Positions 1-64,000 of a stretch of DNA of 64,000 nucleotides are shown piece after piece. Under the pieces are notes generated by a model. The model made no database searches and was not told the DNA's origin. It worked only from the letters and a program-made list of their open reading frames with translations. The translations under genes and the position numbers were made by a program. Source of the stretch: Methylophilus sp. DW102 (lineage in GTDB: Bacteria; Pseudomonadota; Gammaproteobacteria; Burkholderiales; Methylophilaceae). The stretch is taken from positions 1,736,001 through 1,800,000 of the forward strand of contig NZ_AP029023.1 of the NCBI RefSeq assembly GCF_037076555.1. The letters are read 5' to 3'. The stretch's first letter is position 1. Every line of letters begins with the position of its first letter.

Positions 1-414
1 CCTGAGACGCAAGAAACAAGCGCTGCATTGGACTGGGATGGCAACTGGCGCGCGCTGGTAGAGAACCATTTGAGCAAATTGGGCCTGGTACGCGCACTGG
101 CACAAAATTGCGAGCTGGTCCAGTTTGAGGACGATGCCATGACATTGCGGATTAGCGAGTCACATAAACACCTGGCCAGTGCCAATTATCTCGAAAAACT
201 CAATGCTGCTTTAAACAGCCATTTTGGCCGCCGCTTGCAACTGATCATCACCACCAGCCAGGAAGCCAATACGCCCGCCAGACAGCTGGCCGTCGAAAAA
301 GCAGAATTACAGGATCAGGCTACACAAGCGATTATGAGTGACCGCTTTGTGCAAGGCCTGATGCAGGAAATGGGCGCAACGATAGTGCCAAATTCCATTA
401 AACCCTTACATTAA
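1..414 (+). CDS. dnaX: DNA polymerase III subunit gamma/tau, C-terminal end (partial)
   Basis: The reading frame is open from the first base of the window, so only about the last 137 residues are present. The fragment matches the C-terminal tau region of betaproteobacterial DnaX, with a globular end that in this family contacts the polymerase alpha subunit; the AAA+ clamp-loader part lies outside the window. The identification rests on weak local similarity plus the downstream order dnaX-ybaB-recR, which is conserved in many proteobacteria. The stop is followed 25 bp later by ybaB on the same strand, consistent with one operon. Confidence 0.82.
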   Translation, partial: PETQETSAALDWDGNWRALVENHLSKLGLVRALAQNCELVQFEDDAMTLRISESHKHLASANYLEKLNAALNSHFGRRLQLIITTSQEANTPARQLAVEKAELQDQATQAIMSDRFVQGLMQEMGATIVPNSIKPLH

Positions 415-439
415 CCACACGTAACTTCAGGAGCAGACA

Positions 440-748
440 ATGATGAAAGGTGGCATGGGCAATATGATGAAACAGGCCCAAATGATGCAAGCCAATATGC
501 AAAAAGCCCAGGCAGAACTGGCAAACACTGAGGTGGAAGGTATTGCCAGCAATGGCATGGTCAAAGTGACCATGACCTGTAGCAATGATGTGAAACGCGT
601 ACAGATTGATGACGCGGCCATGGATGACAAAGAAACACTGGAAGACTTGCTTATGATTGCGTTGAAAGATGCGAAAGCGAAAGCCGAAGCGACCAGTTCA
701 GCGAAAATGAGTGGCCTGATGCCACCAGGCTTCAAGTTGCCGTTCTAG
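440..748 (+). CDS. ybaB: YbaB/EbfC family nucleoid-associated protein
   Basis: A 102-residue protein of normal family length. The N-terminus is the typical Met/Gln-rich helix ([20 protein letters not shown]), followed by the short beta-hairpin region and a C-terminal helix ending in MPPGFKLPF, the usual ending of this family. YbaB dimers bind DNA without strong sequence specificity. A good ribosome site (CAGGAGC) precedes the ATG. It sits between dnaX and recR, its standard location, and is probably co-transcribed with them. A 102-aa open frame on the opposite strand is a shadow. Confidence 0.95.
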
Positions 749-791
749 TGCCTAACGCCCACCCATATTATCGTCGACGCGGAGACCAGGC

Positions 792-1391
792 GTGAATCAC
801 CCGGCAGTTCTGGATCAGCTGATCAGTGCCCTGCGCTGTCTGCCGGGCGTGGGGCCTAAATCCTCCACGCGGATGGCCTATCACTTGCTGCAACGTGACC
901 GTGAAGGTGCGCAAAAGCTGGCAGCCAGTCTACAACAGGCGCTGGATAAGCTGGCGCATTGCGATTATTGCAACAACTTCAGCGAGCATCGCGTATGCAG
1001 CGTGTGCCAGGATACCCACAGAGACAAATCCACGCTATGTGTGGTGGAGATGCCGACCGACCTCATGATGCTGGAGAATACGCGTAGCTATCAGGGCCAA
1101 TATTTTGTATTAATGGGAAAACTCTCGCCCATGGATGGCATTGGGCCCAAAGACATTCACCTGGATAAACTGCTCAAACGTGCACAGGACAGCGCGATAA
1201 ACGAAGTGATTATTGCCACCAACTTTACCTCCGAGGGTGAAGCCACTGCACACTATATTGGGCAGATGCTCAAATCGCGTGGCATTCGCGTCAGCCGGAT
1301 TGCGCGTGGGTTGCCGATGGGTGGTGAGATTGAGTATGTGGACAGTGGCACGCTGTCTACCGCGTTGCTGGAAAGAAAAGCCGTCACTTAA
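792..1391 (+). CDS. recR: Recombination mediator protein RecR
   Basis: A 199-residue protein with the full RecR layout: helix-hairpin-helix start ([20 protein letters not shown]), a C4 zinc finger ([16 protein letters not shown], residues about 57-72), a Toprim domain and a C-terminal Walker B-like segment. RecR works with RecO (and RecF) to load RecA on SSB-coated gaps. The start is GTG at 792, preceded by GGAG about 7 nt upstream, and the protein begins as in homologues. It is the last gene of the dnaX-ybaB-recR group; the following 216 bp have no gene. Confidence 0.96.
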
Positions 1392-1607
1392 CAGCAAAGC
1401 AATCGTCAAGCAGTCAAGATAACTGCTGTATTTGATGCCCTTGTGCCAAGACCTTAACAAGTTTTTAAGCACACTTGTCTTTTATCTTCGTTTTTTCTCT
1501 TCATAAACACTCTGTCCTGTCGTTATACAAATGACAGCCTCCCGGTTTTTAATCAGGCGAGTCGTCATTATCGTGAGCTAATAAAAATAAAAGCAAGGTC
1601 GTATTCC

Positions 1608-3989
1608 ATGGAATTATTTCTGCATACTTTTGACGCCAATAGTCATACCAACTCTGAAAGTCCGCATTTTTCAGGCATCAACACCGCATCTTTCAGTTAT
1701 GAGACTGAAGCAGAACTACTGCAGATTTTAGACCGTGTCATTGCCGAGGAGCCTGCACATACGCTCAGAGATACCTGGGTGCTGGTGTCACAGGACAAGC
1801 AGGCCATGCATCCAATGGAAGCCTTGCAGGCCACCATGCCATTCAATACCTTTTATGCTAGGCATAAATACCCGTGGCTGCTGTCTGAGCTGACGCCACA
1901 TGTGCAAATGCATTATCAACCGATTGTCGACTTTGGCCAGAGTGGCAAAGTGTTTGGCTTTGAAGCCTTGTGCAGACTGAAAACACCAGAAGGTAAGTGG
2001 CTCAACGGCATGGAGGCTTTCGCCCTTGCCGCCGAGGTTAAACGCAGCCACGAGTTAGACCTGGCCTGCCAACAGTTGGCGCTGATGGGCAAGTCACAAT
2101 CAATTTCTGTGGACAAGCCCCTCTTTATTAATGTGCTGCCACAAACAATCATGAGTCCGGGCTGGCTCAATTTTATTTTAAATCTATTGAACCAGCAGCA
2201 GATTGATCGACGGGATATCGTCATCGAAATTGTTGAGAGTGAAAAAACCAATCCCGAAGTACTGGCGCGTTACTGCGATGAAATCCGTATGCATGGTCTG
2301 CGCATCGCACTGGATGATATGGGTTCCGGTTTTAACGGTTTGCGCATCCTGGCTGAGGTACGGGCTGACTTTATCAAGATAGACCGTGCCATTGTGCATG
2401 AAGCACAAGGCAGCCGTGTGAGGACAGTGTTACTTGAGGCGATTATTTCGATGGCGCAACGACTGGGATGCACCATTATCGCTGAAGGGCTGGAGCGGGT
2501 AGAGGATATTACCTATTGCCAGGATTTAGGCCTGCATTATGCCCAGGGCCATTATTTTGCCCAGCCACAAAGCACGCCAAGCGACAAGGTGGCTGCACTG
2601 CCCGTACGGGATGAAGCCCACCGTTCGCATATTCCTGATGATTTTCATATTGGTGAATATATTAGTCACGGCTTGACAATTGATGTCAGCAGCACGCTGG
2701 CTGAAGCCAGACGCTTGTTTAACGCGCATGCCGATATTGCAACGGCAGTGGTGCTGGACGGGCAAAAACCGCTGGGGGTATTGCGGCGGGGCAAAGTATT
2801 CTCCAAGAAACCCACAGGCCTGGGCGCTTGTTGCGACCCCTTGCCCAAGGTCATCAACCATAAACTGCCCTCTTCGGTGTTGGCGCGCATTTTTTATCTG
2901 GAGCGTGGCAATATCGACATCTGGATCACCGTCAATGACGAAGGCGGCTATGTCGGTATCTTGCAGCCGATGGAAATCATGGCTCAGTTGATCAGCCGCA
3001 AAACTGCTACCGGCAATCTGCATCCCTTAAGCCATCTGACCACGGGCCCGACACTCCGGCAAACCCTGGATAACAGCTTGCGTAACAATCCCAATACGCA
3101 ACTGATCTACATAGATCTGGATCATTTCAAGGCCTATAACGACCGCTACGGTTTTATCCGTGGCGATGCCATGATACGACTCCTCTCCGAAATCATCCGA
3201 CAGGAGTTTCAGGATAAAGCGGGCGTGATGGTGGGCCATATTGGTGGCGATGACTTTGTGCTGATCTATGATCATAAGGCGCCTACCCTTAATGACACCT
3301 TATTGCATATCATTAGCCAGTTTCAGGCCCTGGCCGTGCATCTGTATGACGCGACAGATCTGGAACGAGGATTTTTTACCACTGAAGACGGTAAGGATCA
3401 CCCGGTCGCCAGTGTCTCGATTGCAGTGGTGAATGGCAAACAAGGCGAGCTCGAAAACAGCGTCATTGCCGCGGAACGCGCAGCGCTGCTTAAAAAGATA
3501 GGCAAGGCCAATATCGGCAGCATTGTGGTTGTAGAAGATACGCCGCCACAAACCATCCTGCCGAAAAAAGAATTTTATTCAGACTGGCAGCAAAAAGCAC
3601 TGTCCGCCTTACAGTCGCTGCTACACACGCAACGCTCGACAGGCGCCCATGATTTGGATAGCTGCTTTGCCGAATTCCCCTTCTTTGAGGTGATCTTTGA
3701 GTTAGAGCCAAACGGTGTACAGCGCTATGCCAACTGGATAAATCCCAACATGTATGGAAAAATCAAGGCTGGCGGTGCAGGCATAGACCGGAGCCAACAA
3801 GCCTATTATCGTCGCGTGGCAGAAACTCAGGCGCCTTATATTTCAAGCATTTATCTGTCTACCGCAACCGAAGACTTCTGCCTCACGGTCTCTTTGCCAA
3901 TTTTGGGTGAGGACGGCCAGCTGGCTAGTATTTTAGTCGCAGATATTAATATTGCCGCGATGGCGGTACTCAGCAGCAAGCGCAATTAG
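1608..3989 (+). CDS. EAL-GGDEF c-di-GMP protein with CBS-like and C-terminal Cache-like domains
   Basis: This 793-residue protein has an unusual order. An EAL domain comes first (FEALCRL near residue 118, then EIVES, LDDMGSG, FIKID, AEGLE and YAQGHYF), with the metal- and catalysis-related residues present, so phosphodiesterase activity is plausible. A CBS-pair-like region (about 350-470) follows, then a GGDEF domain with the motif GGDDF near residue 546 (Asp in place of the usual fourth-position Glu). The last 140 residues resemble a Cache/PDC sensor (DRSQQAYYRRV, then a TVSLPI strand and an LVADIN end). No signal peptide or membrane helix is visible, so the sensor appears cytoplasmic. The gene stands alone on the plus strand, facing gph, and its ligand is unknown. 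Confidence 0.85.
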   Translation: MELFLHTFDANSHTNSESPHFSGINTASFSYETEAELLQILDRVIAEEPAHTLRDTWVLVSQDKQAMHPMEALQATMPFNTFYARHKYPWLLSELTPHVQMHYQPIVDFGQSGKVFGFEALCRLKTPEGKWLNGMEAFALAAEVKRSHELDLACQQLALMGKSQSISVDKPLFINVLPQTIMSPGWLNFILNLLNQQQIDRRDIVIEIVESEKTNPEVLARYCDEIRMHGLRIALDDMGSGFNGLRILAEVRADFIKIDRAIVHEAQGSRVRTVLLEAIISMAQRLGCTIIAEGLERVEDITYCQDLGLHYAQGHYFAQPQSTPSDKVAALPVRDEAHRSHIPDDFHIGEYISHGLTIDVSSTLAEARRLFNAHADIATAVVLDGQKPLGVLRRGKVFSKKPTGLGACCDPLPKVINHKLPSSVLARIFYLERGNIDIWITVNDEGGYVGILQPMEIMAQLISRKTATGNLHPLSHLTTGPTLRQTLDNSLRNNPNTQLIYIDLDHFKAYNDRYGFIRGDAMIRLLSEIIRQEFQDKAGVMVGHIGGDDFVLIYDHKAPTLNDTLLHIISQFQALAVHLYDATDLERGFFTTEDGKDHPVASVSIAVVNGKQGELENSVIAAERAALLKKIGKANIGSIVVVEDTPPQTILPKKEFYSDWQQKALSALQSLLHTQRSTGAHDLDSCFAEFPFFEVIFELEPNGVQRYANWINPNMYGKIKAGGAGIDRSQQAYYRRVAETQAPYISSIYLSTATEDFCLTVSLPILGEDGQLASILVADINIAAMAVLSSKRN

Positions 3990-4033
3990 CTGAGCGGCAA
4001 GCGCAATGATAAATTGGCGCGGAATCTGCTCAG

Positions 4034-4678
4034 TTATAAATACGCCAGCAAGTCCTGGGGCTGCTGGATACAGCCATCCGCACCCCACGCCTCAGGCCGA
4101 TCCATGTCTGACAGGTAGCCAAACAAAGCCACCAGCGTTGTCATGCCCGCTGCATTACCGGCCTGCACATCTCGCTCGGCATCGCCAACATACACCACTT
4201 GCTCAGGATCAAGCTGCATACGCTCACAGGCCAATAACAGTGTTTGGGGCGACGGCTTGGGCTGGGGCGCATCATCTCCGCTGATGACCGCACCCGCGCG
4301 GCTATCCAGCGCCATGTGTGTAATCATAGGCAAGGTAAACCGGCGTGGCTTATTGGTGACAATGCCCCAGCTGAGCCCCCGCTGCTCAATCTCCTGTAAC
4401 ACCTCTGCCATGCCGTCAAACAATTGTGGCTGACGGGTCATGACTTGCGTGTATAACTCCAGATATTCAGTGCGCATCTGTTCAAACTCAGCATGATCCG
4501 GTAACAGATCAAATCCGATTTCCAGCAGCCCTCGAGACCCATGCGAGGCATAGGGGCGAATCGTCGCTTCTGGTAAAAAGGGCAATCCATGCCGTTCACG
4601 CTGCAAATTAAGTGCATATGCCAAATCTGGAGCGGTATCTACCAACGTCCCATCCAGATCAAATAATACGGCTTGCAT
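4034..4678 (-). CDS. gph: Phosphoglycolate phosphatase (HAD superfamily)
   Basis: HAD hydrolase of about 214 residues with motif I FDLDGTLVDT right at the N-terminus, motif II in IVTNKP, the conserved Lys in PKPSPQ, and motif IV in VGDAERDVQAGNAAGM. Gph-type enzymes remove phosphate from 2-phosphoglycolate, a product of DNA 3'-end repair. I chose the ATG at 4678 rather than the upstream in-frame ATG at 4702: a strong AGAGG site lies 8 nt before it, and ubiG ends just upstream, its stop codon lying next to this site. The gene is the last of mtaD-ubiG-gph. Substrate assignment is by family only. Confidence 0.88.
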   Translation of the reverse strand: MQAVLFDLDGTLVDTAPDLAYALNLQRERHGLPFLPEATIRPYASHGSRGLLEIGFDLLPDHAEFEQMRTEYLELYTQVMTRQPQLFDGMAEVLQEIEQRGLSWGIVTNKPRRFTLPMITHMALDSRAGAVISGDDAPQPKPSPQTLLLACERMQLDPEQVVYVGDAERDVQAGNAAGMTTLVALFGYLSDMDRPEAWGADGCIQQPQDLLAYL

Positions 4679-4682
4679 GCGC

Positions 4683-5381
4683 TCAATCCTCTTTGACCGC
4701 ATGTAGCATGTAGTTGACGTTGGTATCTGTTGTCAATTTATATTGTTTACTGAAAGGGTCATAAGTGACGCCAGTCTGATGCTGTAACTCCAGTCCAGAT
4801 TGACGTAACCAGCTCGCTAACTCAGACGGCTTGATAAACTTGCTGTAATCATGTGTGCCTTTGGGAAGCAGATTGAGGACATACTCAGCCCCGACCACCG
4901 CCATCAGGTATGCCTTGGCATTGCGATTAAGCGTGGAAAAAAACAATTGCCCCCCCGGCTTGACCAGTGCAGCGCAAGCACGCACCACGCTGGATGGATC
5001 GGGAACATGCTCCAGCATTTCCATGCAGGTCACCACATCAAACTGCTCCGGCATTTCTGCAGCCAGCGCTTCCACGGCAATACAGCGATACGAAACCTGG
5101 GCCCCTGCCTCAAGCGCATGTAATTGCGCCACCTGCAGCGACTTGTCTGCCATATCAATCCCCATCACGTGGGCACCACGTTGTGCCATGGACTCGCTCA
5201 GAATACCGCCACCACAGCCGACATCGAGCACCTGTTTGCCCTTAAGCAACGCGCGACTGTCAATATAATTTAAACGTATTGGGTTCAACTGATGTAAAGG
5301 TTTGAAGACACCTTGCTGGTCCCACCACTGGTGTGCCAGTTCAGCAAATTTGTTTACTTCTGCAATTTCGACATTGGCCAT
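4683..5381 (-). CDS. ubiG: Ubiquinone biosynthesis O-methyltransferase
   Basis: A 232-residue class I SAM methyltransferase. The family start signature [19 protein letters not shown] is present, followed by the SAM-binding glycine motif [13 protein letters not shown], an acidic residue at the end of strand 2 (GIDMA) and [10 protein letters not shown]. UbiG performs both O-methylation steps of ubiquinone synthesis at the membrane surface. The gene lies 19 bp downstream of mtaD and abuts gph. SAM-dependent methylation and the SAH-related deaminase MtaD next door are a functional match often seen in betaproteobacteria. Confidence 0.95.
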
Positions 5382-5400
5382 GATGTTTTCCTAAACAAAA

Positions 5401-6738
5401 TTAATCTGCGGGCTGTTGCATCTTGAGCTGCCACTGCAAAGCGATAGACCGTAATGCCTCGGTCTCAATGCCTGCAAATTGTGGCTGGCCATCTGGTAAG
5501 CGCTGATACCGTAATTGACCATTGACCCAGGTATGGGTGACCTGCTCGCGGCTAGCCACATACACCAGATGAGAAATCGGGTCAAAACAAGGCAAGCTAT
5601 TCAGCTCATCCAGACGAACCGCAATCAGATCAGCCTGCTTACCGACGCTAATGCTGCCAATCTGTGCTTGCAACCCCAGTGCCGTGGCTCCATTAATGGT
5701 TGCCATCTGTAGCGCCTGATAAGCTGGCACAGCCTCTGCCTGTTGCGCTGATACCTTGGCAAGCAAGGCCGCTGTGCGCATTTCCTGCCACAAATCGAGC
5801 CGGTTATTACTGGCGGCACCATCAGTGCCTAAACCGATATTGATCCCCGAACGCAACGCAGATGCCACCGGCGCAATCCCACTCGCCAATTTCAGATTAG
5901 AACTTGGACAATGCGCGATATGCGCGCCTAACGTTGCTAGGGTCTCCTGTTCATACTTTTCAAGGTGTACTCCATGCGCCAATACGGTGCTGGGACCAAT
6001 TACCCCCAGCGCTTGCAAACGCTGCAACGGCCGTACACCAAATTGCTCCTGACTTTGCGCGATTTCCGCCTGGGTTTCATGCAAATGCGTATGAATCCCC
6101 AGATTCAACTGTTCGGCAAGTGTGACAACGTCGGTAAAGGTTTGATCACTCACCGTATAGGGGGCATGCGGCGCAAAAGAAAAACTGATAGAGGACTCGG
6201 ATTTATACTGATCGCGCACTTCTGTGCCCAAGCGGATATATTCACTGGCAGTTGCCGCATAATTACTGGGAAACTCCATAATAGTTAAGCCAATATGTGC
6301 GCGTATCCCTGTGCGTTTGGCAGCCTCTATGGTCGCTTGCGGAAAAAAATACATATCGTTAAATGTCGTGATTCCGCCTGCCAGCATTTCCGCACAAGCC
6401 AGCAAGCTGCCATCCTGTACGAAAGCGGGTGAGACCCATCTCTTTTCTGCTGGCCAGATATGCTCATTCAACCACGGCATCAACGCATAATCATCAGCAT
6501 ACCCCTTTAACAGGCTCATACTGCTATGAGTATGCAAATTGATCAGCCCGGGCATCACGACATGTTGTGAACAATCAACGACGGGCCAGTCAACCGCCCA
6601 ATCCGGGATATCGGATTTGGGTACAATCGCCTTGATTTTTCCAGCATCCACAAGAATTGCATGCTGCTCCCGCACGTGTGGCCCTTCATCCATAGTAACG
6701 AGCCAGCGTGGTTTGATGATAAATTGGGATTCACTCAT
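5401..6738 (-). CDS. mtaD: 5-methylthioadenosine/S-adenosylhomocysteine deaminase family amidohydrolase
   Basis: Amidohydrolase of 445 residues in the TrzA/MtaD branch. Metal ligands are visible: HTHSS after GLINL, APHAPYTVS, HLHETQAE, the AHGVHL motif and GTDGAASNNRLD. The family deaminates methylthioadenosine and S-adenosylhomocysteine, feeding recycling of SAM by-products; activity on other amino-purines or triazines cannot be excluded. The open frame extends 24 codons further upstream, but homologues begin at MSESQFII, the ATG at 6738. This ATG has no ribosome site and sits exactly 6 nt after a TATAAT (see promoter entry). It heads the mtaD-ubiG-gph group. Confidence 0.88.
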   Translation of the reverse strand: MSESQFIIKPRWLVTMDEGPHVREQHAILVDAGKIKAIVPKSDIPDWAVDWPVVDCSQHVVMPGLINLHTHSSMSLLKGYADDYALMPWLNEHIWPAEKRWVSPAFVQDGSLLACAEMLAGGITTFNDMYFFPQATIEAAKRTGIRAHIGLTIMEFPSNYAATASEYIRLGTEVRDQYKSESSISFSFAPHAPYTVSDQTFTDVVTLAEQLNLGIHTHLHETQAEIAQSQEQFGVRPLQRLQALGVIGPSTVLAHGVHLEKYEQETLATLGAHIAHCPSSNLKLASGIAPVASALRSGINIGLGTDGAASNNRLDLWQEMRTAALLAKVSAQQAEAVPAYQALQMATINGATALGLQAQIGSISVGKQADLIAVRLDELNSLPCFDPISHLVYVASREQVTHTWVNGQLRYQRLPDGQPQFAGIETEALRSIALQWQLKMQQPAD

Positions 6739-6744
6739 GCTTGG

Positions 6745-6769
6745 ATTATAACTGAGGCAGGCTGGCAAA
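6745..6769 (-). promoter_or_regulatory. Candidate promoter of mtaD, -10 six bases before the ATG
   Basis: On the minus strand a perfect TATAAT (plus 6745-6750) is followed by six bases and then the mtaD ATG at 6738, so the predicted transcription start falls on or beside the A of the start codon. The upstream -35 region is weak (TTTCAA or TTCAAT, 18-19 bp away). No ribosome-binding site is seen. The arrangement suggests a leaderless or near-leaderless transcript; this is inference from spacing. Confidence 0.5.
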
Positions 6770-6795
6770 TTGAAAGTCCGCCTGCGTGCAGCAAC

Positions 6796-6825
6796 AAAAA
6801 AGCCACGCAATTGCGTGGCTTTTTA
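6796..6825 (-). terminator. Rho-independent terminator of ompA
   Basis: A perfect 10-bp inverted repeat (agccacgcaa/ttgcgtggct, 6801-6820) is flanked by five As on the left and five Ts on the right. On the minus strand it lies about 20 bp beyond the ompA stop and ends in a T run, so it terminates ompA. The symmetry of the flanks means it could also act on plus-strand transcripts. It separates ompA from mtaD. Confidence 0.9.
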
Positions 6826-6842
6826 AACTCACAAGTCAGTGC

Positions 6843-7949
6843 TTATTGGCAACCTTCTTGTTTCGTACCTTCTGCACGGATTTCAACACGACGGTTAGGT
6901 TGCAGGCAAGAGATCAATTTCTTGCTTACTTTTTTACCTTCGCACTGAACCACTGGCTCAGATTTACCTTTACCTTCAGCAGTGATCAAGCTGCTGTCTA
7001 CACCTTGAGCAACCAAGTAGTCCGCCACTTGTTTTGCACGGCGCTCAGACAACTTCTGGTTGTAAGCTTCAGAACCGATACGGTCTGTGTGACCAGTGAC
7101 GATCACAGCTTTGATTTCAGGATTTTCTTTGATCTTGGCAGCAACTGCATCCAGTGTAACGCGGCCTTTTTCTTTCAGGTTAGCCTTGTCAAAACCAAAC
7201 AACTCTTCAGCAGAAACAGTCACTGTTTCGTTGACTGGCTTGCAAACAGGTGCTGGCGCTGGTGCAGGAGCTGGTGCCGGTGCTGGCTCAGCTGCAGCCA
7301 CTGGAGCTGGTGCTGGCTCTGGCGTTGGCTCTTCAACCACTGGCGCTGGTGCGCCAAAGCGGAAGATACCACCAATATTAAATAATGTGTTATCAACACG
7401 GCCAGAATCACCAGCTGTTCCACCAGGGCCGGTAGCTACCAAACGTGCTCTGCTCCATTGATGGCGCAGATCAGCTTGGATACCAAACTTATCATTAAAC
7501 AAATACTGGGCACCTAAACCTACGTTAGCCATCCAAGAAGTTTTTTTACCATCAATATCAACGTTTGGAATGTTGTAATCTAAATCATTGCGGGCTGCAC
7601 CAATACCAGCCAACAGGAATGGGCGGAATTTTTCACGACTGAACATATACAATGCGTCCAAACCAAAAGTGGTTTGTTTGTATTTACCACTTGCACCCGC
7701 AATGCCAGTATCTTCATCAGCACGGTTATAACCCAGACGACCTTGAATGTCCCAGTGCTCGCTCAGCTCTTTACCAATGGACAAGAAACCACCACGGGCA
7801 TTATCTGCATCCAGATCACTGTCAGTGTGCATGTAGCTTGCACCTGGCACAACATACCAAGCACCGCGGTACATGTCTTCAGCTTGCGCAGCTTGCGATG
7901 CAAAAACAAATGCAGAAGCAATTGCCAAGCCTAAAAAACTTTTTTTCAT
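6843..7949 (-). CDS. ompA: OmpA family outer-membrane protein
   Basis: A 368-residue porin-like protein. A clear signal peptide (MKKSFLGLAIASAFVFA, cleavage near AQA-ED) precedes an eight-strand-type OmpA barrel (about 25-200), an Ala/Pro-rich hinge (about 205-240) with repeated AP units, and a C-terminal peptidoglycan-binding OmpA domain containing GHTDRIGSEAYNQKLSERRA with the conserved Asp and Arg. Several Cys residues lie in the C-terminal domain. A strong GGAG site lies 8-9 nt before the ATG, and it has its own promoter and terminator, as expected for an abundant protein. Confidence 0.93.
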   Translation of the reverse strand: MKKSFLGLAIASAFVFASQAAQAEDMYRGAWYVVPGASYMHTDSDLDADNARGGFLSIGKELSEHWDIQGRLGYNRADEDTGIAGASGKYKQTTFGLDALYMFSREKFRPFLLAGIGAARNDLDYNIPNVDIDGKKTSWMANVGLGAQYLFNDKFGIQADLRHQWSRARLVATGPGGTAGDSGRVDNTLFNIGGIFRFGAPAPVVEEPTPEPAPAPVAAAEPAPAPAPAPAPAPVCKPVNETVTVSAEELFGFDKANLKEKGRVTLDAVAAKIKENPEIKAVIVTGHTDRIGSEAYNQKLSERRAKQVADYLVAQGVDSSLITAEGKGKSEPVVQCEGKKVSKKLISCLQPNRRVEIRAEGTKQEGCQ

Positions 7950-8009
7950 TCATTGACTCCTTTGTTATTGGGCATTTTCGCCACATCTTTGAAAATACTT
8001 ACAAACCCA

Positions 8010-8038
8010 ACTATACGCAAACAGTGCAAGAGGCGCAA
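8010..8038 (-). promoter_or_regulatory. Candidate sigma70 promoter of ompA
   Basis: On the minus strand TTGCGC (plus 8033-8038) and TATAGT (plus 8010-8015) are separated by exactly 17 bp. The predicted leader to the ompA ATG at 7949 is about 55 nt and contains the GGAG ribosome site. The promoter lies in the 123-bp gap after the MfnB-like gene, so ompA is probably uncoupled from the cofactor operon. Confidence 0.55.
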
Positions 8039-8072
8039 GCCTAGAGAGCTACAAGCCCAAGTATTTATTGGT

Positions 8073-8798
8073 TTAGGCGCTCATTTTGCAACAGTTTCCT
8101 GACACCTGCCTGACAACGCTCACAATTGATTCAGCCAATAGGTTTGATTGCCTTAACCCTTTTTCACATAAACCACTACGAAAACCCAAAAAGTCCGCCT
8201 CTAACGAACACAATTGCGCCAAATACGCCGGTCTGAGTCCGCCGGCCACCCCGACCATTAACTGCAAGCGTCTGGCCATCTCGGTAAATTTCTGAATATG
8301 CAATATAGAAACGCAGTCCAAGACTGAGCTAGACTTGTCTATCGTGTCGACCATAACCCCAACATACCCTTTTGTGGCGAGCTTGTTCAAGCGCAACTCA
8401 ATCGTAGATGTTTGCAATAAACTATCGGGGCTAAACACCGCAACCATCCGCGTGCCTGCCGCAAGCACTTGGCTAATCGCCGCTGTAAACAAAGGATGAT
8501 CCCAAATGGCTTCCGGCAGCTTAATAATGTCCACGCCAATCTCAAGACGGGATTGGATCAACTCCAGCAATGCAGCCACGGATTCAGCAGTATCGCCCAC
8601 GGTGGCACTGACCAGAATGTCCGCATGAGCATGCTGCTTTTTGTAACCATTCACTGCCTGCATGATGGCAACTGACTGCGACATACTTAATGCAGAGAGC
8701 GCACCATGACTGGTGTCTTTCAAATCAATCAAGCTGACTCCAGCGGCCAGTACCAACTGCGCCTCGACAACCGAATTTACACTGACTAATATGCGCAT
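8073..8798 (-). CDS. MfnB-like (5-formylfuran-3-yl)methyl phosphate synthase
   Basis: A 241-residue TIM-barrel protein of the former DUF556 family. The archaeal MfnB condenses two glyceraldehyde-3-phosphate molecules into the furan of methanofuran. Both Schiff-base lysine regions are recognisable: LIDLKDTSHGAL near residue 27 and MVDTIDKSS near residue 155, together with LVSATVGD. It is the last of four co-directional cofactor genes (8 bp after the DUF447 gene). In methylotrophic bacteria such genes support synthesis of the methanofuran-like carrier used by the Fhc complex, which is encoded at 37432-41898 here. The exact bacterial product is inferred from the archaeal enzyme. Confidence 0.88.
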   Translation of the reverse strand: MRILVSVNSVVEAQLVLAAGVSLIDLKDTSHGALSALSMSQSVAIMQAVNGYKKQHAHADILVSATVGDTAESVAALLELIQSRLEIGVDIIKLPEAIWDHPLFTAAISQVLAAGTRMVAVFSPDSLLQTSTIELRLNKLATKGYVGVMVDTIDKSSSVLDCVSILHIQKFTEMARRLQLMVGVAGGLRPAYLAQLCSLEADFLGFRSGLCEKGLRQSNLLAESIVSVVRQVSGNCCKMSA

Positions 8799-8806
8799 AG
8801 ATATCC

Positions 8807-9382
8807 TTATGCCTGCTGCATGCCTGTTTGCTGTGCCTGGTGGTTGTTAACGCAATCCACCAGCCATTGCCAGGCTTCAAGCTCGTTGGGGCCAGCAGTT
8901 TTATCAATCGCAATTTGTAAATACTGCATTTCTTGCGTAATTTTCTCAGCAGGCAACAGATGCAGCCTGCTGACAAGCACGGCCAATTCAACCACTGCCG
9001 CCTGGGCACGGTTAAAGCCCATAAATGGCGCATGTGTCTGACTTTCAACCACTTGCATCCATAATTTTGGTCGATTTTCATCCGGCTCGACTGTATCGAG
9101 GCTTAATACATGATGCGCCAGACAGTCAGTTAGCCGCACGCTGTGGCCATGCCCGACTGGCAAGGTGGAAAACATTTTTTTTCTGGCAATAGCGGCAGCA
9201 AAAACACGAACATCATCAGTCAGATTTAAGACGGCCGACCGGGTATGTAAAATATTCTGCAAGGTAGTTGAGGGCTGGTAAGGCATGATGAGCACGCGCC
9301 CTGCCTGCCATTGGATCCCAAACGGCGCAATGTGAACCTCACCTTCAGGAGAGCACGTGGTGATGATGGTTTCGTAAATCAT
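8807..9382 (-). CDS. DUF447 family protein, flavin-reductase-like fold
   Basis: A 191-residue member of DUF447, known from methanogens and H4MPT-using bacteria. The N-terminal half reads like a split-barrel flavin-binding domain (IHT then SAVLNLTDDVRVFAAAI); the C-terminal half is helical and ends with MDAW-like LEAWQWLVDCVNNHQ. Its biochemical role is not established to my knowledge. It overlaps the upstream DHPS-like gene by 4 bp and precedes the MfnB-like gene by 8 bp, which ties it to methanopterin or methanofuran biosynthesis. Confidence 0.82.
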   Translation of the reverse strand: MIYETIITTCSPEGEVHIAPFGIQWQAGRVLIMPYQPSTTLQNILHTRSAVLNLTDDVRVFAAAIARKKMFSTLPVGHGHSVRLTDCLAHHVLSLDTVEPDENRPKLWMQVVESQTHAPFMGFNRAQAAVVELAVLVSRLHLLPAEKITQEMQYLQIAIDKTAGPNELEAWQWLVDCVNNHQAQQTGMQQA

Positions 9383-10866
9383 TCTTTGTTTTCCGGGCTG
9401 GTTGAATTACCAACGGGCTTTTCCGCTGATGCGTGAACCGTGGCACCACTGGCTTGATCAGGTTTAGTCGCTTCCTGACGCTCTTTGATGGAAGCCTCAC
9501 GATGTGCAACCTTGGCCTGCTTATTTTGAGCGACTGAGGCAACGCCCCACTCCAGCATTTCATCCTGCACATAGCGTTTCTTCAGTTGCCAGGCAATTTG
9601 CGCGCGGGCCAGCTCTACCCCCAAATAAAACGCATGCGAAGCATCGTCTTGTACCTGCAGTTCTGGATAAAATACATAGGGATCCGTCGCTTGCTGCAGA
9701 CCATCCCGATTATAGACATGTACACCCGCTTCGCTCACCATGATGCGAAAACTGGGGTCCTTAATTTGCCTGGCCATCTCGCCAATTTCCGCCGCACTGT
9801 AAGGAAACGGCTTGCGATCATGCAGGCCAAGCAAGCCCGCATCATAGCCACGGGGCAACCGTTTGTCCTGTTTGGCACGGTACATAACACGGCGCGCGAT
9901 ATCTGCCTCAGCCACAGCTTCACAGGCATGCGCGCTAACCGAGGTCGCCAGGACAGCGTTGATATTCAGTTCACTGATCATCCCGAACAGCATGGCGTTA
10001 ATCCCGGTGGTATCGGCATCCGTCAACTCTGTCAGATTGCCCACGCCCATCATGATCGCGATATCCGGATATTTTTTGCGTAGCTTGTGATAACGTACAA
10101 TCGATTCGGTGAAACCAAAATGGATGGGATCCAAAATAGGATCGGCAATAAACGCAAGCTCCCGTTTAAGGCAGTACTCGATGGCCCGTTGCAAGCTGGG
10201 CATGCTGCCAGGCTTGGCTGGAATCAACACGGGGGTAGAAGCGACTTCTTCTGCAATCCAGAGACTGTTTTCATGCAGGCTTAAGAGGTAATCGGCACCG
10301 GCTTTACCCGCTGCCAGCAGATCGTCTTCACGCATGGAATCTACACTTACCTGAAAACCTGCTGACTTGAGCGCACGCACGCTCTCTGTCATGTGCGCAA
10401 ATGCTTTTCCCGGCAGGCAGCCGAGGTCGATGACATCGGCCCCCTGCTGTTTGAAATGCTGCGCTTTGGCGATGATTTGCTCAACCGTCAGATCTGGTGC
10501 ATCGACGATTTCAGCAAAAATCAGCACACTATGCTGGCTTAAATCGGGCACTTTTCCTTGCTGACCAAAATATTGTGGCAAATCCTTCAAGTCTTTAGGT
10601 CCTCGCTCTACCGGCACACCCCATTGCGACTCCAGCAGGCCGAGATCGCCCTGACAGAGCCCAGGTAGGATGACTTTATCAATATTCTCGACTTTGGGTA
10701 AGCGGCGGGCGATCAGGGGCGGCGTCATCAATGCCGCAACAGACACCCCGATCTGTTTCACTTCATATTCAAACGGAGACTGTTTACTGTCGGCCTGTAT
10801 CGCTTGTAATACCTGATGCAGACTGTGTTCTGCCAGTTTTCCGGTAAGGAACAGCAGTCGATTCAT
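9379..10866 (-). CDS. Dihydropteroate synthase-like protein of methanopterin biosynthesis
   Basis: A 495-residue protein with a central pterin-binding TIM barrel: VIDLGCLPG, VSVDSM, ADYLLSLHEN, LIPAKPG, FIADPILDPIHFGF and MMGVGNLTELTDADTTGIN. This is the long DHPS-related family (DUF6513-type N-terminus) present in archaea and H4MPT-using bacteria, thought to act in coupling the pterin to the aryl-ribose moiety. The basic, Ala/Lys-rich tail of about 45 residues looks disordered. It begins 4 bp after the DmrB-like gene and overlaps the DUF447 gene by 4 bp. Involvement in the pathway is well supported by context; the exact reaction is inferred. Confidence 0.82.
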   Translation of the reverse strand: MNRLLFLTGKLAEHSLHQVLQAIQADSKQSPFEYEVKQIGVSVAALMTPPLIARRLPKVENIDKVILPGLCQGDLGLLESQWGVPVERGPKDLKDLPQYFGQQGKVPDLSQHSVLIFAEIVDAPDLTVEQIIAKAQHFKQQGADVIDLGCLPGKAFAHMTESVRALKSAGFQVSVDSMREDDLLAAGKAGADYLLSLHENSLWIAEEVASTPVLIPAKPGSMPSLQRAIEYCLKRELAFIADPILDPIHFGFTESIVRYHKLRKKYPDIAIMMGVGNLTELTDADTTGINAMLFGMISELNINAVLATSVSAHACEAVAEADIARRVMYRAKQDKRLPRGYDAGLLGLHDRKPFPYSAAEIGEMARQIKDPSFRIMVSEAGVHVYNRDGLQQATDPYVFYPELQVQDDASHAFYLGVELARAQIAWQLKKRYVQDEMLEWGVASVAQNKQAKVAHREASIKERQEATKPDQASGATVHASAEKPVGNSTSPENKE

Positions 10867-10870
10867 GGTG

Positions 10871-11455
10871 TTAGTCGTGAGTGTGCTCTACCTGTACGCC
10901 CTGGTGCAAATGCAAGTCATGCACGGCTGCCAGACGCGCCATAATCGCATGCTGCAAACCAGCCATGTCTTCAACGACCGTGGTGTCCGCAAAGCGTTTT
11001 AACTGGGCCACATTATCCAGGTCGATCTGGCGTGGATAGACTTTGACCACATTGTCTCTGGGCGCTTCCGACTCCAACTCTGGCGCCGTATCACATGCAA
11101 ACACAATGCTTTGGATCCGCGTTTTACCTGCTTGCGCAAACAGGTTGGTGACCAGGCTATCAGAAAAACCATACGCCATTTTGGCTATGGTATTGGAAGT
11201 CGCCGGCGAGATCACCAAGGTGTGATACACCCCCTCGTAAAATCGCTCCACCGGCACGCTGCTGGCAGTCTTGTCCTGATAGACTTTATGCCCTGTCGCC
11301 TCTAAAGCAGCCTGAAAACCGTATTGCTGAATAATTTCTGCCGCCGCACGGCTCAGGTAAATATCGACCTCCTGCAAGGTTTGCAGAATGGCCAATGACT
11401 CCCGCAGATAATGGCCGGAACCGGTAATAGCCCATGCCAATCGTTGTGCACGCAT
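10871..11455 (-). CDS. dmrB: Flavoprotein, probable dihydromethanopterin reductase (DmrB type)
   Basis: A 194-residue flavoprotein related to the FMN-binding flavoprotein/PPC decarboxylase fold: N-terminal AWAITGSGHYLRES, and the cofactor loop ISPATSNTIAKMAYGFSDSL. Bacterial DmrB reduces dihydromethanopterin to H4MPT, the last step of the pathway. An AAGGTGA ribosome site lies ahead of the ATG, 15 bp after purA, so it is probably co-transcribed with purA. It could instead be a related archaeoflavoprotein electron carrier, but the neighbours (DHPS-like, DUF447, MfnB-like) favour the reductase role. Confidence 0.75.
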   Translation of the reverse strand: MRAQRLAWAITGSGHYLRESLAILQTLQEVDIYLSRAAAEIIQQYGFQAALEATGHKVYQDKTASSVPVERFYEGVYHTLVISPATSNTIAKMAYGFSDSLVTNLFAQAGKTRIQSIVFACDTAPELESEAPRDNVVKVYPRQIDLDNVAQLKRFADTTVVEDMAGLQHAIMARLAAVHDLHLHQGVQVEHTHD

Positions 11456-11470
11456 GTCAAGTCACCTTGC

Positions 11471-12805
11471 TCAGGCGAAAGGATGTTGCAACACGATGGT
11501 TTCATCCCGCTCCGGGCCAGTGGAGACAATGGCAATTGGCACGCCACAGACCGCTTCCAGTCGCTTGAGGTAATGCTGGGCATTTTTGGGTAATGCATCC
11601 CAGGTTTTGACACCGAAGGTGGTTTCGCTCCAGCCTGGCACGGTTTCATAAATCGGCTCGCAACGGGCGACGTCATCCGCACCGACCGGCAGCATATCAA
11701 CCACTTTGCCATCCAGCTTGTAACCCGTGCAAATATCCAGTGACTCTATGCCATCCAGCACATCCAGCTTGGTGATACACAAGCCAGTCAAGCCATTGAT
11801 TCGCGCAGAGCGACGCAAGGCGGCAGCATCAAACCAGCCACAGCGGCGTTTACGTTTGGTCACGGTACCGATTTCTTGCCCCTTGTGAGACATCTGGTAA
11901 CCTGGTGCGCCTTCTGTTTCAATATCCAGCTCGCTTGGGAAGGGGCCGCCACCCACACGCGTCGTGTAAGCTTTGGTAATACCAAGCACATAATGCAGCA
12001 TGTTGGCACCAACACCGGTCCCTGCTGAGGCTTGGCCAGCGATACAGTTGCTGGAAGTCACATAGGGGTAAGTCCCATGGTCCACATCCAGCAAGGTGCC
12101 TTGTGCGCCTTCAAACAGCAAGTGTTCGCCACGGGCATTGGCTTCATATAACGCCGCAGAAATATCAGCCACCATCGGTTTCAACGCCACAGCGTGCTGC
12201 ATGCTGGCATCGTATTGCTGCTGGAAATCTACCGCAGCAGCACCCAGATAATTGGTCAATACAAAATTGTGATAATCCATGACTTCGCGCAGCTTTTCGG
12301 CGAAGCGCTCAGGGTGGAACAAATCATAGACACGCAAGGCGCGGCGTGCGACCTTGTCTTCATAGGCAGGGCCAATGCCCTTGCCTGTAGTACCAATTTT
12401 TTTCTCGGCGCTGCGCTTGGCTTCACGTGCCAAATCAACCGCAACGTGATGAGACAAAATTAATGGACAGCCAGGACTGACTTTGAGACGGTTTTTAACA
12501 TCCAGCCCGCCTTGTTCCAGCGTGGAAATCTCATGCAGCAAATGGGTGGTATCCAGCACCACGCCATTACCGATATAGCAATTGACGCCATCGCGCACAA
12601 TACCAGAAGGCACCAGGTTTAACTTGTAGACTTTTTGCGCATCCCCTTGGCCGACGACCAGGGTGTGACCCGCATTGTGACCACCCTGAAAACGCACCAC
12701 GCCTTGCGCATGGTCGGTCAGCCAGTCAACAATTTTACCTTTACCTTCGTCGCCCCATTGGGTGCCAATCACAACGACGTTCTTTGCTTGCTTAAATTGT
12801 GTCAT
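11471..12805 (-). CDS. purA: Adenylosuccinate synthetase
   Basis: Purine biosynthesis enzyme joining IMP and aspartate with GTP. The family hallmark [17 protein letters not shown] is at the N-terminus, followed by [11 protein letters not shown], the IMP-binding segment [23 protein letters not shown] and the GTP-binding region near LDVLDG. I chose ATG at 12805; an in-frame TTG two codons earlier is less likely. Length (444 residues) is slightly above the family norm. It lies 37 bp after hisZ and 15 bp before the DmrB-like gene. Confidence 0.96.
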
Positions 12806-12848
12806 GTTCAATCAATATCTTGTCTATACAAATTAAAGAGGCGGCGTA

Positions 12849-14003
12849 TTACACAGCCACCACTTGCCAGCGACCATCCACCTTTTGCAACAGACGGTCA
12901 CAGGCCAATTCAGAATAATCCACCTGCGCATCAGGCAAGGCTTCAACCACCACCTGACCTTGCGCGCGTAAGGTCTCTATCAGGGCTAACAAGTCAGCAT
13001 CCTGCGTTGCAGGCGCCAAAATCCCTTTGTCCATGGTCGCAGGGCCCAAGGCGAGTAAAGCACCACGCAGATCCAGGCTAAAGCCTGTCGCCGGGCGTGC
13101 ACGGCCAAAGGCAGCCCCCACCTCATCATAGCGGCCACCCAGTGCAATGGGGCCAGCATAGCCTTTGGCATAGGCCGCGAAGACGATGCCGCTATGGTAG
13201 TGGTATCCACGCAACTCACTTAAATCAATGGTCACCGTCACATTACGATCACCCAGCGCTTTCGCGACTGCCTCCAACTCAAGCAAAGCCTGTTCAATCC
13301 CTTCTGAGTCAGGCAATACTTCACGCGCCTGATCCAACACCTCAATGCCACCATTGAGTTGGGCCAGGGCAATAAAAGCTTGCCTGGATTTTTCGGGCAA
13401 ATTCACCACCAGTTGCTCTACCAATGAAATGTCTTTGGCTTGCAAAGCCGCTTGCAGGGCTTGTTCTTGCGGCAGGCCTAATTGCGCGGTATGCGACAGG
13501 CTGGCGAAAATCGCTGCATGACTCAGGTCCACAAACAAGGTTTGCATGCCTAACAACTGCAAGGCTTTGACCATCAGCCGCTGCACTTCAATATCGCTGG
13601 CAATGCCGGCATGACCATACAATTCTGCACCGAGTTGCAAAGGCTCACGGGTGCGCGCCAGGCCATCCGGCTTGGTTCTCAAAACGGTCCCGGCATAACA
13701 CAAGCGCGAGACACCGGCATGATTGAGCATATGCGCATCAATGCGCGCCGCCTGTGGCGTCGTATCAGCGCGCAAGCCCATCAAGCGCCCGGTCAGCTGA
13801 TCTACCACTTTAAAGGTGGCGATATCCAGATCGTGACCGGTCCCGGTGAGCAGGGATTCAACATATTCCATCATCGGCGGCATGACATACTGGTAGCCAT
13901 GGACACGGAACAAATCCAGCAGTTGCCGACGGTAGGACTCAAGCCGTGCTGCTTCAGCAGGCAGCACATCTTCAATATATTCAGGGAGTAACCAATTATG
14001 CAT
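12849..14003 (-). CDS. hisZ: ATP phosphoribosyltransferase regulatory subunit
   Basis: A class II histidyl-tRNA-synthetase-like protein of 384 residues without the tRNA-binding domain. It pairs with short-form HisG to make the first enzyme of histidine synthesis allosteric. Visible motifs are LLPEYIEDVLPAEA at the start, motif 2-like RLCYAGTVLRT, and GGRYDEVGAAFGR near the end. The frame runs 46 codons further upstream, but the protein family begins at MHNWLLPEY (ATG 14003). That ATG lies 6 nt after TATAAT and has no well-placed ribosome site. hisZ and purA adjacency is standard in betaproteobacteria. Confidence 0.93.
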   Translation of the reverse strand: MHNWLLPEYIEDVLPAEAARLESYRRQLLDLFRVHGYQYVMPPMMEYVESLLTGTGHDLDIATFKVVDQLTGRLMGLRADTTPQAARIDAHMLNHAGVSRLCYAGTVLRTKPDGLARTREPLQLGAELYGHAGIASDIEVQRLMVKALQLLGMQTLFVDLSHAAIFASLSHTAQLGLPQEQALQAALQAKDISLVEQLVVNLPEKSRQAFIALAQLNGGIEVLDQAREVLPDSEGIEQALLELEAVAKALGDRNVTVTIDLSELRGYHYHSGIVFAAYAKGYAGPIALGGRYDEVGAAFGRARPATGFSLDLRGALLALGPATMDKGILAPATQDADLLALIETLRAQGQVVVEALPDAQVDYSELACDRLLQKVDGRWQVVAV

Positions 14004-14009
14004 CCCGCC

Positions 14010-14038
14010 ATTATACCTGCAAACCCCTGCCGAAAGCA
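14010..14038 (-). promoter_or_regulatory. Candidate promoter of hisZ, -10 six bases before the ATG
   Basis: A perfect TATAAT (plus 14010-14015) is followed by six bases and the hisZ ATG at 14003. The -35 region (TGCTTT at 17 bp) is poor. A terminator lies just upstream at 14095-14126, so a new promoter is expected here. The predicted transcript would start at the ATG, as for mtaD. Confidence 0.5.
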
Positions 14039-14094
14039 CGGCTTTAGCAACCTGCCAGCAAGTCGCGTCAGCCTTGCACTCCGTTAAAATCCAA

Positions 14095-14127
14095 ACAAAA
14101 AAGCACACGCAAGGTGTGCTTTTTTTA
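14095..14127 (-). terminator. Rho-independent terminator after the hfl operon
   Basis: Stem aagcacac/gtgtgctt (14101-14108 and 14114-14121) with a 5-nt loop, an A run on the left and a T run on the right. On the minus strand it follows the DUF2065 gene by about 40 bp and ends in a T run. It splits the hfq-hfl group from hisZ-purA-cofactor genes. Confidence 0.88.
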
Positions 14128-14164
14128 AAACGCTTAACCATATCAGCTTGGTGGCATTCACCCG

Positions 14165-14347
14165 TTAACGATTTAACCAGAGAATGAACAAACCAAACAG
14201 CATGGAAATAAAACCAATGAAACGGATTTGACCATCCCGCAGTTGTAGCATTCGCTCAAAAATATTGCGCCAGGCTTTGGTTAATAACAGCGGCATCAAG
14301 CCTTCAATCAGCAACACGCCGCCCAGCACACTCCACCACCAGTTCAT
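14165..14347 (-). CDS. DUF2065 (YjeT-like) small membrane protein
   Basis: A 60-residue protein with two hydrophobic segments (WWSVLGGVLLIEGLMPLLL and FIGFISMLFGLFILWL), typical of DUF2065. The E. coli homologue yjeT lies between hflC and purA, and the position here is equivalent. I use ATG 14347, 10 nt after the hflC stop, rather than the longer frame overlapping hflC. Function is not known. Confidence 0.85.
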   Translation of the reverse strand: MNWWWSVLGGVLLIEGLMPLLLTKAWRNIFERMLQLRDGQIRFIGFISMLFGLFILWLNR

Positions 14348-14357
14348 GGCGCAAGTA

Positions 14358-15230
14358 TTACTTTTTACCGCTGCTACGCATGTATTTAAAGAAGTCTGAA
14401 CTTTGGTCAATCACCATCACGTCAGACTTGCTCTTGAAGCTGTTTTTGTAAGCTTCCTGGCTGCGGTAGAAGGCATAAAACTCAGGATTTTTACCAAACG
14501 CCTGGGCATAGACTTCTGAGGCCTTGGCATCGCCCTCGCCTTTAATTTTCTGCGCATCGCGATAGGCTTCGGCAATAATCACTTCACGCTGCTTGTCAGC
14601 ATCGGCACGAATTTTTTCTGCCGCTGCTGCACCTTGTGAGCGCAACTCATTGGCCACCGATTTACGCTCGGCCTCCATGCGTTGATACACGGATTCGCTG
14701 ACTTCTTTCGGCAGATCTACGCGGCGCAAGCGCACGTCCATAATCTGGATGCCCATTTGGCGGCTTTCCTTGTCTGCGCGTTGACGCAGGATTTCCATGA
14801 TCTGCGAACGCTCGCCAGAGACGACATCGTGGATGGTGTGTTTACCAAATTCGGCACGCAAGCCGTCATTGACCATCTGCGACAAACGACGCTCGGCCTG
14901 CACTTCATCGCCACGCACAGAAACGTAGTATTTGGCCGGGTCGATAATGCGCCATTTCACAAACGAATCCACCAGTACGTTTTTCTTTTCACTGGTGATA
15001 AAGCGGTCTGGCTCTTCCCAGTTCAGCGTCAGAATACGTTTGTCGTAATAGCGGATGTTCTCCACCATAGGCATCTTGAAATAAAGACCAGGGTCTTTTT
15101 TCACCGAGACAATTTCGCCCAGACGGAAGACCAGCGCATATTCACGCTGATCGACCGTATATGCTGATGATGTCACCAAGACCAGCAAGACAAACACCCC
15201 AATTAACAAACTTCCAATATTTCTCATCAT
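14358..15230 (-). CDS. hflC: Protease modulator HflC
   Basis: A 290-residue SPFH/prohibitin protein with one N-terminal membrane segment (GSLLIGVFVLLVLVTSSAY) and a long periplasmic SPFH domain (REYALVFRLGEIV), followed by an Ala/Glu-rich coiled coil (residues about 190-240). HflC and HflK form a large cage around FtsH at the inner membrane and moderate its proteolysis. It follows hflK by 21 bp. Confidence 0.95.
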   Translation of the reverse strand: MMRNIGSLLIGVFVLLVLVTSSAYTVDQREYALVFRLGEIVSVKKDPGLYFKMPMVENIRYYDKRILTLNWEEPDRFITSEKKNVLVDSFVKWRIIDPAKYYVSVRGDEVQAERRLSQMVNDGLRAEFGKHTIHDVVSGERSQIMEILRQRADKESRQMGIQIMDVRLRRVDLPKEVSESVYQRMEAERKSVANELRSQGAAAAEKIRADADKQREVIIAEAYRDAQKIKGEGDAKASEVYAQAFGKNPEFYAFYRSQEAYKNSFKSKSDVMVIDQSSDFFKYMRSSGKK

Positions 15231-15251
15231 GTATTTTCCTTGAGGGGCAGA

Positions 15252-16445
15252 CTAGCGATATTCGCGATCACGACTACGCATGGCATCCCTGGAGCGGTCT
15301 AGCACACTCGCGTCAGCCGGTGGCTCGATGGCTGGCTTATCCGCCGGGACGGCAGAGCCAGCTGCGGCATTACTGCCTGCACCACTCATGCTCATGAGTT
15401 TATCCAGTGGCAAATACAGCATGCTGTTGCCATTTTTCTGATCAACCAGCACTTTGCTGGTATTGGCCAAAATATGTTCCTGCGTATCGAGATACAAACG
15501 CTGACGAGTCACTTCTGGCGCCTTGTTGTACTGCGCCAGAATCTGCTCGAAACGGTCTGCATTACCCTTGGCTTCGTTCTCCACCCGCAGCTTGTAACCC
15601 GCGGCCTCTTCGGCCAACCGCGACGCTGTACCACGTGCTTTAGGAATCACATCATTGGCATAGGCCTGACCTTCATTTTTCTGGCGTTCCAGATCCTGCT
15701 TGGCCTTGACTGCATCATCAAATGCCGCCTGTACCTGTTCTGGGGGCTGTGCATTCTGCATGGTGACGTTAACAATATTGACGCCGGATTGATATCTGTC
15801 CAGCATGTCCTGCATGAGCTTTTTCGCTTTGGCAGCCACATCATCCCGGCCTTCATACAGCACGAAGTCCATCTTGCTCTTGCCTACTACTTCGCGGATG
15901 GCTGTTTCTGCCACACCACGCACGCTTTCTTCGGTGGAGCGGTTACTAAACTGATAATCTTCCACCGACTTCAGGTTGTACTGCACTGCCACCTGCAAAT
16001 CAATAATGTTTTCATCATCGGTCAACATTAAAGACTCTTTCAGCTCTTTGCTACGGCCAGATTCACCTTCATAAGAACGGTAGCCCATTTCAATGGTACG
16101 CACCTGCTCGAGGTTCACGTTTTCCACGGTCTCAATCGGAAATGGCAAATGCCAGCGCGGGCCAGGCATGGTGGTTTCCACATGTTTGCCAAAACGTAAC
16201 ACCACACCGCGAGAGCCCTGATCAACAATATAAAAGCCAGAGCCCAGCCAGATCAGCGCCACCAACCCTAAAATCGGGGCCACTGGCAAGGATTGTGGCG
16301 CAGGTGCTGATCCACGCGGACCACCCTGCCCGCCTTTATTGTTGCCAAATAACCGGTTCAGCTTTTGATTCAAATCCTTGAACACCTCGTCCAGATCGGG
16401 CGGGCCTTCATTGTTTTTATTCCAAAAGCCTGGAAATTTTTTCAT
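15252..16445 (-). CDS. hflK: FtsH protease activity modulator HflK
   Basis: A 397-residue partner of HflC. The N-terminus is Asn/Gly/Pro-rich and cytoplasmic, followed by one membrane helix (ILGLVALIWLGSGFYIV, about 58-75) and the SPFH domain (DQGSRGVVLRFGKHV), then a coiled coil and a Pro/Ala-rich tail ending in RDREYR. It lies 27 bp downstream of hflX in the conserved hfq-hflX-hflK-hflC order. Confidence 0.95.
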   Translation of the reverse strand: MKKFPGFWNKNNEGPPDLDEVFKDLNQKLNRLFGNNKGGQGGPRGSAPAPQSLPVAPILGLVALIWLGSGFYIVDQGSRGVVLRFGKHVETTMPGPRWHLPFPIETVENVNLEQVRTIEMGYRSYEGESGRSKELKESLMLTDDENIIDLQVAVQYNLKSVEDYQFSNRSTEESVRGVAETAIREVVGKSKMDFVLYEGRDDVAAKAKKLMQDMLDRYQSGVNIVNVTMQNAQPPEQVQAAFDDAVKAKQDLERQKNEGQAYANDVIPKARGTASRLAEEAAGYKLRVENEAKGNADRFEQILAQYNKAPEVTRQRLYLDTQEHILANTSKVLVDQKNGNSMLYLPLDKLMSMSGAGSNAAAGSAVPADKPAIEPPADASVLDRSRDAMRSRDREYR

Positions 16446-16472
16446 GCGTGTACTCCGTATGTTTTGATCTTT

Positions 16473-17600
16473 TTAAACGTAAGCACTTTCTTCGGTGCTG
16501 AGTTTTTTCAGGTATTGCTGATGCTCTAACAGCGCCTGGCGTAAATCCTCTATGCCTATGCCATCCCTGGCTGACACACGAACAGTTCGGATATTACCAT
16601 ACTCGTCGCGGTCGATTCCGGGCGGCATGCCCATGCGGTCAATCTGGTTGAGCACCAGAATCTGTGGGACCCTGGCAGCACCAATCTCGTTCAATACGAT
16701 ATTGACTTGTTCGATTTGCGCATCACGGTTCGGGCTGGCCACATCAACCACATGCAGTAATAAATCGGCCTGCGCGGCCTCTTCAAGCGTCGCACCAAAG
16801 GCTTCAATCAAAGTCGTAGGCAAATGCTTGATAAAGCCGACCGTATCTGACAACACCACCGGATAACCTTCCGGCAGGTTCATTTTACGAGAGGTGGTAT
16901 CCAGTGTGGCAAACAGCTGATCCGCCGCATAGACACCCGAGTGTGTCAGGCGATTAAACAAGGTGGATTTACCCGCGTTGGTATAGCCGACCAGAGAAAC
17001 GGTCATCAGGTTGGAGCGTTTGCGCGCACGGCGTTGCATGCCACGTTGCTGCTTGAGTTTATCCAGTTTTTCACGCAACTGCTTGACGCGCACGCGCAGC
17101 ATGCGTCGGTCCAGCTCGAGCTGGGTTTCACCAGGGCCGCCTCGCACGCCAATCCCGCCCTTTTGTCGTTCAAGGTGGGTCCAGCCACGCACCAACCGCG
17201 TAGACAAATGCTCCAGTTGGGCAAGCTCGACTTGCAGCTTACCTTCGTGCGATTGCGCACGTTGGGCAAAGATATCCAGAATCAGGCCGGTGCGGTCTAC
17301 CACACGTGCTTCAAGCAACTTTTCAAGGTTGCGCTGTTGCGAGGGGCTCAAGTCGTGATTGAAAGCAGCGACTTTGCTGTCATAGGCGGCCATCAAGGCC
17401 TTTAACTCATCCGCCTTGCCAGAGCCGATAAAGTATTTGGGGTCAGGCGCATGACGCTTGCCTTCCAGCGTCGCTGAGATATTGAGGCCAGCAGTCCCGG
17501 CCAGGTGGCGGAGTTCTTGCAAACTTTCTGCGTAGTCAGCATCACCAAAGTTGACGCTGACCAGAACGACGGCATCTCCGCCGCTTGGTCTATCAAACAT
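16473..17600 (-). CDS. hflX: GTPase HflX
   Basis: A 375-residue GTPase. The N-terminal nucleotide-binding domain (DPKYFIGSGKADEL, then HDLSPSQQRNLE) precedes a coiled helix region (RVKQLREKLDKLKQQR) and a TRAFAC G domain with G1 GYTNAGKSTLFN, G3 DTVGF and G4 NQID. HflX splits stalled or stress-damaged ribosomes. It starts 3 bp after the hfq stop, so the two are translated from one message. Confidence 0.95.
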   Translation of the reverse strand: MFDRPSGGDAVVLVSVNFGDADYAESLQELRHLAGTAGLNISATLEGKRHAPDPKYFIGSGKADELKALMAAYDSKVAAFNHDLSPSQQRNLEKLLEARVVDRTGLILDIFAQRAQSHEGKLQVELAQLEHLSTRLVRGWTHLERQKGGIGVRGGPGETQLELDRRMLRVRVKQLREKLDKLKQQRGMQRRARKRSNLMTVSLVGYTNAGKSTLFNRLTHSGVYAADQLFATLDTTSRKMNLPEGYPVVLSDTVGFIKHLPTTLIEAFGATLEEAAQADLLLHVVDVASPNRDAQIEQVNIVLNEIGAARVPQILVLNQIDRMGMPPGIDRDEYGNIRTVRVSARDGIGIEDLRQALLEHQQYLKKLSTEESAYV

Positions 17601-17603
17601 GCA

Positions 17604-17846
17604 TTAAGATTCTTGAGCGGCGTCGTGCGATCCGAGGCTGACTGGACGTGCAGGAACGATGGTGGAAATGGCGTGCTTGTACACCATTTGTGTCACGGTG
17701 TTTTTTAACAAAATGACATATTGATCAAAAGAATCGACCTGCCCTTGCAATTTAATGCCGTTTACCAGGTAAATGGACACTTGAACGTGCTCTTTTCTGA
17801 GTGCATTCAAAAACGGATCTTGCAGCATTTGGCCTTTATTATTCAT
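17604..17846 (-). CDS. hfq: RNA chaperone Hfq
   Basis: An 80-residue Sm-like protein. Sm1 ([20 protein letters not shown]) and Sm2 ([11 protein letters not shown]) motifs are intact, including the distal- and proximal-face residues. The C-terminal tail is short, as usual in betaproteobacteria. Hfq forms hexamers that pair small RNAs with mRNAs. AAGGAG lies about 7 nt ahead of the ATG. It is the first gene of the minus-strand run to the terminator at 14095. Confidence 0.98.
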
Positions 17847-17956
17847 GGAATTGCTCCTTGTTTGTTTTAATCGTATTGGAGTTTTATTATCTTGAACACC
17901 AATCCCTCATAGTGACTATGATTGTACTAATTTGTTCCTTTTTCAATCCCCGCGCT

Positions 17957-19360
17957 TTACTTTTTTGAAAATAAAGCGCGGATGCGCTGCAGACATGCCT
18001 CTTTACCCAGAATTGACATCACCTGATCAATGCTGGGCGACTGTGCTATGCCAATCAAAGCTACCCGCAAAGGCATCGCCAGCTTGGGGAACTTGATCTG
18101 CTGCTCAGTGACCACCTGATTTAGCGCATCGTGAAGCATATCGGCAGTCCAGTCAGAATCTTGAGTTTTTTCTAAAAAAAGTTCGATATAGCCGGCGGTT
18201 TCCGGCAACACATGTTTGGTTTTATCCGCCACATTGATCTCAGGCATCTGGTAGAAGAAGGCAATTTCCCTGGCCAGTTGATTGAGGTTATTGGCACGCT
18301 CACGGTATAAATTCAATACTGCCAGCAAATCTGGCGACTGTGTTTCTGTGACGCCTAATGCAGTCAAACGGGGTTTGACTTCATCAGCAATCCGCTCCAA
18401 AGGCAAGGTTTTAATGTAATGCGCATTGAGCCAGTTGAGTTTTTCAGTATTGAACTGTGCGGCGGACGGCGTGATATGGTCCAGATCAAACCACTCACAG
18501 AACTGCGCCATGCTGAACACTTCATCATCGCCATGCGACCAGCCCAGGCGCGCCAGGTAGTTGAGTACCGCCTCACGCAAATAACCGTCTTCATGGTATT
18601 GCATGACGCTCACGGCACCATGGCGCTTGGACAGCTTCTGACCATCATCGCCCAAAATCATGGACAAGTGCGCATACTGCGGCACCTGTGCACCCAGTGC
18701 CTTGAGCATATTGATCTGGCGCGGAGTGTTGTTGACATGGTCATCACCGCGAATCACCTGCGTGACGCCCATTTCCCAGTCGTCCACCACCACACAGAAG
18801 TTATAGGTTGGCGTACCGTCAGCCCGCGCAATAATCAGGTCATCCAGCTCGGCATTGGCAATCTCAATGCGACCCTTGACCATATCCTCCCAGGCCACCA
18901 CGCCTTCGGTCGGGTTCTTGAAACGCACGACCGGTGGCACATCCTTAGGCGGCTCAGGCAACACTTTACCGGGCTCAGGCCGCCAGCGGCCATCGTAGCG
19001 CGGCTTCAATCCCTGCTGCATCTGGCTTTCACGCAAGGCATCCAGCTCTTCTTTGCTGCAATAGCAATAATAAGCATGGCCAGCATCCAGCATCTGCTGG
19101 ATCATTTTTTTGTAAGTCTCCATGCGCTGCATCTGGTAAAACGGACCTTCGTCATGATCCAGTTGCAACCAGGCCATGCCATCCAGAATGGCCTGCACGG
19201 CTTCCGGCGTGGAGCGTGCAACATCCGTATCTTCAATACGCAAAATAAACTTGCCGCCATGGCGCTTGGCATACGCCCATGAGAACAAGGCGGTACGTGC
19301 ACCGCCAATATGCAGATAACCGGTAGGACTGGGGGCAAAACGGGTTTTAACAGCTTGCAT
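17957..19360 (-). CDS. gltX: Glutamate-tRNA ligase
   Basis: Class I aminoacyl-tRNA synthetase of 467 residues: HIGH-like SPTGYLHIGGARTALFSW and KMSKS-like KLSKRHGA. Discriminating GluRS layout with a C-terminal helical anticodon-binding region. The frame extends 18 codons upstream, but MQAVKTRFAPSPTG (ATG 19360) is the family start, with a weak AAGAG site. Its stop lies about 110 bp from the hfq start on the same strand; no obvious terminator was seen between them. Confidence 0.96.
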   Translation of the reverse strand: MQAVKTRFAPSPTGYLHIGGARTALFSWAYAKRHGGKFILRIEDTDVARSTPEAVQAILDGMAWLQLDHDEGPFYQMQRMETYKKMIQQMLDAGHAYYCYCSKEELDALRESQMQQGLKPRYDGRWRPEPGKVLPEPPKDVPPVVRFKNPTEGVVAWEDMVKGRIEIANAELDDLIIARADGTPTYNFCVVVDDWEMGVTQVIRGDDHVNNTPRQINMLKALGAQVPQYAHLSMILGDDGQKLSKRHGAVSVMQYHEDGYLREAVLNYLARLGWSHGDDEVFSMAQFCEWFDLDHITPSAAQFNTEKLNWLNAHYIKTLPLERIADEVKPRLTALGVTETQSPDLLAVLNLYRERANNLNQLAREIAFFYQMPEINVADKTKHVLPETAGYIELFLEKTQDSDWTADMLHDALNQVVTEQQIKFPKLAMPLRVALIGIAQSPSIDQVMSILGKEACLQRIRALFSKK

Positions 19361-19460
19361 GATGACTCTTGAAATTAAAACAGGCGTGCATTTTAACATG
19401 CCGCCTGTCAACACCGTGTTTAGTCTGGTTAAGATTGAAGCCGTGGGCGCAGAGGACGCA

Positions 19461-19489
19461 TTGAAGCTGGTTTAAAATCACGCTAAGAT
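19461..19489 (+). promoter_or_regulatory. Promoter with -10 six bases before an ATG
   Basis: TTGAAG (19461-19466), a 17-bp spacer and TAAGAT (19484-19489) are followed by six bases and the ATG at 19496. Both hexamers are reasonable and the spacing is optimal. The predicted start point coincides with the ATG, and no ribosome site is present, so this is the best supported of the three leaderless candidates in the window. Confidence 0.55.
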
Positions 19490-19495
19490 GCGCGT

Positions 19496-19837
19496 ATGCA
19501 AACTGCGCAATTAGATACAAACTTGGAAATTCATGTAGGCGAGCTCTATGGCAAGCCAGACGCCGATGGCCACATTGCCGTCTTGTATCACGTGCTGGCT
19601 GTTCACAAACAGGGCATCACCTTGCAAAATATGGACAATCCGCTCAGTCAGTTTGAGACCACAGCAAGCAAGCTACTGCAATCCGGCTACATCCGCCTGA
19701 GTCAAACACCCTACGTCAACTTGCAACAAGCCAACAAACGTAAAAAAAATGCAGCCACCAAGCTCACACGCTGTCCGTTTACCACCGATATTTTTGCTGA
19801 ACGCGCGGATAGCGAACGGCCACAGCTCGCCATTTAA
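19496..19837 (+). CDS. Hypothetical protein, 113 residues
   Basis: I do not recognise this protein. It is soluble-looking, with no signal peptide or membrane helix; the first 75 residues look like a compact alpha/beta domain (LEIHVGELYGKPDADGHIAV) and the C-terminal 40 are basic (ANKRKKNAATK). Codon use resembles the neighbours. It stands alone on the plus strand, divergent from gltX and convergent with rimO, with its own promoter directly against the ATG. No ribosome site is present. Confidence 0.6.
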   Translation: MQTAQLDTNLEIHVGELYGKPDADGHIAVLYHVLAVHKQGITLQNMDNPLSQFETTASKLLQSGYIRLSQTPYVNLQQANKRKKNAATKLTRCPFTTDIFAERADSERPQLAI

Positions 19838-19981
19838 AAAGACGCTAGGCAAGGCCGTTGCCTGCCCAAGCTGAAACGCGTCAACCTTTTATCTCAACAC
19901 TGATTGAACACTACGACAGCGATCTGCTTAAAAACCTGCCTGATTTAAGCGGGCCTGAATCAACGCCTTGGCCCAGCAGCC

Positions 19982-21316
19982 CTAAAACTCCGGTGGCGCC
20001 CCGATCAAATCATGGCCTTGCGCATCGATAATCTGTACATCCACAAAATCACCCGGGTTCAAGCCATCTGCATCTTGCAGATAAACAATGCCATCAATTT
20101 CGGGCGCATCTGCCTTGGTACGGGCAATACCGATGATGTTTCCATCGTCATCTTCAGTGAGTTCATCCACTAGCACGGTTTGCAGGCTGCCGATTTTAGC
20201 CGCCACCTTGGCGGCACTGATGCGCTCTTGCACTTCCATAAAGCGGCTCAGGCGCTCCTGTTTGATTTCTTCAGCCACCGGATTAGGCAAATGGTTGGCC
20301 GTAGCCCCATCCACGGCCGAATAGGCAAAGCAGCCGACGCGGTCCAGCTGCGCTTCTTCCATAAAGTCGAGCAGCATTTTAAAGTCATCTTCAGTCTCGC
20401 CGGGGAAGCCGACAATAAAGGTGCTTCGGATAGCGATTTCCGGGCAAATCTCACGCCAGGCCTTGATCCGGGCCAGGTTGTTTTCACTGCTGGCCGGACG
20501 CTTCATGGCTTTGAGCACCGCCGGGCTGGCATGTTGGAACGGCACATCCAGGTACGGCAAAATCGCCCCTTCGGCCATCAATGGGATCACGTCATCAACA
20601 TGTGGATAGGGATACACATAGTGCAAGCGCACCCAAACGCCCAGCTCGCCCAAGGCTTTACTGAGTTCGGTCATGTGCGTTCTAACTGGCCTGCCGTTCC
20701 AGAAGCCTTTGCGGAATTTCATGTCCACGCCATAGGCAGAGGTATCCTGCGAAATGACCAAAATTTCGGAGACACCAGCATTCACCAAGCTCTCAGCCTC
20801 ATTGAGCACGTCACCAATCGGACGGCTGACCAAATCGCCGCGCATGCTGGGGATAATGCAGAAGCTGCAACGGTGGTTACAACCTTCTGAAATTTTAAGG
20901 TAAGCATAGTGCTTGGGCGTGAGACGGATGCCTTGCGGCGGCACCAGGTCGGTGTAGGGATCGTGCGGTTTGGGCAGGTGTGTATGTACATGCCCCATCA
21001 CCTCTTCCAGGGCATGCGGGCCAGTCACGGCCAACACGCTGGGGTGTGCGTCCGTAACCACGTCTTTTTTCGCACCCAGGCAACCTGTCACAATCACCTT
21101 GCCGTTTTTGTTGAGCGCCTCGCCAATCGCATCCAGCGACTCTTGCACCGCAGAGTCAATAAAACCACAGGTATTCACCACCACCAGGTCAGACTGCTCG
21201 TAACTGTTGCTGATTTCATAGCCTTCGGCCCGCAACTGGGTCAGGATACGCTCGGAATCGGAGCCTGCCTTGGGGCAACCCAATGAGACGAAACCAACTT
21301 TAGGTGAACTTTGCAT
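19982..21316 (-). CDS. rimO: Ribosomal protein S12 methylthiotransferase RimO
   Basis: A 444-residue radical-SAM methylthiotransferase. The N-terminal UPF0004 domain carries cluster cysteines (SLGCPKA, VNTCGFI, TGCLGA); the radical-SAM motif is CNHRCSFC, with the RimO-specific [11 protein letters not shown]; a TRAM domain closes the protein. It adds a methylthio group to an aspartate of S12. A strong GAGGGAAG ribosome site precedes the ATG. It follows the ZIP gene by 12 bp and is probably co-transcribed with it. Confidence 0.96.
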
Positions 21317-21328
21317 GATGCTTCCCTC

Positions 21329-22258
21329 TTAACCTTCTACCAACCATTTGGTCAGGGCAACTGAAGCCACCCCCAACACAATTAACAATAACTGATTCAT
21401 GGTATCGCGCAATGCCGTACGCTTGTGCAAGCCTGGAATCAGATCCGCCACCGCCACATAGAGCATGCTGGCTGCGGCAAGACTCAAGATATAGGGCACC
21501 CAGTGCTGCACCGCATGCAGCGCAAAATACGCAATGATACCGCCAAGCACGGTGGCCAGACTGGAGCCGATATTGAACAAAAAGGCTTTTTGTTTACTGT
21601 AACCGGAATGTAACAAAATCAGGAAGTCGCCGACTTCCTGCGGAATCTCATGAGCGATAATCGCCAGTGCAGTCACTACGCCCACCTGCATATCCACCAT
21701 AAATGCCGCGCAGATCAGGATGCCATCAACAAAATTGTGAAAGGTATCGCCTACCATGATCATCAAACCACTGCGGCCACCATCATGGCCGTGCGCGTGA
21801 CCATGTAAATGAGGATGCCCTATCATCTGGCTAGGCTGCGCCGCGGGCAATCTGAACTTGATTGCGCCTTGCGGCTTTTTGGTAACAGGCTGGCCTGGAT
21901 GTAACTCGGGGCAATGGGCCTCGTCATGCATGGCATGTATTTCACAGTGCTCGCCATGACAATGCCGCCACAGCACCAGTTTTTCCAGCGTAAAAAACAG
22001 TAGCACACCAAACAGCATGGTACCGGTCATCGCCTCGATATTGGGGCTGCTTTCAATCGCGTGCGGCAAAATCTCAAGAAACACCGCGGCCAGCAAGGCG
22101 CCAATCGCATAACTCACCAGCAAAGGCACCCAATGCTTTTGAGCATTGAGCGCAAACAGGGCTGCGACACACACACTGAGCACGCCCCCTAGCAAACAGG
22201 CCAGCATCATGCCGGTAAAAGGCGAAATATCAGTCAACAAAGGGGTCAAAGCAAACAT
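21329..22258 (-). CDS. ZIP family divalent metal transporter
   Basis: A 309-residue membrane protein with about eight hydrophobic segments. Metal-site motifs HNFVDG and HEIPQEVGD lie in helices 4 and 5, as in ZIP carriers. Between helices 3 and 4 is a long His-rich cytoplasmic loop (HCHGEHCEIHAMHDEAHC and later HPHLHGHAHGHD) likely to bind zinc or a similar ion. It lies upstream of rimO on the same strand. The metal carried cannot be told from sequence. Confidence 0.9.
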   Translation of the reverse strand: MFALTPLLTDISPFTGMMLACLLGGVLSVCVAALFALNAQKHWVPLLVSYAIGALLAAVFLEILPHAIESSPNIEAMTGTMLFGVLLFFTLEKLVLWRHCHGEHCEIHAMHDEAHCPELHPGQPVTKKPQGAIKFRLPAAQPSQMIGHPHLHGHAHGHDGGRSGLMIMVGDTFHNFVDGILICAAFMVDMQVGVVTALAIIAHEIPQEVGDFLILLHSGYSKQKAFLFNIGSSLATVLGGIIAYFALHAVQHWVPYILSLAAASMLYVAVADLIPGLHKRTALRDTMNQLLLIVLGVASVALTKWLVEG

Positions 22259-22283
22259 GCCGAGTGATTAAAGGAAGCCGCGC

Positions 22284-22311
22284 ATTATACGTGAGTTATC
22301 AAAAAAACAAA
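22284..22311 (-). promoter_or_regulatory. Candidate promoter of the ZIP-rimO unit
   Basis: A perfect TATAAT on the minus strand (plus 22284-22289), with TTTGTT 16 bp further upstream. It lies about 25 bp ahead of the ZIP start codon at 22258. The -35 is moderate. No metal-responsive operator was recognised. Confidence 0.4.
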
Positions 22312-22355
22312 GCATAAACAATTAGTTAACGCGTGCAGATGCCAGGTCAGCTGGC

Positions 22356-22784
22356 TCAAATAAACTGCGCAATGATGTAGCCAATCACAATGCCGATCAG
22401 CAAGGCCATGGTCAATCCGCGATAGGTCAACACATCCCGTGAGTAACCACGACGAATGGCAATGTAAGACATCAGGTAACCTACGGCATTGAGCAGCCAG
22501 ATAAAGCCAAAGCTGAGCACCTTGACAATGATGGGGCCAATCAATGGCACCAGGCCGATCACGCCGACCAGCCACACCAGCAACCCCGACAACAGGCCGA
22601 ACAACAGTGTGACCGCCGCCAGTACCCGCGTATCCCAATGGAAATGCTGCCCCAGTAAAAACAAGCAAAGCAAAGCCACCGCGAACAATACCATTTGTGG
22701 CCAGGCGCGCAATGTACTACGCGTAGCGCTCACCTCCCCCGGTGTATTTGCCGGGTGCCGTCTGCCGCGCAATCTTTTCATCAT
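22356..22784 (-). CDS. Hypothetical integral membrane protein
   Basis: A 142-residue protein with a basic N-terminus (MMKRLRGRRH) and four hydrophobic segments (about 30-45, 50-72, 77-105, 124-142). I do not recognise a family. It overlaps the upstream HAD phosphatase gene by 4 bp, so the two are translationally coupled. Function unknown. Confidence 0.7.
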   Translation of the reverse strand: MMKRLRGRRHPANTPGEVSATRSTLRAWPQMVLFAVALLCLFLLGQHFHWDTRVLAAVTLLFGLLSGLLVWLVGVIGLVPLIGPIIVKVLSFGFIWLLNAVGYLMSYIAIRRGYSRDVLTYRGLTMALLIGIVIGYIIAQFI

Positions 22785-23446
22785 AAGGCACTATCCACGC
22801 ATAGCCCGGCCACCAGGGCAGGCAAGTCAGGCACAGCGTCGCAGCACTGCCAATGCGGTTGACGCAAGGCCACATCGCCGGCATAGCCCCAGGTCACCAG
22901 CACGAAGTCCATCAGGTTGGCCTCGGCCGACTGGCCATCTTCAAGACGGTCGCCGATATACAGGCAATCCTGGATTTTTAAATCATGCTCGGCGACCACG
23001 CGCCCTATCATCTGCGCTTTAGACTTCAATGCCGGGCTGAAATAATCCAGTGCATAGACGCCCGCAAAAAAGTCCTGCCAGCCCAGATAGACCATGATTT
23101 TTTCAGTCGGATCAAAGCGTTTATTGGTCGCAATATACAGCGTATAGCCCTCTGCCTTGAGTTGCTGCAGCATGGCCGGAACACCATCAAACACCACAGA
23201 CTGCTGATAACCCGTGCTGTCATAATGCTGCTTGAAAGCTGCGGCCAAAGTATTCAACACAGCCGCATCCTCGCTGCCAGACAGCCGTTTAAGCGTCTCC
23301 ATGAGCGGCGGGCCAATCACCTCATTGCCCAACGCCATCCTGAGTGGTGTATTGGTCGAGCGGAAAGCCAACTCAAAACAATGCAGAATACTGGGTGCGG
23401 AATCGATGAGCGTGCCATCGAGGTCAAAAATCAGATGTTTTTTCAT
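22781..23446 (-). CDS. HAD family hydrolase, phosphatase-like
   Basis: A 221-residue HAD-IA protein: motif I FDLDGTLIDSAP, motif II YIATNKR, motif III Lys in LKSKAQM, motif IV YIGDRLEDGQSAEAN. It resembles phosphoglycolate phosphatases, and this window has two other Gph-like genes (4034-4678 and 55536-56207), so the substrate is open. It is coupled to a membrane protein gene downstream by a 4-bp overlap. Confidence 0.82.
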   Translation of the reverse strand: MKKHLIFDLDGTLIDSAPSILHCFELAFRSTNTPLRMALGNEVIGPPLMETLKRLSGSEDAAVLNTLAAAFKQHYDSTGYQQSVVFDGVPAMLQQLKAEGYTLYIATNKRFDPTEKIMVYLGWQDFFAGVYALDYFSPALKSKAQMIGRVVAEHDLKIQDCLYIGDRLEDGQSAEANLMDFVLVTWGYAGDVALRQPHWQCCDAVPDLPALVAGLCVDSAL

Positions 23447-23604
23447 TATTTAAATAATATATTGGGTTGAGCCACAGAGCACTCAGAGATCAATCTCTAT
23501 CAACCAGCTTGCAATAGCGCAATATTCACATAATCCAGCGTATCAATCCTCGTGAGGATCCAATACGTTCGTGCCTGACGCTGTATCCACTATGGCGAAA
23601 TACA

Positions 23605-24333
23605 CTACTCCAGCCAAATTAAGCTGGCCATACGCCCGGTATCGCCATCACGCCTAAAGCTGAAAAACGTCTCTGCTTCACGATAAGTACAGCGTCCACC
23701 ACCATAGACCTGTGTCACCCCCAGCCTGGAAAGCCGTTGACGCGCAATCGAATACAAGTCTCCCAGCCATTTTTCGCCATGCGCCTGAAATGCATGTTCT
23801 GCCTGCGCATCTTGCGCCATAAATTGCGCGCGCACTTCACTCCCCACTTCAAACGCTTGCGGGCCAATGGCCGGACCTAACCAGGCCATGAGCCTGGCGG
23901 GCTCAACCGGCATGGCTTTTACCGTCGCTTCTATCACCCCGTCACACAAACTGCGCCAGCCAGCATGCACAGCCGCCACCACACTCCCCGCCTGATCACA
24001 GAGTAATACTGGCAGGCAATCGGCGGTCATGGTGACGCAGACCACCTGTTTGCGGGTGCTAAAACTGGCATCCGCACTTTCCAGACATGAAGATAACGCC
24101 GCATCAATTACGCGCACTCCATGCACCTGGTTAAGCCACACCGGCTCACTCGGCAAATAGGGACTCAGTAATTGTCTGTTGGCCGCCACATGCTGAGGCA
24201 AGTCCTTAACATGATCCCCCAGGTTCAGGCTGGCATAGCTGCCCTGACTAACACCGCCAAGACGCGTGGTTTGCAAGGCCTTCACGCAAGCAGGCGCGGG
24301 CCAATCAGGCAAAATAACAGGCAAATCAGCCAT
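23605..24333 (-). CDS. pgeF: Peptidoglycan editing factor / YfiH family laccase-domain protein
   Basis: A 242-residue member of the YfiH/LACC1 family. The metal site Cys and His are in ADCLPVLLC and AAVHAGWRSL, and the first His region is in LNQVHGVRV. Members act as purine nucleoside phosphorylase/adenosine deaminase-like enzymes, and E. coli YfiH hydrolyses misincorporated residues in peptidoglycan precursors. The start overlaps the rluD stop by one base (TAATG), the usual rluD-pgeF pairing next to bamD. Confidence 0.92.
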   Translation of the reverse strand: MADLPVILPDWPAPACVKALQTTRLGGVSQGSYASLNLGDHVKDLPQHVAANRQLLSPYLPSEPVWLNQVHGVRVIDAALSSCLESADASFSTRKQVVCVTMTADCLPVLLCDQAGSVVAAVHAGWRSLCDGVIEATVKAMPVEPARLMAWLGPAIGPQAFEVGSEVRAQFMAQDAQAEHAFQAHGEKWLGDLYSIARQRLSRLGVTQVYGGGRCTYREAETFFSFRRDGDTGRMASLIWLE

Positions 24334-25463
24334 TATGCCTCGTCCTCTTCGCCTTCTTCATCCCAGGCATCCTCATCCAGCTCAGCATCGAGATCTTCGT
24401 CAAAATCTTCATCGCCCCAGTCTTCGTCATCTTCACCAATGAACAAGCCGTTTTCATCCACATTGAAATCGACAGGCGCCAGCGGCTCATCGGGCAAGTC
24501 GGTCGTGCGCATAGCGTCCAGCAGTTCACGCATGTCATCAGCAAGCTCAATCTGCCATTCCATGGGCGCATTCGTCACCGGGTGAATCAAGCCGAGCTTG
24601 ATCGCATGCAAGGCCTGACGCTTGAAATTGCCGATGACCTCACGCAATTCCGGCGTCATCATCTTGTGCGGAATAATATTGCCTATGCCATACAGCGGAT
24701 CACCGACCATAGGCGCTTTCAGATGCTGCAAATGCACGCGGATCTGGTGGGTACGGCCGGTTTCGAGATTGCAGCGCAAATAGGTATTGGTACCAAACCG
24801 CTCAAGGATCTCGTAGTGCGTGATGGCGGGTTTACCTCGTCGCACCACCGCCATTTTGGTTCTGTGGTGCGGATGGCGCCCTATCGGCTGATCCACCTTA
24901 CCATTACGCCACAACTGGCCCCAGACGATGGCCCGGTACTCACGTTTAACCGTGCGCGCCTGCAATTGACGCACCAGGCTGGTCTGTGCTTCCAGCGTTT
25001 TCGCAACCACCAGCAAACCGCTGGTATCCTTGTCCAGCCGATGCACAATACCGGCACGTGGCACCTCTTTGAGCGCTGGCCAGTGAAACAGCAAGGCATT
25101 GAGCAAGGTGCCGCTCCAGTTGCCGGCCGCCGGATGCACTACCAGACCAGCAGGCTTGTTAATAATGATCAGTGCATCGTCTTCGTATACAACATCCAGT
25201 GCAATGTCTTCTGGCTCAAACGCATTGTCCTGCGCATTTTTAGGGGGAGTCACCACCAGTCGCTCGCCCCCCCACACCTTGGTTTTGGCCGTGGGCGCCT
25301 TACCATCGAGCAAGACCAGACCTTCTTTTATCCAGGCCTGCAGGCGGCTGCGAGAATGGTCTGGCAACATCTGCTGCAAGGCCAGGTCCAGGCGCTGCCC
25401 GCCAAGGTTGCTGGGGACGACCAGCTGTAAGGAGGTGCTTTCTTTCATATTTTCAAACAGCAT
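24333..25463 (-). CDS. rluD: 23S rRNA pseudouridine synthase RluD, with acidic C-terminal tail
   Basis: A 376-residue RluA-family synthase: N-terminal S4 domain (RLDLALQQMLPDHSRSRLQ), catalytic Asp in HRLDKDTSG, and RTHQIRVHLQH. It modifies U1911/1915/1917 of 23S rRNA. The family normally ends near residue 325; here about 40 further residues are almost entirely Asp/Glu (DDEDWGDEDFDEDLDAELDE), a low-complexity acidic tail. The start may be at 25463 or five codons later (25448). It is divergent from bamD, the usual arrangement. Confidence 0.93.
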   Translation of the reverse strand: MLFENMKESTSLQLVVPSNLGGQRLDLALQQMLPDHSRSRLQAWIKEGLVLLDGKAPTAKTKVWGGERLVVTPPKNAQDNAFEPEDIALDVVYEDDALIIINKPAGLVVHPAAGNWSGTLLNALLFHWPALKEVPRAGIVHRLDKDTSGLLVVAKTLEAQTSLVRQLQARTVKREYRAIVWGQLWRNGKVDQPIGRHPHHRTKMAVVRRGKPAITHYEILERFGTNTYLRCNLETGRTHQIRVHLQHLKAPMVGDPLYGIGNIIPHKMMTPELREVIGNFKRQALHAIKLGLIHPVTNAPMEWQIELADDMRELLDAMRTTDLPDEPLAPVDFNVDENGLFIGEDDEDWGDEDFDEDLDAELDEDAWDEEGEEDEA

Positions 25464-25473
25464 CAGTTATAAT
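25445..25473 (+). promoter_or_regulatory. Candidate promoter of bamD
   Basis: A perfect TATAAT at 25468-25473 lies about 36 bp ahead of the bamD ATG at 25510. The -35 region (TCATAT at 17 bp) is weak. The promoter overlaps the beginning of the divergent rluD gene. Confidence 0.45.
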
Positions 25474-25509
25474 GCTTTGAGTTCCCTTGATAAAACAACA
25501 TAAATCAAC

Positions 25510-26343
25510 ATGCTTCGCATTTTACCGCTTAACACCCTGTTCACGCGTGCTTTTATTTTGATTGGCGCGCTGGCCTTGAGTGCCTGTGCCATTTTCGGCA
25601 ATCCGAATCCCCCTGACGAAACCAAAGGCTGGAGCGAACAACGCCTTTATGCCACGGGCCAGGAAAAAATGGTTGACCGTAACTATGACAAGGCGATTGA
25701 GTACTTCCAGAAGCTGGAGGCACGTTATCCGCATGGTGCGTATGCGACACAGTCCCAACTCGAAGTTGCTTATGCCTACTACAAAAAATCAGAACCGATT
25801 CTTTGCCTGTCTGCGATAGACCGCTTTATCAAGCTCCACCCTAATCACCCCAACCTCGATTACGCCTACTATCTCAAGGGTCTGGCCACCTTTAACGAGC
25901 GCGGTGTGATTGAAAAATATACCAAGCAAGAAATTAACGACCGCGATCCCAAAACTCTGCGTATTTCGTTTAACGCCTTTAAAGAACTGGTTGAGCGCTT
26001 CCCTACCAGCCGCTATAAAAACGACGCCACCCAGCGCATGATTTACCTGGTCAATACACTGGCACTGCACGAAATGCATGTCGCGCGTTATTACATGCAA
26101 CGCAAAGCCTACGTCGCCGCACTCAACCGTGCTCGCTATGTGCTTGAGACCTATCCCAATTCCAGCGCCATCGAAGATGCGCTGGTCATGGAGATCAGTG
26201 CTTACGATGCCATGGACATGACAGACCTGAAAAATGAAGCGCTGCGTGTTTTAAAAACCAACTATCCTGATAATCCTATGATTGCCGGTAAGGTTCAGGA
26301 AGAGGAAAAAGTCTGGTGGAAATTCTGGGAAAGCTTGTATTAA
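25510..26343 (+). CDS. bamD: Outer-membrane assembly lipoprotein BamD
   Basis: A 277-residue lipoprotein with signal peptide and lipobox LSAC (Cys near residue 26), followed by TPR-like helical repeats (LYATGQEKMVDRNYDKAIEYFQKL, written here in part as NYDKAIEYFQKLEARYPHG). BamD is the essential lipoprotein partner of BamA in outer-membrane protein assembly. bamB is also in the window at 50804-52018. A strong terminator follows the stop. Confidence 0.95.
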   Translation: MLRILPLNTLFTRAFILIGALALSACAIFGNPNPPDETKGWSEQRLYATGQEKMVDRNYDKAIEYFQKLEARYPHGAYATQSQLEVAYAYYKKSEPILCLSAIDRFIKLHPNHPNLDYAYYLKGLATFNERGVIEKYTKQEINDRDPKTLRISFNAFKELVERFPTSRYKNDATQRMIYLVNTLALHEMHVARYYMQRKAYVAALNRARYVLETYPNSSAIEDALVMEISAYDAMDMTDLKNEALRVLKTNYPDNPMIAGKVQEEEKVWWKFWESLY

Positions 26344-26360
26344 GCGCCTTCCATCCCATA

Positions 26361-26388
26361 AAAAACGCCAGTCTGCTGGCGTTTTTTA
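26361..26388 (+). terminator. Rho-independent terminator of bamD
   Basis: Stem acgccag/ctggcgt (26365-26371, 26376-26382) with loop tctg, preceded by As and followed by a run of six Ts. It begins about 20 bp after the bamD stop. The A run on the left means it could also work on the convergent gene from the other side. Confidence 0.92.
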
Positions 26389-26823
26389 TTGCCCATTCGT
26401 GATCACCGCCTGCGGCAAGCGCTTAAAGTGACGGCATTCAGCGGCCACGGCAGCCTTTTCAAACGGATGATCGTGATAGACATGGCGTCCGCGTAACAGC
26501 TGCCACAGTCCAGCCAGCAAATAGGCCGGAATAAAAAACAGGCCCCAGCATTCAGCTTGCCGCACATGCGTATGCTCATGTACGCGCAACTGCTGCAAAG
26601 CATGCGCGGAATAGCCAAGCACCACGTGACCGAATGTTATCGCAGCAAAGCCGCTATACCGGGCCAAGCGGCTGGCCAGCCAACCGCCAGAGACTTCCAG
26701 CACACCCGCCACTTGTCGCATTCGCGCGCCCGTCAGCATGAGCAGGCTGGCAAAGAGCAATCCAAGTACGGTATTAGGTGCGGCCCACAGATAGCGCAAA
26801 CAATCCACGATAAATTTAGGCAT
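26386..26823 (-). CDS. Hypothetical membrane protein with HExxH motif
   Basis: A 145-residue protein with two or three hydrophobic segments (about 13-32, 55-72 and 93-110). Between them is VHEHTHVRQAECWG, an exact HExxH sequence, followed about 30 residues later by HDHPFEKAA with acidic residues. This suggests a metal-binding, possibly peptidase-like site, but the protein is short and I do not recognise a characterised family. There is no good ribosome site ahead of the ATG at 26823. Confidence 0.65.
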   Translation of the reverse strand: MPKFIVDCLRYLWAAPNTVLGLLFASLLMLTGARMRQVAGVLEVSGGWLASRLARYSGFAAITFGHVVLGYSAHALQQLRVHEHTHVRQAECWGLFFIPAYLLAGLWQLLRGRHVYHDHPFEKAAVAAECRHFKRLPQAVITNGQ

Positions 26824-26860
26824 AGGGAAGCAAGTTGCGCAAAGATGAAAAGATACCGGG

Positions 26861-27241
26861 TTAAGGCAGCCGATTTAAGCGCGTTTGACGCCAGTACAGC
26901 AGCATGCCAACCAGCATATTTAGTGTCCCCTGCCAGACGGGCAAAAACAGGAAAATCAGACCGCCCTGCGCATCGGGATACATGACCACGGTCTGGAAAT
27001 ATAGCCAGGCGACGACAGCCACTTCAATTACGCTAAAGCTCAACCATTGTTTTTGTATGCGCGGATGCTCAAAAAAATAATAGCCTGCATGCAGCGTCAG
27101 ATAAGGGATTATCGTCCATAAAGTGATCAGCAAACCGCTCGCACTTTCCAAAAAAGCAAATCCGCGCGCAGCATATAGCTCAAAGCCAAGTGCCAACAGG
27201 GCACCTATCATAGCCGTAATCATGAGCGCTGATTTGAACAT
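26861..27241 (-). CDS. Hypothetical membrane protein
   Basis: A 126-residue protein with four hydrophobic segments (about 4-22, 34-55, 68-88 and 92-115). No family is recognised. A GAGG ribosome site lies 7 nt before the ATG. It sits between two minus-strand genes (HEHTH protein and sugar dehydrogenase) with short gaps. Confidence 0.65.
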   Translation of the reverse strand: MFKSALMITAMIGALLALGFELYAARGFAFLESASGLLITLWTIIPYLTLHAGYYFFEHPRIQKQWLSFSVIEVAVVAWLYFQTVVMYPDAQGGLIFLFLPVWQGTLNMLVGMLLYWRQTRLNRLP

Positions 27242-27333
27242 GCGCTCACCTCACCATCCACTGCATAGCACCCACGATGTTTATAGCTCTTCACCACTAT
27301 CATTTTCGCCCCTCCTGGTTTCCCTGGTCCGTG

Positions 27334-28629
27334 CTATTTGGACTCAGGCGGCTCCTGCTCGGAAATCAGTAATTGATTATGGTCCGTTTTAAGATAAAAC
27401 GTCCCATTCTGGTCAATTTGGATGGCACGAATCCGGTAACCACTTAACACAGGTTCGGCATACACCAGAGTCGTGCCCTCTTTGCGCACGCGATACAGCG
27501 TAGTATTACCCATGCCAGCCACAAACAAATCATGGTCCCAAAAATCATTGCGGCCAGTGGCCGGATACTTCACTAGCGGGCCGATGCCGATGGAAGGCAC
27601 AAACGTCATGGCCGGTTTTTCGTAGCCTTCGTGGCTATTAAACTTGTTGCCATAATAGCCACTCATACCGTCGCGCTCGTAAATAGTGCCATAACTGACA
27701 ATCGGCCAGCCATAATTTTTGCCACGTTTGATCAGGTTGATTTCGTCGCCGCCCCTGGGGCCATGATCCGTCAACCATAACTCATTGCTGTCGCGGTCAA
27801 AATACAAGCCGCCAGAGGGGGAGCGGAAACCACTGGCATACACCTCTGCATTCAAGCGCTGCAAGTCTATACGAATCACTTTGCCAACCGAGGTGGTCTT
27901 GTCCTGCACACGGTCCGGTTTGGAAAAATCGCCTATGCTCAGGTACAAGGTCCGCTCGTTTTCGCCCAGCGCCAGTTTGCCACCCACCTGATGTCCGAGT
28001 ATCGGCTCTTTCATCGCCGGCCGGCTAATATAAATTTCGCGGTTAAAACTGACTTCGCTGTTCTCTACGTCGACCTCAAATTCGCTGACAGCCAGTCGTA
28101 CGCCGTTATTGGCCTGATCCCAGGCGGTATAAGCCACATACAGGGTCTTACCCACCAGTAATGAATCCTTGACACCTGACAGTTCACGGCAATACACCAG
28201 CGATTTACTGCTACTTTCATCGGCAGAAGTTTCTTCACCCGGAATAAACTTCGCCAGCGGCTTGCCCGGCTTCACCAGCTCCATGGTTTCATTCTGGCGA
28301 ACAAAATAAACCTCGCCACACTTGCTGATAAACAGTAATAGTTTTTTATCCAGGCGCTCAAACGGGCCCGTCGGGTACTGATCCTCAAACGGTAATTTAT
28401 ACTCTTTGAGGGCTTGCGTCCCAAACACGGACACAATCTTTGGTGTCTCCGGCTCCTGCTTTGCCTCTTTATCTGCTTGGGCAGCATCACTGCCAGAGAG
28501 CAATAACTTGGGCACTGTCGCATCGTCTGCCTGCACCTGGCCCAACCACCCGGACAACAGCAAAACAAAGAAAAAATGAATCAAAGATACGCGCGAGGCA
28601 CGGCTCGCGCTTTTGAGTGAATAATGCAA
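27334..28629 (-). CDS. PQQ-dependent sugar dehydrogenase-like protein (glucose/sorbosone dehydrogenase family)
   Basis: A 431-residue exported protein: signal peptide (LIHFFFVLLLSGWLGQVQA) and a six-bladed propeller of the soluble-glucose/sorbosone dehydrogenase family, with ELWLTDHGPRGGDEINLI and GKNYGWPIVSYG as the clearest family motifs. Members oxidise sugars in the periplasm using PQQ, although many family proteins have no demonstrated activity. The start is a TTG at 28629 with GGGAG six bases ahead; no nearby ATG fits the signal peptide. Confidence 0.8.
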   Translation of the reverse strand: MHYSLKSASRASRVSLIHFFFVLLLSGWLGQVQADDATVPKLLLSGSDAAQADKEAKQEPETPKIVSVFGTQALKEYKLPFEDQYPTGPFERLDKKLLLFISKCGEVYFVRQNETMELVKPGKPLAKFIPGEETSADESSSKSLVYCRELSGVKDSLLVGKTLYVAYTAWDQANNGVRLAVSEFEVDVENSEVSFNREIYISRPAMKEPILGHQVGGKLALGENERTLYLSIGDFSKPDRVQDKTTSVGKVIRIDLQRLNAEVYASGFRSPSGGLYFDRDSNELWLTDHGPRGGDEINLIKRGKNYGWPIVSYGTIYERDGMSGYYGNKFNSHEGYEKPAMTFVPSIGIGPLVKYPATGRNDFWDHDLFVAGMGNTTLYRVRKEGTTLVYAEPVLSGYRIRAIQIDQNGTFYLKTDHNQLLISEQEPPESK

Positions 28630-28716
28630 TGAAGGCTCCCTATTAGTTTATTTTTTCGAGTAGCCTTTGCTAAAAAAGTTTAAAAATAAAATTAAAAGGT
28701 ATTTTTAAACAATATA

Positions 28717-28962
28717 TTATTTATTTTTATTAAAGTAATTTGTGATATAAATTTTAAGCAATAGTCCGGCGATCAGTACGCCCCAAGCGATCAAGGTGAG
28801 CTGAATAAAGGCGGCAAATGCGTCCTGCTGGCAAACCCCTTGCAAGGCGGCAAAAGACGCATCGCACCCAAATGCAACCACGGCAAAGGCAAAGCCTGGA
28901 CCTAAATGCAAAATGGTTAACCCGTAAATTAAGCCTCGCAACACAGCGTCACCCAATCCCAA
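28717..28962 (-). CDS. Hypothetical small membrane protein
   Basis: About 81 residues, with two long hydrophobic segments (10-32 and 50-71) and a two-cysteine loop between them (GCDASFAALQGVCQQ). I do not recognise it. The first start codon in frame is TTG at 28962 without a ribosome site; the frame is open further upstream into the lipoprotein gene, so the start is uncertain. The DNA just after its stop is very AT-rich. Confidence 0.5.
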   Translation of the reverse strand: MGLGDAVLRGLIYGLTILHLGPGFAFAVVAFGCDASFAALQGVCQQDAFAAFIQLTLIAWGVLIAGLLLKIYITNYFNKNK

Positions 28963-29003
28963 ATACTTAAAGCCAGCATTGTAAAGTGGGCTGCACGGAT
29001 AGA

Positions 29004-29639
29004 CTACTGCATGCCTTTAAAAATCTGGTAAGTGCCGCCCGTATAATTGCCCTGAAACGAAGTCGCCCGCATGCCTGCCACTAACTCCATTTCCAGTGGG
29101 ACATGTTCGTAGGAATAAAGCGCGTGCCCTTTTTGAGTGCAGCGCGGACAAGCAATATTGTCATAGCTGTATACGTCCACCTGCACCTCATCCAGCCCGA
29201 CGATACGTTGCGTGTGATAAGCCCCCAGGATGACTTTCTGAATCACCACGCCCGGCGCCAGCTGAATATGCCACGTGACAGGCTCATAAGCCATCAGGCC
29301 GAGAATCATGGGTTTGCTATCGTCAGTGATATTTACAGTGACTATGCGCTGATCACGACCCGCCAGTAAAAACGCATCGCATTCGCCTGGCACAAGTGGC
29401 CCCAACTTGCCCGCTGCCGCCCTGGCTGCCTGACATTGCGCCCACCAGGGTCGCTGGTCTGCCTCTGGTGGCAATGTGCCTTGGTAAACGCCAATCACAT
29501 GCAAAGCCACGCTGGATTCTGCGGCAGATTTGAGGGGGATAGGCTGGGTAATGCTGGTCGGCTTAGGCGTACAACATCCAGCCAACCCTAAGGCCAGGGT
29601 GACAGCAAAAGCACGGTAAAAGGACAGTGAAGATGGCAT
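29004..29639 (-). CDS. Hypothetical lipoprotein
   Basis: About 211 residues from ATG 29639. The N-terminus is a lipoprotein signal (FAVTLALGLAGCC), and the mature part is rich in beta-type sequence with a CPRC pair late in the protein (DNIACPRCTQKG). No family is recognised; the Cys pair could bind metal. An in-frame TTG five codons upstream is an alternative start. Confidence 0.65.
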   Translation of the reverse strand: MPSSLSFYRAFAVTLALGLAGCCTPKPTSITQPIPLKSAAESSVALHVIGVYQGTLPPEADQRPWWAQCQAARAAAGKLGPLVPGECDAFLLAGRDQRIVTVNITDDSKPMILGLMAYEPVTWHIQLAPGVVIQKVILGAYHTQRIVGLDEVQVDVYSYDNIACPRCTQKGHALYSYEHVPLEMELVAGMRATSFQGNYTGGTYQIFKGMQ

Positions 29640-29784
29640 GCTGAATACTTTCAACGCTGGTTTGTTGGCTAGGCATCACGTCATCAAGCATAAAAAGCTT
29701 CATTCGCCGTGATCACCGCATGCATTTATCAATAAATTCACAGCGCAAGCAATAGCCATTTGGGGCTATCAGCCCTGGGTACAA

Positions 29785-30213
29785 CTAACGCTTCAGGGCT
29801 AGCAGCAACACGCCTGCGGCAACCAGTGCCAAGCCCAACCACTCGCGCAAAGACAAGCGCTCACCCAAAAACAGACAGGCAAATAGTGCAACCAGCACCA
29901 GACTGAATTTATCCACCGGTGCCACTTTCGACGCATCACCCAATTGCAGGGCACGGAAGTAACACAGCCAGGAAGCGCCCGTCGCCAGCGCTGACAAGCT
30001 CAAAAACAGCCAGGCACGTCCCGGCAAGCTCAAGGGATTACTCCACTTACCTGCTAGCCAGACAAAGGGCGCCAGCACCAGCGTAATCAGCACGGTACGA
30101 ATCAATGTTGCAAAGTCTGAGTCTATGCCCTGAATACCGACCTTGGCAAAAATTGCCGTTAAGGCGGCAAAACAGGCCGACAGCGCCGCCCAGAAAAACC
30201 AATCCCCCGTCAT
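29785..30213 (-). CDS. EamA-like small transporter (single-domain DMT family)
   Basis: A 142-residue membrane protein with five hydrophobic segments and the EamA end LGERLSLREWLGLALVAAGVLLL. One EamA domain only, half the usual ten-helix transporter, as in small dimeric DMT members. I chose ATG 30213, preceded by GGGAGG six bases upstream; the longer frame runs into the VOC gene. The substrate is unknown. It lies 32 bp after the VOC gene. Confidence 0.82.
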   Translation of the reverse strand: MTGDWFFWAALSACFAALTAIFAKVGIQGIDSDFATLIRTVLITLVLAPFVWLAGKWSNPLSLPGRAWLFLSLSALATGASWLCYFRALQLGDASKVAPVDKFSLVLVALFACLFLGERLSLREWLGLALVAAGVLLLALKR

Positions 30214-30245
30214 TGACGCCCTCCCCGGCTTATCAAAGAAATGTC

Positions 30246-30614
30246 CTAATCCACATTCTGGCCAATGCGCCACAGCACGCCAGAAGGATCTGTCAGACAA
30301 AAATCGCGCATCCCCCATGGCTGCAACTGTATCGGCCAGAGCTTGATGCCATATTTTTGCACAATGCCCGTTTGCTCAATCTGCTGCCACCAGGCATCCA
30401 CATCCGGGACCAGCAAATGCATCATAAAGTTTTCTGCCAGATTTTCTGCACAAAAATCCTGCAACAAAAAACTCACATGCTCAAAGTGGAAATAAGCCAC
30501 CCCGCCACCCTCCGAGGCCATCTTGAAGCCTAAATCAAGATAAAACTGCTTGGATAACGCAAAGTCTTTGCTAGGCACAAACGCCTTGATTTCAGTGACC
30601 TGGAGAGTTGACAT
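30246..30614 (-). CDS. VOC family (glyoxalase/bleomycin-resistance fold) protein
   Basis: A 122-residue protein with the paired beta-alpha-beta-beta-beta units of the VOC fold: EIKAFVPSKDFALSKQFYLD at the start, FHFEHVSFLLQDF, and DPSGVLWRIGQ at the end. A site AGGGG lies 5 nt before the ATG. Substrate unknown: family members include glyoxalases, dioxygenases and binding proteins. It is flanked closely by a coiled-coil membrane protein (14 bp) and the EamA gene. Confidence 0.82.
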   Translation of the reverse strand: MSTLQVTEIKAFVPSKDFALSKQFYLDLGFKMASEGGGVAYFHFEHVSFLLQDFCAENLAENFMMHLLVPDVDAWWQQIEQTGIVQKYGIKLWPIQLQPWGMRDFCLTDPSGVLWRIGQNVD

Positions 30615-30628
30615 CTCAGCCCCTTTCG

Positions 30629-30961
30629 CTATCTAACCAGTAAATAGATCATCGCGATGGTTGTTGTCGCAGATAACCCCAACGACAAAAACAACATGGT
30701 CTTGTATGTCGTTACCTGTGTTCTGGCCTCCTCAGCGGCGTCTTCCAGAGCGAGGATGGCCTGCTGCATTTTTTCTGCCAGCAAGTGAATAGACTCGGCA
30801 TTCTGCAAAGTCGCTGTCTGCAACTCCTCAATCTGCTTGGTCAATACAGGATCAACCTTTTCCGCCTCAGGCTTGGCGGTAAATGCCGGAATGGCAGCCG
30901 TTGCCACCTGCGCCAGATAAGGCGCAACGGCTTTAAGAATGGGTAAAAACTGAATGGCCAC
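30629..30961 (-). CDS. Hypothetical coiled-coil protein with C-terminal membrane anchor
   Basis: About 110 residues: an N-terminal hydrophobic/Ala-rich stretch, a long coiled-coil-like helix (KQIEELQTATLQNAESIHLL and following, about 40-85) and one membrane helix at the end (FLSLGLSATTTIAMIYLLV). I prefer GTG 30961, which has AAAGGA five bases upstream, over the in-frame ATG at 30991 which lacks a site. No family recognised. Confidence 0.6.
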   Translation of the reverse strand: MAIQFLPILKAVAPYLAQVATAAIPAFTAKPEAEKVDPVLTKQIEELQTATLQNAESIHLLAEKMQQAILALEDAAEEARTQVTTYKTMLFLSLGLSATTTIAMIYLLVR

Positions 30962-31079
30962 GTGTATCCTTTCTGCCTTAACGCAATACATTGATGCTCA
31001 TGGTAAAGGCTATACTTGCACGCGTCCAGCATGGATTTCCCGAACTCACGACCACACCCACGTAAGTTTCAGGCTAAGG

Positions 31080-31400
31080 TTACGGTTTAAATAACCAACT
31101 TTTGCGCATTAACACAGCAATCACAAAAGGCCAAAAGAGCGTATTAATCACATCATGCAAACTGGCATTCCAGCGCCAATATCCCAAGCTATGCAGGTCA
31201 TCCCGCATATCTAGCACTTCACCGCAGCAGGCCATGATAAACACAGTGAGCAAGGGCATAAAACGATGCCCCTGCCTACGAAAAATGCACATCGCAACAA
31301 AAAATACCATCAACCCAACATAAATATGCAATGCGTCTTTTGAAAGGCCCGTGACACTCACAATCGCCAACTTGATCGCTTGAAATGTTGAAACCGCCAT
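31080..31400 (-). CDS. Hypothetical membrane protein
   Basis: About 106 residues from ATG 31400 (GAGG five bases ahead; a GTG at 31421 is possible). Three hydrophobic segments and the signature GEVLDMRDDLHSLGYWRW between the second and third. Small proteins like this are common in accessory regions, but I do not know a function. No attC-like site was found in the gaps on either side. Confidence 0.6.
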   Translation of the reverse strand: MAVSTFQAIKLAIVSVTGLSKDALHIYVGLMVFFVAMCIFRRQGHRFMPLLTVFIMACCGEVLDMRDDLHSLGYWRWNASLHDVINTLFWPFVIAVLMRKSWLFKP

Positions 31401-31478
31401 ACGCCCCTCATACTCTGGCACGATCAGCAGCCCCTAGTTGATGACTTTTGCTGAAACCTGATTGCATATTGCCAAGCC

Positions 31479-31793
31479 TCACTCAGATGTTGCGACAAGA
31501 TCAAACTGACTTGCTATTGCTGCAATAACCTCTACCGGCCCCTCAATGCGCCATTCATCATAAGGATCCCACTCACATTTTAGCTTTATGCCAGCCCGTT
31601 TTAAGCGGATGCAGTCGTAATCAATTCCAGCATCAAAGCCACCGTAACGCGCATACATTTTCCAGCCCGTCTGCTCAAGCCATGCCAAAACGCTGGCAAA
31701 CTCTTGATGTCCGATATTGGCAATGGCTGAAAAATCTCTCCTCCGAAACGGCCACATTACCAACCGGCGCATCAAATTGACGAACAGCTTCAT
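31479..31793 (-). CDS. Hypothetical protein, possible former cassette gene
   Basis: A 104-residue soluble protein with a basic N-terminus (MRRLVMWPFRRRD) and an acidic/aromatic second half (DAGIDYDCIRLKRAGIKLK, then CEWDPYDEWRIEGP). I do not recognise a characterised family, although the style resembles orphan proteins often seen in integron cassettes. It lies directly beyond a nested inverted repeat at 31817-31856. There is no ribosome site ahead of the ATG at 31793. Confidence 0.55.
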   Translation of the reverse strand: MKLFVNLMRRLVMWPFRRRDFSAIANIGHQEFASVLAWLEQTGWKMYARYGGFDAGIDYDCIRLKRAGIKLKCEWDPYDEWRIEGPVEVIAAIASQFDLVATSE

Positions 31794-31816
31794 AGCGTTT
31801 TGGAAAGAAGTCTGGA

Positions 31817-31856
31817 TTCTAACGTCTACCCTGGGTGCCCTTAGACAGGGTCTAAC
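31817..31856. repeat. Nested inverted repeat with recombination-core-like ends
   Basis: This 40-bp stretch between two small genes contains TTCTAAC (31817-31823), CTTAGAC (31840-31846) and GTCTAAC (31850-31856), with ACCCTG and CAGGGT able to pair around a short loop. The ends resemble integron core sites (RYYYAAC on this strand), but the spacing is too short for a normal attC. It may be a decayed or atypical site, or unrelated. Confidence 0.4.
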
Positions 31857-31877
31857 CGGAGCGCTGTAAAAAGCCCG

Positions 31878-32102
31878 CTATTTTTGATTGGAGCGCTCTT
31901 TTTCATACTCTTCATAGGTTTTCTTGTTCAAATTCTCTAAACAACGATCAACCTCACTCGGGGGCTGATTGCGGCAATTGTTCTCAGCTCCGCGCTTTAC
32001 CCCCTCATACCACGACTGAGAAGTGCAGCCTGCAATTGCCATGATCCAAAAAGAAAATGAGACAAAGGCGATGTATTGTTTTGTTTTTACTGGCAGATTC
32101 AT
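31878..32102 (-). CDS. Hypothetical small lipoprotein, probable cassette gene
   Basis: A 74-residue protein with an N-terminal signal and lipobox (FWIMAIAGC, Cys near residue 26), then a charged Cys-containing domain (NNCRNQPPSEVDRCLENL), which could form one disulfide, and a Glu/Lys-rich end. It lies beyond the degenerate attC at 32120-32229, so it is probably cassette 3. Function unknown. Confidence 0.58.
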   Translation of the reverse strand: MNLPVKTKQYIAFVSFSFWIMAIAGCTSQSWYEGVKRGAENNCRNQPPSEVDRCLENLNKKTYEEYEKERSNQK

Positions 32103-32119
32103 ATTTAAATGCTCAATAA

Positions 32120-32229
32120 GTGTAGCGTTAGTTTAATGGGCTAGCGAGGATGGCAGCGCAGCCGGAATTATTAAACTTGCGCGCATCGAAGTAAGTTCTC
32201 GCCAATCCCGCTTCATGGATGAGTTAGCC
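32120..32229 (-). other. Degenerate attC site (cassette 2 end)
   Basis: In cassette orientation (minus) the site starts with GGCTAAC, which contains the stop codon of the cassette 2 gene, followed by TGGCGAG that pairs with CTCGCTA about 50 nt later, both next to GGG/CCC. The far core, where GTTRRRY is expected, reads GCTACAC: the cleavage triplet GTT has become GCT. The fold is attC-like but the recombination point looks mutated, so cassette 2 and the next gene may be locked together. Confidence 0.5.
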
Positions 32230-32562
32230 AACATGCTTAACAACAGAGAGCAAATGATAGACTCTCTCTGGCGAAAGTGCATGAGTTAATAATGGGTTGG
32301 CAAGCTCGAAAAGAACCTCACTAACGACAGGTTCGGATAATGCCAAATCATCTCTGCACTCAAGAGCATTGGCCCAGCTCTCAACATCTGACCCAGTGAT
32401 TGAACCCTCGGCAAATAAAGTTAAAACCCGCTCTAGGTTTTCTGGAGTTAAGACAACTACATACTCTTCACTGTCCCATGCAAATTCAGACATTCGTGCA
32501 ATTGCTTGAGCAATTGGTAACTCAGCATAGACAAGAGCTTTGAGAGCATCTACGCGGTTCAT
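32224..32562 (-). CDS. Cassette 2 hypothetical protein
   Basis: A 112-residue acidic, mostly helical soluble protein (VDALKALVYAELPIAQAI; VVVLTPENLERVLTLFAEG). I do not recognise it; the composition would suit an immunity or regulatory protein, but that is speculation. The ATG at 32562 lies almost directly on the attC1 boundary and no ribosome site is present. Its stop codon is inside the attC2 inverse core, as is usual for cassette genes. Confidence 0.65.
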   Translation of the reverse strand: MNRVDALKALVYAELPIAQAIARMSEFAWDSEEYVVVLTPENLERVLTLFAEGSITGSDVESWANALECRDDLALSEPVVSEVLFELANPLLTHALSPERVYHLLSVVKHVG

Positions 32563-32564
32563 AT

Positions 32565-32633
32565 GGTTAACGTTGAGGAAGGGGCTGCGCTTTAGCGCAG
32601 TCCCAGCATAGCGAACTTGACCGTATGTTAGAC
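32565..32633 (-). other. attC1 recombination site
   Basis: 69 bp. In cassette orientation it starts with GTCTAAC (consensus RYYYAAC, containing the cassette 1 stop codon) and ends with GTTAACC (near GTTRRRY). The centre forms a strong hairpin: GGG, an unpaired A, CTGCGC, loop TAAA, GCGCAG, CCC. The single unpaired A is exactly the extrahelical base by which integrases choose the bottom strand. The inner arms (GGGACTG and CAGCCCCTT) resemble those of Vibrio repeats. Confidence 0.85.
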
Positions 32634-32930
32634 ATTGCTTTCCCTATGCGCAAAAAGTTTATTGATTTCCAGATGCGCAGAAATATTACGAGCATATGTT
32701 TTTTCGTTACCGGCCAGCGTAGATGTGACACTCGAAAGATATGTACTTCGTAAATTTCTGCCCAGATGATCGAAGAGCGTGTTGCAGAGCTTTATACCCG
32801 CAATCTTTTGACCATTCAAATGCAGATAACAGGCAAGAGCAAATGTATCTCTGTAGAGCACCCTTTCTGTTGCCGTTTTGCTTTCTTCATCAATGATTGA
32901 ACAAAGTTTATTGATGTCGACGATCTTCAT
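32628..32930 (-). CDS. Cassette 1 hypothetical protein
   Basis: A 100-residue helical protein (KLCSIIDEESKTATERVLYR, FALACYLHLNGQKIAGIKL), no family recognised and no signal or membrane segment. It is the first cassette, next to attI, so the one most likely to be expressed from the cassette promoter. A strong AAGGAG site lies 5 nt before the ATG, and its TAA stop lies within the attC1 inverse core. Confidence 0.7.
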   Translation of the reverse strand: MKIVDINKLCSIIDEESKTATERVLYRDTFALACYLHLNGQKIAGIKLCNTLFDHLGRNLRSTYLSSVTSTLAGNEKTYARNISAHLEINKLFAHRESNV

Positions 32931-32949
32931 AACTACTCCTTGGGATTAT

Positions 32950-32956
32950 GCCTAAC
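32950..32956 (-). other. attI core site
   Basis: On the minus strand GTTAGGC, a perfect GTTRRRY core, lies between the integrase gene and the first cassette. Recombination would occur between its G and TT (plus 32955/32956). Further GTT-containing motifs occur just upstream (32971-32985) and may be accessory integrase-binding sites. Confidence 0.75.
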
Positions 32957-32986
32957 GAAAAGTAGACCCAAAAAACGAACCTAAAC

Positions 32987-33015
32987 TTTATATAGGCCGG
33001 TGGCTGTAAATTCAA
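32987..33015 (-). promoter_or_regulatory. Candidate cassette promoter Pc
   Basis: On the minus strand TTGAAT (plus 33010-33015) and TATAAA (plus 32987-32992) are separated by 17 bp, pointing toward the cassettes. It lies between intI and attI and would give a leader of about 50 nt before the cassette 1 ATG. Position and direction are as expected for an integron Pc. Confidence 0.6.
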
Positions 33016-33085
33016 TAAAATGATTTATCATAATTAAATCAATTATTATTATATTTTTATTACACCTTAATAAAAGGATCGCAGT

Positions 33086-34081
33086 ATGGAAAACACACCT
33101 GAGGTAAAACCAGCACCAAAGTTGTTTCCTTTAATCGTAGAGCGATTGCGTTTAAAAAATTACAGCAACCGCACCGAAGAAGCTTATATACAGTGGATTA
33201 AACGCTTTATTTTGTTTCATGACAAGCGCCACCCCAGAGACATGGGCACGGCTGAAATTGAGGCGTTTTTGAACCATCTGGCGGTAGAGAAAAAGGTGGC
33301 GGCTAGCACTCAAAGTCAGGCGAAAAGCGCCCTGCTGTTTTTGTATGATGAGGTGTTGGAGCGGAATCTCCCAAAACTTGAAAACTTGACCAAGTTACCG
33401 GCAAAGAAAGACTTGCCTGTGGTATTGAGCAAGCAGGAGATACAGGCCGTACTTTCTGGGTTAGAGGGGATGATGTGGTTGATGGTGAGCTTGTTATACG
33501 GTAGTGGCTTGCGGGTGATGGAGTGCTTGCGCTTGCGGGTGGCGGATATTGATTTTGATCGGCAGGAAATTTTGGTGCGCGACCCGCAAGGTTATAAAAA
33601 CCGTACGACATTATTACCAGGAACGTTGGTGCATCCTTTAAAAACACATTTGGCGTCTATTGAGGTATTACATGCCGAGGATTTGAGTAAAGGTTTAGGG
33701 GAAGTCTGGATGCCTGAGGGATTGGCTAAACGCTACCCCAATGCAGGTAAGGATTGGCAGTGGCAATATGTGTTTCCCTCAAGCCGTTTATCGGTTGCGC
33801 AGCAATCAGGCGGAGTTTACCGCCACCATGCGGATGAAAAACCAATACAGCGGGCGGTGAAAAATGTGGCCAAGCAATTAGGCATTAAAAAAACCGTGAC
33901 GCCGAATACACTGAGGCACAGCTTTGCCACACACTTGCTGGAAGGTGGCCATGACTTGCAGACCGTGCAGCGCTTGTTGGGTCATGCCAATGAGGCAAAC
34001 ACTAAAGTCTATGCGCAACTGGTCAACACTGGCGGACGGAGCGTGGCCAGTCCACTTGATGTGATCAAACCAATTGTGTAA
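33086..34081 (+). CDS. intI: Integron integrase IntI
   Basis: A 331-residue tyrosine recombinase. The catalytic residues are visible: Arg in GSGLRVMECLRL, HxxR in LRHSFATHLLEGG, His in LLGHANEANT and Tyr in KVYAQL. The diagnostic integron insertion is present (MPEGLAKRYPNAGKDWQWQY), as is the C-terminal GGRSVASPLD. These separate it from XerC/D and phage integrases. AAAGGA lies 8 nt before the ATG. The gene appears intact, so cassette exchange could still occur. No LexA box was recognised in the very AT-rich upstream region. Confidence 0.95.
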   Translation: MENTPEVKPAPKLFPLIVERLRLKNYSNRTEEAYIQWIKRFILFHDKRHPRDMGTAEIEAFLNHLAVEKKVAASTQSQAKSALLFLYDEVLERNLPKLENLTKLPAKKDLPVVLSKQEIQAVLSGLEGMMWLMVSLLYGSGLRVMECLRLRVADIDFDRQEILVRDPQGYKNRTTLLPGTLVHPLKTHLASIEVLHAEDLSKGLGEVWMPEGLAKRYPNAGKDWQWQYVFPSSRLSVAQQSGGVYRHHADEKPIQRAVKNVAKQLGIKKTVTPNTLRHSFATHLLEGGHDLQTVQRLLGHANEANTKVYAQLVNTGGRSVASPLDVIKPIV

Positions 34082-34091
34082 TCAAGTCTCG

Positions 34092-36284
34092 CTAAGGTGT
34101 TTGCTTTATCATCGAGAGATTTTCACAGCCGATTAATTGGGAAAATTTATCAGCAGGCATGGGTTTGCCAAACAAATACCCCTGCCCTTCTTCGCATTGT
34201 TTGCTTTTAAGGTATTGATATTGCTCTGCCGTTTCTATGCCTTCGGCAATCGACTGTAAATCAAAGCCATGGGCGATATCGAGGGTCGCGCACACCACGG
34301 AGTCGTCTTCTTTGTGTTGCAGCATACCATTGACAAAGGTGCGGTCGATTTTAATGCGTGTGAGGGGATAAGTCTTGAGCAGGCTGAGCGAGGCGTAACC
34401 GGTCCCAAAATCGTCAAAGGCAATACCGACGCCGTGCTGCTTGAGTTTGCGTAGCGTGGCTAGCACAATCTCATCTTGATCCAGCGCGATATTTTCGGTG
34501 ATTTCGAGTTCCAGCGCTTGCGCGGGTAGGCCATGTTTTGCCAACACCAGCATCACCTCATCGACCAACTCTCCGGTATGAAACTGCGCGCTAAATAAAT
34601 TCACCCCTACCCGCAAATGCCCGGCACCTTGGCGACGCCAAAAAGCCAACTGGCTACAGGCTTCATCAAGTACCCAGCTGCCCACCGTGGCGGCCAGTGG
34701 TCCGCTCTCTAGTGCGGATAAAAAAGTAATAGGCGGCAGAAGGCCGCGTAGTGGATGGTTCCAGCGGATCAAGGCCTCGGCGCCAGTGATGAGGCCAGTT
34801 TGCAGGTTCACTTGAGGCTGGTAATACAACAAAAACTCGCCTTCATCGACAGCACGATGCAATTCAAGTGCATGTTGGCGGCGCGATACCGCGGCCTGGC
34901 GCAACTCAGGCACAAACAAACAGGCGCGGCCACGTCCTTGTGCCTTGGCTTTGAATAAAGCAAGGTCGGCATTGCTGACTAACTCTAAGGCTTCAAGCGT
35001 ATGCAAGGGCGAAAGCGCAACTCCGCAACTGGCAATCACCCTCACAGACTGGCCTTGCATTTGCATCGGTTGCTCAATGCCATCAATCAGTTGCTGCGCA
35101 AACTGAGTGGCATCAGTTGGCACTTGCAGGCCGGGCACGACGACCGCAAACTCATCCCCACCCATACGCGCCACCAGACCATGCGCAGGGACAATCCGTA
35201 ATAACCGTTGCGCGATTTCTCTCAATACGGCATCGCCAACGGTCCCCCCCATGGTGTCATTGATATCTTTAAAACCATCCAGATCTATCATAAACACCGC
35301 GGCAGCATGTGGCTGGCTGAGTGTTTCTTCAACAAAACGGTAAAAGCGGACCCGGTTATACAGGCCGGTGAGTGTATCGAGCAACGACTGCTTGCTTTCT
35401 GCTTGCAGCGTGGCTGCAGTGGCTGGCACGGGCTTGAGCACTGCTTCGAATTGCAGCTGGCCTTCAGCTTGCCAGGAAAATAACGATAGATTGACCAGAA
35501 AGCTCGTCCCCTCTTTATGAAGCCCTGTGAGCTCACACGAACTCGCCACACGGTCTAGTGACCGAGACTGCAATATGGTGTCTATTTTCTCTTGTAAAAG
35601 CGCAGCATCCGAGCTGGAAAACAATGTTTGCAGTGGGCGGCCCTCACCCTCGATGAGACGGTAACCAAACATATCGGCCGCGGCCTGATTCCAGGCAATG
35701 ATCTGCTTGGCGGCATTAAACCAGACGATAGGGGTCGCAGCATGCGCCGCATATTCTTCAAAGTTTGGCCGGGTACGGCTGGCTGAAATTTCAATGCGGC
35801 GTAATTCAAGCCGGTCAGATACCATTTGCGCCAGCGCCCTCAATCTGGCCTGGTCTTCTAAAGAAAAATCAAAATGAGGTTGGTGGTCGACAATACACAA
35901 GGCGCCTAAGGCCAGGCCTTCTGGTGAAAGCAACCTGACCCCAGCATAAAAACGAATATTCGCCTCACCCGTGACCAGCGGATTGTCATGGAAGCGCTCA
36001 TCCAGCAAGGCGTCTGGGACGACCATGACCTGGTTTTCGTTGATAGCATGGGCACAAAAAGAAACATCACGGCGCATATCCATTTCGCCAGCACCGACGG
36101 CGGCGGCGAAAAACACATGGTCGCTACCGATCATATTGACGGCCGCAATCGGCATGCGAAACATGCGTGCTGCAATGTCTACTACCGGCTCCAGATTGGC
36201 AATGACTTCTGGCTGATGCAGGCCATGGTCAAATAGCGCTTGCAACCTTTGCGGTTCATTAGCAGGTATTACTGGGCATTTCAT
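34092..36284 (-). CDS. GAF-PAS-GGDEF-EAL c-di-GMP signalling protein
   Basis: About 730 residues. A GAF domain (about 20-165; MDMRRDVSFCAHAI, ALCIVDHQPHF), a PAS domain (about 185-300; WFNAAKQIIAWNQAAADMFG), a GGDEF domain with intact GGDEF near residue 375, and an EAL domain with EALIRW near 503, AFDDFGTGYASL, RIKID and AEGIE. Both catalytic motifs look intact, so cyclase and phosphodiesterase activities are possible. ATG 36284 has GGGGG ahead; a GTG lies one codon upstream. No membrane segment. It is convergent with intI, 10 bp apart. Confidence 0.92.
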   Translation of the reverse strand: MKCPVIPANEPQRLQALFDHGLHQPEVIANLEPVVDIAARMFRMPIAAVNMIGSDHVFFAAAVGAGEMDMRRDVSFCAHAINENQVMVVPDALLDERFHDNPLVTGEANIRFYAGVRLLSPEGLALGALCIVDHQPHFDFSLEDQARLRALAQMVSDRLELRRIEISASRTRPNFEEYAAHAATPIVWFNAAKQIIAWNQAAADMFGYRLIEGEGRPLQTLFSSSDAALLQEKIDTILQSRSLDRVASSCELTGLHKEGTSFLVNLSLFSWQAEGQLQFEAVLKPVPATAATLQAESKQSLLDTLTGLYNRVRFYRFVEETLSQPHAAAVFMIDLDGFKDINDTMGGTVGDAVLREIAQRLLRIVPAHGLVARMGGDEFAVVVPGLQVPTDATQFAQQLIDGIEQPMQMQGQSVRVIASCGVALSPLHTLEALELVSNADLALFKAKAQGRGRACLFVPELRQAAVSRRQHALELHRAVDEGEFLLYYQPQVNLQTGLITGAEALIRWNHPLRGLLPPITFLSALESGPLAATVGSWVLDEACSQLAFWRRQGAGHLRVGVNLFSAQFHTGELVDEVMLVLAKHGLPAQALELEITENIALDQDEIVLATLRKLKQHGVGIAFDDFGTGYASLSLLKTYPLTRIKIDRTFVNGMLQHKEDDSVVCATLDIAHGFDLQSIAEGIETAEQYQYLKSKQCEEGQGYLFGKPMPADKFSQLIGCENLSMIKQTP

Positions 36285-36411
36285 CACAACCCCCTAGGCA
36301 AAGAGCATAGATGAATGACATGTCAATTTGCTTTTATGTCAATTCATAAAATTAAATTTTTTGTAACACTACTAATTTTATGCCATCAGCGCAAGCGCGC
36401 TGATCAAAGGG

Positions 36412-37326
36412 TTATTGACTGTCGCCGATGTGATTTTGGCCGCGCAATCTGGCCAGCTTCACCTGCTTTTGACGCTCACGCAAAGACTCTTTCTTTTCTG
36501 CGGTCAATTTTTCGTAGCAATAAGGGCAAGAAATACCGGCTTCATATTGCTCACTTTGCATTTCCTCTGTGGTGAGTGGCATGCGGCAGGCATAACACTG
36601 GTCATGGTCCCCTACCTCCAGGCCATGCTTGACCGCCACGCGCTGGTCAAACACAAAGCACTCGCCTTCCCACAGGCTTTGCTCTTTGGGCACGGTTTCC
36701 AGGTATTTAAGGATGCCGCCTTGCAGGTGATACACCTCTTCAAACCCTTGTTGCTTCATGAAAGAAGAGGCTTTTTCGCAACGGATGCCGCCGGTACAGA
36801 ACATGGCGACTTTTTTGTGCTTGGTTTTATCCAGGTTTTCGGCAACATATTTGGGAAACTCACGGAAGGTGGTGGTTTTCGGGTCCACCGCGCCTTTAAA
36901 GGTGCCAATATGCACTTCATAGTCATTGCGTGTATCCAGCACAATGACGTCCGGGTCTGAAATAATGGCATTCCAGTCTTCGGGCTTAACATAGGTGCCC
37001 ACGACCAGATTAGGATCTACCTCTGGCACGCCCATGGTGACGATTTCTTTTTTGAGCTTGACCTTCATGCGGTAAAACGGATGACTATCGGCCCAAGATT
37101 CTTTGTGCTCGAGATCAGCCAGTCGCGGATCCTGGCGCAAGTAGGTGAGCACGGCGCGGATATCTTCCGGCTTGCCAGCAATGGTGCCATTAATCCCTTC
37201 ATGCGCCAACAGCAAGGTGCCTTTAATCTGGTGTTGCTGGCAAGTCTCTAAAATCGGTTGTTGCAGGTCTTTATAATTATCCAGCGTGACAAATTTATAG
37301 AGGGCAGCGGTGAGATATTGGCTCAT
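36412..37326 (-). CDS. trhO: tRNA uridine(34) hydroxylase (rhodanese domain)
   Basis: About 304 residues of the YceA/TrhO family. An N-terminal ferredoxin-like domain ([17 protein letters not shown]) precedes a rhodanese domain with active Cys in [12 protein letters not shown], and a C-terminal Cys-rich zinc-like region (CYACRMPL and CPYCYEKL). TrhO performs oxygen-dependent hydroxylation of U34 in tRNAs. ATG 37326 ([12 protein letters not shown]) is the family start; 19 upstream codons are not conserved in style. Confidence 0.93.
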
Positions 37327-37385
37327 GAGAAATCTGGCTTGATTGCAAAATCGCGATTTTACCACTCTAACCCACTGATGCAAAA

Positions 37386-37413
37386 AGAAAAACGGGCACG
37401 CGGCCCGTTTTCA
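37386..37413 (-). terminator. Rho-independent terminator of the fhc operon
   Basis: Stem aacgggc/gcccgtt (37391-37397, 37403-37409) with a 5-nt loop. On the minus strand it follows fhcC by about 20 bp and ends in a T-rich tract, matching transcription of fhcBADC. It separates that operon from trhO. Confidence 0.88.
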
Positions 37414-37431
37414 TACGCACACTGATTGGCT

Positions 37432-38103
37432 TTAAGGCTGAATCACCAGTATCTCGGCTTTACCGAGGCCACCCATATCGCCCATCCAGCGTTGTACGCG
37501 CTGACTGCTGATTTGCGCAAAGCGGCTATCTAGCAACTTAAAGGATTTATACAGAATTTTGAGGAAAGGCAGCTTGTGCAAACCACAGTCTATCCAGGTC
37601 GCCTGCGGCGCTGGCGATTGTGCCAATAATAAAGTCCCGCGTTTCATGCCGTAACCCAGATATACACCTGTGCTGCCCAGTACGCCCAGCGTCCCTGCCA
37701 TCATGTCCGAGCCGCAATAGTCACCGGCATTGCCTTCAATCAACAGCATGCCGCGACGCATACGGTCGCCGGCACGTGCGCCAGCGTTGCCTTTGCAAAT
37801 AAGAATACCGTTTTGCAGTTGCGCCCCTAAAAAGTCACCCGCATCCCCCTCAACCAATAGCTGGCCAGCCGTCATGCCGAAGCCGATGTATTGGTGCGAA
37901 GAAGTTGTGTTTTTAAAAGTCAGCTTAGTTGCCTCTGTGGCTGCGTCCACGCTCACCTCAAACGCGTCGGCAACAGACAAATTGGCCGCCAGTTTGATGG
38001 CGCCGATCTCGGTCTCGGTTTTGCCTTGCAAGGCCAGCGGCAATAAGGCACGGCAATCGACCGTGCGCGAGATTGGCTTGGCGGTTAATACGATATGGCT
38101 CAT
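37432..38103 (-). CDS. fhcC: Formyltransferase/hydrolase complex subunit C
   Basis: A 223-residue protein homologous to FwdC/FmdC. The C-terminal part is a right-handed helix built on repeated G-x2-G-x3-G units (GNAGARAGDRMRRG, GNAGDYCGSDMMAG), similar to the glutamate synthase large-subunit domain. In the Fhc complex it helps to join the formyltransferase and hydrolase halves. It overlaps fhcD by 4 bp and ends the operon, with a terminator 20 bp later. Confidence 0.95.
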   Translation of the reverse strand: MSHIVLTAKPISRTVDCRALLPLALQGKTETEIGAIKLAANLSVADAFEVSVDAATEATKLTFKNTTSSHQYIGFGMTAGQLLVEGDAGDFLGAQLQNGILICKGNAGARAGDRMRRGMLLIEGNAGDYCGSDMMAGTLGVLGSTGVYLGYGMKRGTLLLAQSPAPQATWIDCGLHKLPFLKILYKSFKLLDSRFAQISSQRVQRWMGDMGGLGKAEILVIQP

Positions 38104-39032
38104 GCGGTCACCTCCCCGCTTAAAATTGGACGCAGTTTAAAGTGGTGCTGGCCCAGCTTGCCGCCGTAGTTACCGGCAGAAATACGCAAGATGCCATTTT
38201 CTTTACCCAGGCTACAGGCCGCTTCAATCCCAGCTTTCATCGAAACAGCAATATCTTCAAAAGTCAGGCCATTGACCACAATTTCCATCACGCTTTCCAC
38301 CCGTGGATCGAGCTCGCTCTTAACCACGCCTTTAAGGGTTGGGCAGAATGCGTCGTTGGTACTGGCAAACATTTTGGGGTACTTGCTGCCCACCTTGGAA
38401 CCAGAGCGCACCACCCCGCCCGGGAAAGGCATAATCACATTGGGCAGTTTGCGCATGGCATCAATGGCGGCTTCACAGGCCGTCAGCACTTGTGCCTGAC
38501 TGGCGCCCAAGACCAGGAAGTTACCGCCGCCAATGGCACGTACCATGCCCGTGGTTTCTTCGGTTAAAAACTCGCCATCCATCACCGGAATACGCCAGTA
38601 GCGCTTAAGCTTGCCCGTGGCATCGGGGATTTGTTTGGACACCTGATAACCATCGCCAAAAAAGCGCAAATGTTTGCCGAGGCTGATCATGTCTTCTGAC
38701 TCAATCCCGGCAAAGGCGGCCGCGGTTGGGCAAGTGAGAATACATTGGCCCATGCGCGTTTCGAGTTGTTGCATAAGCACTTTGCTGCCCATGGCAAACA
38801 TGAGCACACTAACGCCCGGACGACCGTCCGGGGTTTCATCCTCGGACAACTCCCGCTCTATGCCCGCCTCGACGCCACAGCCAATCACACTGGTGGCAAA
38901 ACCCGTCATGGCATTGGCGGCGTTATATGCCCAGCGCAAATTTTGCGCCGTAATCAGGATACGCGTGCCGCGCATATTAAATGCTTCAGCAAAGGTATCG
39001 TCTATGTCTACGCCATTTAACTGCATATTCAC
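38100..39032 (-). CDS. fhcD: Formylmethanofuran:H4MPT formyltransferase (FhcD)
   Basis: A 310-residue Ftr homologue. It moves a formyl group between H4MPT (N5) and the methanofuran-like carrier, in the bacterial oxidative direction from formyl-H4MPT. Start MNMQLNGVDIDDTFAEAFNM and CTVGCG-like segments (TSVIGCGVEAG; GGNFLVLG) match the family. It overlaps fhcA and fhcC by 4 bp each. Together with FhcABC it forms the complex that releases formate. Confidence 0.96.
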   Translation of the reverse strand: MNMQLNGVDIDDTFAEAFNMRGTRILITAQNLRWAYNAANAMTGFATSVIGCGVEAGIERELSEDETPDGRPGVSVLMFAMGSKVLMQQLETRMGQCILTCPTAAAFAGIESEDMISLGKHLRFFGDGYQVSKQIPDATGKLKRYWRIPVMDGEFLTEETTGMVRAIGGGNFLVLGASQAQVLTACEAAIDAMRKLPNVIMPFPGGVVRSGSKVGSKYPKMFASTNDAFCPTLKGVVKSELDPRVESVMEIVVNGLTFEDIAVSMKAGIEAACSLGKENGILRISAGNYGGKLGQHHFKLRPILSGEVTA

Positions 39033-40693
39033 CCCTGGCTATGGTTAATGACATGGTTGCGGCCATCTTCCGCAATCTGGTCATCCGAAATTTTAAAGTT
39101 GTGCATTTGCATGGTGTGGTAACGGTCAAAATACTGCTTGATGTCTTTCTCCACACCCAGATCAAAGGCTGGTTTGGCGGTATGTGTTGCGCCCCACACC
39201 ACCTTGACCACTTTGCCCTCTTTCACTACCAGCTCGCCGTCTTTAAACACCAGGTCTGGCTTGGCGAACATCGCCTCCTTGTCAGCCTGATCGGTATAGA
39301 CGGTAATATCAGCCGCAGCGCCCACGCCCAAATGTCCCCGGTCGTGCAGGCCAATCAACTTGGCCGGGGCTGAGCGGGTCATGGTGGCGATTTCATATAA
39401 GCTATATTCGCGTTCCAATGATTTCAGGTTACTCATGGCTTGCGCATCGAGGTTGAGCTTGTCAAACGCATCATTACGGAAGGTTTTATCCATGAGCAAA
39501 CGGATCAAATGCGGATAGCTGGTAAACGGCGCACCGTTCGGATGATCTGTAGTCAGGAAAATGCGCCAAGGGTCATCCACACTTAAAAATACTTCCAGGC
39601 CAATCGCCCATTGCAAGGCGTTGACATAGTTCTGGTCGCGGTATTTGAACGGCACCACGCCACAGCCGGCGTCGCATTCAATGTCCATAATCACCGATTT
39701 TTTCGGATTGGCCACTTTGGCGTTTAAGTGCTGCATCATGTTGTCGCCAGACGCGGTCACGGTCTGGCCAAACAGAATCTGGCCGACATCCGCAGTGATG
39801 TGTTTGTTGTTGTTGATCGCTTCGGCAATATTGGCGGCGGCAGAAGAAAACCTCTTGTCGCCCTCGGTGCCATAACTGTGAAACTGGATATGGGTCAAAT
39901 GCATGGGGATGCCATCGCTGGCGCCCATGGTATCCAGCGTGGTCTGAAAGTTACCGGCCACGCCCAGGTTATTACAGTGCACATGCAAAGGTTTGGCAAT
40001 ACCTATCTCATTTACGGCACGGCTCAAAGCCTGCAAAATGCGGCGCGGCGTGATGTTGTAATAACTGTGCAGTTGATCCAGGTCCTGGCGGCGCTCATTG
40101 AATTTAAACGCGGAAATGCCGCCCGGATTGACCACTTTGATGCCTATGGTTTGCGTCGCATGCAGAGTCCACGCCACATAGTCATTAATGGTTTTCTGGT
40201 CAGCATTCTGGCTCAGCAAACGCAGCAGGTAATCATCGTTACCCAGCATGGCGTAGCCGCCTTTATCAATCATCGGCGTGTCACCCATTTCCATATGCGC
40301 CTGACGCGCATTCACGGCGAGCACGGCCGGCTCAAAGGCAGCGGTATAACCCATTTCGATATAGCGCATGCCGGTATCGGTGGTATTCGGTGTCGCATGG
40401 TGGCTGCAGTTGGCGCCGCAGATGTGAGCTTCAGGCTCCTCCAGCTTGCGCATGGCCTGGTATTCAGGCAGCAGCATGCGGGCAATATTGACTTTGCCGC
40501 CACCAATATGGCTATGCATATCAATCGCCCCGGCCATCACGATCTTGCCATTCAGGTCGTACACCTGCGCAATTTTTTCACTGTCGGCCGGTTTGGCAAT
40601 AATGCGGCCATCACGGATATAAATATCCTGCACCACGCCATCCTTGCCGTGCGCGGGGTCAATCACTTTAGCGTTCTTGAGTACGGTAATCAT
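39029..40693 (-). CDS. fhcA: Formylmethanofuran hydrolase catalytic subunit A (FhcA)
   Basis: A 554-residue amidohydrolase-type subunit homologous to FwdA/FmdA. It keeps the metal-binding HSHIGGGKVN near residue 60, HVHCNNLG, HLTHIQFH and DHPNGAP toward the C-terminus. It hydrolyses formyl-methanofuran to formate. It overlaps fhcB and fhcD by 4 bp each, so stoichiometric translation is likely. A 404-codon open frame on the opposite strand is a shadow of this gene. Confidence 0.96.
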   Translation of the reverse strand: MITVLKNAKVIDPAHGKDGVVQDIYIRDGRIIAKPADSEKIAQVYDLNGKIVMAGAIDMHSHIGGGKVNIARMLLPEYQAMRKLEEPEAHICGANCSHHATPNTTDTGMRYIEMGYTAAFEPAVLAVNARQAHMEMGDTPMIDKGGYAMLGNDDYLLRLLSQNADQKTINDYVAWTLHATQTIGIKVVNPGGISAFKFNERRQDLDQLHSYYNITPRRILQALSRAVNEIGIAKPLHVHCNNLGVAGNFQTTLDTMGASDGIPMHLTHIQFHSYGTEGDKRFSSAAANIAEAINNNKHITADVGQILFGQTVTASGDNMMQHLNAKVANPKKSVIMDIECDAGCGVVPFKYRDQNYVNALQWAIGLEVFLSVDDPWRIFLTTDHPNGAPFTSYPHLIRLLMDKTFRNDAFDKLNLDAQAMSNLKSLEREYSLYEIATMTRSAPAKLIGLHDRGHLGVGAAADITVYTDQADKEAMFAKPDLVFKDGELVVKEGKVVKVVWGATHTAKPAFDLGVEKDIKQYFDRYHTMQMHNFKISDDQIAEDGRNHVINHSQG

Positions 40694-41898
40694 GCCGCCA
40701 CTCCTTTAAGTTCTGTTTCTATCATGGCGATCACTTGTGACAAGGTGGGCAGGTCAGAAGGCTTGGCTGCGCTGAGCGGCAAGGTAACCGAGCCATCCAC
40801 ACGGAATTGCTGGCCGTTGCAGTCCAGCCCTGGCGTCGCAACGGGGATAAACACTGCTAGCGTCTCTTCAAATTGGCTGTCAGCAGCACCGAGCACAATC
40901 ACGGGTTTAGTGCCTGCAGGCGGCATCGCATCCGGACTGTAACTATTCACCCATACCACCGCGTCATGGCTTTCCCAGTCTGGTGTATCAATAATCACGC
41001 CATTAAGCCAGGTATGTGCGTAGTTGACGCTGGTATCGCCATCACTGCCGCCAAGCGACAAACCCATGGCGCGGCTCTTCTGGTTCAAGGCGACCACGGT
41101 TTCAGTGATATTTTCAATGGTTAATTCGGCATGCGCATAATGCAGGTCTTTGGATACCCACACCAAGGTGGCGTACTTGGCTGCCTTCAGCGTCTCAGCC
41201 ACGGTTCTCAAACGGCTCACGTCTACCCCGGCCACTGTTTCCGCAGTCACTGGCTTGCCCATCACCAGGGCCCTTAAGGTGGCGACCACCTCCGGTAACT
41301 GTTCGCTCGCACAAGGAATCACTTCAGGTGCGCGTCCATCGGGAGAGACGCCAGGCTTGGTATTCAGGTCATCGCCGCCCAGGTAGATGATCTTGCGGGC
41401 GGCAGGCGCGGTAAACATGGCCTCAGGCACCCACACCACGCGCTCGAAAAAACGGGTATTGTGGCTCACCACATCAGTGCCTATCATCAGGATCACATCT
41501 GCGCGGTTGCGTACTTCGGTCAAGGTGGTGGTCTGCCAGCCGCGATGCTGTAATACCTGCATGTTGCGCAGCGTACTGCTGGCATTGAGATGCGTCATTG
41601 CCGCATGCGTATGATGCGAAAGGCTGACCAGAGCACGCGCACCGTGGACATCGGTACTGCTGCCGGCGATCAATGGCGTTTTGGCTTGCTTGAGCAGTTC
41701 GACGGCGGCATGTACGGCCTGGGTCAGCGACACAGGTTGCCCCGCCACCCGAGGTTGCGCACCATTACTCGTTCGCGCATAGAACTTTGCGGCTTTGCCA
41801 CACGAAAACTGCTGTTTGGCAATGGCCTCCCCCGAAATGTCGTCACATAGCAAGCCGCAAGCCGGGCATGCATGCATACTGTTTTGTTGATTTGTCAT
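40690..41898 (-). CDS. fhcB: Formyltransferase/hydrolase complex subunit B (FhcB)
   Basis: A 402-residue protein related to FwdB/FmdB, the molybdopterin subunit of archaeal formylmethanofuran dehydrogenase. The N-terminus retains cysteines in CPACGLLCDD and SCGKAA. In bacterial Fhc, FhcB no longer performs redox catalysis and has a structural role; the retained cysteines here are worth noting. First gene of the fhcBADC operon, with a 16-bp inverted repeat upstream. Confidence 0.95.
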   Translation of the reverse strand: MTNQQNSMHACPACGLLCDDISGEAIAKQQFSCGKAAKFYARTSNGAQPRVAGQPVSLTQAVHAAVELLKQAKTPLIAGSSTDVHGARALVSLSHHTHAAMTHLNASSTLRNMQVLQHRGWQTTTLTEVRNRADVILMIGTDVVSHNTRFFERVVWVPEAMFTAPAARKIIYLGGDDLNTKPGVSPDGRAPEVIPCASEQLPEVVATLRALVMGKPVTAETVAGVDVSRLRTVAETLKAAKYATLVWVSKDLHYAHAELTIENITETVVALNQKSRAMGLSLGGSDGDTSVNYAHTWLNGVIIDTPDWESHDAVVWVNSYSPDAMPPAGTKPVIVLGAADSQFEETLAVFIPVATPGLDCNGQQFRVDGSVTLPLSAAKPSDLPTLSQVIAMIETELKGVAA

Positions 41899-41929
41899 GG
41901 CTTTATAGTCTCTCGTTTTGATCTTTATG

Positions 41930-41945
41930 TATTCAATCCTGAATA
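41930..41945. promoter_or_regulatory. Inverted repeat upstream of fhcB
   Basis: TATTCA-ATCC-TGAATA, two perfect 6-bp arms around 4 bp, centred about 40 bp upstream of the fhcB start codon. The size and position would suit a dimeric regulator binding site in the fhc promoter region. No regulator gene is adjacent and I see no second copy in the window; functional meaning is inferred. Confidence 0.35.
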
Positions 41946-42064
41946 TCCACCTGACCGTGGGAAACCATCACATCATAAAACATCTGCTGACAATAGATAA
42001 AAAAAATAAAGCAATGAATGCCTGCTATTTAACGCAATAAAAGCCTGTCATCCGTATCTAAGGT

Positions 42065-42092
42065 TTATCAATCACAGTAAAAATAGTAGAAT
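42065..42092 (+). promoter_or_regulatory. Candidate promoter of ndk
   Basis: TTATCA (42065-42070), 16 bp and TAGAAT (42087-42092), about 43 bp ahead of the ndk start. Both hexamers are approximate. Confidence 0.35.
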
Positions 42093-42134
42093 AGTCGTTT
42101 GTTTTTCTTGTTCATTACTTTATTTGGAGTTCTC

Positions 42135-42539
42135 ATGGCTTTAGAGCGTACACTCAGCATCATCAAACCAGACGCCGTTGCAAAAAACGTGATTGGTCAA
42201 ATCTACACCCGCTTTGAAAACGCCGGTTTGAAAATTGTTGCAGCTAAAATGACCCACCTGACTCAAGCTGAAGCTGAAGGCTTCTACGCTGTGCACAAAG
42301 AGCGCCCTTTCTTCAACGACCTGGTTAAATTCATGATCTCTGGTCCTGTGATGATCCAGGCATTGGAAGGCGAAAACGCGGTATTGAAAAACCGTGAACT
42401 GATGGGTGCAACTAACCCTAAAGACGCAGCCCCTGGCACCATTCGTGCTGACTTCGCTGAAAGCATTGATGCTAACGCCGTGCACGGTTCCGACTCTTTG
42501 GAAAATGCGGCCATCGAAATCAAATACTTCTTCGGTTAA
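42135..42539 (+). CDS. ndk: Nucleoside diphosphate kinase
   Basis: A 134-residue kinase that balances NTP pools by phosphorylating NDPs. The start [18 protein letters not shown], and the active-site His in NAVHGSDS, are as in the family. GGAG lies 5-6 nt before ATG 42135 (the frame extends 12 codons upstream but those are not family-like). The protein ends at IKYFFG, about seven residues shorter than many betaproteobacterial Ndk proteins. It opens the plus-strand run ndk-rlmN-pilW-rodZ-ispG-hisS. Confidence 0.96.
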
Positions 42540-42593
42540 TCACACCCTTCGTCACTTAAAGACGATCACATTGATACCGAACTAGGAATACAC

Positions 42594-43712
42594 TTGGTTA
42601 ACTTACTGAATTTTAACCAATCGCAACTCGCCGAGTACTTCACCAGTCTCGGCGAGAAGCCTTTCCGCGCCAAACAATTGATGCGCTGGATGCATCATTT
42701 CGGGGTGCTTGACCTCGACCAGATGACCGATATTGCCAAAACTCTGCGCGAAAAACTGCGTCAGGAAACCGAATTTGCGCTGCCAGACGTGCAGTTGGAA
42801 CAAGTGTCAGATGATGGCACCCGCAAATGGCTGATCGGCACAAACAACTTAAGAGACGGCACGTCTAACAGTGTGGAAACCGTCTTTATCCCTGAAGATG
42901 ACCGCGGCACGCTGTGTATCTCCAGTCAGGTAGGCTGTGCACTCGAATGCACATTCTGCAGCACCGGTCGCCAGGGCTTCAACCGCAATCTCAACGTCTC
43001 CGAAATTATCGGCCAACTATGGATTGCCAATCACGCCCTGCGCCAGGCGCCTGGCTATGACTTGCTGCCACCCGGTGAGCGCATTATCTCCAACGTGGTG
43101 ATGATGGGCATGGGTGAGCCATTGGCCAACTATGACAACGTCGTCACGGCGATGCAAATCATGCTGGATGACAGCGCTTATGGCTTAAGCCGTCGCCGCG
43201 TCACCCTGTCGACCAGCGGCATGGTGCCAGCGATGGACAGACTCAAAGAAGATTGCCCCGTCGCCTTGGCGGTGTCGTTACATGCGCCGAATGATGCGCT
43301 ACGTGATGAGATCGTCCCAATTAATAAAAAATATCCAATTAAAGATCTGATGGCCGCTTGCGAGCGCTACCTAGTCAAAGCACCACGTGATTTCGTGACG
43401 TTTGAATATGTCATGCTGGACGGCGTCAATGACACCCTGGAACACGCCAAGCAACTGATGAATATCGTGCGCGATGTCCCTTGCAAATTTAACCTGATCC
43501 CATTCAACCCGTTCCCTAACAGTGGTTACGGGACGTCCAAGCCCATGCAGGTGCGTGCGTTTCGTGATATGTTAATGCAGGCAGGCTTTGTAGTCACCGT
43601 GCGTAAAACCCGCGGAGACGACATTGATGCGGCCTGCGGGCAACTGGCAGGTAAAGTGCTCGATAAAACCCGCCGCACCGAGAAAACCATAGCGATACAC
43701 CCGGAACAGTAA
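42594..43712 (+). CDS. rlmN: Dual-specificity RNA methyltransferase RlmN
   Basis: A 372-residue radical-SAM enzyme that makes 2-methyladenosine in 23S rRNA (A2503) and some tRNAs. The radical-SAM cysteines are in [11 protein letters not shown], with [12 protein letters not shown], and a methyl-carrying Cys near the C-terminus (DIDAACGQL). The start is TTG at 42594: AGGA lies 8 nt ahead and the next residues VNLLNF match homologues, while no ATG is available nearby. It is followed directly by pilW. Confidence 0.96.
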
Positions 43713-43715
43713 GTG

Positions 43716-44516
43716 ATGACAGCCCCCTTGTACAAGCCTTTCGTGGTCATCTCTGCAGTGACCTTGTTACTGTGGCTGTCAGGGTGTGCGCAAAACCCTT
43801 CGTCCAACGCTCAAGCTCAGCCTTATGACCAGCAGCCTATCGGACGCGAAAGCGGCGATATGGAATCTGCCCGCGTGCATACCGAACTTGGCGCGGAGTA
43901 TTTCCGGCTCAAACGATACGATGTGGCCCTTGAGGAGTTTAATACCGCGCTTGAACGCAGCGCGACCTATGCCCTTGCCTACAACGGTTTAGGCCTGGTC
44001 TATGCGGCCCTCGGTGAAAAAGCACGCGCAGAAGCCGCATTCAAGCGGGCGATTCAACTGCAACCAGCTAACTCGGAGTCACACAACAACTATGGCCGTT
44101 TTTTGTGTGACCAAGGTCAATACGACGCCTCACAAAAAGAGTTTTTGCTCGCGGTGAAGAATCCGTTGTATAAAACACCGCAAATTGCGCTATATAACGC
44201 CGGCGTCTGTGCCTTGCGTGCCCAGCAAAAACCACAGGCTGAGCACTATTTTTATCAGGCACTGCAAGTGGACCCATTGGCCCACGCCAGTGCTTATCAA
44301 TTGGCCAACCTGCAATTTGCACGCGGCGAGGCACAACTGGCACTCAACACCGTGCAAAATAGTGTGAACGTTGCCCCGACACCAGAGTCCCTCTTTTTGG
44401 CAGTCCGAATTTGCCGGTCCTTACAATTGGCCGATGATGCAAATTATTACAGTGTGCAACTGCACAAACTGTTCCCGAATGCCAATGAAACCAAACAATT
44501 GCTGAAAACGGAGTAA
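43716..44516 (+). CDS. pilW: Type IV pilus biogenesis/stability lipoprotein PilW (PilF)
   Basis: About 266 residues. A lipoprotein signal peptide ends in LSGC; the rest is TPR repeats (LGAEYFRLKRYDVALEEFNT, YNGLGLVYAALGEKARAEAAF). PilF/PilW brings the PilQ secretin to the outer membrane. Its start codon overlaps almost directly with the rlmN stop (GTG 43713 or ATG 43716). No other pilus genes are in the window; the rlmN-pilW-rodZ order is widely conserved. Confidence 0.92.
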   Translation: MTAPLYKPFVVISAVTLLLWLSGCAQNPSSNAQAQPYDQQPIGRESGDMESARVHTELGAEYFRLKRYDVALEEFNTALERSATYALAYNGLGLVYAALGEKARAEAAFKRAIQLQPANSESHNNYGRFLCDQGQYDASQKEFLLAVKNPLYKTPQIALYNAGVCALRAQQKPQAEHYFYQALQVDPLAHASAYQLANLQFARGEAQLALNTVQNSVNVAPTPESLFLAVRICRSLQLADDANYYSVQLHKLFPNANETKQLLKTE

Positions 44517-45788
44517 ATGCACGTGACGTCAGAAGATACCACCAACGTCAATCCTGCACCGGCAGAAAAACCCAGACGTGGCCGTCGGCCCAAGAATGCT
44601 GCCACCACGCAGACGGCAGCCAGCCAGGCGCCCACAACAGAGACTGCGGTGAGCCTGGAGCAAACGCCTGCAGCAGTCTCGGTTGCGCAAGCAGCAGCAG
44701 AAGCTTCGCGCATGGATATCACACCTGACGATACTAGCAGTCTCAATCCAATACCTACCGATGCGCCTGAAGAGTACGGTGCCGCCATGGGCTTGGAAAG
44801 CATCCCGCAACAAGCAGTGAACCCGTCCATCGCTTATGGTTCTGGCTGCGGCAATGTCCTCAAAGCGGCACGAGAGGCACAGGGCTTGAGTATCCATGAA
44901 GTGTCTGGCCAATTGCGCCTGGGCGTCAAGCAAATCCAGGCCATTGAGCAGGATGACTTTGATAAGTTGCCACAACCAAGCATTGTGCGCGGCTTTATCC
45001 GTAACTACGCACGTTTGCTCAATATTGATGTGGCACCCATCATCGAGGCCTATCAACGCATCGTGCCTAACAAGACCCCGCTGCCCTTGAGTGTCCGCTC
45101 GAATGCCAGCCGTTCGGTGATTGATAAACCGGTGCGCGTCTTGCGTCCGCAACGCTTGCTCACCTTGCTGATCTTTTTGATATTGGCCGCGATTGCCGCC
45201 TATTTTTATATCAACCATATCAAGCCGCACACACTCAAAGATGCTTCACTGGCGCTGGATGTGGAAGAAATCAGTGAAACAACGGGTCAGCAAATCGAAA
45301 TTCCAGTGCCTCCGGCAACTGCGACCGCCCCCGAAACAAGCAATAGCGCGACCGTAGAAACCGGTAATACTGCCAGTACAGCCTCAGTAGAGGCGCCCGC
45401 AGAAACCAGTCTAGCCATGCAACCGGCCGCAGGCATGCAGCCAGCGAGCCCGGCTGATACGGTTGCCAGCACGCCTACCATTGTCAGCACCCCGACACCG
45501 GCAGCCGGTCAGTCGCTTGAAACGACCACGCTCAAAGCCGTGGATCCGCAAAAGGCAAATCTGAGCTTTAAAGTGACTGAAGACTCCTGGGTGCGCATTG
45601 AAGATATGCAAGGCAAAAAATTATTTAGTGAGGTACTGCCGGCCGGTTCAGAACGTCAGGTAGTGACAGACAAACCGGTCAATATCACGGTTGGACATGC
45701 CGCAGGCACCCAACTGACCATTGATAACCAGCCTTACGATTTAACCCAAGCCACACGTGGTCGTGTTGCGCGTATTCAATTGAAATAA
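44517..45788 (+). CDS. rodZ: RodZ-like helix-turn-helix membrane protein
   Basis: A 423-residue protein. The Xre-type HTH ([20 protein letters not shown]) starts only near residue 110; the first 100 residues are low-complexity Ala/Thr-rich and contain PRRGRRPK, which resembles an AT-hook. A single membrane helix ([19 protein letters not shown]) follows near 220, then a Thr/Ala-rich periplasmic linker and a C-terminal DUF4115 domain ([15 protein letters not shown]). RodZ links MreB to the envelope. The N-terminal extension is unusual relative to E. coli. Confidence 0.9.
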
Positions 45789-45790
45789 TC

Positions 45791-47071
45791 ATGATATCCC
45801 GTAGACATACCCGTCAGGTCATGGTCGGACACGTTGCGGTCGGCGGTGGCTTATATGGTACACAGGTGTCGCCTGTGGTCGTGCAAAGCATGACCAATAC
45901 CGACACCGCCGATGCGGCTGCCACCATCGCGCAGGTCTATGCCTTATGGCAGGCCGGCTCTGAAGTGGTCAGGATTACGGTCAACAGCGCCGAAGCTGCC
46001 GCGCAAGTCGCCACCATCCGCAAAGGCCTGGATGCGATGGGGTGTTCTGTGCCGCTGGTGGGCGACTTTCACTTTAACGGCCACAAGCTGTTGCAAGCTT
46101 ACCCGGATTGCGCCGAAGCACTGGCCAAGTATCGGATCAACCCTGGTAATGTCGGCAAAGGCAGCAAGCGTGACGAACAGTTTGCGGCGATGATAGAAGC
46201 CGCCATCCAGTACAAAAAAGCCGTCCGCATCGGCGTGAACTGGGGCAGCCTGGATCAAGCCAAAATGGCACAAATGATGGATGAGAATGGCAAATCTGCC
46301 AACCCGCTCTCGGCCGATGCCTTGATGCGCGAAGCCCTGATTCAATCCGCGCTCGAAAGTGCCCAGCAAGCCGTCGATTTAGGCTTAAACCCCGATCAAA
46401 TCATCATTTCTTGCAAGGTCAGCAACGTGCAGGATCTGGTACTGGTCTATCAGGCGCTGGCGCAACGCTGTGATTATCCCCTGCATTTGGGACTGACTGA
46501 AGCGGGCATTGGCTCCAAAGGCATTGTTGCCTCCACTGCCGCACTGGCGATTCTGTTACAGCAAGGCATAGGCGACACCATCCGCGTCTCACTAACCCCC
46601 GAGCCGAATGAGTCCCGCACCAAAGAAGTGGTGGTCGCCCAAGAAATCCTGCAAACCATGGGTATCCGCTCATTTACGCCCTTGGTGACCGCCTGCCCTG
46701 GCTGCGGCCGGACCACCAGCACCTATTTCCAGGAGCTGGCGATGCAAATCCAGAGCTGGTTACGCAATCAGATGCCAATCTGGCGTAGCCAATACCCCGG
46801 CGTGGAAACCCTCAATGTGGCAGTCATGGGCTGCGTGGTTAATGGCCCTGGCGAATCCAAATTAGCCAATATCGGCATTAGCCTGCCGGGCACAGGCGAA
46901 ACGCCGGTGGCGCCGGTGTTTGTTGATGGTGAAAAAACCGTCACCCTTAAAGGCGACCATATTGCTGAAGAGTTTCAACAGATCGTGGATGAGTATGTGC
47001 GCACGCATTATGCCGAAGGTGGCAAACTGCGCACAAACAAAGCGCCCGTGATCCCGATTGTGGCCGTATAA
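45791..47071 (+). CDS. ispG: 4-hydroxy-3-methylbut-2-enyl diphosphate synthase (IspG)
   Basis: A 426-residue enzyme of the MEP isoprenoid pathway. The TIM-barrel half starts [15 protein letters not shown]; the [4Fe-4S] half has CPGCGRTTS and [17 protein letters not shown], with the three ligand cysteines. Reduces MEcPP to HMBPP. It begins 2 bp after rodZ and ends 27 bp before hisS, the usual order. Confidence 0.97.
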
Positions 47072-47098
47072 GCCATCCACCTCCCCCATTCGTACAAG

Positions 47099-48358
47099 AT
47101 GAGTCAAACATTTCAATCCATTAAAGGTTTTTACGACATCCTGCCAGAAGCCACGCCCTTGTGGTTCAAGCTTGAAGATACGGCACGCCGGATCTTGAGC
47201 CAGTATGGTTACAACAATATCCGCATGCCACTGGTCGAGCCGACCGAGTTGTTTGTGCGCAGCGTAGGCGAGCATACAGATATCGTAGAAAAAGAAATGT
47301 ACGCCTGGGAAGACAAGCTCAATGGCGACAAACTGACGTTGCGCCCGGAAGGCACGGCCGGTTGCGTACGTGCCGTGGTGGAACACAATCTCACTTACAA
47401 TGGCCCGCAACGCCTGTGGTATATGGGACCCATGTTCCGTCATGAAAACGTACAAAAAGGCCGTCAGCGCCAGTTTCACCAAATCGGCGTAGAAGCCTTT
47501 GGCTTTGAAGGGCCCGATGTGGATGCCGAGCAAATCGTATTGCTGGCCAGACTGTGGCAAGCGCTGGGCATTGCCGACGTTGAATTACAGTTAAATAGCA
47601 TTGGAAATGCCGAAGAGCGTACAAAATATAGAAACTGGCTCATTGAATATTTCGAACGCCATGTAGATATATTGGATGAAGATGCTAAGCGTCGTTTGTA
47701 TACAAATCCTTTAAGAATCCTAGATAGTAAAAACCCTCGCATGCAAGACATGTGTCAAGCAGCTCCTAGGCTTTTAGACGTTTTAGGAGATGAGAGTAAA
47801 AAACACTTTGATGGCCTTTGCAATATATTGCATCAGGCAGGCATTGCTTACACGATTAACCATAGACTGGTGCGTGGCTTGGACTATTACAACCGCACAG
47901 TCTTTGAATGGGTGACCACCAAACTTGGCGCGCAAGGCACCATTGCCGGCGGCGGACGCTACGACACGCTGGTAGAACGTATTGGTGGGAGTGCGACTCC
48001 GGCTTGTGGCTTTGGCATCGGCCTGGAACGCGTATTCCTGTTGATGCAGGAATATGGCGTCACCGCCCAGAACCAACCCGATATTTACCTGGTCAATGTG
48101 GGCGAGTTGGCGACACAAAAAGCCTTTACGCTGGCCGAAAGACTGCGTAGCATGGGACTCAAGGTGGTCTTGCACGCCGGTGGCGGTAGCTTTAAATCAC
48201 AAATGAAAAAGGCCGACCGCAGTGGTGCGCGCTTTGCCGGCATTTTTGGGGATGATGAAGCAGCCGTTGACGAACTGACCTTAAAACCCATGCTGGGTCA
48301 AGGCGAGCAAGCACGTGTCAGCTTTGATCAAGTCGCCTCCATCGTTAATGCGGGCTGA
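47099..48358 (+). CDS. hisS: Histidine-tRNA ligase
   Basis: A 419-residue class II synthetase: motif 1/2 regions (RPEGTAGCVRAVVEHN, MFRHENVQKGRQRQFHQIG), the histidine A motif GLDYYNRTVFEW, motif 3 GFGIGLERVF and an anticodon-binding domain at the end. The protein is intact. However, bases 47580-47870 use many AT-ending and rare codons (ATA, AGA, CTA, AGG, TTA) unlike the rest of the gene, as if this segment had been replaced by recombination. Confidence 0.96.
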   Translation: MSQTFQSIKGFYDILPEATPLWFKLEDTARRILSQYGYNNIRMPLVEPTELFVRSVGEHTDIVEKEMYAWEDKLNGDKLTLRPEGTAGCVRAVVEHNLTYNGPQRLWYMGPMFRHENVQKGRQRQFHQIGVEAFGFEGPDVDAEQIVLLARLWQALGIADVELQLNSIGNAEERTKYRNWLIEYFERHVDILDEDAKRRLYTNPLRILDSKNPRMQDMCQAAPRLLDVLGDESKKHFDGLCNILHQAGIAYTINHRLVRGLDYYNRTVFEWVTTKLGAQGTIAGGGRYDTLVERIGGSATPACGFGIGLERVFLLMQEYGVTAQNQPDIYLVNVGELATQKAFTLAERLRSMGLKVVLHAGGGSFKSQMKKADRSGARFAGIFGDDEAAVDELTLKPMLGQGEQARVSFDQVASIVNAG

Positions 48359-48481
48359 TTGGCGGCAGTGTTCTGTTTGAATGATGACTGGTCTGAATAG
48401 CAAGGCTGGTAAATATCAACAACGGTCGCTGGCATGGCGATAAATCCGTAATTTTGTGAATCTGGTGATTGATCTATCAAC

Positions 48482-49306
48482 ATGAGCGAAATCTTAAATA
48501 TCCAGGACCTCAATATTTACCCGGCCAATGCGCCAGGGCGCTACTTGGTCAAACAGGCCTCGCTCAGCCTCGCCCGTGGCAAGACAACCTGTATCGTGGG
48601 TGAGTCTGGTAGCGGCAAAAGCCTCACTGCGCTCAGTATCATGAAGCTACTTTCCCCGCAATTGCGCATGCAAGGCCGCGTGGTATTTCAGGGCCAGGAT
48701 CTCAGCCAATTAAGCGAGCGCGAAATGCAAGCCATCCGTGGTCGAAAAATCGGCATGATTTTTCAGGAGCCCATGACCTCGTTAAACCCGGTACTCACCA
48801 TCGGCTTTCAGATCGGTGAGCCACTGCAAACGCATTTAGCGCTTAAAGGTGCCGCACTTAAACAAAAAGTCGCTGAATTACTAACGCAAGTGGGCATTGA
48901 TCCCACGCGCGCCAACAGTTATCCCGACGAACTTTCAGGCGGGCAACGTCAGCGTGTCATGATAGCCATGAGCATTGCTTGCCAACCTGCCCTGCTGATT
49001 GCCGATGAGCCGACAACTGCGCTTGATGTTACCGTGCAAGCACAGGTGCTGCGCTTGCTCGATGAACTCAAGCAACGGCTGAATATGGCGATGCTGTTTA
49101 TTACCCATGACTTCGGTGTGGTCGCGGATATTGCCGACGATGTCATCGTCATGTTCAGAGGTGAAATCGTAGAAGCTGGCCCGGTCAGCCAGGTATTGGA
49201 TGCGCCACAGCATCCATATACCCGTGCCTTGCTCGCTTGCGTGCCCGATGCTGAGGGCAAAAAAGTGTTGCAGCCCATGCGCTATGACTGGCTGACGCCT
49301 GCGTGA
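48482..49306 (+). CDS. Oligopeptide-type ABC transporter ATP-binding protein (DppD-like)
   Basis: A 274-residue ATPase: Walker [11 protein letters not shown], signature [14 protein letters not shown], Walker [13 protein letters not shown], and the C-terminal peptide-family end [13 protein letters not shown]. It pairs with the next gene, as DppD/DppF or the two halves of YejF. No permease or binding-protein gene is in the vicinity. It follows hisS by 123 bp; the ATG has no strong ribosome site. Confidence 0.9.
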
Positions 49307-49313
49307 GGTCGAT

Positions 49314-50123
49314 ATGACGGATTTCCTGTTACAAGCCCATCATCTAAGCAAAAGTTACCGTCAGCGGACCGGCACGCTCGGGCTGAATACCCAGACCATA
49401 CATGCCCTCGACGATGTCAGCCTGCAACTCAAACGCGGCAGTACGCTGGCTGTGGTCGGCGAATCTGGCAGCGGAAAATCCACACTGGCTCGCGGCATTT
49501 TGCGCCTGCTGCCGCTAGACCAAGGCCAGGTGCTGTTCGATGGTCAAGACTTTCTCGCGCTAGACCAAAGCAGCCTGCGGCATGCACGGCGCCATATGCA
49601 AATGGTGTTTCAAGACCCATTTGCTTCACTCAACCCCAGAATGCGTGTGGGTGAAATCATTGCCGAGGGCCTGGTGATCCATGGCATCGGCGATAAAAAA
49701 CAACAACAAAACAGCGTCTTTGAGATGCTGGAAAAAGTCGGGCTAAAAGCTGAAGATGCCAGCAAATATCCGCACCAGTTTTCAGGCGGCCAACGCCAGC
49801 GTATCGGCATCGCGCGTGCCCTGATTCTGCAGCCCAAGCTGGTCATCTGCGATGAGCCGGTGTCGGCGCTAGATGTGTCAGTGCAGGCGCAAATCCTGTT
49901 ATTACTCAAGCAACTGCAACAAGAAATGGGGCTCAGTTATCTGTTTATCACGCATGATTTACGCGTGGTCAGGCATATTGCCGATGAGGTTCTGGTCATG
50001 CAAAAAGGCAAAGTAATTGAGCAAGGAAGCGTAGAAACCATTTATAATGTTCCCCAACAAAAATATACCCAACAGCTGCTCAGCGCAATTCCTGGTCAAG
50101 GCCTGCGCGGGGCTGCCGCATAA
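49314..50123 (+). CDS. Oligopeptide-type ABC transporter ATP-binding protein (DppF-like)
   Basis: A 269-residue ATPase: Walker [16 protein letters not shown], signature FSGGQRQRIGIARAL, Walker B LVICDEPVSALD, and the family end PQQKYTQQLLSAIPG. Starts 7 bp after the previous ATPase, so the two form a heterodimer in one unit. Both sit between hisS and yfgM, an insertion in a conserved gene order. The permease partners must be elsewhere. Confidence 0.9.
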   Translation: MTDFLLQAHHLSKSYRQRTGTLGLNTQTIHALDDVSLQLKRGSTLAVVGESGSGKSTLARGILRLLPLDQGQVLFDGQDFLALDQSSLRHARRHMQMVFQDPFASLNPRMRVGEIIAEGLVIHGIGDKKQQQNSVFEMLEKVGLKAEDASKYPHQFSGGQRQRIGIARALILQPKLVICDEPVSALDVSVQAQILLLLKQLQQEMGLSYLFITHDLRVVRHIADEVLVMQKGKVIEQGSVETIYNVPQQKYTQQLLSAIPGQGLRGAAA

Positions 50124-50158
50124 TTAAGATCCTAATACAAGAATACGCAGGAAATTCA

Positions 50159-50797
50159 ATGGCATACGATTTGGAAGAACAGGAACAACTAGATGAGTTT
50201 AAAGCCTGGTGGAACAAAAACGGTAAACTGGTCACCCGCCTGGTGATTGCAGCGGTCATCGTCTATGGCGGCTGGCAAGGATACCAGTCTTACATGAATA
50301 GCAAGGCCACTGCAGCCTCTACCGCCTATCAGACCTTGATCAGCAGTTCCTTGCTGGATGTTGATAGCAAAAAAGCCGAGCAAATTAGCAAAGAAGCGCA
50401 AGCCATTGAGCAAGACTACAGCATGACCCCTTATGCAGGCCGTGCCGCCCTGTTTGCAGCGCGCGCATTGCATGAAGCCAAGCAGTCCGAAGCCTCTGAA
50501 AAGCAATTGCGCTGGGCGATGGCTGAAGCAAAAGAACCCGCCATTAAACAGATGGCCGCCATTGAAATTGCCGGCTTGCAAATTGAGCGCAATGCACTGG
50601 ACGATGCCAAGAAAACCTTGGAAGGCATCAATGATCCAGGCTTTGATGGCATTAAAAACAGTTTGCTTGGCGATATCCTGATGGCGAAAAAACAGGAAAA
50701 AGAAGCGAAACAAGCCTATACCAAAGCATTGCAAGCACTTGATCCTGAAGGAAAATTGTTTTACCTGACCCAGCAGAAGCTGGATGCTTTAGGATAA
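50159..50797 (+). CDS. yfgM: YfgM family protein (Sec translocon accessory, TPR)
   Basis: A 212-residue protein with a short cytoplasmic N-terminus (DLEEQEQLDEFKAWWNKNG), one membrane helix (about 22-42) and a TPR-like periplasmic region. YfgM is an ancillary SecYEG subunit linked to periplasmic chaperones and envelope stress. It directly precedes bamB, the conserved hisS-yfgM-bamB-der order. Confidence 0.9.
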   Translation: MAYDLEEQEQLDEFKAWWNKNGKLVTRLVIAAVIVYGGWQGYQSYMNSKATAASTAYQTLISSSLLDVDSKKAEQISKEAQAIEQDYSMTPYAGRAALFAARALHEAKQSEASEKQLRWAMAEAKEPAIKQMAAIEIAGLQIERNALDDAKKTLEGINDPGFDGIKNSLLGDILMAKKQEKEAKQAYTKALQALDPEGKLFYLTQQKLDALG

Positions 50798-50803
50798 TTG
50801 CTA

Positions 50804-52018
50804 ATGAAGTTGAATGTTGCCGCCATGCCTGCCCCGTCTCACCGTCTCAAACAATGGACACTGGTTGCCCTGTGTGTCATCGGGAGCAGTTTGACTGCGT
50901 GTACGGCATTCAACGACGTTAAAACCAATTTAAGTGAAAGTATTTTTGGCACCGAGCCTGCGAACCCGCCTGTAGAGCTTGAGGAGATCAAATCCTCTTA
51001 CGAGACACGCGTACAGTGGTCCACCGATGTGGGCGAAGCTGGCCGTTTCAGCTACGTGCCCGTCCTGGCTGACAACATGGTGTATGCCGTCAATGCAGAA
51101 GGCAGCGTAATGCAGCTTTCTGCAGAAAATGGCAAAACGCTGTGGCAAACAGAATTAGGCGAGCCCATCAGCAGTGGCGCAGGACTGGGCGGTGGCCTGG
51201 TGTTGGTCGGGACCAGCAAAGGCCACGTCTATGCACTCAACCTGAATGGCAGAAAGCTGTGGAGCGCCGTGCTCTCCAGTGAAATACAAGGCTCCCCGCG
51301 CTATTATGATGGCACGGTAATTGTGCGTACCACCGATCACCATATTTACGGCATTGATGCGGCAGATGGCCGCCGCAAATGGTCTTATGAACGTGCCACC
51401 CCTTCCCTCTCGCTCAAAACGCATGCCGGCATCGTCGTAGATGGCGGCGCCATTTATGCTGGCTTTCCTGGTGGGAAACTGGTGGCGATTCGTGCCGACA
51501 ATGGCAAACTGATTTGGGAAGCAACGGTTGCCCAACCCAAAGGCGTGACTGAAATCGAACGGATTGCAGACATCACCAGTTTGCCGTTTGTCGATGGCCC
51601 ACTGGTGTATGTGGTAGCTTATCAGGGCAAAGTCGCCGCCGTTGACCGTCAGCGTGGACAAGTGGTGTGGAGCCGCGATATTTCAAGCTATGTCGGCCTG
51701 ACCGCAGAGAATAACAAAGTGTACCTGAGCCACACCATCGGCTCAGTCTACTCACTGGATGCCAGCAATGGCAAAACCTTTTGGCGCCAGGGCAACCTGG
51801 GCTACCGCAACCTGACCGTGCCTCTCCCACTCAGCAATATTGTGGCTGTTGGTGACCTGGAAGGCTATGTCCATTTACTGAGCCAGGATGACGGCAGCTT
51901 TGTCGGCCGTCTGCAATTAGGTTCCAAACCCCTTATGGCATTGATCGCAGGCACCAATGCCAACCAGTTTCTTGCACAATCGCGTGACGGTCACCTTTAC
52001 GCCGTGACATATAAATAA
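50804..52018 (+). CDS. bamB: Outer-membrane assembly lipoprotein BamB
   Basis: About 404 residues. Signal peptide with lipobox LTAC, then an eight-bladed beta-propeller of PQQ-like repeats ([32 protein letters not shown]). BamB supports BamA in outer-membrane protein folding. I use ATG 50804 rather than TTG 50798. Its stop overlaps the der start codon by one base. Confidence 0.94.
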
Positions 52019-53451
52019 TGCTACCTACCATCGTGCTTGTTGGCCGACCCAATGTCGGCAAATCTACTTTATTCAATCGTTTGACCAAATCGCGAGATGC
52101 GCTGGTCGCCGACTTGCCTGGTCTCACGCGTGACCGGCATTACGGCCGAGGCCTGGGCGCCAGCCAGCCCTATCTGGTCATTGATACTGGCGGCTTTGAG
52201 CCCACCGCAGATACGGGTATCTTGAAAGAAATGGCCAAGCAAACCTTGCTTGCCATTGATGAAGCCGATGTCATTATTTTTCTGGTCGACGCCCGGGCTG
52301 GCCTGACACCGCAAGAATTTACCATTGCGCAAACCTTGCGCAAGGCCCAGCGGCCGGTACTGCTGGCAGTGAACAAAACCGAAGGCATGCGCAAAGCCAT
52401 CGTCAGCGCTGACTTTCATGAGCTAGGCATGGGCGAACCTCTGTCCATCTCTTCCGCACATGGCGAGGGTGTCAGAGATTTGATTGAACTGGCGCTGGAA
52501 ACCATCGCCGATAAGGAAATCGAAGCTTCCGAGCCTGTGAATCCGGACAATCCCCGCATTGCAATTGTTGGCCGCCCTAACGTTGGCAAATCGACACTGG
52601 TGAATGCGCTGCTGGGAGAAGACCGCGTGATTGCCTTTGACCAGCCAGGCACGACTCGCGACTCGATTGAAATCGCGCTCGAAAAGAACGGCAAGCACTA
52701 TACGATTATTGACACTGCGGGCGTACGCAAGCGCGGCAAGGTTTTTGAAGCAGTTGAAAAATTCTCCGTGATCAAAACCATGCAAGCGATTGAAGACGCC
52801 AACGTGGCTATTTTGGTGGTGGATGCCCAAGAGGGCATTACCGAGCAGGATGCACACGTTGCGGCCTATATTGTCGATGCCGGACGTGCTCTGGTCGTCG
52901 CCATTAACAAATGGGATGGCTTGCAGGATGATGAGCGCGAATGGATCAAACGCGAAATCGACCGCAAACTGCAATTCCTCGACTTTGCCAAATTCCACTA
53001 TATCTCGGCGCTGCGTAAAAAAGGCCTGAATGAGTTACTGGACTCAGTTGATGTTGCCTTTAAGGCGGCCATGGCCAAGTTAGCCACGCCACAACTGACG
53101 CGCGTGCTTGGCGAGGCCACCACCCAGCATCAACCACCCATCAGCCGTGGTATTCGCCCCAAACTGCGCTATGCACACCAGGGTGGCAGCAACCCGCCAA
53201 TTGTGGTGGTACACGGTAACCACATTGATGGCGTCAAAGCGAGCTATACGCGTTTTCTCGAAGGGGTGTTCCGAAAAGCCTTTCAATTGGTAGGCACACC
53301 GCTGCGCGTGCAATACCATCAGGGTGAAAACCCGTTTGATAAGGAAGAAGAGCGCAAAAAAGGCGAAGGCCTGGTCACCATGCGTAGACGTAAAAATGAA
53401 ATGCGCGCCAAGCTGAAAGCGCGCAACGAGCAAAATAAAACAAAAAAATAA
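52018..53451 (+). CDS. der: Ribosome biogenesis GTPase Der
   Basis: A 477-residue protein with two tandem GTPase domains (both begin GRPNVGKST; second near residue 182) and a C-terminal KH-like domain ending in a Lys/Arg-rich tail. Der is needed for 50S subunit maturation. The ATG overlaps the bamB stop (TAATG). It closes the long plus-strand run; 100 bp follow without a gene. Confidence 0.97.
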
Positions 53452-53554
53452 TTGCTTGGGCGCTCAGGATGGGCTTTTGCTTTATTCCATCCTGCGCAGT
53501 CAAGCTTACACGCACAGGCAGCGCGCCTCTTGAGTGCTCAACTTGAAATCAGAC

Positions 53555-54030
53555 TTATTTCAAGCTGATTTCATAGGTTTGCCAGCCTGTATGCCTTGCC
53601 AGCTTATCATCGAAGACACGTGCCAGCTGGTTATCCTCAGCAGTCACCCAACGGATCACCGACCATCCCTGCAGTTGTCCAATCTGCACCACTGCCTTGA
53701 TCAAAGCGGTGCCAACACCCTGCCCTCTGGCCGCGGATGCTACAAACAAATCATCGAGATAACCGCCCATGCTCGCCGCCACAGGTCTGACACCAAAGGT
53801 CTGACAAAAGCACGATAATGTGCAAATCCAATCAGGCGCCCCTGCGCATCCACTGCCACCAAAGCAAATATGGCGGGAGACGGCTGGTGTAACCACTGCC
53901 AGACCTGTTCCCGCATGGCGACTGACTGATTCACAGCATAAAACCTGGCGTAGTCAGCATACAAGGCTGACCACTCGGCATGATCTTCACCAGCGATTGG
54001 ACGAATATGGAAACGGGATGGTTGTGTCAT
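53555..54030 (-). pseudogene. GNAT N-acetyltransferase broken by a 14-bp tandem duplication
   Basis: The N-terminal half (RFHIRPIAGEDHAEW to GFAHYRAFVRP) is in one frame and the C-terminal half (GGYLDDLFVASAARGQGVGT, the acetyl-CoA loop) in another. At the junction AGGTCTGAC occurs twice on the plus strand, at 53783-53791 and 53797-53805, 14 bp apart. Removing one 14-bp unit joins the frames as YRAFVRPVAASMGGYLDD and leaves exactly 154 codons, a normal GNAT length. The gene is therefore probably inactivated or reversibly switched by slippage; a sequencing error is less likely to produce a perfect repeat. Confidence 0.85.
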
Positions 54031-54056
54031 GAGAGTCCTTCAGTCATACGGCAAAC

Positions 54057-54083
54057 AAAAAAAGGGACCTTGCGGTCCCTTTG
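54057..54083 (-). terminator. Rho-independent terminator of sppA
   Basis: Stem aaagggacc/ggtcccttt (54061-54069, 54074-54082), loop ttgc, with an A run on the left that becomes a T run on the minus strand. It begins about 16 bp after the sppA stop and lies ahead of the broken GNAT gene. Confidence 0.9.
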
Positions 54084-54098
54084 TATCCCTTTCAAAGG

Positions 54099-55082
54099 TT
54101 ATCGCAAGGTGGGCAGCAGATTTTTTGCGCTCACGCCCAGCTCTTGTGCCATGCTGGCCCCCAACTTCTTGGCAAAGCGATCCACAACCGTCTCCTGGTA
54201 GGTGAAATCAACGATCTCAGCCTGCTTGATCACTTCACGGGCGACGTATTCTGCGCTGCCTTGCGCATCCGCAAGACCCAGCTTGATACTTTCTTCGCCG
54301 TTCCAGAACAGGCCACTAAAGGTATCTGCATCTTCCTTGAGGCGGCTACCGCGGCCTTCACGCACTACGGTGATAAATTGCTGGTGGATTTGATTGAGCA
54401 TGCTTTGCGCAAACGCCTGCTGCTTTGGATTGACCGGTGAGAATGGATCCAGCATGCCTTTGTTTTCGCCAGCGGTCATCAAACGGCGCTCTACCCCCAC
54501 CTTTTTCATGGCTTCAGTAAAACCGTAGCCATCCATCAGCACGCCGATGGAGCCAACGATACTGGCTTTATCGACAAATATTTTGTCCGCTGCGACGGCA
54601 ATGTAATAGCCACCCGAAGCGCAGATATCCTCAACCACAGCGTAAACGGGAATTTCCGGGTGCAATTTGCGCTGACGGTGGATTTCATCATTGATGATGC
54701 CTGCTTGTACCGGACTGCCACCTGGACTGTTGATACGCAAGATAATACCCTTGGTGCCCTTGTTGTCGTAAGCATCATTGAGGCTGCTGATCACCGCATC
54801 GGCATTGACTTGGCCACCGGCCTCAATCACGCCGGAAATGTCGATCAGGGCGGTGTGGGCAATAGAGGTGCTTTTGCTTTGCCCGACCCAGCCCAACAAC
54901 ATCATGAGCAGGAAGAACAGATAAATAAACGTCAGCGACTTGAACAACACAGACCAGCGTCTGGCTGTTTTTTGCTCCTGCAATCCGGCCAGTGCAATTT
55001 TTTCTACCGTGCGCAAAGCCCAATCCTGCGAGGCAGGGCTCGGTTGTGTGTCTGAGGATGGCGTATGGTTTTCTTGCATCAT
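54099..55082 (-). CDS. sppA: Signal peptide peptidase SppA (S49 family)
   Basis: A 327-residue inner-membrane peptidase of the short SppA type. One N-terminal membrane helix (SLTFIYLFFLLMMLLGWV) precedes the protease domain, with INSPGGSPVQAG, the catalytic Ser in DICASGGYYIAVAADKI and a Lys about 50 residues later. It degrades leftover signal peptides. ATG 55082 or the next codon. Confidence 0.93.
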   Translation of the reverse strand: MMQENHTPSSDTQPSPASQDWALRTVEKIALAGLQEQKTARRWSVLFKSLTFIYLFFLLMMLLGWVGQSKSTSIAHTALIDISGVIEAGGQVNADAVISSLNDAYDNKGTKGIILRINSPGGSPVQAGIINDEIHRQRKLHPEIPVYAVVEDICASGGYYIAVAADKIFVDKASIVGSIGVLMDGYGFTEAMKKVGVERRLMTAGENKGMLDPFSPVNPKQQAFAQSMLNQIHQQFITVVREGRGSRLKEDADTFSGLFWNGEESIKLGLADAQGSAEYVAREVIKQAEIVDFTYQETVVDRFAKKLGASMAQELGVSAKNLLPTLR

Positions 55083-55188
55083 TCAACTTTCGTCTATTAA
55101 TTTTTAGCTATTCTAGCAATATTTGTGTGCTCGCCGTTGGCTATTTAAGCAATGAGGCAGAGGCTGTCACACGGACGAATCCTCATCA

Positions 55189-55539
55189 CTAAAACTGATC
55201 GAGATGGACCGTGATCATGCCATCTGCTTCAGTAACAGGGATGGATGACAGGCGCTTGCCCTGGCATGGCCCCACCACACAATAGCCGGTTTCTGGCGCG
55301 TACATGGCTCCATGCGTCGCACAGATCAACCACTCTTGTGTCATGTTAAAAAATTTACCATGCTCCCAGTCCAGCTCCACCGGCACATGCGCACAGCGAT
55401 TAACATACGCATAGGGCTTGCCCTCAAAGCGGACAACAAAGCCGGTCGCATGCGGGCCGAGCGCCGGGATGTCAAAGCGTAACCCATCGCCTTTTTCAGG
55501 CAAGGCGGCACTGTCAAAAGTGACGGCGTTCAGGCTCAT
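55189..55539 (-). CDS. Rieske 2Fe-2S domain protein
   Basis: A 116-residue single-domain Rieske protein, with ligands in NRCAHVPVELD and CATHGAMYAPETGYCVVGPC. Such small proteins act as electron carriers for oxygenases or as unassigned redox partners. It overlaps the following HAD gene (upstream in transcription) by 4 bp, and the Rieske-HAD-rluC neighbourhood ahead of rne is common in betaproteobacteria. Partner unknown. Confidence 0.9.
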   Translation of the reverse strand: MSLNAVTFDSAALPEKGDGLRFDIPALGPHATGFVVRFEGKPYAYVNRCAHVPVELDWEHGKFFNMTQEWLICATHGAMYAPETGYCVVGPCQGKRLSSIPVTEADGMITVHLDQF

Positions 55540-56207
55540 GTCTGCTCCAATAACCAGGCGCTTAATGTTGCCACATCATGAAACAAGTAATCCGGGGAAT
55601 ACTGCTGTAAATGCTCAGCTGTTTGCGACCCATAACTGACCGCAGCCGTGATCACCCCTGCGTTTTTGCCCATTTGCATATCATATTGTGAGTCGCCTAT
55701 CATCAAGGTACGCTCTGGCATCACCACCAGTTCGTCCATGAGCGCATCCAGCATTTGCGGATGCGGTTTGGAAAAACACTCATCCACGGTTTTGGTGGCA
55801 TTAAAGCACCTGGCCAGGCCCGATTGTTGCAAAGCGGTATTTAAGCCACGCCGCCCTTTGCCTGTCGCGACCGCCTGCTTGCAACCTTTGCGGTCGATGG
55901 CAATAATCGTTTCGGCGATGCCTTCAAACAATACAATATTGTTTTCATTGTTGTAATAGTTACGGTTGTAATTGGCGACCAGGGCATGCGCCTGAAACTC
56001 TGGAATATCACCAAACAGTACTTCTATGGATTCGCGCAGTCCCAGGCCGATGATGCTGCGCGCACGTGCTTCGGTCAGGCCGGGTAGGCCTGCCTGTTCT
56101 GCGGCCTTGATCAGCGCCTGAGAAATCAAACCGGTAGAATCTGCAATGGTGCCATCCCAATCCCAGACAATTAAATCAAACTGTTTCACTAAATCAGACT
56201 TCTTCAC
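55536..56207 (-). CDS. HAD-IA phosphatase, Gph-like
   Basis: A 223-residue HAD protein: motif I VWDWDGTIADST (Trp in place of the usual Phe/Leu), motif II AVATGKGRRGLN, motif III Lys in SKPHPQM and motif IV MIGDSQYDMQMGKNAG. The third phosphoglycolate-phosphatase-like gene of the window. It is translationally coupled to the Rieske gene, and lies 55 bp after rluC. Substrate unknown. Confidence 0.85.
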   Translation of the reverse strand: MKKSDLVKQFDLIVWDWDGTIADSTGLISQALIKAAEQAGLPGLTEARARSIIGLGLRESIEVLFGDIPEFQAHALVANYNRNYYNNENNIVLFEGIAETIIAIDRKGCKQAVATGKGRRGLNTALQQSGLARCFNATKTVDECFSKPHPQMLDALMDELVVMPERTLMIGDSQYDMQMGKNAGVITAAVSYGSQTAEHLQQYSPDYLFHDVATLSAWLLEQT

Positions 56208-56262
56208 TCAGCAAACTTTCTTTAAAACTCAACATTGATGCGGCCAGAACACACGACCAACT

Positions 56263-57381
56263 TTATTTTACGGCCTGAAGTTGACGTTGTTGTTGCAAAA
56301 AGCTTTCTAATTCTGCCGGCAACGGTGCCACCAAATGCAAGGGCTCTCCCGTCAGCGGATGGGCAATCCGTGTCTCGCTGGAATGCAAAAACATGCGTTT
56401 CAAGCCCTGCTTGCTTAATTGCTTGTTCAAGGCAAAGTCACCATATTTATCGTCGCCCAGAATCGGGAAGCCCAAATGAGACAACTGCACCCGCAACTGG
56501 TGCGTACGTCCGGTGATTAATTTGGCTTGTAAAAAACTGTACTGTCCCAACACGGATTGCAGGTAAAACCAGGTTTCAGAGATTTGCGTTTCCACCTCAA
56601 ACTTGCCTTTGGCCGCGTGTCGCTTGGCGGTCAAGCCACTTGCCTTGAGTGACTTTCTGCCGCCCGCTTCGTGATTGAGCAAAGGTTCATCCACGACTTG
56701 CACCCTGCGCTCACCACTTTCTGTCACGTATTTCTGCAAATCCAGGGTGACTTTCTTTTTCGCCTCTGTCCACTGCCCCTGCACCAGGATTAAATAGCGT
56801 TTATCCATATGATGATGGCGCATGGCTTCGTGCAAGGCAGTCAAGGCCGAGCGTTTTTTGGCAATCATCAATACACCAGAGGTTTCACGGTCCAGACGGT
56901 GCACCAACTCGAGAAATTTGGCTTGCGGCCGCTCCAGGCGCAATTGCTCAATCACGCCCAAACTGATGCCACTGCCACCATGCACCGCCATCCCGGCCGG
57001 TTTATTCAGCGCCAACATGGCATCATCTTCATAAATCACTTGCTCGGCCAACTTGGCCTTGACCGTTGGAGCGGCTGGCTTGGCTGCGGCTTCCGCAAGG
57101 CGAATGGGCGGCACGCGCACTTCATCGCCCAGTTGCAGTCGGTATTCCGCATCAACGCGCTTCTTATTGACGCGGACTTCGCCACTGCGCAAAATCCGGT
57201 AAATATGGCTTTTAGGCACGCCTTTGAGCACCTTGGTCAGAAAGTTATCTACCCGCTGTGTTTCAGACGCCTCGTCCACCATCAAGAATGTGACTCGATC
57301 ACTGGCGGGCCTGGGCTCGGAATCGAGGCTGGAAGCCATTGCGGCCGTCGCGGATGTGGATGATCGTAATTGTGAGCTCAT
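56263..57381 (-). CDS. rluC: 23S rRNA pseudouridine synthase RluC
   Basis: RluA-family enzyme with an S4 domain (QRVDNFLTKVLKGVPKSH), catalytic Asp in LVHRLDRETSGV and the RTHQLRVQLSHLG motif. It modifies U955/2504/2580 of 23S rRNA. The N-terminal 28 residues of the 372 are Ser/Ala-rich and not family-like, so the true start may be ATG 57339 or 57381. rluC beside rne is a conserved, divergent pairing. Confidence 0.94.
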   Translation of the reverse strand: MSSQLRSSTSATAAMASSLDSEPRPASDRVTFLMVDEASETQRVDNFLTKVLKGVPKSHIYRILRSGEVRVNKKRVDAEYRLQLGDEVRVPPIRLAEAAAKPAAPTVKAKLAEQVIYEDDAMLALNKPAGMAVHGGSGISLGVIEQLRLERPQAKFLELVHRLDRETSGVLMIAKKRSALTALHEAMRHHHMDKRYLILVQGQWTEAKKKVTLDLQKYVTESGERRVQVVDEPLLNHEAGGRKSLKASGLTAKRHAAKGKFEVETQISETWFYLQSVLGQYSFLQAKLITGRTHQLRVQLSHLGFPILGDDKYGDFALNKQLSKQGLKRMFLHSSETRIAHPLTGEPLHLVAPLPAELESFLQQQRQLQAVK

Positions 57382-58001
57382 AGTTGCAGGTCGTGCTTTG
57401 CTTTATCAGGACTTATGGATATACTGTCGAGATTCTGAATCAATGGTTTTCCGGCAAAAGCGACAACATTGCCATGCCGATTTCGAGATGACAAACTGTT
57501 TTCATCTCTGACCTGTGAGCCCTGATATCCGGACTCGCCAGATTTTGGGTCTCGTCAATGCATTCAGAATCAAAAAAATTTTGGTGAATACCGCTCGCCA
57601 TCAAGTAGCGATAATTAATTAGAAATGTTTTAACGCGAAGCTCACGCAGAATAACCAAAGAAATGAGCTCGGCGTTAGCCAACCCGAATTTTAACGAAAT
57701 TGCCCTCTGTTTAGGGTTTTATTTTTGCAGTCTATCGCGCTGGACAATACAGGTCACACACTCCTGCCACGCACACACTGCCCCTTGCAGAAACCGAGTC
57801 TTCAGCCACATTCAGTGTTGGCTGCACTCAAGTGCATATTGATGCCTGCCTGCTGCGCTGACAATCTTGTAGCGCACCTCGCAAAAGCCATTGCACATCC
57901 CCGGTGACATCTTGGTCACTTCGTTAAGTTCTGGTGGTTGTTTACGACCACGGCCCGCCCTGCGCACATCTCTATTCTGTGGCTTCGTCTAGGAGCCCTG
58001 C
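57382..58001. other. 620-bp intergenic region between rluC and rne
   Basis: No convincing gene. It must contain the divergent promoters of rluC and rne and probably a long rne leader, which in E. coli is used for RNase E autoregulation. Seen: a 7-bp stem gagatga/tcatctc (57485-57491, 57502-57508), and a 10-bp inverted repeat gattctgaat/attcagaatc (57431-57440, 57562-57571). An 80-codon minus-strand frame at 57440-57682 is not supported. No clear sigma70 promoter could be chosen. Confidence 0.6.
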
Positions 58002-60725
58002 ATGAAAAGAATGTTGTTTAACGCAACGCAATCAGAAGAATTGCGCGTTGCGATCGTCGATGGACAAAAACTCATCGATCTGGATATTGAACACGCTGGT
58101 AAAGAACAGCGCAAAAGTAATATCTACAAAGGGGTGATCACCCGTATTGAACCGTCTCTCGAAGCCGCATTTGTCGACTACGGCACTGATAGACACGGCT
58201 TTTTGCCGTTCAAGGAAATTGCCCGCAGTTACTTCCAAGAAAAACCAGATCAAGGACGCGCCCGTATTCAGGACGTGATCAAAGAAGGTCAGGAAGTCAT
58301 TGTGCAGGTAGACAAAGACGAGCGCGGCAGCAAAGGCGCTGCGCTGACTACCTTTATCTCGCTGGCTGGCCGTTACCTGGTCTTGATGCCCAACAATCCA
58401 CGCGGAGGCGGTGTCTCGCGTCGTGTGGAAGGTGAAGATCGCAATGAGTTGCGCGACACCATGGCGCAACTGGAAGTGCCTAACGGCATGAGCATCATTG
58501 CCCGCACTGCTGGCATTGGCCGCAATGCAGAAGAGCTGCAATGGGATTTGAATTACCTGACCCAATTGTGGCAAGCGATTGAAGATGCCTCCAATTTCCA
58601 GCCTGGCGCTTACTTGATTTACCAGGAAAGCAGCCTGGTGATCCGCGCCATCCGTGACTACTTCAGTGCTGATATCGGTGAGATCCTGATTGATACCGCT
58701 GACGTACACGAGCAAGCCTTGCAGTTCATGAACCACGTGATGCCAGGCAATGTCACCCGCGTCAAACTGTATCAGGACGAAATTCCGCTGTTCTCCCGCT
58801 TCCAGATCGAACATCAGATCGAATCTGCGTTTGCGCGTGAAGTACGTCTGCCTTCCGGTGGCGCCATCGTAATCGACCACACCGAAGCACTGGTGTCCAT
58901 CGACGTCAACTCTGGCCGCTCCATCAAAGGCGCAGATATTGAACAAACCGCGTTTAATACCAACCTTGAAGCGGCCGAAGAAGTGGCACGTCAGATGCGT
59001 CTGCGTGACCTGGGTGGCCTGGTGGTCATTGACTTTATTGACATGGAAAACCAGCGCAACCAGCGTGATGTCGAGAACGCCCTGCGCGACGCCTTGCATC
59101 ACGACCGCGCACGCGTGCAAATGGGCAAGATTTCACGCTTTGGCCTGTTGGAAATGTCCCGCCAGCGCCTGCGTCCTAGCCTGGGCGAAACCAACCACAT
59201 GACCTGTCCTCGTTGTAACGGTACCGGTCATATCCGCGGTATCGAATCCACGGCCCTGCATATTCTGCGCATCACGCAGGAAGAGGCCATGAAGGACAAC
59301 AGCGCCATCATTCAGGTACAGTTGCCGGTTGAAGCCGCCACCTTCCTGCTCAATGAAAAACGTGCCGACATCCACAAGATTGAACAACGTACCGGCGTGG
59401 AAGTGATCCTGATTCCTAACATCCATATGGAAACGCCAAATTACAACATCTTGCGTATCCGCCATGATGATGTGAACGAAGAAACCACGCAAGCCAGCTA
59501 CAAGATGGTGGACTTGCCAAGCGAGTCTGATTATCAGCATCGCCTGGAACAGGCTGCAGCCCCGGCCAAAGCTGAAGCTCTAGTCAAAGGCATTACGCCT
59601 GCGACATCGGCCCCGATTGTAGAAGAGAAACCTGCGCCTGCGCCGGTACAAGTGACTGAGCAGAAAAAGTCATTCTTTGGCGTGATCAAGTCCTGGCTTG
59701 GTCTGGACGAAAAAGAAGTGGTGCCCTCAGAACCTGAAAAACCAGCGCGCGAAAGCAAAGAGCATGGCCGTGACCGAAACAAAAACCGTAACCGTCGTGA
59801 CCGTCAGCGTGACCGCGGCCAAGAGCGTAATGAGCGTCCAGCCAATGAACGTACAGGCAAAGAGCAACAGGAAACGCAGCATGGTAGCAAACCTCGCCAG
59901 GAGCGTCCGGCACAGGAAAAACCTGCGCAGAGAGAACGTCAAGAGCGCCAAGCCAATCAAGAAGTCAAAGCAGAGACCAATCAGCCCGCATTGACCGCGC
60001 AATCAGGCGACAACAAGCAGGAACGTGGTGAGCGCGGCAACCGCCGTAACCGTCATGGCCGCCGTGATCGCCGTAACCGTGATGAAGCACCTAACCAGAA
60101 CCTTGTAGAGTCTGAAAACAGTGTGGTGACTGAAACTGCTGCATCCGTCAATCTTGCCGCTGCACCAGTTGTTGCTGACACAGTGCCTACGTTTGCGGTG
60201 GCAGAAACAACTGCCACAGTTAGCCCAGCAGAAGTAGTGGCTGCCGCACCAGTAGTGGAGAACCCGGCTGCCGCAGTGGAAGCGCCCGTTGAAGACACCG
60301 CCATCCAAAGCGCAGATGACAATCAGACTGAAGCGCCCAAGGCACAAAAACCTGCGCGCAATCGTTCAAGAGCAGGCAAGCCAGCAGGAAAAGCCAAAGC
60401 GAAACAGGCTGATCAGGCGGTAGACACCAGCGGGATTGAATTGGTGGAAACCGCTGCAACGTCCTCCTCTGTCGTGACTGAGGTTACAGAAGCCCCAGCG
60501 GAAGCGAAAAAGAAACCGGCCCGTAAACGCAAACCGTCCGCGGCAAAAACCACAGAAACCCAAGTAGACAGTGGCATTCAACTGGTAGAAACCAAAGCAG
60601 AAGTGGTGAATACAGGTGTTGAAGCCACCCAGAAAACCAAAAAGCCACGTAATGCGGCTAAATGGAAAAAAGACGATGCCAGCACCGGTGAAGATGGACT
60701 GGTCATGGTAGAGACGCAGAAGTAA
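58002..60725 (+). CDS. rne: Ribonuclease E
   Basis: A 907-residue endoribonuclease. Catalytic half (1-520): S1 domain ([19 protein letters not shown]), 5' sensor region, catalytic Asp in [12 protein letters not shown] and VIDFIDM, and the zinc-link CPRCNGTGH. The C-terminal 390 residues are low-complexity, first Arg/Asn/Gln/Glu-rich, later Ala/Val/Glu-rich, with Lys-rich ends: a scaffold for a degradosome whose partners cannot be read from sequence. Strong terminator follows. GGAG lies 6-8 nt before the ATG. Confidence 0.96.
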
Positions 60726-60742
60726 TCAAACTGAGTCTGATA

Positions 60743-60772
60743 AAAAGAGGGCCTGTCAGGCCCTCTTTTTTT
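60743..60772 (+). terminator. Rho-independent terminator of rne (possibly bidirectional)
   Basis: Stem agagggcct/aggccctct (60746-60754, 60758-60766) with a 3-nt loop and a T run of about seven. It follows the rne stop by about 20 bp. The A run on the left would also serve crcB from the opposite strand. Confidence 0.92.
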
Positions 60773-60787
60773 ATGGCATCAAACGCA

Positions 60788-61168
60788 TTACCAACTGGAG
60801 TGCCAACGCACGATACTCCAATAGCCGACTATCGTCAGCAAGATAGAGACCACCACATGCGAGGTGACATAAAGCAACATTCCACCGTAATTTTGCTTTT
60901 GTAACAAGCTGAAAGCTTCTGCCGAAAAGGTAGAGAAAGTGGTTAACCCGCCCAAAAAACCAGTTGTCATCAACAAGCGCCACTCCATAGACAGGGTTGG
61001 AATCACCTGCAAGATACCCAACGCAATGCCCATTAACAGGCCCCCAATGGCATTGGCGAGAAAAGTGCCGATCGGGATCAGTCCACCTTGATTCAAGCTC
61101 AATGACAGGCCCCATCTGATCCATGCACCAACACTGGCACCGAATGCGACTGCTAGCCATGATTTCAT
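60788..61168 (-). CDS. crcB: Fluoride-specific channel CrcB/Fluc
   Basis: A 126-residue membrane protein with four helices and the Fluc signatures GASVGAWIRWGLS, GTFLANAIGG and TTGFLGGLTTFSTFS (with the pore-lining Phe residues and the Na-site region). It exports fluoride as a dual-topology dimer. The upstream 80 bp show a sigma70 promoter but no recognisable fluoride riboswitch. Confidence 0.95.
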   Translation of the reverse strand: MKSWLAVAFGASVGAWIRWGLSLSLNQGGLIPIGTFLANAIGGLLMGIALGILQVIPTLSMEWRLLMTTGFLGGLTTFSTFSAEAFSLLQKQNYGGMLLYVTSHVVVSILLTIVGYWSIVRWHSSW

Positions 61169-61202
61169 TTGAATATCCTTCTAAAACGTGAACAGGCAAT
61201 GT

Positions 61203-61231
61203 ATCATAAGTTTAAAAACATTCAGCCTCAA
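61203..61231 (-). promoter_or_regulatory. Candidate promoter of crcB
   Basis: On the minus strand TTGAGG (plus 61226-61231), a 17-bp spacer and TATGAT (plus 61203-61208), about 35 bp ahead of the crcB ATG. Spacing is optimal. Confidence 0.5.
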
Positions 61232-61257
61232 CCGCCCGTTGATTTAAAGAGATTGCC

Positions 61258-62715
61258 TTGCGTTTACTATTCGTTACTTCAGAAGTTTTCCCGTTAATCA
61301 AAACAGGTGGTTTGGCAGATGTCAGTGGTGCACTCCCCACCGCCCTCGCTAGCAGTGACACAGAGATTCAAATTCTGTTACCGGCTTATCGTGGCATGCT
61401 GGCGCAATGTAGTTCGCCCAAACACTTGGGCAGCTTACAGCCCTTCCATGATATCCGCTGCGAGCTCTACAAAACTTTGTTACCAGGCACCAATATCCCC
61501 TTGCTGCTCATAGACTGCCCTGCGCTCTATGACCGGGATGGCGGCCCTTACCATCACCCGCTACATGGGGAGTGGGAAGATAACCCGTTGCGGTTTGGGG
61601 TGTTGTCAAAAGTGGCAGCCATGCTGGCGATGCCTAACATGCTGCAGGCCTGGCAGCCAGAGATCGTCCATTGCAATGACTGGCAAACTGGATTAACACC
61701 CTACTACCTCAAGCAAATGGGCAGTCAGGCCAAGTCCGTGTTCAGCATCCACAACCTGGCCTTCCAAGGCAACTTTCATGCTGACTGGCGCTATCGATTA
61801 ACCCTCAACCTTGAGGACTATCAGGCAGAAGGCTACGAGTTTTATGGCCAGGTCTCATTCATGAAATCCGGTCTGTTTTACGCCGATGCTTTATCAACCG
61901 TCAGCCCAACCTATGCCCGTGAAATTCAAACCGATCAGTTTGGTTTTGGTTTTCAAGGCTTGCTGCAGCATCGTGCGGCAGATTTAACCGGGATTTTGAA
62001 TGGCATCGATACCGAAATCTGGAATCCCGCACAAGACCCTTATTTGCCAGCACACTACACTGCCAGTGCGTTATCCGGCAAGCAAGCGATCAAGCAAGGC
62101 TTGCAGGCAGAATTAGGACTGCGTCAGCAAGCAGATACGCCACTGTTGGGGGTCGTTAGTCGCCTCACCTATCAAAAAGGGCTGGATATGCTGATCGAGA
62201 TTGCTGACGCATTGCTTGGCAGCGGTTGTCAATTAGCCGTGCTTGGCAGTGGTGAGGCCAGCATGCAACGGCAGTATCTGAGTTTAATGCAACGCTATCC
62301 TGGACAAGTGGCCGTGACCATCGGCTATAACGAGCCGCTCTCGCACCGTATCATGGCCGGTACCGATATTTTTGTCATGCCTTCGCGGTTTGAGCCCTGC
62401 GGGCTGAATCAGATGTATGGCTTGCGTTATGGCACGATTCCGGTAGTCGCTAATACTGGTGGCCTGGCAGACTCAGTGCATGGCGGCGAAATCAATGCCC
62501 AAGGGGTTCCTGGCAAGATGACTGGATGGGTCATGGCTGACAATGACGCATCGACACTTTTGGTCACATTACAAACTGCGATGCAGGTTTATGCCAATTC
62601 TGGTCAGTGGCAACAGCTACAACGGCAAGCGATGCAACAGGATGTGAGCTGGGAAACCAGCGCCCAACACTATCAAACACTGTACCAAAACGTGCTTTCA
62701 AGCCCAAAAGCCTGA
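61258..62715 (+). CDS. glgA: Glycogen synthase (ADP-glucose type)
   Basis: A 485-residue GT5 glycosyltransferase. It starts RLLFVTSEVFPLIKTGGLAD, with the KTGGL ADP-glucose motif, and ends with the GT-B second domain (SRLTYQKGLDML; PSRFEPCGLNQMYGLRYG). Makes alpha-1,4-glucan from ADP-glucose. The start is TTG at 61258 with AAAGAGA a few bases ahead; no ATG is available. No other glycogen genes are adjacent. Confidence 0.95.
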   Translation: MRLLFVTSEVFPLIKTGGLADVSGALPTALASSDTEIQILLPAYRGMLAQCSSPKHLGSLQPFHDIRCELYKTLLPGTNIPLLLIDCPALYDRDGGPYHHPLHGEWEDNPLRFGVLSKVAAMLAMPNMLQAWQPEIVHCNDWQTGLTPYYLKQMGSQAKSVFSIHNLAFQGNFHADWRYRLTLNLEDYQAEGYEFYGQVSFMKSGLFYADALSTVSPTYAREIQTDQFGFGFQGLLQHRAADLTGILNGIDTEIWNPAQDPYLPAHYTASALSGKQAIKQGLQAELGLRQQADTPLLGVVSRLTYQKGLDMLIEIADALLGSGCQLAVLGSGEASMQRQYLSLMQRYPGQVAVTIGYNEPLSHRIMAGTDIFVMPSRFEPCGLNQMYGLRYGTIPVVANTGGLADSVHGGEINAQGVPGKMTGWVMADNDASTLLVTLQTAMQVYANSGQWQQLQRQAMQQDVSWETSAQHYQTLYQNVLSSPKA

Positions 62716-62738
62716 TTTTTAAAGCCAGAGAGACAAAA

Positions 62739-62800
62739 AGGAGAAGTTGGCACGGAAGCTGCTTATTACTAATCAAGCTTCTCCAAAGCTAACTTCTCCT
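62739..62800. repeat. Large structured inverted repeat after glgA
   Basis: Outer arms aggagaagtt/aacttctcct (62739-62748, 62791-62800) are a perfect 10-bp match; nested inside are gaagct/agcttc (62755-62760, 62777-62782). The whole can fold as a two-tier stem just upstream of the T-run terminator. It could be the 3' end of the glgA mRNA or part of a small RNA; no function is known. Confidence 0.5.
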
Positions 62801-62806
62801 CCCTCA

Positions 62807-62832
62807 AGACGCCGAATAGGCGTCTTTTTTTT
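62807..62832 (+). terminator. Rho-independent terminator of glgA
   Basis: Stem agacgcc/ggcgtct (62807-62813, 62819-62825) with a 5-nt loop and a run of eight Ts. It ends plus-strand transcription before the convergent orn gene. Confidence 0.92.
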
Positions 62833-62854
62833 GCCTGAATTCAGACTCAGTCGC

Positions 62855-63448
62855 TTATTCAGCGGCCGCAGGTGGTGTCATATTCAAAAAGTGTTCGCGG
62901 TAATACTTGAGCTCATCAATCGACTCATAAATATCCGCCAGGGCTTCATGACGGCTGGCTTTTTTAAATCCCGCATAAATATCCGGGCGCCAGCGACGTG
63001 ATAACTCTTTAAACACACTCACATCAAGATTGCGATAATGGAAAAATGACTCCAGGCGTGGCATGTAACGCGCCATAAAGCGCCTGTCCTGACAAATTGA
63101 ATTGCCACACATCGGCGACTTGCCTGCAGGCACATGCTCTTTCAAGAATGCCAGCATGGCATCTGTTGCGGCTTCTTCATCCAGGGTCGATACCTTGACC
63201 TTATCAATCAAGCCACTCCGGCCATGCGTGCCTTTATTCCATGCATCCATGCCATCGAGTACCGCATCAGACTGATGAATGACCAGCACAGGGGACTCTG
63301 CAATCACATTTAATTGTGCATCGGTGACGACGGCAGCTAACTCCAGAATGCGGTCCGTGTCAGGCAGTAAACCGCTCATCTCCATATCCAGCCAGATTAA
63401 ATTGTCCTGATTAGTTGCCAATTGTGTGCCTCTCGTCATGATTTCCAT
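62855..63448 (-). CDS. orn: Oligoribonuclease
   Basis: A 197-residue DEDD exonuclease that degrades 2-5-nt RNA, including pGpG from c-di-GMP breakdown. Motifs: [36 protein letters not shown] and [11 protein letters not shown]. The presence of two c-di-GMP enzymes in the window gives this extra relevance. The start may be ATG 63448 or 63439; a TATAAT on the minus strand lies only 11 bp ahead of the first ATG, so the leader is very short. Confidence 0.95.
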
Positions 63449-63538
63449 TAAAATGAAACATTATATTCAGTTCAGTGAACAAGGTGGAGTTAAATCCATC
63501 AAAATAGCTAACTGAAATCATTCATCATCATTACTGTT

Positions 63539-64000
63539 ATGTCCGGATTATTTACTCAAATTTTTGTCGCTGTGATTGTAATCAGCTTGGCAGTACGTGT
63601 CTGGCTGGGCTTGCGCCATATTCGCCATATCCAGCAACATCGTGCACAAGTGCCTCCTGCCTTTAGTCAAACAATCAGCCTGGAGGCACATCAACGCGCT
63701 GCAGACTATACGACCGCCAAGGTAAAACTGCGCTTGAGTGAAACTGTCATGGAGTCATTGATTTTGCTGGCACTCACGCTAGGCGGCGTTTTACAACTGC
63801 TGGATCAGGCCTGGCAACAATGGCTGCCTGACCATGAAATCATTCGTGGTGCACTGGTCATTTGCTCGGCCATGTTGATCTCGGGTGCAGCGACCCTGCC
63901 GTTTGATTACATTCAGACTTTTAAAGTCGATGAGAAATTTGGCTTTAACAAGATGTCACGCAGCATGTTTTTTAGTGACCTGGTTAAACACACCGTTGTT
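63539..64000 (+). CDS. M48 family metallopeptidase, N-terminal part (cut by window end)
   Basis: The frame is open from ATG 63539 to the last base (154 codons). The N-terminus has two or three membrane segments and the motif FDYIQTFKVDEKFGFNK, typical of the Ste24/CAAX-protease-like N-terminal domain of M48 peptidases. The HExxH zinc site should lie beyond the window. No ribosome site is seen ahead of the ATG. Confidence 0.82.
   Translation, partial: MSGLFTQIFVAVIVISLAVRVWLGLRHIRHIQQHRAQVPPAFSQTISLEAHQRAADYTTAKVKLRLSETVMESLILLALTLGGVLQLLDQAWQQWLPDHEIIRGALVICSAMLISGAATLPFDYIQTFKVDEKFGFNKMSRSMFFSDLVKHTVV

Follow-up and report, generated by a model that had tools for sequence, protein, structure and literature searches.

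Described chromosomal integrons and CALINs

Chromosomal integrons in which intI is frequently inactivated are well known (PMC2426708, PMC3108266), and a methylotroph integron, that of Methylobacillus flagellatus, was described earlier (PMC2426708). Clusters of at least two attC sites with no neighbouring intI, known as CALINs, numbered 2961 against 2760 complete integrons in one survey, which calls attI sites outside class 1 poorly described (PMC9024848). In Xanthomonas, CALINs are found at recurrent loci and are said to be mobilisable in trans (PMC12444791). The attC sites of Methylophilaceae were clustered previously (PMC11089894), and attI x attI-like reactions at secondary sites are noted in PMC10127599. 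Within the open-licence PMC literature, so far as its text was accessible, no report was found of attI-headed CALINs that turn over or of an IntI clade with Asn in place of the catalytic box-II His, which is weak evidence of absence.

The locus described here lies in a stretch of 64,000 nucleotides (the window; bases 1736001-1800000) of genome G000, a single contig of 3,017,312 bases that is 99.99% complete. In agreement with the original prediction, it is a chromosomal integron, and its host is a methylotroph to judge from the named relatives that have this locus. These relatives are Methylophilus: M. methylotrophus DSM 46235 (G062), Methylophilus sp. QUAN (G074), Methylophilus sp. Leaf416 (G068) and M. 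aquaticus (G059). Over-cut-off intI genes occur in 67 of 187 family genomes. Eighteen loci were taken for comparison, 13 of which are genus intI loci of the same type.

The left flank of the integron (30246-30991, minus strand) consists of a glyoxalase-like gene (30246-30614) and a 120-aa ORF (30629-30991). The glyoxalase-like gene is on the array side at 12 of the 13 genus loci; the exception, G078, has the 120-aa ORF alone. The right flank (34092-37383, minus strand) consists of a presumably GGDEF/EAL-type gene (34092-36287) and a gene that we take to be rhodanese-type (36412-37383), and one or both are present on that side of intI at 11 of the 13 loci (absent in G066 and G078). The spacing between intI and the left flank ranges from ~0.5 kb (G075) up to 12 kb (G067). 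Like a sedentary chromosomal integron, the window has intI, attI and attC cassettes at a conserved chromosomal place, but the homogeneous array of canonical attC sites beside intI is missing: the genus attC model R1 gives no match in the window at E <= 0.05. Searches of the window with Rfam at gathering scores and for tRNA gave no match. A mobile origin was discarded, the best of the eight plasmid matches listed being 50.9% identical and all 5000 matches listed being below 60%. Two of the subjects treated below, a His-to-Asn change in the active site of the integrase and four satellite arrays outside the window at which two strains differ completely, were out of reach of the original prediction.

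The integrase and its active site

The intI gene (33086-34081, plus strand) is an open frame encoding 331 aa. Its product scores 409.6 bits with the IntI model TIGR02249 (cut-off 265), but only 128.9 with XerD (cut-off 329.6) and 122 with XerC (cut-off 335.15); an XerC/D identity, against which the gene was to be checked, is ruled out by scores so far under the cut-offs. By sequence, the solved structure closest to it is 2A3V, the integron integrase of V. cholerae (residues 19-325), and the alignment passes through the IntI-specific insertion, bearing out the family-specific insertion noted at first sight. The predicted fold (mean pLDDT 85.2, pTM 0.66) matches three 2A3V chains with TM scores by query length of 0.72-0.76, making 2A3V the best solved relative by fold as well. 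The insertion and attC-binding positions of VchIntIA, L202, P203, K209, Y210, P211, R239, H240 and H241, are occupied by M, P, R, Y, P, R, H and H, i.e., by a set of the IntI kind. In the list of attC-binding residues of VchIntIA, L202M is among the allowed changes and K209R is not (PMC3108266).

The active site departs from the canonical one at a single position. R143, K171, R277, H300 and Y309 are present, but the catalytic box-II His (VchIntIA H267, IntI1 H277) is replaced by Asn274 (codon AAT, 33905-33907, plus strand). The integrase is thus "intact", as it was first called, in its frame and family score and not in its full catalytic set. Among 116 distinct IntI segments, comprising the window protein, the 30 best-scoring family hits with loci, the genus loci and the 80 best relatives, and hence not a random sample, the position is His in 108, Asn in seven and Gln in one (G075). 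The seven Asn forms (G000, G060, G061, G062, G068, G073 and G074) make up one Methylophilus clade with support of 100/99 in a 31-row tree of residues 61-331, and six have the codon AAT and one AAC. K171, R277, H300 and Y309 are retained in all eight non-His forms and R143 in seven of them (Lys in G061). In G073, intI combines Asn-type with His-type sequence as a mosaic, its first 60 residues being 95% identical to those of G064, G065 and G072.

Between G000 and G060, a second strain labelled as the same species, intI has 22 synonymous and seven nonsynonymous changes, a dN/dS of 0.085 (P about 1e-9 for so few nonsynonymous changes); the other intI pairs are at or near synonymous saturation. On this count the window intI is under purifying selection, and the open frame together with the dN/dS rules out a pseudogene. 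No stop or frameshift is seen among the aligned Asn-clade copies. dN is 0.12-0.24 for Asn-clade pairs between species against 0.01-0.05 for His-type pairs, except those with G059a (0.15-0.17), which suggests that the Asn clade evolves faster, though under constraint.

The attI site and the array beside intI

The attI and promoter region (32950-33077, minus strand) has the predicted core GTTAGGC at 32950-32956, in surroundings that are conserved in relatives; the same module occurs without intI at G000:C1:1647688-1647814. By eye, the local core is missing or altered in G061, G062, G068 and G074. The letters of the proposed Pc promoter, TTGAAT-17-TATAAA, do exist, but a consensus scan did not list them (it found one other site, the chance expectation being 1.0), and relatives do not conserve TTGAAT. 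No LexA site (CTG[T/C]-N8-[A/G]CAG) was found from 330 bp upstream to 60 bp downstream of the intI start at 22 loci, one of which offered just 20 bp upstream.

Two cassettes follow, all on the minus strand: a 100-aa gene (32628-32930) with attC1 (32565-32633), and a 112-aa gene (32224-32562) with attC2 (32120-32229), which is of a ~111-bp class and aligns with the same class in relatives. The genes stand in the expected geometry and, as anticipated, are unrecognised: neither has an NCBIfam, Pfam or PADLOC family at curated or set cut-offs, and PADLOC over nine proteins gave no match. Relatives of the first gene, 39-42% identical, are found in three plasmid records.

The hairpin attC foreseen at the attC1 position shows the box ends expected of such a site, and its fold is more stable than those of its shuffles (z -2.49, plus strand; -2.18, minus strand). 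The genus stem-loop motif GGGAC..CTAAAG..GCCCCTT, written after attC1 had been seen, occurs once in the window, in attC1, and in none of 200 mononucleotide shuffles. A clean model match is wanting, however: relative to the genus consensus attC1 has extra bases in its 5' arm, and R1 missed it under default filters and gave a partial match of 9.8 bits (E 0.46) with filters off. attC2 folds no better than shuffles (z -0.20 and -0.97 for the piece 32127-32217), and its R' box is decayed, reading GCTACAC in G000 and GCTAGAC in G060 against the expected GTTRRRY. The match of model R2 to attC2 is by construction, attC2 being part of the R2 alignment. Box ends alone are weak proof of an attC site, since a loose box-pair scan gave 10 rows over 28000-36000.

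An array extending leftward to 28600 was considered and dropped, as there is no convincing attC between 28000 and 32120; loose-scan rows at 29580 and 31313 and an R1 match at 31655 (E 0.2, filters off) are taken as chance. The cassette status of two minus-strand ORFs of 113 and 104 aa (31080-31793) is unsupported, with no recognisable attC between them. A 74-aa ORF past the last attC (31878-32102, minus strand) probably belongs to the flank, because a 67% identical homologue lies beyond the last attC of G067 too. With no convincing attC between these three ORFs of 31080-32102, the cassette count is two.

G060 is 97.55% identical to G000 over 16.4 kb and retains all five ORFs from intI to the 120-aa flank ORF, so that the local array is the same in both strains. 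The divergence is a mosaic: 0-1.7% over 32103-32930, 2.6% upstream of intI, 2.9% in intI, and stretches of 5-14% within 31080-32102. Being the same in the other strain and having degenerate attC sites, the local array is not where cassettes turn over; the turnover for which the strain comparison was proposed is found instead outside the window, at four satellites.

Canonical attC sites beside intI (R1, E <= 0.05) are absent at seven of the eight non-His loci, the other being G073 with 10, and at least one is present at 11 of 13 His-type genus loci, with none in G059a, nor in G070, where the contig ends. This contrast is a pattern rather than a test, because R1 was built from some of these loci (L043, L046, L047 and L049, of G073, G064, G065 and G067) and the loci are related. 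The G073 array was considered as proof that Asn forms are active and dropped: as the G073 intI is a mosaic, the array probably arrived with the exchange.

Satellite arrays and solo attI sites

R1 over the G000 genome gives 21 matches, none of them in the window. All but a lone match at 2126 kb (E 0.2) fall, with E <= 0.012, into four clusters: 12 attC sites at 1173377-1177983 (minus strand), three near 1277 kb, three near 1648 kb and two near 949 kb. No intI match at E < 1e-3 was found at these four loci (L145-L148), and all four are therefore CALINs. Each begins at an attI-like core without an adjacent intI. The head of the 1648-kb satellite is the 127-bp module that precedes the window intI, at 78% identity, and is present at the same chromosomal place in G062 and G064. 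Several solo attI sites are closer to those of other IntI types than to the window type. Of 10 satellite cassette proteins searched against Pfam, one is a WapI-like immunity protein.

A pattern written for these heads, GYYTRHWTWWCGTTRG, has 42 matches in 16 of 22 genomes, and its reversed control 14. Sorted by hand, 15 are beside an over-cut-off intI, 17 have a same-strand R1 attC within 1 kb and no intI, and 10 have neither; five of the last are copies of a single recurrent sequence, and a weak attC lies 1.6 kb from one other, G074:C1:1507353. G000 has five matches, one for each of its five arrays and all in the right orientation, although these five and several others were known before the pattern was written. 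Sites not seen beforehand include G060:C1:351042, G066:2089079, G069:C6:85315, G077:C15:9325 and G078:C32:133075. The pattern has no match at the G060 948-kb site or in G068, G061, G063 and G075, though all have R1 attC sites.

Remnants of intI were detected in five of 34 satellite-type loci searched (L154, L159, L163, L169 and L170). The best matches span 36-75 residues, and one in L170 spans 133 residues at 29% identity. By these remnants, some satellites at least derive from integrons whose intI was lost. The L170 remnant is b-type, and a Leaf416 array is, by eye, headed by a b-type attI without intI.

Cassette turnover between strains

The main flank alignments of G000 and G060 at the four satellites are 94-98% identical; at 1173 kb, the left flank additionally contains a gap and a piece of 150 bp with 87% identity. 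By BLAST, the alignments stop within two bases of the GTTRG core at all four. The stop at the core is seen base by base at 1173, 1276 and 1648 kb and is one base out of register at 948 kb, where the G060 core reads AGTTATG. On the other side, identity returns within the final attC at 1173 and 1648 kb; at 948 and 1276 kb it returns 0.4-0.7 kb past the last recognised attC. Between the flanks, the matches are pieces of attC only, plus two stretches (81 and 61 bp) at 948 kb. In these alignments, which cover two strains only, the cassettes differ completely at all four satellites, the change starting at the attI core, and the intI-adjacent array is unchanged.

At 948 kb, the cassette that comes first after the solo attI matches one of Leaf416 (99.5% identity over 374 bp) and is missing from this place in G060, which points to its capture since the two strains diverged. 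The 1173-kb array includes parts with 92-95% identity to cassettes found in G072, in G067 and in G060's second integron, and G065 has one cassette stretch twice, once in its intI array and once in a satellite (96.4%, 333 bp). By these matches, cassettes circulate.

Which integrase may act

The best explanation, to which we assign an even chance, is a distributed chromosomal integron in which the Asn-type IntI serves solo attI arrays in trans; its architecture and turnover are read directly in the genomes, and catalysis by this enzyme is inferred. The satellites would be once-complete integrons that lost intI and kept attI, the array adjoining intI may have been frozen by decay of its attC sites, and the Asn-type IntI would still be a recombinase, perhaps a slowed one, capturing and excising cassettes in trans at the solo attI sites, which is the simplest account. 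We hold more tentatively, at somewhat less than an even chance, the full form of this model, that one non-canonical Asn IntI, released from the frozen array beside it, takes up cassettes in trans at four solo attI sites over ~0.7 Mb of the chromosome, feeding several separate cassette outlets.

Action in trans is favoured because the window gene is the sole over-cut-off intI of G000, a virtually complete single contig, and because all four satellites differ between the strains with flanks ending at the GTTRG core. G060 has three intI genes: the Asn type, a b-type that is over the cut-off but frameshifted near residue 64 (the assembly is a draft, so this may be an error), and a fragment of the N-terminal part (residues 11-145). 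The Asn type is thus the only form with no visible break in either strain. That it remains a recombinase is suggested by the dN/dS, by K171, R277, H300 and Y309 in all non-His forms, and by analogy with Cre H289A, in which recombination persists with reduced efficiency (PMC4381057). Arrays of attC alone do not show activity, as G063 has them without an over-cut-off intI.

Other points weaken action in trans. The box-II His, H267, is among the residues that cannot be mutated according to the rules of PMC3108266, Arg stands at the K209 position, and Flp H305A cleaves but does not complete recombination (PMC4381057). Seven of the eight non-His loci are without canonical attC beside intI, as if local capture had stopped, and several solo attI sites look more like those that go with other IntI types. 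The main rival, suggested by analogy with a repressor and in our estimate possible though unlikely, is that the Asn-type IntI has ceased to recombine and persists as a DNA-binding protein with a regulatory or site-protecting role, and that the cassettes at the satellites were moved by other integrases now lost or broken, e.g., b-type ones. The catalytic His is replaced across the whole clade, the local attI core is lost or altered in four of its members, and MrpR, a repressor with the tyrosine recombinase fold and no recombinase activity, has Asn at the same position (PMC10516654); b-type integrons do occur in the genus, as the frameshifted G060 gene, the Leaf416 attI and the L170 remnant attest. 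But MrpR also lacks the catalytic arginines and its H/W residue (PMC10516654), whereas R277, K171, H300 and Y309 are kept in eight of eight non-His IntI and R143 in seven. Nor was another intI or a remnant found at the four G000 satellites, or a second intI above the cut-off in the genome.

Alternatively, the cassettes could have been changed by an integrase that is plasmid-borne or lost, or by an exchange of alleles between strains. The latter, in which whole array alleles are swapped by homologous recombination in the conserved flanks and IntI has had no recent part in either lineage, seems to us improbable. Flank recombination does occur, to judge from the mosaic of low and high divergence in the window, and the G073 intI is itself a mosaic; yet at each of the four places identity is unbroken as far as the attI core, and site-specific recombination would still have to generate the different alleles somewhere in the species. 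A small chromosomal integron of the ordinary kind, whose IntI works on the attI and array beside it and in which the His-to-Asn change makes no difference, would account for an intI, an attI and two attC sites in the expected geometry but is very improbable, given a local array that is the same in both strains, degenerate attC sites and a His in 108 of 116 IntI.

Comparison with known systems

The distributed integron proposed here shares with sedentary chromosomal integrons, as described for Xanthomonas (PMC12444791) and M. flagellatus (PMC2426708), a conserved genus-wide place, an attI, a promoter region and attC cassettes of mostly unknown genes, and those integrons frequently lose intI function. 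It differs in having a two-cassette array with degenerate attC sites and a His-to-Asn integrase whose frame is kept under selection. Four attC clusters of two to 12 sites, away from intI and at recurrent places, are like CALINs (PMC9024848, PMC12444791). CALINs are usually read as degraded integrons; here they have attI-like heads and complete cassette turnover between two strains. If the proposal is true, attI-bearing CALINs would be working parts of a multi-site integron rather than degraded remains, and their solo attI heads would lead directly to attI sites outside class 1.

The window integrase resembles IntI predicted to be inactive in carrying a missense change at H267, which the PMC3108266 rules treat as inactivating. 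Unlike those, its form is clade-wide, with no stop or frameshift, a dN/dS of 0.085 and the other catalytic residues kept. A selected Asn form would be a natural experiment on the active-site residues that an integrase can spare, and it questions rule-based calls of such integrases as inactive. With MrpR (PMC10516654) it has in common the Asn at the box-II His; MrpR lost the catalytic arginines, and the window IntI keeps them.

Strain divergence and variant integrases

Comparison of window positions 31080-33200 with L036, a stretch fetched for comparison, reveals a mosaic divergence of the two strains, 0-1.7% over 32103-32930 and 5-14% immediately to the left. This mosaic pattern in the sequence suggests that strains have recombined at the locus.

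The intI of G073 (L043, 3308-4291) is also mosaic: residues 1-60 are 95% identical to the His-type integrases of G064, G065 and G072, and the remainder is of the Asn type. In the intI of G075 (L045, 15213-16190), Gln replaces the catalytic His at the box-II position; the tree places this Gln-type integrase on a long branch, as a lineage distinct from that of the Asn type.

attC sites and disrupted intI genes

Genome G063 (L159, L179) has 9 matches to R1, the attC model of the genus, and no intI above the TIGR02249 cut-off; L159 contains a remnant of intI, 41 residues long. The second integron of strain G060, a b-type located close to a contig end (L037, G060:C7:718000-722951), has 6 R1 attC sites, and its intI carries a frameshift.

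The single attC-model match at window 7477-7574 (E 0.14), distant from every array, is probably due to chance. The sequence GCCTGATTATCGTTGG fits the attI pattern once per genome in G064, G065, G072, G073 and G074, with no array found nearby, and is probably an unrelated sequence that is conserved.

The first cassette of the 1648-kb satellite, one of the G000 attC arrays without an adjacent intI, encodes a WapI-like immunity protein (L148, 6825-7220; Pfam PF24716, 37.3 bits, cut-off 27).
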